Assembly (NCBI GenBank): GCA_003313425.1 | Contig: NHZP01000017.1 | Coordinates: forward strand, 620,001 to 684,000 | Direction: 5' to 3' | Length of the DNA stretch: 64,000 bases | Source: Pseudopyrenochaeta lycopersici | Lineage: Eukaryota > Ascomycota > Dothideomycetes > Pleosporales > Pseudopyrenochaetaceae | Shown: in pieces, positions 1-64,000 of the stretch | Position numbering within the stretch: the first letter of the stretch is position 1 | Layout of the letters: the number at the start of each line of letters is the position of its first letter | Notes under the pieces: model-generated | Databases searched by the model: none | Seen by the model: the letters and a program-made list of their open reading frames with translations, nothing else | Told to the model about the DNA's origin: nothing | Program-made: the position numbers and the translations under genes

Positions 1-132
1 CATAAGACTTGGGAAGCTGAACGCCGGGATACCTTCGGGCCGGCCATCTTTGTGGAGACATGCGAGGAAGACCGAGTCATAGATGTGTGCACTGGAGTAC
101 TGGTAGAGCTTGACTTAAGATTTTGTGCATAA
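1..132 (+). CDS. Possible 3' end of a gene cut by the window edge
   Basis: Frame 1 is open from the first base to a TAA at 130-132, giving 43 residues with a plausible composition (around WEAERRDTFGPAIFVETC and then CTGVLVELDLRF). No start is visible because the window begins inside it. I do not recognise the family. The length is short enough to be chance, so this is only a candidate C-terminal exon of a plus-strand gene that begins left of the window. Confidence 0.3.
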   Translation, partial: HKTWEAERRDTFGPAIFVETCEEDRVIDVCTGVLVELDLRFCA

Positions 133-1449
133 CTATGTTTTATTTTCAATCTAATAGATTTTTGCGCACTAATCCAGCCTTACCCTTGCAGTAGATCCAT
201 GTCCAGGGTTTCTATGTAAAGATCAAAACAGGACGAAGTATGAGAAAATCAGTCCAGCCCTCTCATACCCTCGATTGTGCTGGCAACTCCATGACAGAGG
301 AGTGATTTGAGACAAATATGGACTCATGATGTCCGGTAGAGCCGTGGTTGAATCAGTTCCACGGGAAGGAGGATTACATGCGAGCTCATTGAACATGATC
401 TGGGAGGGTTTGTTTTGTTTTGGGGCTTTACTTTGCCGGCTGCATGCTTCGTTTTCGCTTTGCGTAGATTGATTCCCCCTTTCTGGTCCGTGGCTTTGGA
501 ACCCGACAAACTAGGCCGGACCAACCCATCCCGAGGCTAAAGGACCTTGCAGCCAATTAGAGGCCTCAAGTGGCCATGGGCATCCACACATCAGTTGCAA
601 CCAAAACCGCAAAGCTGTCCTCAAAACTTCCGGGGCTGCAGCCTCGATTTTCCCCAGTATTCAAAAACAATTCAAGGCCTGGCGCGACTCAACATTGGCG
701 TAGTCTCACGCCAGAAATCTTCAGTGTGGTTGATAACTCGTTATCTTTTTCGTCATTCTACTCCCTTGCATCTGAGTAGTGTATTGACAGACACAACCAG
801 GCTCAAACACGGACAGCGTGCGGCCGGTCGCTGTCCGTTTCAGTAGCGTACTATTCAGCTGGTTAGATTGATAAAGCCAAAACTTTTGATAAACGACTCT
901 ATCAAGAGACCTTCTAGTGCTGCAAATTTATGGTTGCTTTGTTCGCGTGCTGGTGGGTTGAGACGGCAGCCACTATATCGGCGCGTCGTTTTCGGTGCGA
1001 CTTTGCCACATGTCGTTGCGGGACCAGGCACCAAACTGAACCTAACGGAATTGTGACATGGACTGTTTTACAAGTTTTCAAACACGGTTAGCAGCACTAA
1101 CAACAGCATTGACGGCTACCCATGAGCAATTTTACTATATGCCTATGAATTGCACCACCAGTGTGTGCACCTTGTCCTTGGGTTCAAAGGAAACGTCAAT
1201 ATCCGGGGGATCATCGAACTGCCATTCACACACAACATGTTTCTTGCCTAAGGCAATTGATCAAAGTGACGTATATATACCACCAAGTCCTAGCACTTAG
1301 CATATATAAATAATCCAGATATTTAAGATACATTCCTTAAACGCTCTCGGCAATACAAACGAGCTGTGCTCATTTAATATTCGTTTTGGATAGTTGATCT
1401 ATCTTTACCGCCTACCCTTCTATTTCTAAAAGAAGACAAAGTTGATAAG
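133..1449. other. Gene-poor stretch, promoter side of the Pro/Ala-rich gene
   Basis: Only short reading frames without recognisable domains. The right end is AT-rich with TATA-like runs (1271-1280 and 1301-1310) and probably serves as the promoter and 5' UTR of the gene starting at 1450. Confidence 0.5.
1303..1310 (+). promoter_or_regulatory. TATA-like element
   Basis: TATATAAA lies about 140 bp upstream of the ATG at 1450, in an AT-rich block, on the same strand as the secreted-protein gene. The position suits a Pol II TATA box with a 5' UTR of roughly 100 nt. This is inference from sequence and spacing only. Confidence 0.35.
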
Positions 1450-2312
1450 ATGAAGACGGCAACATTCATCGTGGCCGTGACAGCGCTGCTGGTTCAGACG
1501 GCAACCTCTGCCCCTCACGGTGGCTTGGTCAATAGACAAGAAACTGGAGGTAAACTACACTCTTGGAGATTCCAACTATAATTCCTTTTACAACCACTGA
1601 CACAAAAATATTTCTAGACCTTGTACTAGTGGCTGCTTCTCAACAAGGGACAGCCGCAACAGCAGCTGATGGATCAGCTGCTCTAGCACCTCAGGGTACT
1701 CCTCCAGCTTTGCCTGACGCTGCTTCAGCGCCTTCAAATATAGGTCCCGGTGCTGCTCCACCCGCTCCTCCGCTTGCCGGTGGGGCTCTACCTCCGAATA
1801 TAGTTGCCGGTGCTGCTCCATCTGCTCCTTCGGCTGCTGCGGGTGCTCTACCTCCAAATATAGTTGCCGGTGCTGCTCCACCTCCTCCTGCTGGCGATGC
1901 CCAGGCTCCTCCTGCTCCACCCGCTGGTGCCGTACCTCCTCCGCCACCACCACCACCACCTCCTCCTGCTGGCGAGGCCCAGGCTCCTCCTACTCCACCC
2001 GCTGGTGGTGCTGCACCTCCACCACCGCCACCTGCTGCTGATGCTAAGGCTCCTCCGCCCCTTGCTGGCAGTGCTCCCCCTCCACCACCACCTGCAGGCG
2101 ATGCTAAAGCTCCTCCCGCTCCTCCCGCTGGCGCGGCACCTCCTCCTCCCCCGCCCACCGGTGATGCTCAAGCTCCTCCTACTCCGCCTGCTGGGGATGC
2201 TCAAACCCCACCTTCTGCACCCGCAGATCCAACAGGGGGGCTGGCTACCAATCCTTCCAACAGCACAGTAGCGGCCCGAGCCGCCAATAGATACTTTATC
2301 AGAACCTATTAA
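1450..2312 (+). CDS. Secreted Pro/Ala-rich repeat protein
   Basis: Two exons, 1450-1549 and 1618-2312, join across a 68-nt GT-AG intron (TTTCTAG acceptor) into a 264-residue protein. Residues 1-21 form a signal peptide ending in TATSA, followed by a short spacer with NRQ, as in many fungal secreted proteins. From about residue 50 to 240 the chain is almost only Pro, Ala and Gly. It has two early units with ALPPNIVAGAAP, then about five units of roughly 20 residues built as GDA(Q/K)APPxPPAG plus a polyproline run. There is no Cys, no catalytic domain and no clear GPI signal at the C-terminus. Known families with this composition are cell-wall or matrix proteins, possibly O-glycosylated; that role is inferred. 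Long antisense frames across the exon are by-products of the repetitive GC-rich codons. Confidence 0.75.
1736..2230 (+). repeat. In-frame coding tandem repeat (Pro/Ala/Gly units)
   Basis: Degenerate tandem units of about 60 bp lie within the exon. The first part repeats a block encoding ALPPNIVAGAAP twice. The second repeats blocks encoding GDAQAPPTPPAG-like units, separated by CCT/CCA runs of 4-9 prolines. Unit divergence is mostly at third positions and by change in polyproline length, as expected for replication slippage in a selected frame. Confidence 0.7.
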
Positions 2313-3601
2313 GCTATAAATGCAAAGGCGGTGGCGCTTCTCATTTGGCACAGACATCGACAATTTGTGACTTTGCGGCATTTCCGAGATAAATGAACTC
2401 AGTAAACAAAATTCTATAATAGCCTACCAGCAGATAGTAATCCCGGAATTGTTTGCCAGATATGACGAAAGTTAGCATTAGAGTTGACGAAGAGAGGAGA
2501 GCAACTACAAGATTGACAAAGAAAAACGTGGGAGGAAATGAGATGAGCCTGCATAAGTCAATTCAAAGCATACCATCTTACCATTTTGTGCCATATTACA
2601 GCATGATATTCCTCATCTCCTGCACAACCTCCCCAGGACCCCACACCCCTTCGCAATGGCAAACTGATTAGTATATGAGCAATACACAATAAAATATAAA
2701 ATGACAATGCAGCGTCAAGTAAGTATATTTTATGCGGCGCTTTGGCCACGAGTAGATAGCAGGATTGAAGCAGGTAGATGAGGGCATGTCCGGTTGGCGA
2801 CAGCTGAGTTCCACGGCCTGGCCATCGGGCTACATAGCCCAGACCCCCAAGCGTAAACTACTCTCACATTACAAAGATATCAAATAGAAACGAGCATGGC
2901 GGCAGACTTGGTGAATGCTGGCATATCCCCATGCCTCGTATCGGAAAATCAAATGAATACAGGATGCATATGAACTGAAGCCTCCGCAAGGTCTACCAGA
3001 CCAAGGGCTTATGGCGATACGTGTAGGATATTTATTGGCTGTGTAGCGCATAGTGTTAACAACCTTCGGACTCGCTACGCATTTGTAGTCTCGCGGTGAT
3101 GTCCTTACCTTGCCCTCCAAGACATTATTTTTGAATCTTACAAAAACTATGCCTAACAGAACGAGTGTTGACAGCATTTCGTGATTGCTTCCTACATGTT
3201 ATGACCAGTCTGCCTCGATAAGGGGTGGATGTCGGTCAGCAATGACGTCTGAGCATGACCAAGGACTGCAACCTAGTCGCAAGCTCCATATCCAATTCTT
3301 CACCATTCAACACTGCCCCACGGCTTTCGGGGCTACGGTCTCTTGATATACCGTTGATCTATGAGCAGCGGTCTTGCTCAGCCTTATTACTCAGCAGGGA
3401 TAGAGCCTGGTTGGTTGACGGTAATTTCATCGGGGAATCCTTTCGGACATAAATCACCGAAAACTCCGAGTATCTTTCAAGAGACCGAACATCCCACAAG
3501 GTTGCACGTCACGTTAGTCCTTCCCATATTCGGCGGCAGTAAATCACTCTCCGCACCCAAATTCTCACTGATCGAGGTTGCGAGAGCTCTTTGGCGTAAA
3601 A
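2313..3601. other. Gene-poor stretch
   Basis: Nothing recognisable. It contains the 3' UTR of the Pro/Ala-rich gene and the promoter of the Zn2Cys6 gene. Short frames on both strands lack motifs and ATG context. Confidence 0.5.
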
Positions 3602-6254
3602 ATGGTTGACCACCCCATCCTTCAGAGTGCCGATACCGATGGCACGGGGCCCGTCAAGCGACGTCGACGACCAGCTCTCTCGTGTGTTGAATGCCGCATG
3701 CGCAAAGTAAAATGCGATCGTGAGAGACCTTGTGGAGCTTGCACTAGAATCAAGTCGGCAACATGCACTTATAGGCCGCAGCGAGCAACCCTCCGTTCAC
3801 GAAACGACCCATCACCTGACGAGCCATCTATTTCTGGGAGTAACGAACAGGACCAAGACCATGGGGCATTACACCGGATTTCTCCTCCTTCTTCAGCGCT
3901 GTCCAATGAATTTGATCGAATGATTAACCGATATGTAGCTCCTGGCCTTTTCGGTGAACATGGTCGGCCCAAGCTGCAGCCCTTGCCTGCGGATAGACCG
4001 AGCCTGAATTTGAGTTCACATTCAGATTCTGGGAATGCTGCTGTCATTATCAATCTGCTGAATAGGATCAGTTTTCTCGAAGGCAGGCAAGCTTCCGTCA
4101 CCACAGACGAACCAGGTGCTAGCACAACATTGCCCATTCGGGAAGGTTCGAACGGTTCTATCGCCGGACAATTCGTCAAATCCAAATTCTACGGTCAATC
4201 TCATTGGATAAATGCCATCGAACCAGTAAGTCAGCTCATCCATATCCTGTCGGAGTCATCAGTGTTCCAGGCCAGTCTCTAAAACTAGGTCTTTTCATAG
4301 TAACAAACCATAGTACGAAGCTCTGGGAGCCGGAAGTACTGCATTACACCACAACCCAAATAAGACGGAAATTAATAAATCGACTGAATTATACGCCACT
4401 GTAGCTGATATCAAGCGAATGGCACGTATGATCAAGACCTCTCGTATGCTTCAACCATCTATATCATCAGAAGTGCAAGCGTCGATTCCATCAAAAGAAG
4501 TCTGCGATCTGTTGGTAGATTGCTATCTCCGCACCTTTGAAGGTGTCTTTCGTGTTCTCCATGTACCTTCTTTTCGCCGAGAATATGACGGCTACTGGGC
4601 TGGAACAATACCAAGAAAACCATCTGTAATCCTCAAACTCCTCCTAGTTTGCGCGATCGGTGTCACTTTTTACACTGGGCTTGATCAAGCACGTCTGCGT
4701 GCCTCTGGCGCAAAATGGATACAAGCTGCAACTGATTGGCTGAACGGTCCTCACGAAAAGTCGCGACTCAATATGGCAGGCCTACAGATTCAAATTTTGG
4801 TACTTCTTGCACGCCAGGTGTCCAACATTGATGGCGATCATATCTGGATACCTGCGGGTACATTGTTAAGAACTGCGATGCATCTAGGTCTCCACAGAGA
4901 TCCATCTCACTTCAGCAAAATAAGCATATACCATGCGGAAATGCGAAGACGGCTATGGGCAACCGTCTTGGAAATCACAGCACAGAGTAGCCTCGATATG
5001 GGCATGCCTCCGATGGTTTCAGCGAACGATTATGACACCAAACCCCCAGCCAACGTTAACGATGATGACATTGGTGAGGGTGGCGACACATCGCTGGATA
5101 CAAAACCACTCACTGTGTTCACTGACAGTAGTATTCAAATCGCCTTTATGCAAACCTTGCCAATTCGATTAGAAATTGTAAGACTTATCAACAATTTGCG
5201 GTTCGACCTGTCATATGGCGATGTATTGCGACTGGGTACCGAGCTCACTGACATCTGCCGCGAGAAAACAAATTTCTTCAAATCTTCACTGGTCGCCAAT
5301 CATAATATTACACCGTTTCAGATTAAAATGTCGGACACTTTGGTGAGACGATTCGTTCTTTGTCTCCACCGGCCATACTTTTCCAAAGCAAACGAAGATC
5401 CGCAATATCACTATTCGCGAAAAATGTGCCTAGACACGTCTTTGGCCATCTATGCTCCGGCAACCGAGTTATTGCCTGGCGAGGAAGATGACTGGACGCG
5501 CATGACACATATATGTGTGGGTTTCTTCAAGTCTTTCTTTCTTTACGCAATGTCCACCGTCTACTGCGAGCTCAACTCCCAGATCAATGAACAACAAGAA
5601 AACTCGACCCTCTTTGCACCTTTGATATCATCTTCTTCGTCGTCATCTTCTCGACCTCTTTCGCTGCCAGCCCAATTTCAAGCTCTCCGTGGCGTTCTTG
5701 AAACGGCACGAAAGACTGCAGTAGCCAGATTACGCAACGGCGAAACAAATGCGAAAGGGGTCGCGTTCCTTACATGCGCACTTGCCCGCATTGATGCATT
5801 GGTATCGGGTGCTGATGCAGACTTGGCTGTCCTCGAAGCAGCAAAAAGATCAGTGAGAGAGTCTAGCAAGGTTATGGCCGAAGCCTACCGTGAAGAATAC
5901 GGCGAGGATATTGATTTCAATCTAAAGAATGGATCTTACTCAGGAAAGGAGCATGAGAGAGGAGACAGTACGACTGATGCTGTCGGTAGCAATCTCTCGA
6001 CAGAGAACGACTTGAACGATAGTGTTGACGGCGTACTTCCTACATTTGAGGGTGACCTGGATGAGTTTGACCTGATAGATACTGGACTTGGAAACATGGA
6101 TATGGATCTGGATTTCAACTCTTACCTGCAGGGTCATAGTAGGGAAAATGGCATTGACTATCATTTTGGAAGGAGTCCAGAATGGTTATACAATTTTAAC
6201 GAATGGGCTGCTTCAGGAAATTACGGGATGGGGTTCAATGGCTTTAATTCCTGA
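3602..6254 (+). CDS. Zn(II)2Cys6 fungal transcription factor
   Basis: Two exons, 3602-4225 and 4314-6254, join in phase 0 across an 88-nt intron (GTAAGT...CCATAG) into about 854 residues. Near residues 20-50 a basic RRRR stretch is followed by the six-cysteine cluster CVECRMRKVKCDRERPCGAC...C, which defines the binuclear zinc DNA-binding domain. Exon 2 carries the helical fungal-specific regulatory region (around LRTFEGVFRVLHVPSFRREY and, later, GTLLRTAMHLGLHRDPSHF). The C-terminus is acidic and Asn/Asp-rich and could be an activation region. The ATG at 3602 has A at -3; the frame extends upstream only to a TTG. The target pathway cannot be told from sequence, and the nearest neighbour is a transporter over 1 kb away. 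Confidence 0.9.
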
Positions 6255-7526
6255 ATACATGCTGTATTAAGCATTCAATGCTCGTCACATATAAACAGAT
6301 ATCAACAATATTTCTCTTGTCTTACTCTTACATGCTACATCAGCGAGCTGCAATGCACAGGCGTGAGGCGTGTATTCTACAAGAACTTCGTTGCTATCTG
6401 TGTGACTGATTGAGAACACGTCAAACACTGCCTCGAGTATATTCTCTACGCTCTACATCTCAAACCATGCTAAGGGACTTACAGGAACTTAGTACCTTAG
6501 GATTTCTGGGGGGCAGGGGAAATCCATTATTGCTTGATACCATGGGTATGTAGTTCAATGATAGAGCTTCCGTTATGCTTACCGGGAAGTATCTGGCCGA
6601 GTTTCTCTTCAGAACAAAATTTTTCCGAAATGTTTTCGTTGTATTCAGTCTACTGGGAACAGAGGGGAAGGCCTAGCGTCTACTGTTTGATATGTCCTAG
6701 TTGTACCCCTTTTCCAAGATGAGTTTTATAATATATTTGGATCCGCATCTCAGACTTACATCATTTGACATTAAAGAGCACGTACCTTGTGAGTAATTGC
6801 TCGCAAGAAGTAATTACTACGGTGTGAAGCGGCACATGTGCAGACCCTGACTGGCATATGCTTTGCCGTATAAACTGGTTGAAAAGCTCTGACTGCTTTT
6901 AGACCCAACGACGAGGGAGGCACAGAGACACATTGGAAAACCTACGAAATGTCTAAGCCGTGAAAAGCCGTACATACGTCGAAGCGGCGGATAAGTCAAT
7001 GCCACTGATATGACTGTGCTTCGTGCCGCCAGCCTGTAGGCGGTCTGAGGCAGGTTAGGTTTAAGTCTGATGCAGAAGTCCAATTTGTAGTAAGGCTTGC
7101 GACTCTCCAATAAGCCTTATGCACAGCTTCTCTTGTCCATTGGATCCGAGACCCACTCGGCTGTGAAGCCGAGTGGATGGTTGAGGTGCCAAGATCCTAG
7201 TGCAAGCCACGTGACAACCCAAAGTCGGGCCTCCGGTGTCGCTTTCCTTTTCCAGCCAATACTCTCCAATTTACTAATGATAAATCTGAAATTGCAAGAT
7301 GCTGCTCCAAGAGTTACCCAGCTCGGAGAGTGTGTGGAGTAGGCATAAGGGTATGTTTCGGGGAGGTGTGCATATGTTGGCGTCTGAGGCATTTCCAAAG
7401 TTAAAGAAGAGTCGTACCAGTATGAAAATGTTCCGGTTTCTCCCTTTCAGAGCTTTAAGTATCAAGACTTCTTCTATTTGTCTTTGGTCATTGCTTGTAT
7501 ACGTGCAAGAACACACAGAATTGAGA
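6255..7526. other. Gene-poor stretch, promoter side of the FNT gene
   Basis: No supported gene. The frame of the transporter stays open upstream to an ATG at 7299, so the last 230 bp could be extra N-terminal coding sequence, but that part has no family resemblance that I can see. Confidence 0.45.
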
Positions 7527-8702
7527 ATGTCTCAAAACATGGCACCTCAACATCTCATCGCCCTTCCCCACATTCACTCAACTCTCTCTTCAGGCACTGC
7601 AACGCCAGTAAATCACTCTTTCCATCCAACACCAAGCCATCCGACGTACACTACCCAACCACCTAACGATGCCTACACGCCAGTGGAATCTCTGGAAATT
7701 GTCTCACGCATGGGCGTCAAAAAGGCAAACATGGCCCTTGGCAAGACCTTTTTGAGCGCCATGTCCGCCGGCATGATCCTAGCTTTCGCTTGTGCAACAC
7801 TTATAACCACCAACACGGCCCCATGGTATCAAGAGAATGCTCCTGGGCTGGTTAAGACAATTTCTGCCCTGGTGTTTCCATACGGACTTGTCATTGTGCA
7901 TATGACCGGGAGTGATCTGTGTACGGGTAGCTTCATGTATACAACTGTCGCAGCGATACATGGGCGAATCAGTATTCTTAAGACATTCAGACATTGGTTC
8001 GTTACTTTCTGGGGAAACTTGGTGGGCAGTTTGTTCGTTTGTTGCGTCATCATTGGTTGTAAGTCAACTCTCCTCTGGCCATTGTATATCTAGAAAACTT
8101 CAAGAAATGTGCTGACTATAAGTCACCAGATGGGGGTGTATTCGAGAGCAAGTTATACCGCGAAGAGTCTTTGAGATATGCGTATAGGAAACAAGTCACT
8201 TCAGAGTGGCATCAAATCTTTCTCCGAGGTATCGGCGCAAATTGGTTAGTCTGTACAGCTTGCTATCTCGGCTGCTCAGGAAGAGACTTTGTCTCAAAAG
8301 TAGTCGGGTTGTGGGTTCCTACGTTCGCTTTCGTCTCACTGAGCTTCGGTATGTGTCTGGAGAAGTTATTGAAAAGGAACCATATGCTTGTACTAAGAAT
8401 TTTCAGATCACCTCGTGGCGAATATGTTCATCATTCCGAATGCGATTTTTCAGGGCTCACCGAGCATCACAGTTGAGTTGTATATCTGGAAGGGTGTAGT
8501 ACCGGCGCTGCTTGGGAATATGATTGGTGGTAGTTTCTTTGTCGGCTGCCTATATTACTACCTACATCTGCAGGGACATTCAGATATTGCTATCAACGGA
8601 TTTTATCATGAGGGCCCTGAACTACCGCAGAGCAGGACGAAGTTGACCTTTTGGTGGAAGCAAGATAGTGAAGGAAGAACAAGGAGCGATGAGAAAGTCT
8701 GA
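7527..8702 (+). CDS. Formate/nitrite transporter (FNT) family protein
   Basis: Three exons, 7527-8058, 8130-8348 and 8407-8702, join across introns of 71 and 58 nt into 348 residues. FNT channels move small monovalent anions such as formate, nitrite or acetate through a pentameric membrane channel. Family hallmarks seen are the FPYGLVIVHMTGSDLCTGSF segment, GANWLVCTACYL, and FDHLVANMFIIPNAIF, formed exactly across the second splice site. There are about six hydrophobic helices from residue 75 to 300. The N-terminus (about 60 residues, Ser/Thr/Pro/His-rich) and the short charged tail are probably cytosolic. The start is uncertain: ATG 7527 gives a typical length, and ATG 7542 or an upstream ATG at 7299 are alternatives. 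The substrate cannot be assigned from sequence. Confidence 0.9.
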
Positions 8703-9209
8703 AACTACGTGGGTACTGAGACAAAAGCAAAAAAGGGTATGAGGACGAGTTTAATCACGGCGCAACTGCCTCGCTATCGAGCTCCGAAGTACGAAAACCC
8801 CAAAATACATAGAATTTAATGTACGCATTATTGAATCTTTCCTGGAGCTTACAGAGCATGAAGTGCTCTGCTGACCTTTCTAACATTACAGTTCAGTAAT
8901 ATTACACAAGTAATATTCACAATTGGGTTAGAGCTGGGTTGCCCATGCTATTGCATTGTAGTATGTATAAATCCCATTTTTAACAGAGAACCCTCTTACT
9001 CGTTTTGCAGATTCACATCTATTGCCCTTGTGGTCTATCGTCATTTGTCTCCGTCTCTTATACTGTATCATACATGGCCTGAACCATTCCTCCGTTTCTA
9101 CTATGCTCGTCATTGTTCTTCTCCTTTCCTGGTCTCTTCCGTCTGCCCTTAGAAGTGGTATTCATACTGGAATCCGTTGAGCTATCTATCTAATTCGTGC
9201 GCCTAACTC
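8703..9209. other. Convergent intergenic stretch
   Basis: Between the 3' ends of the FNT and LysM genes. No reading frame with recognisable features. Confidence 0.5.
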
Positions 9210-9357
9210 TCAAGAGCGAGAACCTGTAGTCCCGCCTGGAAGCGTCAAATGTTTGGCTGTTCCAGCTCCTGAGGTGGTTTGCGTTGACGAGGCTAGCAAA
9301 TTTTAAATTGAATCTAGTGCGATCTTCATATTTTCTTTACCGTCTTTTGACAGTGTA
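9210..9357 (-). pseudogene. Decayed second LysM repeat of the adjacent gene
   Basis: The minus strand continues from the intact LysM gene with a second YTVK start (9357). It is then interrupted in frame by TAA at 9337-9339. Reading through the stop at unchanged spacing gives SLVNANHL, which lines up position for position with CDLITANKL of the intact repeat. After that a frame change is needed to continue as SGAGTAKHLTLPGGTTG, resembling the end of a LysM. A hypothetical 48-nt GTAAAG...GCTAG intron would remove the stop but would also delete the core of the domain. It looks like a LysM copy lost by a nonsense change plus an indel. Confidence 0.5.
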
Positions 9358-9840
9358 GGCGGTATCTCTGGCGTTGTGTGGGCTGGCGGCTGAGCGTGGT
9401 GCTTTTATGCAGCTTGTTTCGTCTCTTAGAGCAGGTGCCGACGATATAATCAACTCTTGACCGATCGTAACAGCCGGACCCGAGAGTTTGTTTGCTGTGA
9501 TAAGGTCGCAGACTCCTAAACCATTGGCGCGAGCAATATATGTAGCAGTGTCGCCTGCTTTCACAGTGTAGATAGCATCTCTGGCATTAAGCGGGCTGGC
9601 GATGTACGACATCGCACGCGCAAACTTTCTTGGACTGTCGTGGGTTGTCAAAGGCGTATGTTGTATGATCGTTCCTGCTGGTGGTGAACCTGCTAGGTTT
9701 ACTGCTGACACAGGAGGTGTGAGTGGATGATGTAGCAGGTTTGTTTGAGATCATGGCTTACCTCTAACCCCTTGTGGTAGCGAGAACGACGTCCGAGCAA
9801 GCATTGCTACCATAGCTGCAACGACTATTGATGCGCCCAT
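9337..9840 (-). CDS. Secreted LysM-domain protein, truncated after one repeat
   Basis: Two exons on the minus strand, 9840-9762 and 9704-9337, join across a 57-nt GT-AG intron into 148 residues. The start MGASIVVAAMVAMLARTSFS is a signal peptide. One LysM module follows (YTVKAGDTATYIARANGLG, then CDLITANKLSGPAVTIGQEL). LysM modules bind chitin or related N-acetylglucosamine polymers, and secreted fungal LysM proteins act at the wall or in host interactions. Two downstream cues, a Cys-containing linker and a fresh YTVK, show that a second module was once encoded. The frame ends at TAA 9337-9339 just inside it. The protein is therefore a shortened form, and function is uncertain. Confidence 0.75.
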
Positions 9841-11670
9841 TTTCTTATCTTTGAACTTTTGAATTAATTCAGGAGTTCACAGAAACAATGTGGTGCAAGT
9901 GAATAAATCAATCGGAAAGAATTGTTATCAAGTAAGATCAGTGCGATCAAATTTGGAAGATACCAGGCAATGTGTTCAGAATACTAAATGCACGAAAGCT
10001 GTGTCTTGTTATTATATCCATCGAGTACTTGCAGCATATATATTCCTGATGAAATGGCTGCTTTAGGTTACTAAAACAACATGTATCCATCTAGACTTTC
10101 TGATGCAGTTTCACAAAGGCTTTCACTGAAAATCAAGGTTTCCTATGCACCCGCAGATGAGGCACACACACTGGTGCAACAGGTAGCCGTCCGTACTGTG
10201 AGCCGTGCGATTAACTACGCAGGAAATGTTTTCCAACGGTCTCCATCACATTGTTCTGGCGGTCGGATGTCAGTGTTTCAGATCGTTGCGCATATGAGCA
10301 TTTAACTGCCAAGCTTTTTTGGCGACCTGGAGGCACTTGAATAGATACATGTAAGAGATCGTTTTGAATTGTTGGCATGACGTCACATTGCTGACGTGAA
10401 ACTTCACTGCCCAGCGATTGGTTCCCTTCGAAGATTTGAATCATAATAATGCCATTGCAATCTCCGTAGAAGCTCTGTGGAAGACTTCGAAGTTTCTCTT
10501 GTAGCGACGCCTGCCACACTTGGAGTCAAAGTTTACAAGTCATACATGGGGCGGCGAAACAGTTGAATTCCACATAGAAGGGTGACTGACAATCAAACTT
10601 GAGGAAAAAATGGTCGGGGAATACTGCTTGGTTGACAACAACGAGCAGTCTGAGAAGGAAGAGTTTTCAGTTCTATAGCAAGGCATTCACATTTTGCTGA
10701 GTTTGACCGATTCGACTTTTATACGAGAGGAGATTCTCAGTTGGGGAATATGGAAGTTCTTGCACCTAGTTCAGCGGAACGCGTTCTTACTTATGAATAG
10801 AGTAGTAGAAAGATCATTTACGTGATATCTTACTACACACGGAGCGGTTTGAAATCCTTCGGGGAACAACATCAAGCTTAAACTCTGGTTCCTGTTGGAT
10901 TTAGCACCTACTTGACCCTCGGCTCAGGGAAGACTGATGGTGAGATAGGGCTTCGGCCAGTGGTGATTGTATATTCCGCCCAGAACTCATTGGTCTTGCA
11001 GCCATTGAAAATGGAGGAAGAATGTGAATTGGTATTAAAGCTAGAATGCGCCAGTAATCATGGCGAGAGTCGTAAAAAGCATACAAGGTTGCAACCCGCT
11101 TTGTAGGAACAGGCGAAGTGTCAAACTGGAGTAGCAGAATTACTGTAGTCATGACAATCATTGTTGGGTCCATAGATTTTGCCTACTTGAATTGCAAATA
11201 GTACTGACAATGTGGAGAATGTAGACTGAATAGGTTCGCTGAAGATATGATTTGTTGGGTCATACTGTGCAACAAGTACATGCAGTGTAATTATGATTCC
11301 TTTCCTAAATCGATACATCATATTGGGAACTCTTCTACATATAACCTCTCTATCCATTTCTTGGAATCGGTGCTCACTTCGGAATAAGTAATTTCCAGCA
11401 TACGCTGGTTCACTCTATAATCATCAGGACTGTGTGCTATGCTTTCACTTATGTCTTCAGGAGAGGTCATAATGCTGACCACGTCCTTGGAATAAATGCG
11501 TACGGGGAAAGAAAAAGATTCAAGTATGCGCATGTCAAGCTGGAAGACAAGCAAACATAGCGAATATAATGCAACAGATTGGAAAGGGTAAGGCGCTGCC
11601 TCTACATAGCTATACTACCGTTGGTTTGCACATGCAAGCCTAGGAAGCTAATCGACTAATATTACATTGT
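9841..11670. other. Gene-poor stretch with possible gene remnants
   Basis: No complete gene supported. On the minus strand between 10901 and 11554 three overlapping frames in different phases contain protein-like stretches (for example KGIIITLHVLVAQYDPTNHI and ILESFSFPVRIYSKDVVSIM), which may be a decayed or heavily intron-split gene. I do not recognise it. Confidence 0.4.
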
Positions 11671-11931
11671 TCAAAGATCGTACTGCGGACTGGTAGGCCA
11701 GCATGTTATTCCGCCATGAGATAATCCAGTACTCAGAGGACCTGTAGCAAGGCAGAGCCATGTGGAAGCAAGGGGATTTGCATGTACCAAGACCAACGGT
11801 ACTGAAGTCTCCCGGGAAGGGTCGACGTCATGCGAAGTGGGTTTTGTTTCAGCGCGCTGGTGCAACATAAAAGCCGAACCCACAAGCGAGAGTGCGATTG
11901 GAATAAGGATGAACTCCGGAAAATGCTTCAT
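11671..11931 (-). CDS. Possible small secreted protein
   Basis: An ATG-started minus-strand frame of 86 residues. The first 24 residues (MKHFPEFILIPIALSLVGSA and following) have the short charged start, hydrophobic core and small-residue end of a signal peptide. The rest is short, with two Cys and Ser/Thr/Pro richness. No family is recognised and no intron is needed. It lies tail-to-head upstream of nothing obvious, in a gene-poor stretch, so chance cannot be excluded. Confidence 0.3.
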   Translation of the reverse strand: MKHFPEFILIPIALSLVGSAFMLHQRAETKPTSHDVDPSRETSVPLVLVHANPLASTWLCLATGPLSTGLSHGGITCWPTSPQYDL

Positions 11932-12130
11932 ATTTACGCTAGGATGCTGGGTATGCAATATGCAAAACACTCTGGCCGATATCCACTGAGTGCCGTCTTG
12001 AGCGCTTACTTGCTCATATTATGCAAGACAGGCTGTAGAGAAATGCTCGTGCGCTAAAAGTACAGACAGGCTTCCAATAGAAATAAATTGGAATAAAGAA
12101 ACCAATGGCCAAAAACAAATAATGCTCCCA

Positions 12131-13258
12131 TTATGCTGCACCCAGAGCGGCCAGCCTGCTCTTAATATCCACTGGCCTCATGGCCGGCATAACAACGACA
12201 CTAGAAATAGAGCCCATGTTCACCATGGAAAGATAGCCGGGCGCGACCTCGGTCGCCAATACCTCGATGCACTTCATCGCCTCTTCCTTGGAAATGGGTG
12301 TTCGAATTGAGCCTCGTAATGACTGCAGAAGAGTGGTTGTAGAGAAGGAAACACGCATGCCAGGTCTGCTTGCACAAAGGAGGGAAAGAACACCTAGGAC
12401 TTCTGGTGCGCGCTGCAAGGCCGCATTTCGCTGAAGTTCAGCAGGTGATGGTGCGGCGGGGCCGGCTTTCGCTGATTCCTGCTTTGCAAGGATACGATCG
12501 AGCAGGTTCGTTTTGCGTACTGCCGCAAATTCAGTTATCTTTGCTTGAACAGGCTGATCTAGCTGATTCTGAGACAAAGCGGGTTCGTTCTCCTTTCCAA
12601 TGAATTGCTTTGTCTTCTTCTGTGCACGGCCTTGTTGTACGCTTTCCTTGAACTCTCTTAGTCTCTTTCTGCCCTTCTCTTGCAGCGGCGCTAGCGCGGT
12701 AAGTGATTCGCAAGTCGCAATCTCTGCGAGGGGGAGCTGCGAAAGGAAATTCGACATGGATGTGTCGTCCAAGAAAGTCTCAAGTCGTGTTTGCTTAACA
12801 TCTGCCTTCTTCGGCCGTCCACGTCCCCGCTTCGGCATCGCAATGGGCCGACTTGCCATCTTTTGCGAGAGGGACCACTGTGACCACAGGCTGTCCAAGC
12901 CTTCTTTGAACATGTCTTGTAGCCCTTGTTCGTTCATATGCGTCATGCCGCTCATCATCGGACTATTTTCCTTGATCTCGATGCAGATTTTGCCCCGGCC
13001 ATAGTCAGAAAGGTAGTAAGGGTTGTTCTTCCCAGAAGGGCCGTGATCGAGAACGCCGATGAGAAGTCGAATGTCATCATAGGTGACTTTGCGCTGTCGC
13101 CAGACCGAAGTGGTCGACATGGTCAGGTCTCGAAGGTCGGCAGGTGTAGAGGTGCCATTGTGTGCGTAATGCAGCGACAACGCGGTGAGAAAGGAGGAGT
13201 GTAGTGCGAGGAGATTGACGAGCTCGGCCGGGAGCTGGCCCGGAGCAATAGGCGACAT
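12131..13258 (-). CDS. CDT1: DNA replication licensing factor Cdt1
   Basis: An intronless minus-strand gene of 375 residues with its ATG at 13258. Cdt1 loads the MCM2-7 helicase onto origins together with ORC and Cdc6 in G1. The C-terminal third (LLDRILAKQESA, then RAPEVLGVLSLLCASRPG, SKEEAMKCIEVLATEVAPGY) matches the MCM-binding winged-helix of Cdt1. The N-terminal part (SSFLTALSLHYAHNG... RKVTYDDIRLLIGVL) fits the other winged helix found in fungal homologues. In the middle is an AT-hook-like GRGRPKK followed by a Lys/Arg-rich linker, likely nuclear localisation and DNA contact. The call rests on the C-terminal domain; the N-terminal half is more diverged. Confidence 0.8.
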   Translation of the reverse strand: MSPIAPGQLPAELVNLLALHSSFLTALSLHYAHNGTSTPADLRDLTMSTTSVWRQRKVTYDDIRLLIGVLDHGPSGKNNPYYLSDYGRGKICIEIKENSPMMSGMTHMNEQGLQDMFKEGLDSLWSQWSLSQKMASRPIAMPKRGRGRPKKADVKQTRLETFLDDTSMSNFLSQLPLAEIATCESLTALAPLQEKGRKRLREFKESVQQGRAQKKTKQFIGKENEPALSQNQLDQPVQAKITEFAAVRKTNLLDRILAKQESAKAGPAAPSPAELQRNAALQRAPEVLGVLSLLCASRPGMRVSFSTTTLLQSLRGSIRTPISKEEAMKCIEVLATEVAPGYLSMVNMGSISSVVVMPAMRPVDIKSRLAALGAA

Positions 13259-13886
13259 TGTTGGTGATGATAGTGAGATGAATACGACGAGAAGATGGAA
13301 TAATCAATGTCGAAAGTGATATGTGGTGATGATGTCGGATTGGGGCACAGATGAGGGATTGCTGTGGTGTTTATCTGCCGAGGGGCTGGCAAAACAGGAA
13401 AGGACGACCAACGCGACTTGTTAGCGCGCTTTTTCGCGTAAATCTCCTGTCACTCACACGAATCACAGCGCAGAACTCGAAAGGCAGACTTCAGATTTGC
13501 GACATGATGAGATGCTGCTTCCGCCAACTATTTCAGGCTCTCAAAACTAACTAATGCCGTCAGTGTCACAAGATTTGTTTTCCTAACAGCTACAGCGAGG
13601 CAGGCATGCAGCGTATCTTGATAGTCTGGCTGATGGGCATCATGGTATAACCGCGAAGTACGCCACAAGGGTTAATCAGAGCGATTTCTTGACCAAGACA
13701 TGACACAACACATTGCAAGCTGTGGGAGCTGTCGGGGTACTTGTAAACTTGATGAAGTAATGTTAACATGAGAAGACCTGCGCCTGAATACTCCAGTGCT
13801 CAATAGCATATGCAAGGTCTCCAACGACGAACGACGAACCTCCAACTTTGCGAATTACTGAAGTTCTGCCCTGAGATATTCAGCCC
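13259..13886. other. Intergenic stretch
   Basis: Promoter side of CDT1 and 3' side of the next minus-strand gene. Nothing else recognisable. Confidence 0.5.
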
Positions 13887-14519
13887 TTACTTTCCGCCGA
13901 ACCACGAGCCGAACCAGCCCTTCGTTTCCGCTGCCTTTTCGGTGACCGCCTTGTCGAACTTGTTGGCGGCAGCGTTGACCTCCTTCCCAGCAGCGTGATA
14001 CTCCCTCTCAGCCTGGAGCTTAGCCTCCTCAAACTTCTTCTTCGCATCGGCGCTGTAGGCATCGAACTTTTGCTCTGCCTTCCTCGCTTCGGCCTTTGCT
14101 TGGTCGGCCTGGTGATAGTTAGGACATGCCGGTGGTTTAGGTGTAAGGGTGGCTTGAGTATCATCATTGCACCTTGCAGCCCTTAGATAAAAGCTGCACA
14201 GGTTCATAGCGACATTTGGGCTTGCTTAAAATGGGCACGTACGTATTGCTGAGCGGTCGCGCGGACTGCCTCAAATCCTTCCTCGCCCGCCTTCTTTGCT
14301 TCCTTGTCGCTACCTGGAAGGTCGCCCTTCAGCTTCCGCGCTGCGGTTGCAGCGTCGTCTGCGATGATGAGCTTTGATTGCAAATGCTGAATTGGGGAAT
14401 AACATACGCTCAAACTTCTTTTCTGCAAGCTTCGGGTCGCCGCCAGCGCTATAGAGGTAGTAGGTACCAGCGCCAACAGCGGCGATACCACCGAAAGTAA
14501 AGATCCTGCGTCCGGCCAT
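13887..14519 (-). CDS. Small membrane-anchored helical protein, like fungal 'calcofluor white hypersensitive' proteins
   Basis: Three minus-strand exons, 14519-14408, 14358-14243 and 14108-13887, join across introns of 49 and 134 nt into 149 residues. Residues 5-25 (IFTFGGIAAVGAGTYYLYSA) form one membrane segment directly followed by GGDPKLAEKKFE. The rest is a long charged, Ala/Lys/Glu-rich amphipathic helix (KAEARKAEQKFDAYSADAKK and following) that ends in KGWFGSWFGGK. This layout matches the small fungal protein family annotated as calcofluor white hypersensitive, from memory. Role in cell-wall integrity or mitochondrial membranes is not established by the sequence. Confidence 0.7.
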
Positions 14520-15018
14520 TATATTGATCAGGATATGTGACTGAGTCCAGGCAAGTGGATGGAGTAATAGAGCTGTGTAACGTATGGATGGGAGGTGAGG
14601 ATCAGATGCAGCTACCGCGGTACTTAAGGGAGGGGGAGCTGTGATGATGCCTTTCCGGGAAACGCAGCTGTGACGTAATGGCCGTGGAGCTTTGGCACGG
14701 TCTCGACGCGAACCACATCGCCAGACTAGTTCGACTCCGCGAAGAACAAACCAACCTTGTCCACACTTTACACTTTCTCCTCTTCTTGTAAATACGGAAC
14801 TTTGCCTTTAACTTTGCCTCTGCATTGAATCGTTATCGCAACTGCCATTGCGACTTCCTGAGCCCAGGACTCTTTGTTCGCAGCCCCTAATCGTGACATT
14901 TGCCGCAACGCTCTTGCTTAGGCACATCGACCTCATGGTTCCACGGTAGCAACGGCGCAAAGCCTAAGCACTTTTCTCTTTCCTTGTTCTCCTTATTCCA
15001 TTTGTCACAGTCCGCAGC
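14520..15018. other. Divergent promoter region
   Basis: It separates the minus-strand helical-protein gene and the plus-strand DysF gene. No reading frame of interest. CT-rich stretches near 14760-14900 are typical of fungal promoters. Confidence 0.5.
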
Positions 15019-16096
15019 ATGGCAGACCAGCAAATAAACCTTGTCGATCATACCGACCGCGATAACTCGCCGGCCACACAGTCAGACCAGCCGCCGCCCA
15101 TACCGGACTCACACATCGACGTCCTCTTCGAGAACCAGCGCGGCTGGTTCGTCTTCGGTATACCCCTCTTCTCCTCGAAAGCGCTATGGAATTTCAGGAT
15201 AGACCCCTCGCCGTGGGTGGACGCGAAGTTCAAGCCGTCAGCTGTCAACATCACAAACGCACAAGTGCCTGACCCTAGTTGGGTGTGGGACTGGAAGAGC
15301 TGGTATGTGGACATGAGCCTCGATGTTGATGAGGAAGGCTGGCAATACAGTCTGTTATTCAAGGGCTCTCCATGGCACGGCAACCACCCATGGTTCCACA
15401 GCTTTGTGCGGAGGCGGCGCTGGCTGCGGAAGCGCATCAAGCAGAAGTTACCATCGAAGACAAAAGAGTCCCAGAGAGAACGGTTATTTGGCGAGACATT
15501 CAGTATTGGCACGACACTAGCCAGGTCGACTACCATAGGGACTGGGACTTTGAGCGCCCTGAACAGCACCCAAGTTTCATTAGATGAGGAGGTCAGGGAC
15601 ATTGCGACGTTGATGAGGAAACTGAAGAAGGCGGCAATCGATCGCGAGAAGATTGTTATCATACACAAGTTCATCGACGACGGAGGGGAGGAGCTGCACT
15701 ACCTGGCGGAGCAGGTTGGCCAACCCATCGCCCAACTTCGTGCTGAGTCTACGCTAACTTACATAGATACCTATCATCATGTCAATGCTCATCTTCCAAA
15801 ATTCGCGCCAACAGCTCCTCTCCACGCTCATGGACCGCTTCGATGCCGCAAAAGTCCATCGAGCAGAACACGAAAAGGAAGCCAAGGCCGAGAGCGAGGC
15901 AGAGGGACGCCGAATCAATAACTTGCTAAAATCTATTGAGGCAGCTGACAATGAATGCAAGAAATTGGAGTACTGGAGTGATATTAAAAATCTCGCAGAA
16001 GAAGGGAAGGCCGGTAAAGCCACAGATCCTTCAAGAGGATGGGATGAGAAGTGGCAGGGCCTGGATGGGAGTGGTGCTAAGCATCCGGAGCGTTGA
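15019..16096 (+). CDS. DysF (dysferlin/peroxin-like) domain protein, Mug65/Spo73-like
   Basis: Two exons, 15019-15714 and 15767-16096, give 341 residues. The 52-nt intron starts GTTGGC, a weak donor, and ends CATAG; the join is in phase and restores one frame. Residues 35-140 form the paired DysFN/DysFC motif (VLFENQRGWFVFGIPLFSS, then DPSWVWDWKSWYVDM, WQYSLLFKG and WHSFVRRRRWLRKRI-like end). This domain occurs in Pex24/Pex30-type ER and peroxisome proteins and in the meiotic proteins Mug65 and Spo73. The C-terminal half is helical and charged, with no clear membrane span, closer to Mug65/Spo73 than to Pex30. A long antisense frame here is a shadow. Confidence 0.75.
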
Positions 16097-16266
16097 GGCT
16101 ATTATTGATTGAAGGTCACATGGAGTTTGGATAGGCCGGCTATATCCTTGGATTTTGACATTGCTGGCGCTGGAAGGTTCAGCGATTTCTGCATGGCATG
16201 GGCATACATATTGAGATTATCATAAGCGCTGATGACGTAAACTACTCCTCGAATCCTCCATACTAC

Positions 16267-16563
16267 TTAATTTTGTATGTTCCTGACTCGTATTGGCCCT
16301 TTGATATCTTTCAATCGTTCCACATCAACAGCCTCTCCTCTCTGCATTACCTCAACCTCTCCGACTTCTCGCTTTTCCCAAAGTACCACTCGAATGTCAT
16401 CCATAGTGCCTCGCCAGTCTGACGCGTTCAAAGTCTCTAGCTCTTCCTTGGAAAACGCACGAGCAATCTCAGACGGGCAGATAGTTTTTGGGTAGTCCCT
16501 GGAGCTCAAGAGGCGATTTGCATGGCGTAATATAACATCCTTCTGGGCGTCGTCTAGCACCAT
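16267..16563 (-). CDS. DUF3253 domain protein
   Basis: A single-exon minus-strand gene of 98 residues starting at ATG 16563; the same frame has a TGA about 70 bp upstream. The whole protein matches DUF3253 as I know it: ILRHANRLLSSRDYPKTICP, SEIARAF, then SDWRGTMDDIRVVLWEKREV. It is a small winged-helix-like domain of unknown function found in bacteria and fungi. The 170-bp gap to the DysF gene is convergent, and the start lies about 310 bp from the divergent carbonic anhydrase gene. Confidence 0.8.
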   Translation of the reverse strand: MVLDDAQKDVILRHANRLLSSRDYPKTICPSEIARAFSKEELETLNASDWRGTMDDIRVVLWEKREVGEVEVMQRGEAVDVERLKDIKGPIRVRNIQN

Positions 16564-16872
16564 CACGGGGTTCTGTACGTTCGACTTGGTCTTCGCAGAG
16601 CAGCCCTTGGTAGTTTCGTAGGTAGTGTGTCAAGACGGCGCTTGGCGCTTGTTCGAGATAATGCTCGAATGGTGTTCATGTTCGGCTTCTGCATCTCCGC
16701 GAGACACGATCGACGGCAAGGTTGTTGCTGGGTTAGCCAATCTCTTGACGTCAGAGCGTCCAATCGGCGCGCAGCAAAAGCAAACCTCAACCACTCTCAC
16801 ACGCTCAACCGAATCTGCCCGCATAAAGCTGTAAGGAGGGTCCGGCTTCTTGGGTGTGGCAGCTGTTTTGTG

Positions 16873-17924
16873 ATGTTGCTGCAGATACCCCACGCTGCTC
16901 GTAGGCTAGTAGCGGGGCGCTCTTTCGCTCCTGTCTCATATCCCTATTTATTGACCTCAACATCTCCGGCAAATTCCTCCCTTCTCCAAACTCTTAGCTC
17001 CGCTTCCTCGCACCCTCAATCGCTCAGCAGCTCACCAATTGGCCGAAGACATTGTTCCTCACATACACGCTACAGAATGTCTGGCGACACACCCCAAACC
17101 CCCAAGGAGCTCCGCAAATATCTCCAGCAGAGTCATGACCGCATTTTCGAGAACAATAAGAAATGGGCCGACGAGATGAGGAAGAAGAAGCCCGACTTCT
17201 TCACCGATCTGAGTGCTGGGCAGAGTCCAGACTATCTGTGGATCGGTGAGTCAACCGCTCCCTACCAGACCCTATGCTCACTATCATCCCAACCCCAACA
17301 AGCTGGAGAGGTGTGATTGAAGCTCAAGAAGCACAATGAGCACGCAATGCAGGCTCAAAAATATATCATCTGTGCTAACAGCCATGACTAGGCTGCTCCG
17401 ACTCCCGTATCCCCGCCGAAGCCATTACCGGTCTCGAGCCCGGTGAGATGTTCATCCACCGCAACATTGCCAATCTCGTGAACAACATCGACCTCAATGT
17501 TATGTCCGTCGTTAACTACGCCGTGCGTCACCTTAAAGTTAAGCACATCATAGTGTGTGGACACTACGGCTGTGGCGGTGTCAAAGCAGCCATGACGCCC
17601 AAGGACATGGGCCTTCTCAACCCTTGGCTACGAAACATTCGGGATGTATACAGGCTACATCAAGAAGAGTTGGATAATGTTGTGAAGAATGGAGGGACGG
17701 AGGAGGACAAGTATAACCTTCTAGTTGAGTTGAATGTATACGAGCAGTGCAGGAACGTCATCAAGACGGCGGCTGTGCAGCAGTGCTGGGCTGAGAATGA
17801 ATTCCCGGTCGTGCATGGCTGGGTATTCGGATTTAATGATGGGCTGCTCAAGGACCTCAAGTTCGACCATGAGGGTCAATTGAAGGAGATCCAGAAGATC
17901 TACGACTTGACCAAGGATTCCTAG
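16873..17924 (+). CDS. Beta-class carbonic anhydrase
   Basis: Two exons, 16873-17245 and 17392-17924, join across a 146-nt intron. It hydrates CO2 to bicarbonate. Zinc-site residues are visible in GCSDSRIPAE, whose first Gly codon is split by the intron, and in HIIVCGHYGCGGV (His and Cys ligands). Two in-frame starts exist. ATG 16873 gives 301 residues with an Arg/Ser-rich, acid-poor leader (MLLQIPHAARRLVAGRSF) that looks like a mitochondrial targeting peptide. ATG 17077 gives a 233-residue form starting MSGDTPQTPKELRKYL, the usual length of the cytosolic enzyme. Both could be made from alternative transcript starts, giving dual localisation; this is inference. The core enzyme call is secure. 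Confidence 0.93.
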
Positions 17925-18636
17925 AGGGTCTTAGAGGTCACGATATGGACGAAGCGAGATGACAGTGAATTTAGCGAGGAGTTGAAGCTGCGGAGACGGA
18001 GTTGGGAGAGTAGTTTACGATCCAATGATTCGACGAGCTGGCTGGGAGGTATGCGACAAAGGCGTCTTGATAGGTTCATGCTTTCGTGTGGAGAATAAAA
18101 CCAAACGTGTTTACCAAAGAGGCAAAGAATTCCCAGCCCATTCTTCGTTTTCGTGCGCTCAGTCTTACACCGCGGAATTAACCCACCATCACCCCACTGA
18201 TACGAGCTGCCTGGGTGGACGAACGGTAGTCTTGGCGCGGACAAAAAACGCTCGCATCCTGATTCGCTCCACCCAAGAACGTCTGACCACACCACAGTTG
18301 AACACCTGCAAGTTCTATCATACGGCCATGTTCGCCGGCGTTAAGAGTCGGTTCTCTAGAGAGTACTCACAGCGTAAGCTGAAACATCAGCTCACGCCTG
18401 AGGCGGACCAACTCATCATGGACAGGTCAATGGCTTCGGAGTTTAGTCTCCCAGGAAGAGGGTGCAGAGTATGTCGTGCGGAAGCTGATGTATAAAATCA
18501 AAGCGGACGCCAGTCTCTCAAAGTCTAAATCAGTATCTCATACACTCAAACATTTCAATACATCGATATCAACATCCTTCTCTACTCTGAACACCAACCC
18601 CACCTTTTAACAAATACCATATCCATACTACAAGAC
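17925..18636. other. Intergenic stretch
   Basis: It contains the 3' end of the carbonic anhydrase transcript and the promoter of the SDR gene. A 156-codon plus frame at 18025-18495 has no recognisable domain and no support. Confidence 0.45.
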
Positions 18637-19680
18637 ATGTCTCAATACGCTGAAGCCCACAAGCTCGCAAATCTTCGCGGTCCGGGCGATGCTCGACCAA
18701 CAGCCCTCCAGATCATAGAAGACGAAGGCCTCACTGGCAAGCTTCAGGACAAGGTCTTCCTAGTCACTGGAGTATCGTCCGGGATCGGTATCGACACACT
18801 GAGGGCACTACATACCACAGGCGCTCACGTGTACGGTACCGCGCGCAATGTCCCTAAGGGCCAGAAAATTGTGGATCAGATTCTGAGCGAAAACCATGAA
18901 CATGGTGGTAAGATTGAGCTCATCGAAATGGAACTCGACAGCTTTGAAAGCGTCCGGAGCGGCGCTCAAGACTTCCTCTCAAGAAGCCAGGGCAAGCTGA
19001 ATGGTTTAATTGGCAACGCAGGCGTAATGGCGACGCCCTACGGCAAAACCAAAGATGGTTTCGAAACTCAATTCGGAACTAATCATCTTGGTCACTTCCT
19101 CCTCTTCCACCTGCTCAAAGACGCTCTACTCTCCTCCGCAACCCCAGAGTTTCCAAGCCGCTACGTCAGCGTCACAAGCATGGGTCACAATTTCGGTCCC
19201 GTAAACTTTAACGACTACAACTACGAGAAGGACGAGTACGATCCCTGGAAAGCCTATGGCCAGGCCAAGACGGCGAACATCTGGATGGCAAACTCCATCG
19301 AACGACACTACGCTTCCCAACATCTCCATTCCACCTCAGTACACCCCGGCTGCATCCCCGAGGGCTCAGGACTCGGCAAATATATGCCAGACGAGTTGAA
19401 GTCAGCCGTCTTTAGTGACGCCGATACCCAGCGCACGTTCAAGACCGTTGCGCAGGGCGCTGCAACGCAAGTCTATGCGGCCGTGAGCAAAGAGTGGTCA
19501 CACAAGGGTGGAAAGTATCTCAGTGGGTGTGCCGAGGAGAACAGCCATGAGGAAAGGAGTAAGGAAGAGGGCATGGTTTATAGTACCAATGAAGGATATG
19601 CACAATGGGCGTATGATGAAGAGAACGAAGAGAGGCTTTGGAGGGAGAGCTTTGGGATGGTGGGTTTAGAACTGAAGTGA
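18637..19680 (+). CDS. Short-chain dehydrogenase/reductase
   Basis: An intronless gene of 347 residues with a Rossmann fold. The cofactor loop TGVSSGIG lies near residue 45, NAGVM near 128, the catalytic Ser in SVTSMGH near 183 and YGQAK near 205 in the usual order, so the enzyme should be catalytically competent with NAD(P)H. The overall pattern (GFETQFGTNHLGHFLLFHLL, VHPGCI) resembles the retinol-dehydrogenase or WW-domain-oxidoreductase-like branch of SDRs, which act on varied ketones and alcohols. The substrate is unknown. The 5' leader at 18530-18636 is CA-rich and A-rich before the ATG, typical of a well-translated fungal message. Confidence 0.9.
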   Translation: MSQYAEAHKLANLRGPGDARPTALQIIEDEGLTGKLQDKVFLVTGVSSGIGIDTLRALHTTGAHVYGTARNVPKGQKIVDQILSENHEHGGKIELIEMELDSFESVRSGAQDFLSRSQGKLNGLIGNAGVMATPYGKTKDGFETQFGTNHLGHFLLFHLLKDALLSSATPEFPSRYVSVTSMGHNFGPVNFNDYNYEKDEYDPWKAYGQAKTANIWMANSIERHYASQHLHSTSVHPGCIPEGSGLGKYMPDELKSAVFSDADTQRTFKTVAQGAATQVYAAVSKEWSHKGGKYLSGCAEENSHEERSKEEGMVYSTNEGYAQWAYDEENEERLWRESFGMVGLELK

Positions 19681-20202
19681 TATTTTTAGATTGGAGGTTC
19701 GAGAGGTTCGATTGCATGTAGACCGTTAATTGGAGTTGGGCTAGATCTTTTTCTATAGACCATAGAACTATGAGCATTCTTCAAACAGCAACTCCTCTTT
19801 GTCCTGTGCGTATCAGGTGAAGTTAGAGCATGAGCGTGCACCACTTAATCCAAGATAAATGAAAGCTCTGCGGCCTTCACTGAAAAATTACAATTAGAAC
19901 GCATCGAATAGGGGCAACGGCCGTCAGTTATAAATTTTGCAAGAGTTTGAAGCATTCCCCTTCTCATTAATGACTCTGCAAGCATTACTGTACAGTACGC
20001 ACTCGCCTTGTCCAAGGCGTGTGGCCCCTATCGTACCTTTCAACATTCATTCAAATGTGGTGTTAAACCTGACTGATGACCCAAAAAATTTTCACATTGG
20101 GACCCAACATGGATGACCCTTCCACCTACAACCTTATGTGTTCGCTCTCTAGAACACTTGATAGCAAAAGTACTTTACTCGTTGATACAGCAAAAAAAGA
20201 GC
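19681..20202. other. Intergenic stretch between SDR and tRNA genes
   Basis: No gene seen. AT-rich with A-runs near the tRNA terminator. Confidence 0.5.
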
Positions 20203-20208
20203 AAAAAA
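20203..20208 (-). terminator. RNA polymerase III terminator
   Basis: Six T residues on the minus strand begin about 13 nt after the tRNA 3' end, and a second run of seven T lies at 20192-20198. Both are normal Pol III stop signals and suggest that the tRNA gene is, or recently was, transcribed. Confidence 0.7.
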
Positions 20209-20220
20209 GAAATCGTGTTA

Positions 20221-20382
20221 AGCCCGATGCGGGGGTCTATTAGATGTTAGGAACCAGCTTCGAACGAGCGGATTTAGTGTGGGGGAAACTAACCGAACCC
20301 GCAACCTTGAGATTGCTGTCAATCGTGTCTGTTGGACCGTGAAGCTAAGAGTCTCACGCTCTACCGATTGAGCTAACCGGGC
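20221..20382 (-). tRNA. tRNA-Lys (CTT) with two insertions
   Basis: The 162-bp minus-strand gene folds to a 73-nt tRNA after two removals. Acceptor stem GCCCGGT pairs with ATCGGGC (one G-U), the D stem GCTC with GAGC, the anticodon stem TGAGA with TCTCA, and the T stem GCGGG with CCCGC. The anticodon loop is CTCTTAA, so the anticodon is CTT (Lys). A 32-nt intron at 20345-20314 sits after position 37, the normal eukaryotic site. A second, 57-nt insertion at 20293-20237 splits the T-loop between G57 and A58; without it the loop is TTCGACC. The A box TAGCTCAATCGG is intact; the B box is split by the insertion. All stems being perfect argues against an old pseudogene. Confidence 0.85.
20237..20293 (-). 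other. 57-nt T-loop insertion with spliceosomal intron signals
   Basis: The insertion begins GTTAGT and ends ATAG. It contains CTAAC at 20250-20246, with the branch A ten bases before the terminal G. Length and signals match ordinary mRNA introns in this window. It also holds a B-box-like GTTCGAAGC internally. It could be a spliceosomal or introner-type intron inserted in a Pol III gene, an ectopic tRNA intron removed by the tRNA endonuclease, or an insertion that inactivated the gene. The end positions can slide by one base because G flanks it. Confidence 0.7.
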
Positions 20383-21018
20383 GTTGTTTGATTTGATGTC
20401 TATTTTGCTGTCTGCAAAATATATATTGGGTGCAAAAAATGAGACCACATCAAAATTATGCCGAGGAGCTAGGGTGAGGGGCACATGGCTACAGATTCAG
20501 GAATGTGGCGGGGTAAGAGAAACTTTTTCTCGGCTTTATGACCCTTTACTAGGCTGCCGTTGCCGTCGAAGTGCGGAACAAAGCTGATGGCTCTTGCCCG
20601 TTGGAAATGCTTAGCGAACCCATCAACCACCCGCAGACTTTGACGCGTCCGGCTTCACCATGACAGCAAAGGGCATCTTACCTACCAAATGTTTGCAGCA
20701 TGAGATTCTGATTTGCTGCCGAATAGCTCTTGTTAGTGAGAAGCCAGTCTTTGCCTGATTGCACGATATTCGCTTTTGCAAGTTCTGTTGTGAGGAAAGC
20801 TCGACCCTCGACTCTACATTTACTGTTCATCGAAAAGGACTGGTTCTGGTAACAACATCGCGTGTCCAAACCACTCGATTGAATCATCCATCGAATTCCA
20901 TCATTTGTAGCGTCACAGCATCAGTGCAAATGTGCATCTTTAGAATATTCTTGGTTTCTAAAGGCTCAACCTTACTACCCTCTTTCGCTTCCAATGGCCA
21001 CCTCGGGTACTTTCTGGA
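20383..21018. other. Intergenic stretch
   Basis: Upstream flank of the tRNA gene and 3' flank of the SnoaL-like gene. No gene seen. The tRNA lies about 640 bp downstream of that gene on the same strand, so a long Pol II 3' UTR could in principle run into it. Confidence 0.5.
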
Positions 21019-21553
21019 CTATTTAGCCTGAGCACCAGTGTCCTGCTTATTGTTATTTTGCATCCGAAATTTGAGCTTCTGGTTTCATCTTACCAAGTAT
21101 ACCTGATAGAAGTCCATCTTGACTCTGCCATCCTCCTTGACCAGGTGTGCTCTTGCAGCCCAATCGAGACCAGAACCGCCCCCCGCCTTCAAGCCATACT
21201 CTACAGTTCCATAGAGCATAACTTCGTCTGAATTGGGGCCAAATGGGAAGATCTTAGCCGCCTTGTGCGATCGAGTAGCGACCTTCTCCCAAATGCTCTT
21301 GCGGAGAGCGAGTATTTCTGAAATAGAGTATGAGTAGATGTGGGAAGATGTCAACACAGGCATTGTAAGAAGGCGTACCATCAGAGCCTTTGGCCGTCTT
21401 GGACGCCATAATCAAGGTCGCATTCTTTGTGAAGTATTCAATATATTTGTCGTGCGCATCGGGCGTGTCTGATGTTGCATAGAACTCTTCGAAGAAATTC
21501 TTAAACGCTTGGTCAAAATCGACAGACGGGTATTCGGAAGTGTAGTCGCTCAT
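21019..21553 (-). CDS. SnoaL-like (NTF2-fold) protein
   Basis: Three minus-strand exons, 21553-21379, 21317-21094 and 21042-21019, join across introns of 61 and 51 nt into 140 residues. The order is a helix (FDQAFKNFFEEFYATSDTPD), DKYIEYFTKNATLIMASK, then strands ILALRKSIWEKV, EVMLYGTVEYGL, WAARAHLV and VKMDFYQVYL. This is the cone-shaped SnoaL/NTF2-like fold of small cyclase, isomerase or binding proteins. The last exon encodes only DTGAQAK. Without it the frame would end two codons after VYL, but splicing gives the tail I would expect for fungal relatives. The biochemical role is unknown. Confidence 0.75.
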
Positions 21554-21992
21554 ATTGGATGTCACTCAATCGGCTTGAGATATTTACTGGAAATAGGTGA
21601 TGTTTACAGACGTGTTTATGGCTACCCGCACAAAGCGAACCTGACGTAACAGAAAGGTATCGGATGCGGCACCAGTGCGGAATGGAGCTGTGCATGAGCC
21701 GGAGAAATTTCGGTCACGCTCAGGATACACACACCAATCCGAAGCGATATCGCTCTCATAGCGAAGAAAGAATATAGGTAGAAAATCTTCTAGAGGGTCA
21801 CATATGCGGGTATTTTCACTGTGAATTGAGGTGTGTGAGCTCTAGCACCGATCCTGAGACGCTTCAGGATCTGACAGCATTATGGTAATTTTGCTGGATT
21901 CGATATGAGAGAAAGGAGACCTGATCTTCACCTTGGAGTCACCAGGATATCTTGTTCTCTATCAATCCTCCTTGTAGCGTATATAGCCACAG
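21554..21992. other. Intergenic stretch
   Basis: Between the SnoaL-like gene promoter and the TPT1 3' end. Nothing recognisable. Confidence 0.5.
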
Positions 21993-23108
21993 CTAGGACC
22001 CAGCCACAATATCGCTCGCATTTCCTCCTCTTCCACCTCCCCTCCCTCCTCGACCCCCTCGTCCGCCTCTTTTTCCCTTTCCTCGAGTATCCCGAACCTC
22101 TTGTTCCCACTCTTCGATATTGACGACCACACCTTCTGGTAACTTTCCGTCGCTCATAAGCACACCACCACCTTGTTTCCTGCTCTCCACACGTTTGAAG
22201 AATTCATACGACAAGAATCCCTGCTCATTGCCTTCCGTCAAAATAACGCCATTCTCGCTGATGAAGAACTTGATGCCTGCGGCTAGAGCGGCGGAAATGT
22301 CAATGTAGACTAGGATGGATGAGTTCTTGCGCATGCCCGAAATGACAGGAGCGGCTTCCTTCTCTTCTGCCGAGCCGGCAGATGAGTCGAGAGTTTTGAA
22401 GCCTGTCGGTAGGCCAGATGCGAAGTGGATGTGATTCCTTCCCATGCGCCGTAGACCACCGCTCTTCAGGATCAACTTCCAAGCAGACTCATCGGTGCCA
22501 TGAACAACGGTGGCTGGCACATTTCCTGCTTCTTCAGTAATCGGAACAAGTAAGCCTTCTATATCAACTTGGATTGAGTGACCCTGATTCGCACGGATGA
22601 GATAATCTGACGGCTCCTCGGATTCTGGAATAGGGTCGAACTCTTCGGATTGAGGCTTCTCCTGCGGCGATAATGCAGCTTCGGAAGCTGATACTTCTTC
22701 AAGCGATGACGCGAGGATCATAGAAAAGCGTTGTTTGTCGTTGCTTGCGACTACTTCGCGAAGCTCTTGGAATGTGACCTTCAAACTCTTGAGAGCTTTG
22801 GTGTTTAGCTAGAGAATTTTAGCATGTAGTTCCAGATGAAATGAGATCTGGTTATAGCAAAGAAATCCTAGGTTTCGTAGCCATTGCCTTTGGCCCATAT
22901 TTGCTTGTTCCATCTCTTTTGAAGAGCGTTTACTTGATCAAAGCGAACTTACCGCATCCTGCGCATTAACATACCCACCCTTTCCCAACTTCAACCCCTC
23001 TGAGCCCGCACCATGCCTCAGCAACCAACTAACTTTTCTTGATACCTGCTGGTCTCTAGGCTGATTTGCTGGGTTGCGGCTACCGCCGCCACGTCCACCT
23101 CTGCCCAT
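21993..23108 (-). CDS. TPT1: tRNA 2'-phosphotransferase Tpt1
   Basis: Two minus-strand exons, 23108-22953 and 22808-21993, join across a 144-nt intron into 323 residues. Tpt1 moves the 2'-phosphate left at the tRNA splice junction to NAD+, the last step of tRNA splicing. Family motifs are SWLLRHGA near residue 30, IRANQGHSIQVD, VVHGTDESAW, GLRRMGRNHIHFASG and VYIDISAALAAGIKFF. A Glu/Ser-rich insert (SASEAALSPQEKPQSEEFD) separates the N-terminal winged helix from the catalytic lobe. Both ends are RGG-rich (GRGGRGGGSR at the start; a longer run near the C-terminus), which suggests RNA binding or methylation. An intron-containing tRNA-Lys lies 1.6 kb away, probably by chance. Confidence 0.92.
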
Positions 23109-24347
23109 CTCTTTGAGTGCTCCGACGAAAAGTCTGCGTGGAATTTTGCGAGGTAGTTTGGTGTGCAGAAACGCAACAAGAGTAATGAATTGTTTTAAGC
23201 TGTAGCCTAGGAATGATGTTGGGTGACTTGAAATGAGTCAAGTATCAACGTATTAGGTGGGAAGGGCGGTGGAACGCTGGCGCAAAAGGGAAAGGGCTAG
23301 GTTTGTGTGTGGCGAGCGTCATGATGATTGGTTAGAAGGGATCATGAACTTGCAGCACCAATTTCAGGACCTCTGCTGCAGGGAATTTCGGCATTAAATC
23401 ATGCATTTATATCCAAGCTAGTGGCCATCGAAGAGTTGACTGGGTCCCTGCTATGGTGGTATATTGCATGCTTCTTCACCCTCGCGCTCGCTCTCCAATG
23501 ACTGATGTAGTTTCGATGCTCTTCGAGAGAATAAATACATCGACCAAGCAATTCGGTTTGCTAACGCAACAAGTTTTACCTGTATATTGTAGGGACAAAC
23601 TCAAGGCTTCACTAAAAGCGCCTGATATCGATGGTCCAAACCCGCAATCATCATAGCGGGCACATTCATGATTGATGCAAAGCTCAATTCCCTCAAAACT
23701 ATGCTCTATTCTCATTAAATATAGAGACAGCAGTACATCTCGGTTAATAACTGATAGCCACAGTTAATGATACAATTTCCTATTCCGTTCCTTAACCCTA
23801 TCCATACTTAGGACAAAGGTTGCCCTCATCAAGATGCTCAATATCTGATCAGAAAAGATGGTACCTAAACGTATAAGTTGAATGACATTGTGATGTTCCC
23901 TGAAAACCTATAAGCAGTCTGCAGGTATAGTTCCAAAAGCAGCGTAGTAGATTTGGCCTCCAATTTGCTGTGAGAAGATAACAACAAGATGATCGAATTG
24001 AAGTAGTGCACTCGAAATGCTGAGAGCCCGGTGGGATGTCATGCGTCGAGCTGCGCTCAGGGGTTGCATTTCTGGAAACCCAAGCAAGAATGCAGGTGAT
24101 TTGACGCAATCGACCCAGAAGCCTAGCACATTGCAATAAGGCGGTATGGATGAATCCATCTTTGTCTGAATGAGGAGATGAGTATGCAGCGTCTGGAATG
24201 GATGTCTGCTGCTGCGTTTTCTCTGCGATGAGACAATGGAAATGTCGTAAAGGGAGTGGAAAAGAGCAGTCAGAGCTCCAGGAGAATGCTGCTGAAGGCA
24301 GCTTGTGCGGCAATCTTCGATGAGATTACAATGCTCTTCAGTGACAA
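23109..24347. other. Gene-poor stretch
   Basis: Promoter of TPT1 at the left, then no supported gene. Minus frames at 23849-24351 run on downstream of the membrane-protein gene and have no domain. Confidence 0.45.
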
Positions 24348-25198
24348 TCAAGGCGTATACTTCGGAGGCGGTCCATCCAAGTCCTTGATGTCAACCTCAT
24401 CTTTCCTTTGCGCAACCTTCGCTGCCTCCATGATCTGAAGTTCGTCCGCCCCAGATCTCGCGCTCATCACCCCACTCTGTTCCCTCCATTCTGCTTCATG
24501 ATTAACGGTATATGGCTCCTCTTTTCTTTGATCAGAATTCCCACGCCCTTTCCCACAACAGCATCGCCGGCAGCATATCGCGATCACAGCAGCGAGGCCA
24601 ATAATGGAACCAAACACTATACCAACGATAGTACCCGCGCCCAAGTTCGGACCACCATCGTCTTCGTCGTCCGAATCCACACCAAAGCGAAATCTTGCTG
24701 TAACAGTAGGCGCACGAGTCGCAGTAGTCGTAGGACGCGCTGTGAGATTTACCAAGATCAGTGTCGGGCCCTCATATATTTCTGCATCTCGGACATCGTC
24801 GGTGAGTGATTCATAGAAGTACATCTTCAACACTGCCTCATCCTGATTGTCTGGGTTGAGTATAGCTTTGTCGTACACAAGCGACGAAAAGCTGCGCGTA
24901 GTAAACCCGCTGTTATTGTAGCGGGGGGTTGCAAATGTTGGGTCATAGGCTATAGCAATTTTGGCGTTGGAGCGGTAGTGTGAGGTCGGCCAATAGACTG
25001 AGTCTTTGTTAGTAAGGCAGGCAAGGGCGAGGGGTGGAGTGGGCGGTACGGACATGGGATGTTTGTTGATGGCACACATATTCTTGTTCCATTGGGAGGG
25101 TAGCAGTACGGTGTGCCTCCGGCGAGTTGACATGCTTCGATGTTGGCTAGTACGGTCGAATTGGGTTGAGCAGTCGCCTGCGTGAGACAGTCAACTAC
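24348..25198 (-). CDS. Single-pass membrane protein with extracellular Cys-containing domain (5' end unresolved)
   Basis: Two minus-strand exons are clear: 25198-25078 (VVDCLTQATAQPNSTVLAN, ACQLAGGTPYCYPPNGT) and 25003-24348, joined by a 74-nt intron. The ectodomain (VYWPTSHYRSNAKIAI...) is followed near the middle by AGTIVGIVFGSIIGLAAVIAI, one membrane span, then CCRRCCCGKGRG and a cytosolic tail ending DGPPPKYTP. The juxtamembrane Cys cluster suggests palmitoylation. The family is a fungal type I membrane protein without a known role. A signal-peptide exon should lie upstream. One candidate frame ends with GTSRWQRLH at 25243 before a GTGTGT donor, but no ATG could be linked to it, so the start is not given. 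Confidence 0.65.
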
Positions 25199-26075
25199 CT
25201 GGTGGTTAGCCTGATAAGCATTTACTTTTCCGAGCTACACACGTGAAGACGCTGCCATCTTGAAGTCCCTTTACTATTTGTGATCAAACCGGCACGAGGC
25301 TGCAGTTCCAAAAGCGTAAATACTGGCAAGTGCAGCGTAGCTAGATGTTGAGAATAAGCTCACTTGGGGATCAGACTATTAAGCAGAGCAGCCTCTGACC
25401 TATATCATCCTTCGTATGTCAGTAGGCCGACGTAGCATCGTGTCACCTAAGCTAGCAAGCACTATAAACCAGGCCTCCTGTGACAATCAGGGCGCCAAGG
25501 TGACAAGGCGGAGGTACGGCACCGTGAGACGTAAAGATGCAGACGAAGGATTGATCAACCAATGAAAAGTGCTTGTCCGGCTTACGCGCGTACGAAGCAA
25601 TAGAATATAGATAGTATCGGGCAGCATTATTCGACAGCTACTGATGATGGAATTGGTGGAATGCCCCGCAAGGATACGAGGTACATTCCCATGATCCGGG
25701 GTGTGGCTTACCCTTGAACGCTTTTGGGGATGGCGATAGTATCGCGCGCAATACACCATTTTGGGGTGGGTGCAGGTTTACCGTGAACGATGTAGGCGCA
25801 GTAATGGTAAGAATGACATAGTTCAGGCACCAAAGCCGTACTGCTGTTTCGACGAGTCAGCCTGCAGTGATCAGAAAGAGAATCATTACTCATAACTGAG
25901 ACCGACAGAGCGGCATCGGCATCACCATGCAGTAGTACCTACAATGTGCAATGCACGAATCCAGTATGATATTGTTAGCAATGGAAGAATTACTATCTGC
26001 TCAACGCCTGGTTGCTCAAAGAACCCGCTCCTGAAGACACAGCTGACCACTCTGATACAAGTCTATCTCGACATT
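25199..26075. other. Stretch holding the missing 5' exon(s) of the membrane-protein gene
   Basis: Between 25243 and about 25340 (minus) a frame reading TLHLPVFTLLELQPRAGLIT looks protein-like and may be an upstream exon. The rest, up to the Rab gene 3' end, shows nothing recognisable. Confidence 0.35.
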
Positions 26076-26936
26076 TCAGCATGCACAACCTTCTTTGGCT
26101 CCTTCTGTTCGGGCACTGCCCAAGTTCACACGTGCATCCTCTTGCCTGCCCAAGTTTGTTTGTCCACCAACGCCGCGGGGCCCCTTCAAACTGGTCTCTG
26201 GGATTGCATTCGCAATTGCCGTAAATACTTCCGCAACGTTTTGTCCTGTCTTTGCACTTGTCTCGAAAAACAGCAAACTCTCCTCATCTGCGTACGCCTT
26301 GGCGGCCTTCGTGGGTACTCTCCTCGCATCTGCGCTTTCCTCTGCCTGATCTTCCTCGCCCTCAGCAGCGGGTGCTGCATCTACATCTTCTGAGCTCTCC
26401 TCACCACCTGCAGTTGCTAAATCATATTTGTTTCCTACGAGCGCGATAACGATGCCAGGTGACGCTTGGCGGTGAAGTTCGGCGACCCAGTGTTGGGCTT
26501 TTGTGAGTGAAGATGGTTTTGTGATGTCATAGACAACGAGCGCGGCTTGAGCGTTGCGGTAGTACATGGGCGCGAGCGAGGCGAAACGTTCTTGACCCGC
26601 GGTATCCCAGATTTCAAACTTGATGGTTCTGGTGGGAAGGTTGCATTTCTGCGTCAGAAATGCGGCTGTTGGATGATATCAGCATTGTTGCAAAGAGCAG
26701 AGCCTGTAAAGGCAGGCCGTGTGTTTGCAGAGGGGTACTCACCTCCTATCGTGGGCTCCTTGTTCTCTTGAAAGTCGTTGTTTACAAAGCGCATAACCAA
26801 TGAAGACTGGAGAAAGGTTAGCGCCTAGGATTTCATGGAATTCTCAAGCGCTTCCTACCTTTCCAACAGCCGCCTCTCCCAGCAATACCAGCTTGACACT
26901 GCTGCTGGGCTTCGGTTGCGCGGCGGCATCCGCCAT
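26076..26936 (-). CDS. Rab5-type small GTPase (Ypt5/Vps21-like)
   Basis: Three minus-strand exons, 26936-26859, 26806-26743 and 26665-26076, join across introns of 52 and 77 nt into 243 residues. Rab5 GTPases drive early-endosome fusion. The P-loop GEAAVGK|SS is split by intron 1. [13 protein letters not shown] and ETSAK are present, as is the Rab5-type [27 protein letters not shown] surrounding segment. The C-terminus CAC is a CXC double-prenylation motif. An acidic Ala/Glu-rich insert of about 30 residues (after [10 protein letters not shown]) lies between the NKxD and SAK motifs. Which Rab5 paralogue it is cannot be decided here. Confidence 0.9.
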
Positions 26937-29900
26937 TGTGAGTTTACCGGAGAATCCGGAGCGTGCGCCGGACTGCTGTAGCGAGAGAGATGTATCGAGA
27001 AGTTTTGTTTCAATTTATTGCGCTGTGAAACAATGTTCAATCGTCGTGGGGTGATGTGGGAGGGAAGGTAGCGGTTGCGTCGTCGCAGGCAGATGCTTCT
27101 GGCGTTGATCGCCCAGTACAGTGACGAACTTCGGGCACGTGAGACTTGGCTGACTAAGGGAGATATGGCGACAACCATCGGCTGCAGCTACCTTTGTTGC
27201 AAGGCTGACATCTCACTGTAGTTGCATCTCACTGTAGTTTGCATCCCATAAATGATGGCCACCACTAGGGAGCCTCCTTCCGGTACAGCAATAGGGCTGC
27301 ACAGAGTTACACCATGGGACGTCTTCTCGAAGAAATATTGAGTACCCTTTGGCGGCTATTACATGCAGGCATCAGTTCATTCTTTAACTTTGTACGCGGT
27401 AGTATGAAATGGCACCACAGCGGATTACGAACTTCTTCAATCTGCATCTTTGTCTCCCGTCGGCTTGGCATATCGTTCCAGATTTCACGATGAACAGCCA
27501 CGGACGAAGAATGCTTTGGAAGGTCTGGCAATCACAGATATTGCCTGCTGGAGGGCCATCATAAGATGGAACTGCTCCCCAACTACCTTTGAGTTCCCCC
27601 GCTGAACGTTTCTATCAACAAGCTAGCAAGGGGATTAGCTATGTTTTCTAGCAGTTTTGGTCCGATCCTACGTGTCATGTTTAGTTGTGTTTTCACTCTG
27701 GAAATCATTCTGGAACGTGCTGAACAAGCTTAACCCACTGTGCATCTATGTGACTTGGACCATTTTGTCATCTCGCCTCGCGATCAGAAACTCTCAGGCT
27801 TGAGCTTCCTAGCTGTGAGACGGCTTCCCCATTGTATCCACGCAAAACAAAAGCTCAAGCAGGTGGAGCATGAATGTGAAAGCCTGCTCCATCTATCTGT
27901 ATTAGATATGTGTAAAAATGGATATTGCCTGTCTTAGAAACGATATGCATGGTGTACGAGATTCGGCTACGGCCGATCCGTGAGATCTCAGGCGTGGGAC
28001 AGGAGGCTCTCAGCGATGGAACTGTTGTCTACTTTCGCTGTAATCGAAAATAAATATACCCAACATCCTGGCTCAATTAGGAGAGGTCCTCAGGAATACA
28101 CCATGGTTGACGTTGTCAAACAAGTCACGCGTACCGCTTTCTAAAACGGACCATTGATTCGTCCGTAAGAGAGCGAGAAATGCAAGAGCTTGTCGCGTTG
28201 TCAAATGAGACGCTTTGAAGCCAGGCATGCCAGCTCTGAAACCCCAGACATGGAAGCACAAACTTCAGAGACTATGCCAGGATACTGAGGGTATTTAGTG
28301 AAGAAAGAACGTGACAGCCACCGGCAAAGTCTCGCAAGCCAAACAGCGAACACTGGGGGAGCATCACATGACACTGCTTAATCATGATCATCAGAATGAA
28401 AGCTGTACCGATCCGAATTAATGACAAACACATGAGAGTACCCTACGTCATACTGACAATTATACGTAAGAATTGCATCAAGCAGTGGTCGGCATCGTAG
28501 CCGCGATCATGCAATTTTGCACCGATGCCCGTTGAAGTTGGAATAATTTTGGCAAATAAATGTCGCGACTGACGTCAGGCTGTGGGGATGAAACTTGCTT
28601 TGTTTTAGCCAGCACTCGCCCAGCCCAGAGTGGACTCGGGCGAGATCTGCACCTGGGGCCACGGCAAATGCAAGTACACAGGCAAGCACAACCCTGTCAT
28701 GCACCAAGAATGTCGAATTTGGTGGTCTGATGCCCGCTCAACCAAAATATGATGCAAAGGCAAAAGGACAAAATGTTGGACGGGCTGCGTCCGAGGAGGC
28801 GACGGTGGCGTCGAAGCCCCTCAATTGAAGGGTCCAGGGTCCGACAGTAGAAGGGTGCCATTGCCGTGGGATTCTGGAACTAGAAGGTGCAACGGAACCC
28901 CTCAACGCACACCCGCAGATGAGGACAGCCTCGAAATGGAGACGAGAAATAATGATTGCCTTCCCCACAGCACTATGCGAACAGGATGCTGTGCCGCTGG
29001 ACGCCATTGGGACGGCCAACTGCCACGAGAAGCAGGGCTAGCTTCCCAGAAGAAACTGGGACCGGCCATTGCAAACACGTTTCAGTCGTTGTGGGCTTCT
29101 CGAATTACCCATGTTCAGGCTGCGATCTGGATTGTTGATCCAACGCTGATCGCGCCTTGAGCGGACGGCAGCGGTCCAGACATGACTTGCAGCAAGGAAA
29201 GCCGCGGCTTTTCCACGGGCTGTCAGGGTCGTCAGGTGTCGTTTGCTCAAGGTGCGGCACCAACAGTTCAGCGACCCCACCGCAGCGAATGGCAAGATGA
29301 GGAGGTGGCTTGCGCGATAGCGTATTGGAGCGGTTGCTAATATGCACAGGCGACCGATCGCGATGTTGCCAAGGGGCGTGTCTCGCTGTCAGAGGGTCGG
29401 TGGAACTGTTGCATGTTTGACAGCAATTTTTATGCGACGCACACGATGAATCATGGCCTGCCGCCGCGGAGAGTTTGATGGCGCAACGAACTGATGTTCA
29501 GGAGCGGTGATCCGGGTGGCAGCTGCTAGACACCGCAGCGATCGCTCGCCTGAGCCACGAGTCTCCAGACAAGCGCTCGGTTCCCCGTGGCTCTTTACTC
29601 CGCGCGGACTGGCCTGAGCGGCTATCAAGGATGGGCAGAGCAGATCGACGTTTCCCTATACGGGACTGGCCTGTGTCGACATCGATTCATGCTCGAATCA
29701 CAGAAGCGGGGGGCATGCGCTAGAGCTGGTCCCTCGACACCTGCGTTGCGCCAGGAACACGCTGCACGCACAAAGGCTCTCTTGAATTTCTGCGAGCCAG
29801 AACAGCGCGCGGCCGTGGGAGGCGTTGGGGGCGCCGAGAGAGCACTGCGAGACAGCTGAAACACGCTCCCAGCAGCAGCGAGGGAGAGACGCCGCGCAGC

Positions 29901-30602
29901 TGCGTGCCCACGGACCGTGTCGCCTTTTATAGCAAGTGGTAGAATTATGGGATGCCTCAGGGCGGCAGGCCGTCAGCCACGACAGTTGCCGGGTACCTGT
30001 GAGGGGACTGGGCTGGGGGGAGAGGGGGGTGGGTGGTGCTGTGCTGCTACTTATCAGTGATCACGTTGGCCCTGCTGGTCCGGCTGACCCCAAAGCCGCG
30101 TGCCCTGTCTGCACCCAAATAATAAAAAGTTCCGGCGCTGCAATTGTTGCCCCAATCTTACGCTCCCCATTCTGCTGCTCGTCCTCATTGCCGCAAAGGT
30201 TATTGTCTGCGCTGAAACTGGTATTATCGGCCGCATTCGCAGGAGCCGCGCTCGAGACACCCCCGTCGGACACAGTCGCGCAATATCTCCAGGCACGGGC
30301 GTGGAAGTGGGGTCCCAATAGCATTCCAGCATCTGTCCACACACCACCTCCAGCTATTTTCTGGACGAAGCGCCGCCGGGACAAGCCTCGCACACATTTT
30401 GAATAAATATTCGACACAACTGCTCCCCTGCCCTGGCCTGCATTGCTCTTCGGAATCCGATCAGCCGCGTCTTGCTCTCCCTCTCCACCTACTCGGACAC
30501 ATCGGAGGCTGTGCAACAATTCCGCTGCCTTGCTGACGAAGCTGCGAGAACAAAGCAGCCCTCTGACGCCGCCAACTTTTTTTTTATTTTGTTTTGGGCA
30601 CC
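26937..30602. other. 3.7-kb gene-poor stretch
   Basis: No supported gene. The left 1.8 kb has average composition. The right part (about 28.6-30.6 kb) is GC-rich with many overlapping short frames on both strands, CT-rich near its end, and probably includes the promoter and a long 5' UTR of the C2H2 gene. Confidence 0.45.
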
Positions 30603-32149
30603 ATGACTGTCCTCAAGGTACACATGCCCTGGCTTGAGTCAATTGCCTGCTTCAATTGCGCTGACCACTGCCACCCTCCAGGAACCCATTACCGCCCGGC
30701 CTGCCAGCCAGCACCGGCACTCAGGTACCATTATGGCTGGCTCGCTGCCAAAGTCTCGTCCGCACTCGCACTCCCTTTCCATGGGCTCCATAAACCCGGC
30801 GCATCGCGTAACGCGCAGGAAAAGCATGAGCTCGACCGCCGCCAACAACGTCGCTGCCATGGCTGCCGCAGCCAAGGGCATATCTGGAGCACCGCTCGAC
30901 AGCAGCAGCAGCAGCGGACTGCGCCGCCCCTCGAAGCCTGCCTCGCACTTCCGCGGCCCCGGCCTGGGCGCCAGCTCTTCCATGGCCTCAAGTGTCCCCG
31001 CCAATGGCTCTGGGTTCAGCCCAAGTAATTATGGTGCTGCGGCTGCCGCCAAGAGTGAAGCAGTCACCGACGGGCCAACATTAGCCTCTATGCCCGAGCA
31101 CGAAAAGGGCAACTCCAAGTCGAGGATACGCCGCGCGAGCGAGGGCTCTCGTCTCGGAAAGGGCGACAGCAAGCGCGCAAGTGGTAGCGAATTGAAGTGT
31201 GAAAAATGTGGGAAAGGTTACAAGCACAGCAGCTGTCTGACGAAGCACCTGTCAGTACCCCTTAGCCTTCCACCGTCCTCCCACATACTTTCACGCCTCA
31301 TGACGATTGCCCTCTCCTCACTAGCATGCCTACATGGACCGCATTTTTCTCTCTTTCAAGTTCTGCGTTGACTTTTGATTTAGTTGGGAGCATACCCCAG
31401 AATGGCAATACACGTCTAAGCTGCTCATCTCCAAGCACCAGCAGGTGCAGCTACTAGAAGCAGCATCTGTTCTCGTCGCCATGAACAAAGAGAGCGACGG
31501 CGAGGCCAGCGACCGCTCGTCCCCCCCGGCCTCGGGCTCCTCTGATCTCCGCGAGGAATTGAGCTCCACAGAAACTACCCCACCCCCGCAACTTGACGAC
31601 CATGCCGTGGGTTCCTTCCCTCACTCAGCTTTTGCAAGCCGCTCCATCAAGCGGTATTCCACCAACAGCTCTGCCTACAGCCAATCTTACCAGTCCACTG
31701 TATTTTCTGAGAACGGAAATACCGGACACTTGCGCCAGTGGAGCAACGTGTCCGACCGACCCACCACGTCAGGCACCTCGGTTGCAGGCTCCTATCATGA
31801 TGACGGTAATGACCATGCGGACCTTGCTGCCGCCGTCGGCTTACTGAGCTGCTCCTACGGGACCCCCAAGTCGGGTCCTGTTGCCCTCCCGCCGGATGTG
31901 CCTCCCGTGCCGCCGCTACCTGCAAAGTTCTTGGACTTTAACAATGCCCGTACACTCTCGGGTAGCACTACTGTGACGGCGCAGCAGTCGAGCATGCGCA
32001 ATAGCTACCGTTATCACAACGAGAGCAAAGACGTCGACATGGACGATGACCACTTTGCTGATGAAGAGGATTACCGTACGTCGAACTCGCGCAGCCGTGG
32101 GCGCATTGATGAGGATGACGATGCTTTTTTCGGCAGGATGGAGGAGTAA
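30603..32149 (+). CDS. Single C2H2 zinc-finger protein
   Basis: Three exons, 30603-30617, 30682-31250 and 31384-32149, give 449 residues. Exon 1 encodes only MTVLK; the 64-nt intron joins it to EPITARPASQHRHS. If exon 1 is not used, ATG 30733 (MAGSLPKSRPHSHSLSMG) is the start. Near residue 180 is one zinc finger, CEKCGKGYKHSSCLTKHL|WEH, split by the 133-nt intron 2 just before its last His. It is followed by HTPEWQYTSKLLISKHQQVQ. The flanks are Ser/Ala-rich, and the C-terminus is acidic (MDDDHFADEEDYR, then DEDDDAFFGRMEE). It is probably a nuclear DNA-binding or chromatin protein; targets are unknown. The single finger may need partners to bind DNA. Confidence 0.85.
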
Positions 32150-35100
32150 CGACTCGTTTCGACAACTTAACGCTTCCTACGGCCTTGCTTTGCACTGCTT
32201 GATTTGACCATCTTCTTCTTCACCGTATTTCCGGCCTGTACCACAACAACATGTTAGCCATTTAGCGATACATCTCCGCAAACTCTACCTGCGGCATCCC
32301 GCGATTTCACAAAGCACCGAGGAGAGGGCCTTTCACCCCACGTTTGTGCTCTTGAGGTTGAAGCTTCGCGATTTATCCCGGGATCCAGGTATCGAGAGTG
32401 TTACGTTCTACTTGCGTCGAGAGCCTGGCACAATTGCGCATGATAACCCACCATATACCGGAGTTACCATATCTTTTTTTTTGTTCACCTTCACCTCTTT
32501 CCCTTCACATTTCTCAGACTATTTTTACCAGAAACTCATATAACTTGATCTATTGGAGATCGTGGATTGGAACACCTCGAAGTGCTTGGAAAGCCCGGCC
32601 GTCTGAACCTTTGATACCTGGCCACCTGTGTACATTTCTGGCTAGGTGCGAAGGATCAAGATGGGTTCGACGTTTGTGACTGGATACGAATTGTAAGAAA
32701 TCAAGATTGAAATATAACCTTTTCAATCACACTGCATCGTGCAAACCATACTCGATACTCGTGAAATTTCCCTCTGTGCCGTTTGTTTGGTTTGACTCAG
32801 AAATTAAAGGAAAGACCGCGAGAAGATAGGGCGCGAAACTCGAAACCAAAATCAGGTGGGCGCGTGAGTTTAAGAAACCTTCCCATAAGGCCCTTTTTTC
32901 TCAGACGCGCCTAGCTGGGATGGGACGTTGTCGACAAACCTTCCCCTCACAGCAAGCAGCACCTCCTTTCCACTAGCTCTCTTTGTACCAGGGCAGCGGG
33001 GAAACCTTCTTTGAAGCAAGGACAGTGGGGACGAGAAACCATTTCGGCGTTACCAGCAAAGTAAATCCTGCAACCAATTTGTGAAGAAAGTATTAAGGAA
33101 AATGCATGTAGTAGAGAGTCCGGAGCCATATCCCATGTGCCCCGGTTGGGAGGGCGAGGAGGAGTAGGTATATCTACATCCGTTTTGTTTACCTTGTGCA
33201 AAGCCAGAATCCGGATCCATTCATCCGGGGTTGGTAAGCCATGAGACGGGAACCTTTTGATTGAGCAAAGAGAAAGAGGTGTGAGAAGTAGTCTGCGGGA
33301 AAGGGAAAAAGGGCTTTAATAAACGGGGTGGGCTCGTCTTTTTGCGAAGATGAGCGCAGTGATCTGATCGACATTGCGAGCTGCCCGATGTAGGTTGTGG
33401 GATGGTAGTACGTCATTTGTCCATGCGCAACGTTGAGCAACTTCCTATCGAGGGAGGCGGACATGTTTCAGGTAGCATGTTGTTGAAATTGAGATCTTCG
33501 TAGGATTGCGCGGGAGAGAGGTGGGAAACGCAATTTGTAGATGCTTCGTTGCGCTGTTGGGACCGTGGGCGGTCTGCGGGATCGCGGGGTTATTCTTTGG
33601 TTGGGGGGGATTTTGCTGGAGAGCAGGATTGGGAAAGAGAGGCTGAAAATTTGGGTTGGAAGGGAGTTGGGAAGGGGTTGGGGTAGGTGAGAAGGGGATA
33701 TACATGTACTTGATTGGGGTAATGATGACGGGCGCCGTGGGTGAGGTGGGTATGACTACAGATGATCTGCGAAGTAGTGAGATGGTGATGTGGAGGGGCA
33801 TCGAGATGGCATCACATGGACATGGGTGGAGGGGGTACTTGAGGAAGTGAGATGCTGCAATCTTGCAATTACACGAATGTATAAAGTTGCTGTGAACTTG
33901 TGGAATTGGTGGTTGGACGTACAATGCTGCAAATACATGCCCTCCTCAGTATGGCATCTGCGTTGATAACGGAAACTCCTCCAACCCTGCGTATTCCCTC
34001 ATCAATCTCACGTACTCTTTGACTTCCACTAGTCCTATAACGAACGCCGATTACTTTTGAATCTCGATCTGGCTTGCTTCCGCCTTGCTATCAGTGGAGC
34101 GATTGGGGAAGCATGACCGCGTCCAGCATACTCATCTATCATCTCTTTGCCCATATCGGCTGTAGATCAAAACAATGGTTGGGGTTTGATTGGAAACACG
34201 CACTTCTGCTTTTGTGGAGGGCCCATTGCGTGGAGGGGAGTGGAGGAAGGAGGAAGCTCCGCGGAAGAGATCTTGCGTTTCAGTGTCACTGACAGATATT
34301 TTGCAGCATCTCTGAGTTTTCCCAGAGAGCGTGTCTTATGCGTTTATTGTAGAGGGGCTCCATGCTTGACTAATAGTCCTAGCCTTGGGAGACGCGAATG
34401 GCCATGCCTGGCCTTTGAGAAACATTAGATGCGCAGAGTCTGCAGACGGCCATGGAGAGGAGGAATTCTTCACGTACGTCATGAAGACACATGTACTGAT
34501 TTAAAGTAATCAATTTAGACAAAACAGAGGCCTTCAGCCCTTCTCATTTATTTCTGAGCCGTACCATTTAACCTTGTGATCAGTTGCCCCTGTTAAAGCT
34601 TTCAGGTCGTGAAGAGCTGAGAGCATACTAAATCCGCCTCTCATCCAAGCCGCGAGAACGTCGTTGCATTTCGTATACTGCAGTTGGAAGAACCTGAAAG
34701 TCACAGTATTCACAATGATCTATGAACAATCATCAAGGTATATCTAGGCACCATGATAACAAGCACAGAGGATAGCTTAGGCCTTAGGTAGACGATAGCT
34801 AAAAGAGATGAGAGGTAATATCTTGAGAAGGTGCAATTCTTGACATTCGAATTGGTTAGTGACAATAATGAACTAACACTAGGTCGTGGATGCCCGATTG
34901 GGCCAGATGTCAGAGCAATGATTGTCCCCAATTGTACAGCAATGTTTGTGCTACGGCCAGTTCAAGCCTCGACTGTATAGTCGACTATATAACGCTTGCC
35001 TAAGCCAAGATGTACTCGAGGAGCTTACCACATGCGCAGTAGGTGGCATAGCGGGCTCCAATTCTGCCTTGAACTCTTCATTACACTTAGGACATGTTGG

Positions 35101-35767
35101 AGAATGTTTCTCACTTGTCTTGTTAGTCTCAATTAATGAATGATCACGTACGTGGTTAGATGTAGCCAAGGCTGCAGGAGATAGAAGTCACAGTGGCTAA
35201 CAGAGAGAAAATGCTGATCTTCATAATATATGAATGATGGTGTTTTTCTGCCTCTGCTCCATTCAGCAGGACCTCGAATGGAATCGACCAGAAAATAGCA
35301 GGGCGAGATCCAACGATTTGATGTTTAAGCCTTTGTCGAGATCACGCACCAAACTGAAGCACCTTGACTCGTTATGATCTTTAAATAAACCTCAACAGCC
35401 ATGTTCTAAGGTGGCCCTTTGGCCATGCTCGTGTTACGGCGCAAAGGGAGAGTCGAGGCGAACACCCGCGGCTCACATTGTGTGCCCAAGAGCAACATTG
35501 TCATAGAAGTCACGGTTGATCGGCGCATGCAGTCCATCCTACTTTGCTTGATCTGTGGCAATTCTTCGTCGACGGTTGCTGGTGGGAACTATAAGAGAGC
35601 TTGATGCTGGAGGCATGGCGTCACCGAGGAGAAGGTCGATCCTGCCGATCAGCACGGCCCTTTCGCGGTCGCGTTGAAGACTCCTGCAACAATTATTCTC
35701 AACAGCACGACTCAACCTATGCTCGACATTTCAATGCCCTCCGACGAGCGCTAGCACACTCTCTCCA
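32150..35767. other. 3.6-kb gene-poor stretch
   Basis: No supported gene. The minus frame at 33445-33924 is Pro/Thr/Asn-rich without a domain. At 35224-35156 (minus) there is a 22-codon frame with a signal-peptide-like sequence that stops at TAA (see findings). The rest shows nothing. Confidence 0.45.
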
Positions 35768-38700
35768 ATGCACCCGGTCGTATCTTTGATATCCGAAAAT
35801 GTTCTCAAGTACCACCGGCTGTGCCTTCCGCTGCTGTTCACCACTCTCGCGGCCGTCACCAACGTTCACAGCCCCGTTCAACACTCGCTGCTCATAACTG
35901 CTGTCTCATGGCTGCTGATCTGGATACCGACAACACTCCGCGTAGGGATCTATTCGAACAGTAGTAGCAAGACAAGGAGAACAAATTGGCTAGCCGGCGC
36001 GTTCCTAGGGTTGTCTCAAATATGCGACAGAGCTGCCTGCGACAAGGAGGGAATCTGGGTGACAAAAGTAGCCATAATTTCTATGAATCGACGTATTGCG
36101 GTTGGCTGATACCTGATAGGCACTCCTCCCTCTCTTTGTGGTCTTGCTTTCGGAAAATGGCCTGCTGTCGAAGTATGTCGCATTGCCTACCCACACTGTC
36201 CTCGATGATCCTGCGGCAGAGACCGCGTCCCCTTCCGAGACCCATTCACATTCTGGATCTTACCGACTGTTGGCAGCGCTCACCATTTCTGCGAGTGCCA
36301 TTCTCGCCATCTATACCGCGTCCACGAGCTCCGCGCTCGGTTTCAGTAGTGTCATATTTTCGGCAACTGGCTTGGTGCTGTTTGAGGCTGCTGGAAAAGG
36401 CGAGACTGACGATCGTGAGACCAAGACTCGTGGGCTTGCATCTGCAACACGCCGTAGTTCGATCAGCGGGGCCCGGAAAGAGCAACAGCTAGCTGCGTTG
36501 AGAGACATTGCAATCGCCATTGCGACCACATGCGGCATTGCATCATGTTTCATGGAACCCTCATTGACCGCGAGTTCAATTTCTTGGGAGCCTTCCTATA
36601 GGGAATATAACCAGGACTGGAGGACTGTACATAATCATCGGATCTTGCAGCAGGTTCTGTGGATGATACCTGTGAACGTCTTGGTGAATGTTCTTACTTT
36701 CATTACTGTAAGTACCGGCCTTTTCCTCTCGTTTTCGCATATTTTGAGCCAATCTCAGTCTAAACCTCGTTTTTCCGTCTTTCCTCGCTATATTTGGCTT
36801 TTGGCCTCAATCTTTCAATCACTAATCTAAGTTACAGCTTGTTCAGCAAGGCGCTATACACACCACTCTTCTCGCTTTATTTTCTGTTCTTTGCGCAAAG
36901 CTTCACTTTACGTCTTCCTTTTCGGGTGTCTGGTTCACCATCATATACGGCTCATCGGCGCTTCTGTATTCGCCTGGCTTGTCATCAGGCGCCACGTTCA
37001 TAGACATGCGGAGTTCAGTTCGGATTAGACGCATTATTTCTGGAGTTACAGCGCTTTCAATCGGTTTCTTTCTCTTTCACTTTGCATCTGGAGTACAAAA
37101 GCATCAATCTGCCTTTGATACCTCTCTTGCCTTTACCGCTATTCCTCCAGCATCTCCGTTTGATCCCGTACCTATCGACCTCAGTAAGGGACACCCAGCT
37201 GCTCAATTGATTAGCGCCGCGGAGACAGATTTCCAAAATGTTCTCAACCGACAATCAAAGTCCCTTGCTGATGCGGTTCGGGAGTATCGCCGCAGGAATG
37301 GAATATCGCCACCTCCACACTTCGACAAATGGTACGAATTTGCTACCCGGAACGGAGTAGTGATGATTGACGAATTCGATACGATAAATCAAATGCTGCT
37401 TCCATTCTGGGCAGTCAAGCCGGCAACGATACGATCTCGCATTGCCAATGCGCTGGGCCACGAAGATAGTGCACTGATAGCGGTGGCGGTTCGACACGGT
37501 GCTATTGAGAATTTCGAGCATGGAGAAGAATGGCAACAGCAAGCTACCACCGGCATGATGGAGAAGTTTGTGCAATACTTGCCAGATATGGATCTTGGTT
37601 TCAACATGCACGACGAGCCTCGGGTTGTAGTACCCAATAACCTGTTATCCTCCATGATAGCCAAGGCGCGTGCTGAAGTCCTACCACGTGCTGCAAAGAA
37701 TCTGGCACCTCGTAATGCTTTCTCAGCCAGGCCCGATGATATGAACGATGGCACACGATTCACAGAGTCGAGTACAACCAGATTCAACAGGTTCGCGCAT
37801 CAACAGACTTGGACACATTCTCGACTGTCATGTCCTCCCAATACTCAGGCGCAGACCTTCGAAGACTACGCACCCGACAATCTCACCGCGTACGCGGCCA
37901 GCCCTCTCAATTACATCTACAACGCTACTGCTTTCTCTGATATCTGCAATTCACCATCACTTTCATCGACCTTCGGTTTCTTTGAGCGCCCTAATGCCTT
38001 CAACATCATTCACGAGCTCACGCCTGTCTTCTCCCCTTCCAAAATTTCTAGCTTCCAAGACTTAATTTACCCCAGCCCTTGGTACTGGGTTGGAAAGGTG
38101 GGCTATGATGCAACACACGACACCACTTGGGAAAATAAGACAAACAGTCTCTACTGGCGTGGCTCGACGACAGGTGGCTTTAGTCGCAACGGCGGCTGGA
38201 GGCGTCAACATCGTCAACACATTGTGCAGCGCCTCAATGCCCCCGATAAAGCAAAAGTTCTCGTCTCCGCATCGGAGTCTACGGATGTTAATGCATCCCC
38301 AGCAACTTACTCTATGAAGGAAATCGACCGCAGATCCCTCAAGCATCTCATAAACGTCAAGTTCAGCCACATCGGCCAATGCGATCCTGGGGACTGTGAT
38401 GCACAAAAGGAGTTCTTTCATGTCACGGATAGGGTTGATGGCCAGAACGCATGGTATCACAAGCACCTTCTCGACATGGACGGTAATGCATTCTCTGGTC
38501 GCTTCTACAGCTTCTTGAAGAGTCGTAGCCTCACGTACAAAATGGCCGTTTTCCGGGAGTGGCACTCCGACTGGTTGAAACCTTGGGTGCATTACATACC
38601 ACTGAGCTTGAGAGGGGACGAGCATCTGGATCTTGTAAGATGGTTCAGTGGAGATGAGGCCATCAGTGAAGAGAGTACCACAAAGGCTGAGAAGTTACCC

Positions 38701-38941
38701 GACAAGAGTGGCAACGGTGACTCGCTGGGTGAGCGCAAGGCACGAGAAATTGCTCAACGGAGCACAGAATGGCATGACAAGGTGTTACGGAATGTCGATT
38801 TTGAAGTTTGGTTTTTTCGACTTTTGCTAGAGTAAGTTGTGACTTTCCATGTTTTGAGTTAGAACTTGAGACTAACGCCAAATAGGTACGGTAGGGTCGT
38901 TGACGACAATAGGGAAGAGATTGGGTATCCTGGGCCATAAT
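35768..38941 (+). CDS. Polytopic glycosyltransferase family 90 protein (CAP10-like)
   Basis: Four exons, 35768-36058, 36120-36707, 36838-38831 and 38887-38941, join across introns of 61, 130 and 55 nt into 975 residues. The first 400 residues hold about nine or ten hydrophobic helices (LPLLFTTLAAV, LLITAVSWLLIWI, and up to IRRIISGVTALSIGFFLF). The rest is the GT90/CAP10 catalytic region: PPPHFDKWYEFATRNG, PSPWYWVGKVGY, NKTNSLYWRGSTTGG, SHIGQCDPGDCDAQKEFF, LLDMDGNAFSGRFYSFLKS and WHSDWLKPWVHYIPL. Family members add xylose or related sugars to polysaccharides or glycans in the secretory path. The last exon adds YGRVVDDNREEIGYPGP. The exact donor and acceptor sugars are unknown. Confidence 0.9.
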
Positions 38942-39890
38942 CAAGGGGTAGCTCGAGTTATGTGACTACGCGAGTCTAGATTTCCATAGCGATACTGGAT
39001 AGACGTCAATGGCATCTTGACATTAATTAGTCCAATGTGCATGTCACACCACAATTACCTGTTGCTCGTTTTGCTCAAGTTCTCCGTCTGCGGTCGAAAG
39101 AGAACAGGTAGGAACTAAGTGTACTAAGTTACTTAGGATAGTGACTCCTCACCAAGCTAGCAAGTTGTCCTTGGACGTCTTCATGGTTAAGTGCCGAGCA
39201 CAGAATACTTCATGGGAATAATTCGATAGCCGCAGGGACATTGAGTTGGCGATGTAAAGCACTGAAACTTTGAGTTACACTAAATTAACCACCAACTACC
39301 ATCGAGGCCTCTCAACTCCTCTCGGACCCTTGCAAAACGCAGGGGATCTAACATCAAAGGTGATGGTCACTCCTATAGGATAGAGGCAGAGAGGGGAGAA
39401 AATAAACTCTTTCGGCACTTGAGAGGGTGAGTAAGAGAGTAGGCATAATGATTGATGGTGCAGAGGCGAAAATGCTGGACAGATAATATGGCTGCAATGG
39501 CTTTGGTGAGGGTTGGGGGAACAGTCTAGGAGAGGTAATCGAAAAGGCTGCAAGGATGAATAAAGATCAAATGAACCTCGCACCCTTCAAGGCCCAATTT
39601 GGAGAGAGCGGCTGTTAGTGTGAAGAGGTATTCAATTTAGTTGTATGCTACCGGGAATGTAGGAAATGCAATGTAGCACATTTCCAATGACGCTCCATAG
39701 CCAGTGCGGCCAGTCGGCAACGCTTCACTGCGTGATGTTATCCCACGTCTTTCCATGCCTAGTAATCTCATTTTCAGCAACAATGTTCAATAACCCCATG
39801 TACGCCCGTTTCCAATGATAAAATATCCTCATAATTTTCAAGTTGGGGAAGCCAAAAAGGCTTGTAATGGTACCTCAAAGTTATGTGTGG
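38942..39890. other. Convergent intergenic stretch
   Basis: Between the GT90 and cysteine dioxygenase 3' ends. No gene seen. Confidence 0.5.
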
Positions 39891-40905
39891 TCAAGGCTGA
39901 TATTCGCGGACTGGGTTGCCGTACGCGGAGAAGATGGTGCACTTCTTGATATGGTTAACATGTCCCGTGTTCTCGTCGAACGTGTTGCATCCGTAGACTG
40001 CGGCATTCGGAGGCGTATACACTAAAGCTCATCAGTATAGATCGCTAGATGTGTATGTAGTGTGAGACACGCACAGTGGAGAGAAACGGCGTATCCATTT
40101 GGATCTGCGTTCTTGATGCGATGGAGACCGAGCTTGTCGGACATGTAGGTCACTTGATTTTCTTCATATGTCTTGTCGGAGATGACTTGCAATGGGCGAT
40201 CTTCGGCGTTATTGAGATCGATGGTTGGCCATGCATAGCGGGTTTCAGTGAGCTTGCCTTTGAGAACCTTCATGATACAGTGTGCATTGGCATGACTGTC
40301 TAACGTTAGTGCTGAACTTGGCCATAGACATGTACTTAAGGAAGCGTCCACGTAGTTGTCCTTGGAGGTGGCCGCGATGAGGTTTGTTGAAAGATCATTG
40401 GGATATCAAAATGTGTCGTTCTTACCGGCGTGTCTCCTGCGTTATAGACGCATCGATCCTCAGATCGGCGACAAAAAAGTCGCTTCGTCACTCAGGAGAA
40501 CAAAGCCATTGAATGCGAAAATGTTGGTCAAATTCGTAGGGTCCTGAGGTCAATAGCCGCAGGACAAAGAATAACTTACTCATGGATGGGGCTACCTTTG
40601 CCAGGTGACCACACTAGTATGAGCTTTACTTTTCAGTGTCACTCTTCCTGTTTTGCTTGCGGAAAACTTACCAAGTTACACTTGCCGTTGCCCTTGTCAA
40701 CCAAATTCCTTGTATATGGGATATTGGACGACGGAAAGAAGTATTTGGCCCACTCTGACTCATCAGAAATATAGTCCTTCATCAGTTGCTGGAGCTCATT
40801 GGCGTCCACATCATCGGAGTCGATGCCTGAAGAAGGGCCAAGTTTCTCATTGAGAGTGTGCACAAGTGTCTGGAGGCCGTCGTGCTGTTCACTGAGACTG
40901 GGCAT
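39891..40905 (-). CDS. Cysteine dioxygenase
   Basis: Four minus-strand exons, 40905-40672, 40623-40580, 40295-40075 and 40021-39891, join across introns of 48, 284 and 53 nt into 209 residues, the normal length. The enzyme oxidises L-cysteine to cysteine sulfinate with O2 and Fe(II). The cupin iron site is HDHANAHC (His-x-His) spanning the second splice site, and the third His is in VSLHLYTPP. The Cys of HANAHC and a conserved Tyr probably form the known crosslink. The C-terminus [23 protein letters not shown] is typical. Every splice site is confirmed by family sequence running across it. The 284-nt intron is the longest in this gene and holds nothing recognisable. Confidence 0.93.
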
Positions 40906-41452
40906 ATTTGAAGCTGATGCTGCTGAATATTCTCTGATACAGGTGTGGGCTATGTTGTGTCGAGCTATCTCCCGACGCAGGAATCAATGGAATGTAGTCA
41001 GAGAGGAAGATAAGATAAGGGGGATCTTATAGAGATATGGCGGAGAAGATAACGAGACACGTGTGTTTGTTCAACGCTGCTTGTGCAGGAATGGCTTGCT
41101 TCATTATGTAAGAATTTGCGCTGGAAGCCAGCGTGTGATGTTGGTTAGCTAGTCAGCGGGCAGCACGGTCGCACCACCAGCGCATGCCAAACGCAGTTGC
41201 TTGGACGCAACGTGTAGTCGGCGAACTGGAGCGTATTTCGCGGCTTCCATCGGAAAGGCCGGCTTGGTGAAGGACGCTTGGAAGCTGCAATGGAAGCATC
41301 GCTGCAGGTGGCGCAAGGATGGCGGTGAAACAATTCGCCGATCTGCCCTTGCCCCTCGCGCGTCATGGGCCGCCCTCACATCAAATTTCTGTGGCAACGA
41401 CATCACTGCCAGATACCTGTCCAGGCACGCCAAGAGCATATAGACAGTCAAA
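40906..41452. other. Divergent promoter region, CDO and RBG1
   Basis: Nothing coding is supported. A 157-codon minus frame at 41149-41622 overlaps the RBG1 5' exons and is a shadow. Confidence 0.5.
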
Positions 41453-42883
41453 ATGGCGACTACAGTGGACAAGGCAAGTAACGATAGTGTTGTAGTTCTT
41501 TTCCTCGCCATCCCAGCGCTAACATGCATTGTGGGGCAGATCAAAGACATCGAGGCCGAAGTAAGACACGTCCAAATAGCAGCCCTCCAGCGATGACTTA
41601 CGCGTTGAGTATAGATGGCCAAGACGCAGAAAAATAAAGCGACGTCTTTTCATCTTGGTACGACTTCACAATTGGAACCTGTGTTAGCAGTGCTCATATC
41701 TGAAAAGGACAATTAAAGGCAAAACTTGCCAAACTCAAGAGAGAGCTACTCGAGCCTAGCAGCGGCGGAGGAGGCGGAGGAGTTGGTTTCGATGTGGCCA
41801 GGACTGGTGTTGCCAGTGTCGGCTTCATAGGCTTCCCTTCTGTGGGCAAGAGTACTCTCATGAGCAAATTGACCGGACAGCATTCTGAAGCCGCCGCATA
41901 CGAGTTCACAACGGTACATTGAGCAAGCGTATGCAGTGGAGTAAGTACTGACCATAGTCTAGCTTACCACTGTGCCTGGCCAAGTCCAGTATAATGGAGC
42001 CAAAATCCAAATCCTGGATCTTCCTGGTATTATTCAAGGTGCCAAAGATGGCAAAGGTCGTGGTCGACAGGTCATTGCAGTGGCAAAGACGTGCCATTTG
42101 ATCTTCATCGTCCTCGATGTGAATAAGCCCCTTACCGATAAGCGCATTATTGAGAACGAACTGGAAGGCTTTGGCATCCGGATCAACAAGAGCCCGCCCA
42201 ACATTGTCCTCAAGAAGAAGGATAAAGGCGGCATCAACATCACGTCAACCGTCCCCCTCTCTCACATTGACCACGACGAGATCAAAGCTGTATTGAACGA
42301 GTACCGCATGGCCAATGCTGACGTTGCTATTCGATGCGATGCAACTGTTGATGACCTGATTGATGTTGTTGAAGCCAAGAGCCGAAGCTATATTCCCGTT
42401 ATCTACGCGCTGAACAAGATCGACGCCATTAGTATTGAGGAGCTCGACTTGCTATATCGAATCCCGAACGCTTGTCCCATCAGCTCTGAGCATGGCTGGA
42501 ATATCGACGAGCTACTCGAACAGATGTGGGAGAAGCTAAATCTTGTCCGTGTCTATACAAAGCCCAAGGGCAGGATGCCAGATTATTCTGCACCAGTTGT
42601 CTTGCGATCCACGGCTTGTACCATTGAAGATTTCGTCTGTCTCTCGCTTCCAGCCATGGCAATATTCGCTAACGGGATGATAGTGCAATTCAATCCACAA
42701 AACGATCGTCGAGACCTTCAAGCACGCTATCGTCTACGGCAAGTCGGTCAAGCATCAGCCCCAGCGCGTGGGTCTCTCACATGAGCTTGCAGACGAAGAC
42801 ATTGGTACGTACATCCCGATATAAGACCGTTAGTGGAGTGCCCTTTGCTCACCGCGTGGCCAGTCACCATTGTCAAACGATAG
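41453..42883 (+). CDS. RBG1: Developmentally regulated GTP-binding protein 1 (Rbg1/DRG1)
   Basis: Seven exons (41453-41473, 41540-41560, 41615-41657, 41708-41913, 41963-42634, 42684-42804, 42864-42883) give 367 residues, as in yeast Rbg1. DRG GTPases associate with translating ribosomes and resolve stalls with a DFRP partner (Tma46). Motifs are GFPSVGKST, the [16 protein letters not shown] switch region, NKID, and the C-terminal TGS domain ([38 protein letters not shown]). Exons 1 and 2 are each 21 nt, encoding MATTVDK and IKDIEAE. Intron 1 begins GCAAGT rather than GT and has CTAAC before its CAG, so it is a GC-AG intron. The spliced frame matches the family along its whole length. Confidence 0.95.
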
Positions 42884-44575
42884 CTCGAGTCTTGTGATAT
42901 TAGATCCAACGGCATCGAGGGCTTCCGGCCTTGCAATAGAGAGTGAGTGGAGTAGAAGGAGGCTTCTGGATGGCTACATATGTCTCACTGCGATTCCAAT
43001 AGGTCGCGACAGAGGGATGACGAGCAGGGCAAGGCTTCAGACCGATTTCGCAGATTGGATTGGCTATAGACATCGTCCCAATAGCACTGCGCCGACATCA
43101 GCAGGACGCTTATTTTGGGCAAGACAGCTTACGGAGCGGGTCGTACCTGCCATTCGCCGACCCAAGGACTGCGGTGGCGGACCGATGCCGTCCGTTGAGC
43201 TATCAATAACAGATGGTGGTTCTCCCTACCGAAGAGGCGTGCCACAGAATGTCTCCGTCTCAACGAAGCCTCGTGGTGGCGACGCCGCCGGTGCTATTGG
43301 AACGGTGTCAGCATTTGTTTTGCTTCTATATTGTTGCTTTGGAATTGCAAGGATCACGATCAGCATTTGTCTGGCCCATTTTTCAGGCGATGGCTTTCCT
43401 TATTGGTTTACTAACGGGCGCAGTCGTCGACTCGGAGAAATCCAACAGGGGTCACGTCGTGTTGGCGACTCAGAGCGCGTGTTGCTATTCGGGCGCTAAA
43501 GTATTATCGCTGCCGAATCTGAGTGGCTGGTCGGCAAAACCTAATAGAGGCCCTGGTGGCTCGACTCATCATGGGCGAATTATTGCAGCTTTCCGAAAGC
43601 GTTTCAGCCGTCGACACATTCTGTCTCTCCTTTATGCACTGCCGATGATTGACGTCTTGCCCTGGTCGTGGGAATCGCCACCTCCTCGCGTACCTGAGCT
43701 CCATTCTGGGCTCCCCACTGTCGCGCGCCACGAGTGGGCAACGGTCAGCATCACTGCGCCAGGCGCACGAAACAGTGCCAATACGGCGCGTCCACTCAGA
43801 CCATGGCTCCTTTGGGACGCCTCAGATTAGCCGGCCCTAGACGTGCTCAGCGGTGCGAGGGCCCTGATGGGATGATCCTATCCGGTCCGCTTTGACATCC
43901 CATTTGTTCGTCAGGCAGTCAGGCGTGGAGGCATGCACTTGCAAGCTTGAGCCAGGTGGCCGCATAATTCTGGCCCGCGCTGGTTCTAGGGGCGCATCCC
44001 CGATGAGACCCGCACACGCTAAGCCCAACGTCGTTGCTCGCGTTGCTCGTCGCTTGGCCGGATGGCGGCCAGGATTCGCAGCACAAGCCAGCCCGCCGCC
44101 GGCAAGCTTGGGCTCGAAACAAACAGGGCCCCTCTCCCGCAAGCTGCAGCAGGCCGCATCGTACACAGCAGGGCCTTGTACCAGCGTCCCCAGACTCCCT
44201 CTTCAAGTACGCGCTGCAGGCCCGCCGCGCCAGGCCTTTCCCTGCAGTTCCCATTTTCCACCTGAGCCCACTGCTTTGCCGCGCTGCTTTACACTACTCA
44301 GTTTGGCCCTCTGTCATACTGCGCCTTTTGACAGCGCCATCCCCGCTGCTGCGGTACATCCACGTCGTTGCTGTTTCGCTTCAGGAACCAGAATCTCATC
44401 TTATGCATGCATGCGCGCAGCCGCTCTGAGGTCACCCACGCCGCCCAGGAACAGCAACACCACGGAGCAGGCGCAAATGCCCGTCTGGATCCCGCTCTAC
44501 TCAGCATCTTAACACGGACGCTTGCTCCCACACTCGCACGGATACTCTACTTGAAGTCGTTGATCGTAACTCAAC
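42884..44575. other. Gene-poor stretch, promoter of the CENP-B-type gene
   Basis: Overlapping frames of 200 codons at 42870-43830 and 43892-44512 lie in GC-rich DNA and are matched by frames on the other strand; none has a domain. The last 600 bp, CT-rich, is the likely promoter and 5' UTR. Confidence 0.45.
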
Positions 44576-46362
44576 ATGAGCCAGCTGCAAATGGACCACG
44601 AGCCGCACCATCACCACCACCAGCAAGAACACTTTGATGACCAAAATTCTGGTTGGCACGAGAATGGCGGTTACAATCCGCACCATCAATCCCCAGTGCA
44701 GGATTACAACGGCTTCAGCAGCTATGCACCTCTTCCCATGGAGCCCCTCTACGGCACTGCCATGCACCCACCACACCAGACACACCCAACACCCAGGACT
44801 ACGCATCCGCAGCTACAACCCCTAATAATGCCACAAATGCCACAATGGCCGAGCATGTTGACCAGCCAGTCGACGTATCAACCTCCGCTATTCCCTTCAG
44901 CGCCTGTGCCAATTACGCCGGCATCAGCGACCCCAGTATCGGCAACATCAACTCACTCGCGGACCTCCTCTACACCACGGAAGACCCTCACAGACTCAGA
45001 TCGCAGACGAATGTGCCAGTATCATGAAGAGAACCCCACAGTAAAGCAAACCGAGATTGGAGGTACGCTAGCACCACGTGTTGATCGAGTAAGACTATCT
45101 CGCTAACTCTGTCTCAGCAATGTTCGGTGTGGAGAGAAGGTACCACTGCATAGGTCTTATGTCTCTTGCCGTGCTGACAGCTGTGTAGTACTGTTTCGAA
45201 GGTGTTGCGCCAAAAGGAGAAGTACTTGTACCAGGAAGACGGTAGCCGGTCACCCATCAAAAGGTCCAAAGGCAAATTCCCTGACATTGAGCGCGCGCTT
45301 TCAAATTGGGCAAGGAATCACCAACGGCAAGGTCTACCACTGACAGACGCAATCATTCGAGATAAAGCGCGCTTCTTTGCCCAGACAGTCGGCAACTCAG
45401 AGAGTCATTTGAAGGCGAATAGCACCAGCTGGCTAGAAAAATTCAAGCAGAAGAATCATTTAATGGGAGCAAGATCAAGGAAGGGTTCGATAGCGGAAGA
45501 GTCGGAAGGGACATCGAACCCGCCGTCCAATGTGCAGACGCCTGGAGCTCTCTCGCCTACCTCACCTGGTGGGGCATCGCCCTCAACTGCCACGATAACC
45601 ACCAAAAAGAGTGAAGAGAATCTCAAGACTGAGAGCCCTGAAGGCTTCGATTTTTCGAATCATCGTCGACCTTTCCATTCGCAGAGTAGCACCTCATTAT
45701 CAAGCGTTTTTACAGACACGGCACCATCGTCTTTCTCAGCTGGCCCTACAAGCCCCACTTCACTGTCATCGCCATTTTTCACACCTGACTCAGCGTGCGG
45801 CCCAAGTCCATTCATAGCCAACCGACAGCCTGCTAGCGGACAGCCAGGCAGCAGTAATTTCCAACGCCCACGCAGCCAGACCTTCCCAATGCTCGTGGGT
45901 GTGGAGCAGTACATGTCGCCGCCGGGGTCGTCAGATGCTCTGACACCAAAATACATCAGCAGCGGTACACTTGACTCTCCCATGACAGAATTGCCTGGGT
46001 CCTTGCCTGCGATCGATGAAGCCATGTCCTTGTCACCAACTCAGGTCACTAACTCGATGCAGCCGCCTCCTCTACCAAGCACTACATCAGGACTGATTGA
46101 CGATAAAGGCTCTTCCACTGATTCGTCGCCGATCACACCGTCGCAAGAGGAGGCTGCCCGCGCACTGGAGCTTGTCATGAATTTCTTTCAATCGCAGAAC
46201 GCCGGATTTCTGGTCGAGCCTCAGGAGTACGTTACAATCGGCAAGCTAATGGAGAAGCTCCGAATCAAACGCAGGTCCGAGAGCCTACCATCAGGCGTAC
46301 GACGTGTATCAGAGCCCGACTTCACTACAACCAAGCTCGAAAGTATTGATGTCCTTCACTAG
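44576..46362 (+). CDS. CENP-B-type HTH protein
   Basis: Three exons, 44576-45062, 45118-45139 (22 nt) and 45189-46362, join across introns of 55 and 49 nt into 560 residues. Residues 1-135 are His/Gln/Pro-rich. A Psq-like helix-turn-helix (LTDSDRRRMCQYHEENPTVK, QTEIGAMFGVERSTVSKVLRQ) spans both splice sites. It is followed by a CENP-B/Tc5-type HTH (FPDIERALSNWARNHQRQGL, AIIRDKARFFAQ, STSWLEKFKQKN). There is no DDE endonuclease domain; the C-terminal 300 residues are Ser/Pro-rich and low in structure. It is therefore a host DNA-binding protein derived from a pogo-type transposase rather than a transposon. Its role (centromere, silencing or regulation) is not shown. Confidence 0.85.
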
Positions 46363-49300
46363 CAAATCGACGTGAGCCTTCCGGTGGCATTTGTCAGTCT
46401 TGTGTCTCTTGGCTTGTTACAGCACACAGATAGTCGGGACGCACACGCTGACAACTATTTTCCTTTCGTGAGACGATTCCCCTGAATCGTTTGGGTTTCG
46501 GAGTCAGCAGGATTGCGCAACACTTTTGGATCATGAGAACAGGACAAGGGCACACAGCCAGCATCGCACTGGAGCTGGAATTTGGATTTTTTTTTCGTCA
46601 TGTCGTATTCCCGGCACGCATGCATCAGCATTTTTTTTTAGCATTCTTGTCCCTTCTTTCCCCTTGTTTTGGTTTCACACCCACCCTTCTTTGGACACTC
46701 TACCTTATTCTAGTTCTTACGACGACCCGACTATACCCCCTTTCGAGCGCACACATGATTTGTCTCTTTTCGCATACACAAGAAAAGACTGTAACCGCTC
46801 GCGCGGGCAATTATTTTGTACGCTTGAATTTTTCCACGCTGTTCGCTTCATTTTCATGTTACTATCTTTGTATTCACATTAGTCTGGCCGCCTTATACGT
46901 TTGCAGGTACGGAATTGTCGGGCTGAAACGATATTGTGCCGCTTTCTTCCGCTACCTATCCCCTATATTCTGGGTTACATGTAGTTCCCTGCAGAGACTG
47001 AAAACACAGTCAAAGTGGGTTTTACGAAGCAATTCAGGCTTTTGGTATCAATGCACAACTATCTCTCCGAACTATAATTTCTTTCATTAAAGGCTGCAAG
47101 GCAGGGTTAGGGTGGCTTCGATCGGCAGCAGTCATGTGGCCGTGAAACAGATGGCATTTGCCGCACTCAACGCGGCTGTCGGCATCTTGCACAGCACGAT
47201 TGCTTCAAGTACCTTTGCACACGTACACTCGAATTATGCAAAACGCGAAAATGTCCATAAGTGCAACGTGTCGATCTCACGGCATTGTGCATGTACGCGA
47301 AGCCAATTTTGATCTTGTAGGCTCCAACGTTAGATGTTCGCGTAGAACTCTATCCATACTCGCGACGGAACTGGTGCATGCCCCCGCATCAGTGCAAGCG
47401 ACAGGAAGCTCCTTGCACGTCGACAGATCTTTGTCGTTTGTTGCACATGGCTTCCAAGAACGTATAGCGTGGGAATTAAATCGCTTCCCGAGTCCCCCGG
47501 CGCCGCGTTTCCATGTGCTCGAAGCGTCTTCAGCTGGTGTTGTGGATTGTCCAAGGCTTTCCGCATTTGGCACTTCGTCTCGGAAAGTTCATTGGCAAGG
47601 CACAAACAGCCGCGGAAGTGTGCTTGCGGCGCCCTGGATTATCGCATCATCGATATTGGGAGGCTTCCCGAATACGCGGAGGTTTAAATGCGGTGCTTGC
47701 TTGGATATTGGGCTGGGCATGATACCCTGCGGGGGGTGAGACATTCTCGTTGACTGACATATCCTGACAAGAGCCCGACAGCACGTTGGACGGCGTACAG
47801 CGTCCGACTTTCTTTTCCCGCGTATTTTCGTAGGCCCAAAAAGCAACGTGTGAGCAAATTCGCTGTTCGGCTTCATTTCGGCTATACTTTTTGTGTGGTT
47901 TCGTCGACAAGCAGCGTGTTGCTTTTGGTCACCGGTACGGGCCGTAGCCGTGGCCGAAGTGATGCTTTACTGGCTGTGGGCCGGACCGACGAAGGTGAGC
48001 CAGGCAAGAAGTTAATCCCACTGATGTGCTGCAACACTCATGCAAACAAGCCAGCTTACAAGGCTGATCAGAAGATCTAAAATATCCCAGAATCACGACA
48101 AGCATGACTCTGAAATCTGTTGAGTCCAATTGCGCGCAGAAGATCTGGCACAATATGTTCGATTGGGTTTTTGAGATCTGGACTAGGAGCGCCATGTCGC
48201 ACTCCAGATCGTTGCAGGCACGGAGTGGTTAGAGGAGCGGTCAGCGCGCGTACAGAAATCAAATCAGGTCGCCCAGTTAAAAGGCAAGGTAGGCTTAATT
48301 TGAGTCGCGAGCTGGATTCGGCCCTACCAGGACTTTGAGTCCAAGCCGAACAAGTTAGAGCCCTTAAGTGCGAAGCTAAAATCGTCGACGTACCACTGCC
48401 GAAAGTAAAACTCATAATCTGGCTTAGATCGTCGAAGGCCTGGACTTTTTGATGTGCGGCAGGCTATCTATCCTGTGCATCATTTTGAAGCCTGGCAGGA
48501 CGGGTCGAGCGTCATGCCCCGATTCGACGCCTGGGTTTAGTACAATGTTTTTGGATAGCCTCAGGATTGCTCGATGTGGGCGGTACCTTGCGCTAGCGCC
48601 ACGTGACCTAAATCTCATGCTGTGCAACGCGGTACGGCTGGGACCGTTCGGCTAAGCAGGCTTTCCTTGAGGTGCGACTCGGCTATTAGTAAGTTGTGTG
48701 GAAAGAGTCGTGATAGAAGGGCACCACCATTGTCGCGGCACTTTCTATTTTGGACAAAACCTAGCAACAATAAAGACATGTTTACACCGGAAATGGTGTG
48801 TTTTCGGTGTGTCGACTCATTGCTTGTCACGTGCCAGGTAGGTAGATATTGGATGAACCTTGATAGTAGTGGAGTAGTATGTTCACCTCCGCGTCACATC
48901 AATCTATGCATTGGGCAAGCGTTCACAGCCTTACATGTCCCCTTGTGTAGCCAGTTCACTCGTTGTTGACGGACCCGTCGTCTCTGTCCTCCTTGTCAGA
49001 CGCATGAAACAGTCACTCTAAATATATCGCTCAAACACGGGACCACTGGATCTTGCATGAACGGACGAGAGGAGTTAGCATATGCCGAGTGATATTGCGG
49101 CTCGAAGGTCAGGCGGAGACGTTTGGGCTCCGACAAAGCAGCGTGATGCTGACGTTGATGACGGCAGCTATCTTTCAGAGGCTGGCTGGCAACATACGAT
49201 ATGAACAAGGGAATTTATAATCATTTCCTCATAGCAACTTTCTCGCCGAGCATTGATAGCGATATGAGGCCAACAATGCTACACGAATCGACAAAAGTTT

Positions 49301-51393
49301 GAGTCATGCTGTAACCTGGTTCATCGCCTGATTTCTAAGGCCCGGAGCATCCCCATAAAGTATCTGGAAATGCAAATTCTTATGTCATGAGCACCTCACT
49401 CTTGTATGCTTTGCACTTCCAAGTCAGGATCTCCACTACCCGCAGAGCCGATGCCCATCATTTACGTCTTTGAACTTTGGGTCCCAACGTAGATTTTGAT
49501 GCCCATGTCAGCCCCTGAACATCACTTGGATGACGAATGAGCATGGAAGGTCCTTGATCGGCGTATGTGGCACTCAAGGTTCTTGGGACCATGAGAAGTC
49601 CAGCTAGGTTCATGACTATTCAGGTGGGCCCTGTGTGGTTCGCAACGTCTTGTAGCGTCAGATAGAACAGATCATAAGAAATGTTTCTGGGATCATGACT
49701 CTCTGGTACTTTTTCAGCATGCTTCGCGTCGAGTAGACAGTGGGGCCCTCAGGGAACGCAGGCAAAGGATTAAGGTTTCAACGGCTATCCCAGGCATCGA
49801 GTCAAAACCCTGACGGAACCAACGGTGACATTTCTGAAAGCGGCCAACAGTAGGCATAAGCGGTGACCTGCTCTACGCACGCGCCTCCAACGCGCGCGGT
49901 ATTCGATAGGCCCTCGAAGGATAAAAGTTTCGAGACGACCGATAACGACTGCGCCGCAAGCAGGCTGACAGCCGCGTTCCGTCCCGCAACATGCTGCCCA
50001 ACCGAAGGTGGAACCTTGAAACAACCTTAGCCGCAGGAGGTAATCAGGTACCTGTAATTAAGTACCTTGCCTTCACGTCTTGAGATAGACAGATATGAGG
50101 AGTGGCGTGCGGGGTAATATTTCCAGTTTTTAAACTTTCGAACACACCATCGCTTCTGCTAGACTGAACTTTTGAAACCCAGGTGCTCTGCAACCGAAGG
50201 CCGTAAGGCTTGAGCATAGCTATAATTACTTTGGACCTGAAACATGCGCGCGCAGCAGTCAAGAACGAGCGAGTAGCTCCCCCACGTCCACACTCAACGT
50301 CAATGTGCAGCGTGACCTTGAACCAGATTTCAGACATTGGGGTCAGGCACTTGTTTCATGGTGGGCCTTTGATGCTGAAAGCAGGGGACAGTCAATAGTC
50401 GAATACACTAAAATCAGGGACGCTACTTTGGATAAAATGAAGGTAAATTCAACGTCGTCTGCGTTGCTCCTTCGAACATTGCTCTGTGCAGCGGGAGCAG
50501 CCTCGCAAGGTAGACCACGCCATGGTAACGGAGATGCGCACCGTGGCCGGCTCGTATTCGAGTAATCTTGCCCACTTGTAAGCTGTCGTTGTTGAACTGC
50601 GCTGCTTAATCCCAATGTCGCGAAGTTGGTGTGACCGGGTGTTCGCGCTCCAGTCCCGCGAAATGTCGACTTTACACGGACCGTCGCGCTCCCCGACACC
50701 TTGACATGCAGGATGTCAAAGCTCCTCTTACGCACATGAGCTCGACAAGTGTCTTCCTTGCTACACCGCCAGTCGTTTCTATGCCCAGCATCTGACACCA
50801 TCCACACCATCCACGAAGACTGCAACCCAAAAATGGATAGTCTTACGGTGGCTTGATTGCGAGCTATGCTGCGGGGTACTTCGCATTGCTTTTTCGTGAT
50901 ATTGTCTCCGGCGCTTCCTCGAATAGTCAGGTGCTCGACGCGGCATGCACTGCGGGCAGTCTGGAATGCCATGTGCCTCAACAATTTTCGCAGGCGAATT
51001 TTTTTGATTGGTCGGAAACCCCTCTTTTCGGGACCAGCGGTGTACCCGTTCCCCAGCACCGACTGATCAGATGCGAGATGAGCTGGTAATACATGAGCGT
51101 ACATGATGTAGCTGCGCAACCTAGGCTTCCGGAGGGTGTGCAGTATGACGAGTACAATCTCGAGTGCGAACAGAGATTTTAAAGTTTGAGTCACGATTGT
51201 CGGAACACGGCTTTTAATGGGAATTACGGGATTCATCATTGCGCAAAGATATGCTAGGCATATTCACGCATCTGGCGGTGAAAGCTTTGTCGTTGGCATG
51301 TGCAAAGCTGGTGACCCTAGCACACCGGGAAACCCATGGCATTGCAAGATATTGCACCTTGGGTGTACTGCGCAACAAATATCAGAGATTGCA
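46363..51393. other. 5-kb gene-poor stretch
   Basis: No supported gene. Frames at 46491-47090 (plus) follow the CENP-B-type gene and are probably 3' UTR. A 298-codon minus frame at 51239-50343 starts with ATG but has no domain. I saw no terminal inverted repeats, transposase or tandem repeat by eye. Confidence 0.4.
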
Positions 51394-54203
51394 TCAGCCA
51401 GAGCGCTCTTCCAGCAGGTCTTGTACTCCTCGCTCTCCCAATTCCGGAACTAGGCGAAGAACGATCAATTCCAGGAGCTGAAAGATCAGATGCTTGTTTA
51501 AATATGCATCATCAAGACAGCTTAAGATTTCTTCGATTTGCTGAAGCTGTATATTACGTGAGTGGCTAGCGAAGAAAGCCGCTGCTACTCTCGGTGATAA
51601 TAGATTCAGAAGCGAAGCTGCACAACCACGTTTGATAGCCTTAGCTTCTTCAAAGGATGGTATCTGGCGTGGGGGCCCAAGAGCGTTATTCGGAAAAAGT
51701 GTTGCGCGGAGCGTACGAAGCACTATTGGAAGAAAAGCGGGGTTCACGATGCGCTTATGGATGGTGTGAGAGAAGAACCTGGAGCATTGATTGATTAGCA
51801 ACGAGAGCATCATAACAGTCACAGAGGCTGTGATTGGTGCGATAGAGGATTAATGTTGACGTGCACTTCAGTTAGTAGATGCAGTCCGCGGGAGGGTGGT
51901 CGAAAGCCGCGGAAACTAATTCCCAGTCAAGAGGGTAGAGAGAACCCGGTCCACGAAGTGAGGCGTATGCCCATGTCAAGCGAGATTGACTGGCCACATG
52001 AACGCGTTGCAAATGTGGACGCTAGCTCTGGCTATCGCGGTATCGAAGAAGCCGGGTTTTGCTTGGATTATCGGCCCATTTTTGTGCGATAATCGAATAG
52101 GACAGCGAAGCCGGACCTGTAAGAGTGCATGGTAGATGTGATCCTTCGGGAAATGATGATAATCAGCAGCGATATCGCAATCGCTCCGCGAGTGAACGGT
52201 CGCAGAATGAGGCGCAATAGCCTGGCAGCCGAAGCAACCTGGAAGCATGGCCAATGTGGTGCCTGTACATAAGGGGCGGCCAGTCCCGAGCTAGACGGAC
52301 GGAGTGGGCAGATCAACCGGCGCGTAAGCGGCCCATCCGCAGTGCCTAAGATCACGAACGTACGGCTCAGGGTACGATAATCATCTTGCAACCCTTGCAA
52401 CACATTGTGTCGTATGGCGTCCTGAGAATGACGAGATGCGCTGCAACAGTGTTCCGATTAGGAGCAAGCATCGTGATGCAATGCTTGACGGTCTTGAAGG
52501 GAGGGATTTCCATGCCAAGCCATTCGTCCGAAACGCATCGAGTTGCCGCCCGGAACGGGTGCTGGGGCTTGCATGAGAGAATGCGCCACGACCAGGATGA
52601 CGAATTGTGTGAGCGTGCGGGCCGTCGCATTCGCTGAAGCGAGGTCAAGTGACTGAAATCGTATGCGGGGCCATCTCATCTTGTGTTGCGCCCGTACCAG
52701 GGCGTTCAAGTCGCCAACCAACCAGGGGAAGGAAGAGGGAAGGAAAGAGCATTCGTAACTTACCTGTCCAATACACCGTCCGTCTCACCCACCCTACCTG
52801 GGCCGACCAACGCTCCTCTATGGAACATTGAGATGAAGCCTAACAGCCAAGGCATGCGGACGTCTAATTCAGTAAGTTGCGCGACACAGCTCCACAACTT
52901 CATGCTCACTATAGGCCGTTTTGATCCTAATGAGCGCCTGGAGGCCGGGGCACCCGCTTGCGGTATTTGCGATTGGCCTGCAGCTTCGACAGGTGACTGT
53001 TCGCTGATTACCGATCTCAAGGGCAAAGCAGACGACGTTGCAAAGCTCAAGATGACCGCGCGCGCCGCTGTACACGCGAAAAATGCGTATTGGATGACGG
53101 CCCAGAAGAACCCTGAGATGGATACGGGCGCCGCAGCATGACGGCGTTGAAGTGGCTGCGATGGCCCAAGTTGTTCACCTGTCGATGAGGTTAACAGCCC
53201 GAAGCGCTCCAGACGAGCTAACGGCTGCTCTGGAACGGCAGCTTCTGATTGGAAATCCTTCTCTTTCGTGCTATCGGTCTGTAGAACCTCAGCTATTCTC
53301 GTGATACCCTCCCACAGCAACCAACCCTCGCAGGCCTTCCCACTAATGCCATTTCCAAGGATCATCTCGGCAAATATCTCTGCCACTAGGGCGCGAAGAC
53401 ACCCATTTTCCAAATCTTCGGTTGGGAGCAGTACAGCCAATACTCCTTGGACGAGTAGCTGGCGCCACGCCGACTCGTTTTCCCGCTGCTCAACAATCGT
53501 CGACGGCACAAGATCGGTCGGGACTGGAGAGAGAGCAGGGTGCGGGTGGAGTGTATGATAGACCAGACGAGGGTCTGAAACTAGTGAATTGGGCGAGGTG
53601 GCTTGGTACTTCGCCAGGCGGAAGGCTTTCAAATGTGCAATTAGACGAACTTCATGCGACAGTCCAGGATCGGAACAACCTACAGCTCAGGTGGGCTTCA
53701 AGTAGCTCAGGGATCTCATCCAACAATAGCGCTTCCAAATCGACTTTCCGGAGGCGCTGCTCGAGAGCTCGCGTGCAGTGGGCGATGATCTGGATCACTT
53801 CATTGACGAAGACATGATCAGGGGTGATTTTTGAGTACCATGTCTGTACAAACTCCTTAATGATCACTGAAATAATGCCGTACAGCTGGAGATCAACTTC
53901 ATTTGAGCTAGTTAGTGGTGGCAGCACTTCTTCAATGGGGCGCGGAGTAGTGCGTCCCTTCTCGCCGTTTCCAAGGAGTACATTGTGAGAGCAAAGGATG
54001 CGTCGAATGAAAGCTGCAGTCGCTTTGTCGGAAGTAATATCGAGCTGCGGTTTCTGTGCCTCGGTCGGGCGTGGTGCACCAGTTGCACGGGGGTGATTTG
54101 GCAGGTTACTCCCGATGGTTCCTAGAGTAGACGATGTTGAGGCCTGATGGCTTGGTGACTGCAATTGGGGGATATCGGAATCCCAGTGCGTGCTCTCTGT
54201 CAT
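51394..54203 (-). CDS. PXA-domain protein (sorting-nexin-like)
   Basis: Three minus-strand exons, 54203-53684, 53625-52764 and 51778-51394, join across introns of 58 and 985 nt into 588 residues. The N-terminal 80 residues are disordered. The PXA domain follows (AAFIRRILCSHNVLLG, LYGIISVIIKEFVQTWYSKI, FVNEVIQIIAHCTRALEQRL, VYHTLHPHPAL, LAVLLPTEDLENGCLRALVAEIFAEMIL). PXA domains occur in fungal PX-associated proteins and Snx13/Mdm1-type proteins acting at endosomes, ER or vacuole. The C-terminal exon (HKRIVNPAFLPIVLRTLRATLFPNN, ending LLELIVLRLVPELGERGVQDLL) resembles the nexin C-terminal region. The long intron is supported because VLDR|FFSHTI is restored across it with phase kept and a CTAAT branch point. 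Confidence 0.8.
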
Positions 54204-54465
54204 TGCAGACTAATGCTCATCGTCACCTATCCTGGAAACTATTTATCTCGGCACGTGACAGCGCGCTGCAAAGCGCGGGTGTCGATGAAGGTGGCTGATG
54301 GGAAACTGGTGCGAAGGTGAGAGCGATGACGAAAGTCAAAGCGGAGGCTCGACTTGCCGGCGGGGTCTTGGCGCGTCCTTTCTTCGTTCATTGCATGCGC
54401 TTACACCACCCAGCAACTATCAACCCACAAACTTTACTGGGTACCTTCCCATCTGACTCAGTAAA

Positions 54466-54996
54466 ATGACTGCTGCTAGCTCTGATTGTACGCAGCCCTT
54501 CTGGTGTATCTAAACTATCCTAACATTACGCGCAGCAGTGATAAGCACGGTTGAAACGCAACTGAAAGACATCGTGCAGAATCTCTACAATCTCATTGTG
54601 CAGTCGTTTGACCACCATGGCAGCAAAACACAAGATGCTATGAAGCGCGAAATGTAGGCATATTGCAACAGAGAGAATTATTGTGGGTCAGGCTAACACT
54701 ATTGCAGCCAGGTGCTCATTCAGAATCTGGTAAAATTGTCACGAACGGCACCTTCAGTACATATCGACATACCGCCCGAAGTAACGACTTATGTGGAGAA
54801 CTCTAGGAATCCTGACATCTTCACTCGCGAGTTTGTCGAGACTGTACAGCGAATGAACCAAATGTTGAACGGCCGCGTTGATGCGTATCGGATGCTGCAA
54901 GAGCAGCTCGCGTGGCAGCTCTCATCCGTCATTCCTGAGATGAAGGATGATATTGCCTCAGTGGTTGAAGCTACTGGCGGCAAGGTACCAGCCTGA
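54466..54996 (+). CDS. MED10: Mediator complex subunit 10 (Med10/Nut2)
   Basis: Three exons, 54466-54487, 54536-54653 and 54708-54996, join across introns of 48 and 54 nt into 142 residues. Med10 is a middle-module subunit of the RNA polymerase II Mediator. The family sequence runs through VETQLKDIVQNLYNLIVQSF, HHGSKTQDAMKRE|IQVLIQNL, APSVHIDIPPEVTTYVENSR, NPDIFTREFVETVQRMNQML and ends EATGGKVPA. Exon 1 encodes only MTAASSD plus one base. The acceptor of intron 1 is a CAGCAG tandem, so use of the second AG (exon from 54539) would drop one residue without changing the frame. It is divergent from the PXA gene with a 262-bp shared upstream region. Confidence 0.93.
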
Positions 54997-57372
54997 ACAA
55001 TCTAGTTCGGCTCTCTTGGGAAGGAAACAGAAATTGCCTCCTTGGACGATGCTGCCAAAGCTTCAAATCAATTCAGCCTACCGCTATTCACTCCACATGC
55101 TACTACCTACCAAGGTCAGCAGTATTTTTTTGAAGAGGCCGCATCAGCCCATACATGCCGCTAGCGTTGCCGGTGATGCCTGACAATTCCTTAGGCTTCA
55201 AACAGAAGTCAACCCAGGACTTAGACGATATGCGTCCATGAGTCTTCGCATGTTGAGAAAGCAGCGAATGGCACTACTGCAAGGAGCTATGAGCGACATC
55301 AATCGGACATTTATTTAGCCAGGCCATCCTAGGCTTGGTTTGAAGTTTTCGACAGGGATTGAGTTTATTCAGCACTTTACTACTTCTGAAAATTCCTTGC
55401 TCTGTTAATCTCGATAGCGGGAAGACTAAATCGTTCTTGTTTCAATATTTATCGATAGCATGTCTCTCATAATTGCCCAGACCGGTCTTTTCCAACCTTC
55501 TTCTGCCGCTATCTCCGGATTCGGAAGCTTGTCGCCGTTCTGCGACATTGTCATTTCTTTGCATACGATACTTCTATCCGACCATAGTACACATGCGCAA
55601 GTACCTTTCTGACGCTATTCCTACTTCTGCAGGTTCCATAACAGCTTGGGAAACGTGATATGCATGCTGAACCTTACCCAGAAATCACCACCTCGGAACC
55701 CAAGGCAAACTTTCCGAGAAGCTGTCGGCATGGGCCATGAATCACAAGATCTCTATCCCCTGCTTGCTCTGTCCCTGAAAAAGACCCGGAAATACTTCGG
55801 CACCTCCAATACCGTGATGCTTAGCGGCCCTACGATCTCAAAGCTGGCCGGATTGACGGGCCAGAGCGCTTTGCCAGGGCAATCCAGGTTTATACTCTTC
55901 CCTGTCACGTCTCCAAAAAATGCTCTAAAGTGCGGGGAATTATATACGAACGCCTGATCTTCTCGCCTACGATGGATGATGTCCAACAGGAGAGACTCAA
56001 AATCGCTTACCCTTGACTGCGTGAGGCATACACTGCGCAAGTTCATGAGCCTCGCCTCAACCCGGCACACATATGATTCACTGTCACCAAGCAATAGGGG
56101 TCGTCGCACCACTCCAACAACATGAATGATCGTCACAAAGTTGGCACCACAACCTTAATTCGGCCTAGGTCTACAAAGCCTTGCCCCGCAGCACCATGTA
56201 AATGAGGCAGCGCAAGCCTTGTGTCCGACCCTTTAGCTCAAATCGAGAGATGGATTCTTTGACAATATACATTTGACCAATTGTTCTGTCGCCCCTGCGA
56301 CAGATTTCAGATGGTGGCCATTGCCTACGACTAGTTTTCTGTGACAATATCGAACTCCCAAGCAAGAATATGATTTTAGACAATTAAATACTCGCCAAAG
56401 CATTTCACGGTTGCCAATCGACTACATCTTATCTATGGGCATCCGGGATAGGAGGAATATACGATTGCCGGGTTGAAAATGTACGTCATGAATCAACCTG
56501 CGGAGCTACTTCCTAACTGAGCAGCAGTCCATGAACGCAGCCATCCTTTCACATGGCTTAGAACCTTGTGACTGGGCTTTCTTGTTCGAGCTTTAAAGCT
56601 TCTAATCAACACGTGTGTCTTTGTGACCTTCCGGTTCTGCGCAGTTACTTCGGCTCGCATTCTTTCCTCACGTTTAGTGTCGCTCTAAAAGAAGCAGTCC
56701 TGTATTCACCTTTCGCGCGGATTCATCTCTTTTTTTTTGGGTTCAGGACAGTATATCATCCGTAAGTATTCAGTATAGACATTATAGGGTCATTTCAATG
56801 GACACGCTTGTCAACCCGTCCTGTATTGAAATTCTCGTGGGCTGCTGAATCACCATATATGTTGTGGGACCTTTCTGACTGAAAGTTCAAACTGGATTCG
56901 TTCTTCATAGTGTTTAGAACGTTAAAACTACCAACCTTACAATATATGATACTTTTCGAGCTAGTCAATGTATCTATCTCATCGTCTGCAGTTGTCCATT
57001 CGCACGCACTGCTATACGTAGTCTTCAATGTCGAAATGTAACGCCTTTGCTCCTACTTTTATCATTTTATTTCACGCTAGATTCGAAGCCATTCACTCTC
57101 AGACATGTAAGGGGCATACTCTTATCTTCACTACTGTGATACCATTATATACACACAATGCCTACGAAACCCAACCTTCACTATGTGAATTTCTTGGATG
57201 TATCTATTTCATTCCTTCCAATCCTACTCCCTTTCCCTGCACTTTCGTACCAGAATTCCCAAACTCAACTTCATTTCCACTAGACACTATACCAGCATCA
57301 GCCTTAGACAGCGAATCAAGAAGGGGCTGAGTGTACAGTTTTATTGTGTAGCGACTGTAAATCACACTTGTT
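54997..57372. other. 2.4-kb gene-poor stretch
   Basis: No supported gene. AT-rich toward the right. Short frames on both strands have no domains. Confidence 0.45.
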
Positions 57373-58419
57373 ATGGTCTCCTTTACATGCGCCAATTGGA
57401 TGCGCCCAGCTAGACTACCGCTAGAATCTTCAAACACTGGCGCTGTGTCGTCTGCTCCTTCGAAATCGCCGTTGGCTGGAGAATTTGACGAAAATGGGTC
57501 CTGCGAGCTCTTGGTTGCTCCAACACCCACAGGTTCAGGCTATATCACACCTGCCCATTCCAGCGACTCGACGGCGGCACTCGACGACCGCTATTCGTTC
57601 GATGCCGATGCCTTTCCAAATCACTCATACATGTACCCTTCAGATAGGAATGGGACGACAGGCACAGACGCCTTGCACGCATTGAAGCACCCGAGAGAGA
57701 CAGCTTGCTCTATAAATGCAGCTTTTCACCGCCATATCAGTTCGTTCGACTGGCATACCCTTCGCAGTGGATTCCAAAATTTCGCGGTCTCGGCCTCTGA
57801 GAACCTCAATGAGCGCCTGAATCGCGTTTTCGAAGACCGCGATGTACCAGGAATGCATGATCGTGCCGTGAGCATCATACCATCAATATCGCTGCCTAGT
57901 ATGCGGCAAATGGAGCTAGCTGCCGATGCGCTCACTGATGCTCTGCGATCATCGACGAAACGAAGTCCCCTAGGTGAACCCTTCTCATATCAAGAGTTAC
58001 AAGGCGATCAATGGGCCTTCGCCCGCATCATGGGCGAGAAAGCTCGTAACGCATTGGTGAGGCAGAAGATCTGCAAAGGGTGGGAGATTACTGCTACCTC
58101 CGGTACGCTCCGCTTGCATACCCAACTAAATACAGCACTGGCGACCCTTTTCATAACTCAGAAGAAGATTTCTGGCGTTGCAAAACTCTACGAAATGACC
58201 CCTTACTGGACAGCGGACGTGATCAGAAAGGCTTGGCGTCTGGAGCTTAAGGCTAGCTTGACGAACAAAACAGCTGACAAAGACCGTGACTTCCTCACTG
58301 AGGGGCTATCGTGCTTGCCGGTGGCCTTTGAGTTCCCCGAAAGCTGGGGATGCTTGGCTATAGAAGATGTGGAACGAGGAGTTGTGCGGGCTGATAACGG
58401 CTGGATGGCTATTGAGTAG
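57373..58419 (+). CDS. Unrecognised 348-residue protein
   Basis: An intronless ATG frame of 348 residues with even amino-acid use. The first 90 residues are Ser/Thr/Pro-rich and disordered. The rest looks folded and helical: INAAFHRHISSFDWHTLRSG, SENLNERLNRVFED, FARIMGEKARNALVRQKICK, LNTALATLFITQKKISGVAK and VIRKAWRLELKASL. The C-terminus has aromatic residues (FEFPESWGCLAIEDVER). There is no signal peptide, membrane span or known motif that I recognise. It is likely a real gene because the frame is long, ATG-started and unopposed on the other strand. Neighbours give no hint of function. Confidence 0.6.
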   Translation: MVSFTCANWMRPARLPLESSNTGAVSSAPSKSPLAGEFDENGSCELLVAPTPTGSGYITPAHSSDSTAALDDRYSFDADAFPNHSYMYPSDRNGTTGTDALHALKHPRETACSINAAFHRHISSFDWHTLRSGFQNFAVSASENLNERLNRVFEDRDVPGMHDRAVSIIPSISLPSMRQMELAADALTDALRSSTKRSPLGEPFSYQELQGDQWAFARIMGEKARNALVRQKICKGWEITATSGTLRLHTQLNTALATLFITQKKISGVAKLYEMTPYWTADVIRKAWRLELKASLTNKTADKDRDFLTEGLSCLPVAFEFPESWGCLAIEDVERGVVRADNGWMAIE

Positions 58420-58697
58420 GAGGGGATGACACGGCGTTATTAGGGAAAGTATTGTGTCAGGATAATATAATTGGCGGTTCCTTTCGCACATTTATAATAC
58501 GGCTTGTGGGAATGGCTATGGTAAAACGCGGGAGTCCTTAAGTAATTTGATTGGGGCAAGGCTCTGAACATCTTCATGGCTCGAGTTTCATAGCGAACGA
58601 GCACATCATCTGAAGATGTTGTGGCCACCAAGCATGGCCGTTAGAATCTACAGGCAATCACCAGACGTCCCATTCCCGGTATCACAACACAGAAATC

Positions 58698-60714
58698 TTA
58701 TCTCGTGATGCTCCCAGCACGCTGGCGCGTAGCACTCCGGCTTCTACTGCTCCTTGAACCTGTCCGTTCTGCAATCATTCCTCGCTCAACATCTTGCAAA
58801 CCTTTTCCTCCATCGCGGCTTGACTTCATACCTGCCGGTGTTCCTCCAAAGCTAACTAACACAGTCGGATTATCCGCAGTCAGATTGTCTAATACACTCA
58901 GCTCATGCTCTGTGAACCACTTAGGCATCAGAAAAGTACGCAGAGGAATCAGTGCAATGATCAGGACAGGGAACCCAATAGCGGCGATGGTCTGTGAAAT
59001 GGCGACTGTGCACGCAACACCTAGCATCTGGATGCCAATGAAGAGCATGACCTTCTTACGCGGTATGGTGTTGAGCGGGTCATCGGCCGGAAGGAAGCGT
59101 CGTTCCGAGTTCAAATACCAGAATTTCTTGAGGATACCGTTACTCTCAATGGAACCCCACTGACGCAAGTCAGTACATCTAAGGGAGGCGTTCAGAATGG
59201 AATATATGGCGTGGTCGGACTTACCCCAACGACAAAGAAAACGCCAGCAAACACCGCTGCAGGCATGGTGTGCAATACCCTTAGCAGGGGTCCTGACATT
59301 GTCCCCCAAATCGCCATGCCCATCAAGAAGTGACTGACACGCTGTTCAACCACTGCTGTGGCTTCAACAATTGGCTCCCTGATCTCATCACCATCCTTCG
59401 TTTCGGTTACATCGAGCCGAGTTTCGTATATCGTCAAGGAGTCGGTGTGCACAGGCGCTTGGGGTACAAGGCCGTTGGGTAATGGTAGTCCGATTATACC
59501 GCCGACGAAGCAAGTACATCCGAGAAGAAAAAAATCCCAGTGAAAGCCGGCGGGTTTCTTCAGAGGATACTGGCGTGCTTGTGCTGTGAGAGAGGACACA
59601 TTCTGAGAAGAAGAGTCAGCAGAGCCCCCAAAAACTACGGCATCAGGCTGAAGGACTCACATGATCGTAATAAAATAGCAACATCATTAGGAACCCAAAT
59701 GGTACAGCCACAAATACCCACTTCAGATCCAGGTTCCAAAAGTCGATGACCCAGTTTCTCTGCTGGGTAGGCTCAAACGCGCCAACAATTGGTACACGGT
59801 AGACCTCTGTACTTGCTAGTCTTCCCGGAAAGTGCGAGAAGCCAACCCAAAACAAAGTGGGAAAGACGAAAGAGTAATCGGCAAGGATACCGCGTACTCC
59901 CGGCGTCCAGAGAGTGCTACCACCGAGCTTCTCGAGACCATATACGGAGCCGAAATAAAGAATCGCGATAACAATGGAAAGATAACCACCGGCAAAGTCG
60001 GAAGCTTCAAAAAGGTAGACAAGTTCTTCTACACCTTTAACTATGTTCTCATTAGCAACGCTATTCCGGAATAGCGACGCAACCATAAATACGTACTGCA
60101 ATAGATGATTCCCACATACATGCCAAATGTCTCACTCGAGAAGTCTGTGACATACGCCATGTAATCACAGAGATTCCCGAAGCTCACAGCCCAGTGAAAG
60201 ATCGCAGCCCAGATACCAACCCAGGCGGTAAACTGTCCATATATAGAAGGGTCGTAAAGGCTGATAATATCGTAGATTGTGTAGTTAAACAATGCGATGA
60301 GGCCAGTAACGCCGACTATTGTTAGTGGTTGGCAGGAGAGCAAACTGAATACCATGGCTGCCAGAGCAGATGCGAAGAGGGCTTCATTAACACCGAAAAA
60401 CTCGCCTGTACGACGGTACATATCAAGTGTAAAAGCAATTGCTGGTAGGACGCTGTTCATCTCAGGTAAAGGTGCCGTAAGCTGAAGGTGAAAGCTTACT
60501 TGACAAAATACATCCGTATCGTGCTTGCAAATGCACGGTAAGTCAACGCATCCCGGATATCGCTCCAATAATAAGGTAGTCTCCTCTTAACGTCGTGATA
60601 CATTCCTCGTCCGGGTCTTAATATGCGGTATCGCCGCCATCCTTGTTGGTTCTGGAAACTGTACGATTCCGTCGTTGCGACCCTTCCCAGTCCATTAATT
60701 CTTGGACTGCTCAT
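58698..60714 (-). CDS. Bor1-like anion (borate/bicarbonate) transporter, SLC4 family
   Basis: Five minus-strand exons, 60714-60500, 60452-60097, 60040-59661, 59602-59225 and 59159-58698, join across introns of 47, 56, 58, 65 and give 596 residues. Yeast and plant Bor1 export borate; animal relatives exchange bicarbonate. About 12 helices are visible. Family segments include MYFVNVLPAIAFTLDMYRRT, SCQPLTIVGVTGLIALFNYT, TFGMYVGIIYCIKGVEELV, KPAGFHWDFFLLGCTCFVGG, AIWGTMSGPLLRVLHTMPAAV, FFVVGWGSIESNGI and PRKKVMLFIGIQMLGVACTV. The Pro before Leu/Pro pair after GGIIG (GLPLPNGLVPQAPVHT) is typical. The tail is Arg/Ser-rich and cytosolic. The start is the first ATG; the upstream TTG in frame is not a fungal start. 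Confidence 0.92.
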
Positions 60715-61960
60715 CTTGTTTTTCAAGCTACTGGGTATGTGAGTAGTGTGCTCAGATTGCTGACAACTACTCCGAAATGTGCTAATTGAGAATGTGGGAA
60801 CGCTCGAGTGAGAAAGTTATACCAAGGATGACGCAGCGTCCTCATATTTAGACACAGCGTGAGGTGCGAGATTTTTATACTAGTTCAGGTAGAGTACGGG
60901 TAAGGCTGTAGCCCTGCCACTTCTCAATTACGATACTCCTCTCTAGCGCTACTTGGCAATTGTGGGTACTAAAGATGATCGTGTTTAATGCTTACGGGAT
61001 TCAACAATGGAGTCTCTCCAAGCTTGCCAGAACATGGAAAGGTGTATTGCTAGCAACCTGTGCAAAGCCTTGCAGCCGCTCTCCACGACAATCCGTATTC
61101 ATTTATACGGCATCTCCTGGAACATATTTGTTGGATTTTAAGGTCTGAGAATGATGGCTGGTGGGAGTAGTGGCTACCCCTTCGGCTAGTATAGCTTGGT
61201 TTGGATCTGCATGCTTGGCTCACACGTTTGCCCGGGCAGAATCTTCGTAGCCGAGTTGTCTGCAGAATGGAGCACCCTGAATGGTTAACGTCAGCCATTT
61301 GTATGCACAATATCAAATTGTCAAATCTACTGAGCTCTGCACCAATTGGTCTGCTGTGTCAACTCCTCAGCTCACAATAGCCTTTGGGGTGTGAGCTTTC
61401 TTGATGTCCTGCATGACGCGATGCTGCCGACGAAGCTGAATGCTAGATCAGGTAAGGTGTGCCATGTGACAATAGCCAAGGCTATCGGAACATAACCACA
61501 CACTTTTGTGTTGTCTGAATCGTGATGGTGTGAGCTAGATCGCCCCCGCATCTTATTTGCGCTGCGCTCCGAAATAAGACTTCTACCCAGGATTAAACTG
61601 GGCGACAAGCATTAACGACTGAATCAATTTGCATCGTAACGGACCGATTTGAGCCTCTGCGAAAGCTTGATCGACTAGTCATTCGAGGCATTCCCTTCCG
61701 ACATTCCGCTTTGTTCTCCGTTATCAGCGAAGACTTTTTGTGCCTTGTTGCAGTGCTCAGGAAAGGTGGTCTGTTACTTCTTTTTGATTAGGTTCATCTG
61801 TCAAGAAACCAAACGCAGGTCTTGGGTGGCTGGAGTTGGACGTTCGTCTCGCACTCCTCGTCGATCACTCGTTCGCACATGCTCGTTCAACGGCACTGAC
61901 ATGTCCAAGAGCTTGGCTTGCCCTGTTAGGCTTATTCTAGCTATACCTACTCTTTGAGAA
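60715..61960. other. Divergent promoter stretch
   Basis: 1.2 kb between the divergent Bor1-like and SET-domain genes. No gene seen. Confidence 0.5.
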
Positions 61961-63920
61961 ATGAACGGCCTTGATGATATCGATGGGTTATCAGAGTGCA
62001 TTGAGCGAGCCATACAGGAACATTTTGCAAGGTCTGATATCAGCCTTGCATGGCCTCAGCTGGATAGTCTTAACCGCCCAATTCTTCGTATCGAAGCTTT
62101 TCTCGAGGATGCAGGGCCAGTCAATGGATCAAGATCCCGATCGGATCGAGTCGCTTCGGTACGTTCATACCCACACCTATCCCAATTATATCATACCAGC
62201 CACTAGTACTGTTTCGTCACATCTGATATCCAAAGAAGGGCGTGAGCTAACTTGTGCTTAGAGAACATTAGATCTGACAGGGATTGTGACTCCATGGCAG
62301 TCGCGAAGCCCAACAGCAGCGCAACAAGACAATGAGATGGTGTCACCCACAGAGAAGTCGCTGTCTCATTTCAGTCCGGAGCCATCCCAACAACGAGAAT
62401 CAAGTGTCGATAAAATATCTAGAAGCTCTCGACGGAAAGGTACTGGTGGCTTGAGAATGTCGCAGAACCAGACCATTCAGGAGGATCTAAGCGAGCACCA
62501 GCGTCAGATGCAAGTCGATGCTCGGAGTTTCCCAAAGAGAAAGAAAGTGGCGTCCGACAAATTTGTCTTTCAGCCTTCGACGCTAGACAAATTGATCATC
62601 GGCATATGGGAACAGGTCCATGGATCCATCAATTTAGACCCAAAAGTAATCTTTGAGCAATTTCAAGTGGCTCCAGCCAGTCCAACAGACAAAATAAGTC
62701 ATACAGAAGGAGATACGGCGGCTATTAGCGTTCTCAGTACAGCGGCCAACGCAACATGCAGCTCTTTCAGCCAGATGAACGTGTTCTGCCGCAAGGTCAC
62801 GCAAGCTAGTCGCGTTTGCCGCTCGATAGAGATGATCGTGCAAGCGCGATGGACAGAATTGTTTGAAGACCAAATCCAACTTCGTGCAACTACAATGCTG
62901 GAGCTTTCCGCAACGAAGCATAGAAAAGCGGTCTTTATGGAAGCATGTCAAGATTTTGGGTGGTCTGAGAAAGAGTTGCGGAACAAGATGGCAGTATGGC
63001 GAGGCTACAAAGAAGTCAAAGATGGAGCAGGTTGGGCCGCTCTTGTGTTCGCAGGGATGGGAATCTACCGCTTCTGCAAATACCGCGTTGGCTTCGACAA
63101 TGACGCCATGCGACGTTTGCGAAATATCCGAAAAAGGCTGGAGGTTGCCGCTGACACGTTGCACCCTCACTGGCGGCGATTGTTAGCAATAGTAGGAGAG
63201 CCACCAACACTACAGTACCCTGGTCATCCACACGAATGGGTAGTTTTCGAAGACGGGTCGGATCCTATCTCTCTACGACAGACCTACGAACTCCAGGACC
63301 CTTATTTTGCCTTCGAACACATCGAAGAATCTGTCATTGACGACTCGGTGTGGGGTTGCGAAGACCCACGCTGGATGCCACAGTCCAATGATGTCACCAG
63401 AACGAGTGGCGTCTATATGTGTAGACTGTGCGGAAAGCAGCAGTCGGATGACGCCAAGGTGAATTCATGCTTTTGCTTCCCTTCGCTATTTGGCTGTGTA
63501 AAGCGAAAATCTTCACCAGTTCAGGTGTATCGTACACCAGATGGTAAGAATAATGGATTGTTAGCGCTGACACCATTCGAGCGAGGGGCTGCAATTGGAG
63601 AACTTGTTGGACTGGTAACTAAAGGCGTCAGACATCTCGATGTCATGGATAGCTCCACACCGACAGCAAGCTACCAGATTTGGCAGGGTAGAATGGGAAA
63701 CTATACTCGCTTCGCAAACCATAGCTGTAAAGCAAACGCGCAAGCATCTACATTCGTATGGCTAGACACGCAGCGGGTGATTTTGGTCAGCAAAGGGGTA
63801 GAGGCAGGCTCAGAAGTAACTGTCGACTATGGTGATAAATATTGGGAGGGCTTAGACAAGGCATGTCTTTGTGGTGAAACATGTTGTAGATATAGACGGA
63901 TTGGTAGACAGCGAGGATGA
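61961..63920 (+). CDS. SET-domain protein, putative lysine methyltransferase
   Basis: Two exons, 61961-62158 and 62262-63920, join in phase 0 across a 103-nt intron into 618 residues. SET domains transfer methyl groups from S-adenosylmethionine to lysines. Seen near the C-terminus are NGLLALTPFERGAAIGELVG, GNYTRFANHSCKANAQ (the NHS cofactor and catalytic motif), VTVDYGDKYW, and a post-SET-like CLCGETCCR. The middle (PHLDKLIIGIWEQVHGSI-like region, ARWTELFEDQIQLRA, FGWSEKELRNKMAVWRGYKEVKDGAGW) is a conserved helical region in fungal relatives. A Lys/Arg-rich PKRKK near residue 170 could be a nuclear signal. Histone target unknown. After the TGA another frame stays open to the window edge, so the true 3' end may differ. 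Confidence 0.8.
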
Positions 63921-64000
63921 AATGGCGCTGGTCGAGGTGAAACCCTTGATGCCATTATCCTTTGGTAAGTGTTTCCCACATTGTATCAGTATACGCGCTC

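Follow-up and report, generated by a model that had tools for sequence, protein, structure and literature searches.

The splicing of tRNA and the splicing of mRNA are taught as separate systems, and work by Frendewey from 1990 is said to have placed a B box within the U6 intron of fission yeast. The removal of an intron from the fission yeast U6 transcript by the spliceosome is described in PMC10484740, and according to a passage of a 2017 study, frequent interruption by an intron is known, among small structured RNAs, for U3 and U6 only (PMC5832005). Spliceosomal introns are also described in fungal 18S genes (PMC11889510), and non-canonical tRNA introns in archaea, nucleomorphs and a red alga (PMC4090602, PMC3978253); a term search of PMC4033280 did not encounter the spliceosome. 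Searches of an open literature library, which lacks most subscription papers, listed no tRNA gene with a spliceosomal intron, and priority is not established.

The window analysed here is a stretch of 64,000 nt from Pseudopyrenochaeta lycopersici (contig NHZP01000017.1). Its minus strand, on which all features of this paragraph are located, harbours a tRNA-Lys(CUU) gene at positions 20382–20221. Exon 1 (20346..20382) comprises tRNA positions 1–37 with the 5' strand of the acceptor, the D arm including the A box, and the anticodon. It is followed, after position 37, by a canonical tRNA intron of 32 nt (20314..20345), which is of the tRNA-endonuclease type by position. Exon 2 (20294..20313) covers positions 38–57, namely the 3' part of the anticodon arm, the 5' strand of the T stem and TTCG of the T-loop, while exon 3 (20221..20236) covers positions 58–73. 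Between these two exons, at T-loop positions 57/58, lies a second block of 57 nt (20237..20293) with the appearance of an mRNA-type intron: a 5' splice site GTTAGT (20288..20293), a branch-point-like CTAAC (20246..20250) with the branch A 10 nt before the intron end (9–16 nt in 21 mRNA introns), and a 3' splice site TAG (20237..20239). The ends of this block are fixed because a paralogue, L002, shows the empty site.

Once both blocks are taken out, a 73-nt tRNA with every stem paired is obtained. The first-pass annotation had recovered the cloverleaf and the CTT anticodon only after both removals, and the coordinates and ARAGORN agree: the latter called tRNA-Lys(ctt) of 73 nt from the doubly spliced form only. 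It called nothing on the raw gene or when just the canonical intron was removed; with just the T-loop block out, it saw a cloverleaf, shifted the 32-nt intron and named the product Ala(agc). In the raw window, no tRNA was detected by ARAGORN, and none by Rfam at the gathering threshold. The T6 terminator claimed earlier is indeed present (20203..20208, minus strand) and is followed by a T7 run, and TATATAT is found upstream of the gene at about -43 to -37 (20419..20425, minus strand). Of the upstream regions of 35 nuclear tRNA genes, the Lys gene included, 13 contain such a TATA-like motif, versus 2.4–2.8% of random window stretches; TTTT is found within 45 nt downstream of 34 of the 35 nuclear tRNA genes. 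After splicing, the Lys gene thus combines an intact cloverleaf with Pol III signals.

Some side observations were made around the gene. The 7-mer CGGTTAG occurs both at the tRNA 5' end (20379–20373, minus) and at the T-loop exon–intron junction (20295–20289, minus), which may be chance. The 2'-phosphotransferase Tpt1/KptA is the finishing enzyme of canonical tRNA splicing; its gene (PF01885) lies at window positions 21993–22784 (minus), 1.6 kb from the Lys tRNA, probably by coincidence. The protein of a neighbouring SDR gene has as its top named match Pyrenochaeta sp. MPI-SDFR-AT-0127 (85%), followed, among the best 120 of 2055 matches, by many Pleosporales and also by the basidiomycete Coprinopsis. 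Judged by this single protein, an origin within Pleosporales is likely.

The splicing signals were scored with a donor/branch/acceptor model built from 21 mRNA introns of the same genome (46–68 nt). Introns were taken between Ras and proteasome exons, where 20 of 26 intervals were used according to the best frame fit, one tie being decided by eye; a further intron, picked out by eye, comes from the window. Of the dropped intervals, L088, L097 and L110 are longer than 100 nt, L086 and L091 offered no candidate that fits, and the best candidate of L103 starts with GTTAGT and is devoid of a branch site. On this model the Lys block scores 14.4 bits, which equals or exceeds 5 of the 21 mRNA introns in leave-one-out scoring and is reached by 11 of 227,311 genomic 57-mers. 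The earlier claim that the block carries the same signals as mRNA introns holds for CTAAC, for TAG and for the overall score, and is weakest at its start: the donor GTTAGT contributes 1.5 bits, and none of the 21 mRNA introns begins with GTT. The intron of a U6 gene (see below) also begins with GTT, and the donors of seven other tRNA introns are GTAAGT or GTACGT (8.5–8.7 bits). Altogether nine non-mRNA introns were scored (Lys, Glu, five in Gln genes, Ile-like and U6), each ranking within the top 0–13 of 113,688 genomic 53-mers. A GT donor and a YAG acceptor stand at their exact ends, as in U2-type introns, and the branch distance is 10–14 nt, with one best-scoring site at 26 nt (in the gene GlnCUG2, where CTAAT is also present at the usual place). 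None of the blocks occupies the canonical position 37/38; they are located at 57/58, at 11/12 and, in the Ile-like gene, at about 68/69 by our own count. Separate introns at or adjoining 37/38 exist in some of these interrupted tRNA genes.

A genome-wide pattern search for GT-AG introns at the 57/58 T-loop site delivered 13 matches, versus 25 in the reversed control. Three of the 13 are preceded by a tRNA 5' part: the window Lys gene, a tRNA-Glu(UUC) gene and a tRNA-Gln(UUG) gene, which share the insertion site. The Glu gene (L045, G000:C16:528569, minus) combines a 53-nt T-loop intron (GTAAGT...CTAAC...TAG) with a 7-nt canonical intron, and it is readable by ARAGORN only with the T-loop intron out. 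The Gln gene (L041, hereafter UUG1; G000:C4:92045, plus) has two introns of 53 nt each, one in the T-loop and one (GTAAGT...CAG) after D-arm position 11, and was called Gln only after removal of both. Hidden tRNAs were also searched by cutting out GT..branch..YAG blocks of 44–85 nt from 281 kb of sequence (78 overlapping sequences, enriched for tRNA loci). Of 730 candidates, four gave a junction-spanning tRNA, namely Lys, Glu, a Gln(UUG) on C21, and the Ile-like L079; the mock ends GA..AG and GT..GA gave no tRNA from 938 and 841 candidates, respectively. In later loci, 3 of 139 candidates gave a tRNA, one of them repeating a gene of the first scan (mock 0/137 and 0/147), and cutting two blocks at once gave one in 76 (mock 0/85 and 0/71). 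The second tRNA-Gln(UUG) gene (UUG2, C21) harbours a 49-nt D-arm intron. In L079 (G000:C8:1069990-1070390, minus), a 57-nt GTACGT...CTAAC...CAG block interrupts the 3' acceptor strand; the T run appears to be missing because this block intervenes, a T5 run following once it is removed. The isotype of this gene is unsure, as ARAGORN gives Ile in one reading and Gln(ctg) in the other, and in our reading the anticodon stem contains a U-U pair.

In their raw form, none of the seven interrupted tRNA genes was read by ARAGORN, and in six genes block removal restores the tRNA exactly. At least five other tRNA genes besides Lys carry such introns, plus one that is less certain, and the view of the Lys block as a lone freak event is not supported. 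A genome tRNA list was also made with the Rfam model: of 2106 candidates, 63 were scored, which gave at least 61 matches. Leaving contig C107 aside, 36 matches remain, of which 33 were examined. Among these 33 of 36 nuclear tRNAs, Phe, Tyr, Trp, His, Pro, Asn, Glu and Gln are absent, and some may hide behind such introns. Contig C107 (G000:C107) looks mitochondrial and displays its tRNA clusters twice, about 32.6 kb apart, as if a circle had been assembled with a repeat.

The census of tRNA-Gln relied on one genome-wide D-loop/anticodon pattern with up to 3 mismatches. Four genes were found (two UUG, two CUG; none in the reversed control), all with a GT-AG intron after D-arm position 11 (53, 49, 51 and 52 nt). 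No uninterrupted tRNA-Gln gene was detected by this pattern at that sensitivity, nor among the nuclear tRNAs recognised directly, with no intron cut out. The D-arm introns start with GTA, as does the exon behind (GTAG), and the A-box start TAGTGTA is thereby kept. The UUG1, UUG2 and CUG tRNAs differ at 10–15 of 72 positions, whereas CUG1 and CUG2 are identical, and none of these three distinct tRNAs has an unpaired position in its acceptor, anticodon or T stem. The D-arm introns have diverged, with 43 of 48 aligned bases shared by the two CUG genes and 31 of 44 by the two UUG genes. As read from these alignments, paired changes are kept in the Gln stems while the introns have drifted apart. 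A fungus without tRNA-Gln is not viable. As this tRNA is essential, its introns must be removed, unless an uninterrupted gene was missed; since no such gene was found and the stems are paired despite 10–15 differences, intron removal very probably works. This is the strongest argument of the case, and it adds weight to the reading of the Lys block as an intron.

Two U6 genes were identified. The first (L052, 1501-1650, G000:C14:415719, plus) is uninterrupted, with a diverged 5' stem and a B-box-like GGTTCGAACGC past the terminator. By comparison with it, the second (L053, 1501-1650, G000:C19:201228, plus) contains a 52-nt mRNA-type intron, GTTCGT...CTAAC...CAG, between GACACGCTCA and ATCAAAGAGAAGCTACCA-T8. 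The 95-nt Rfam match to U6 extends into this intron and masks it. The L053 intron holds AGTTCGAGACC, a good B box of 13.3 bits (tRNA boxes of this genome, 8.0–17.3). In the first-pass annotation the Lys block was said to split the B box, which is correct, and the statement has to be amended in that the block carries a new B-box core. The B-box-like CGTTCGAAGCT (20256..20266, minus) inside the Lys intron includes the complete core GTTCGANNC, whose score of 13.5 is that of the spliced exon box; the full 11-nt score is 3.9, below the range of real boxes, and full boxes as good as this one occur in 1458 of 32,480 genomic 57-mers and in 1254 of 20,000 shuffles. Across the interrupted genes, a TTCRANNC core is located inside an intron in all four genes whose exons hold no intact B box (Lys, Glu, GlnUUG1, where it sits in the D-arm intron, and U6), and in none of the four whose exons do (GlnUUG2, GlnCUG1, GlnCUG2 and Ile-like), a split with a two-sided Fisher value of 0.029, in which Lys is no independent test since the core was first noticed there. 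The background of TTCRANNC is 1384 of 45,480 genomic 53-mers (3.0%) and 1 of 21 mRNA introns.

In the paralogue L002 (G000:C26:89306+) the T-loop is uninterrupted and the exons differ from those of the window gene at one of 73 positions, namely position 4 in exon 1 (C in the window gene, T in L002). Three other, intronless Lys(CUU) genes represent another isodecoder, different at 10 of 73 positions, and likewise have C4, so the change probably arose in L002. The canonical introns of 32 nt (window) and 39 nt (L002) are related, with 26 of 31 aligned bases identical and 5 different, plus gaps, a higher divergence than in the exons (5/31 vs 1/73, Fisher p 0.009). On these alignments, the difference shows constraint since the duplication, and it does not date the T-loop block. 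The tRNA 5' half was also searched in viral_contigs and genome_contigs, with 0 matches.

The best explanation of the Lys block is that a spliceosomal intron of the U2 type interrupts a tRNA-Lys(CUU) gene transcribed by Pol III, a reading to which we assign a probability of about 0.83; the intron would be one of a set located at 57/58 in Lys, Glu and Gln and at 11/12 in all Gln genes found. The earlier proposal, an mRNA-type intron with GT-AG ends lodged in the T-loop of a tRNA, is thereby supported, and the gene is probably functional. The most serious competitor, although unlikely, is that such introns work elsewhere and that the window gene, being redundant, was silenced by the insertion and has not begun to decay. 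The window copy had been considered a pseudogene should reads of the spliced form be missing and several intact genes exist; for the second half of this proposal, four other tRNA-Lys(CUU) genes with an intact T-loop were found (L002 and the three intronless genes). Because intact isoacceptors exist, the Lys copy alone could be a pseudogene: it is dispensable, its donor is weak, and with canonical introns so little diverged, zero changes in its exons allow a fairly late insertion. Single-copy insertions in D and T arms are also supposed to be pseudogenes in a passage of PMC4090602. However, the Lys gene has intact stems, a TATA motif and a terminator, its block carries a B-box core along with signals for splicing and branching, and the 57/58 site is also used in Glu and Gln genes.

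The other explanations are far less probable than a silenced copy. Introns of the tRNA-endonuclease type at ectopic positions, which have been proposed for tRNAs of nucleomorphs and red algae, would make GT-AG incidental and are very improbable. In the full precursor, the ends of the Lys intron can pair with a probability of about 0.7, and a crude count of bulge-helix-bulge features, in folding done for the Lys gene only, gave 3, 1 and 3 of 4 for the block, close to the 3, 1 and 4 of the canonical intron; but the minimum-energy fold is devoid of a strict two-bulge motif (two 3-nt bulges, 4-bp helix), the pairing drops to 0.17 once the canonical intron is out, and the mRNA-type donor, branch site and acceptor of nine introns are left unexplained. 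Spliceosomal introns normally reside in Pol II transcripts, so that one could think of overlapping Pol II transcripts with the tRNA being incidental, yet this is hardly credible in view of the exact tRNA restoration in six genes, and the nearest coding-looking ORF on the same strand of the window, NTF2-like, is about 0.7 kb upstream. An assembly artefact could be imagined as a single assembly was used; the recurrence at independent loci and the signals at the exact ends make it just as implausible.

As to the origin of these introns, introner-like elements form multi-copy families of near-identical sequences. Such an insertion, suggested in the first-pass annotation, was rejected for the Lys block, as a 61-nt query matched only itself at E <= 10. 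The U6 intron also matched only itself; as the Lys search misses the U6 intron, diverged kin would escape it. A pattern of the 5' motif (13 matches vs 22 in the reversed control) tests little because it was built on the U6 form, which is one base longer in a C run, and misses the Lys block. The Lys block and the U6 intron are alike at 38 of 49 aligned bases. Their global score is higher than that of any of the 21 mRNA introns against either; 59 of 5000 constrained shuffles attain it, as do 4 of 210 mRNA intron pairs; their local score is reached by 164 of 5000 shuffles and equalled by one mRNA intron. This is only suggestive of kinship. A local duplication as source of the Lys block was discarded, the match being no better than shuffles.

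From the elements described above, we infer how these genes would be transcribed and spliced. TFIIIC would bind the A box together with the intron-borne B-box core where a T-loop intron splits the gene's own B box, and Pol III would terminate at the T runs. In the nucleus, the spliceosome would cut out the introns of the D arm and the T-loop, restoring the fold required for end processing and export, and tRNA endonuclease, ligase and 2'-phosphotransferase would then take out the intron after position 37. The cell would probably need the mRNA splicing machine to make some of its tRNAs. Much more speculatively, a class of spliceosomal introns may have spread through Pol III genes by bringing or regenerating the promoter box that they split, perhaps by reverse splicing between Pol III transcripts, making the spliceosome essential to translation via tRNA-Gln. 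Promoter regeneration would involve the B-box cores of the T-loop and U6 introns and the GTA start by which D-arm introns keep the beginning of the A box.

If correct, tRNA genes, apparently including the whole tRNA-Gln set, carry mRNA-type introns, in some cases beside tRNA introns, and one molecule would undergo both types of splicing. This would extend mRNA-type introns to tRNA, beyond U6, U3 and rRNA, and would provide a clear example of introns gained by genes that encode no protein, with introns suggested to bear promoter parts. In practice, standard tRNA finders miss genes interrupted in this way.

Among known systems, introner-like elements have given new spliceosomal introns in Dothideomycetes, probably the same class (PMC4457414); unlike them, the Lys and U6 introns each match only themselves. 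In archaea, nucleomorphs and Cyanidioschyzon, tRNA introns are described outside 37/38, also in the T arm and sometimes together with a canonical intron (PMC4090602, PMC3978253). As these sources present them, their removal depends, where known, on the splicing endonuclease and bulge motifs, whereas GT, a branch site and AG are found here. Fungal U3 snoRNA and ascomycete rDNA are likewise described with mRNA-type introns in structured non-coding RNAs, although the RNAs differ (PMC5832005, PMC11889510). The introns of fungal U6 come closest, being, like those presented here, short GT-branch-AG introns in Pol III genes, and the intron of L053 contains a B box. In contrast to U6, the hosts are here tRNAs, insertion at 57/58 or 11/12 disrupts promoter boxes of the tRNA gene itself, and the transcripts also bear tRNA-endonuclease introns.
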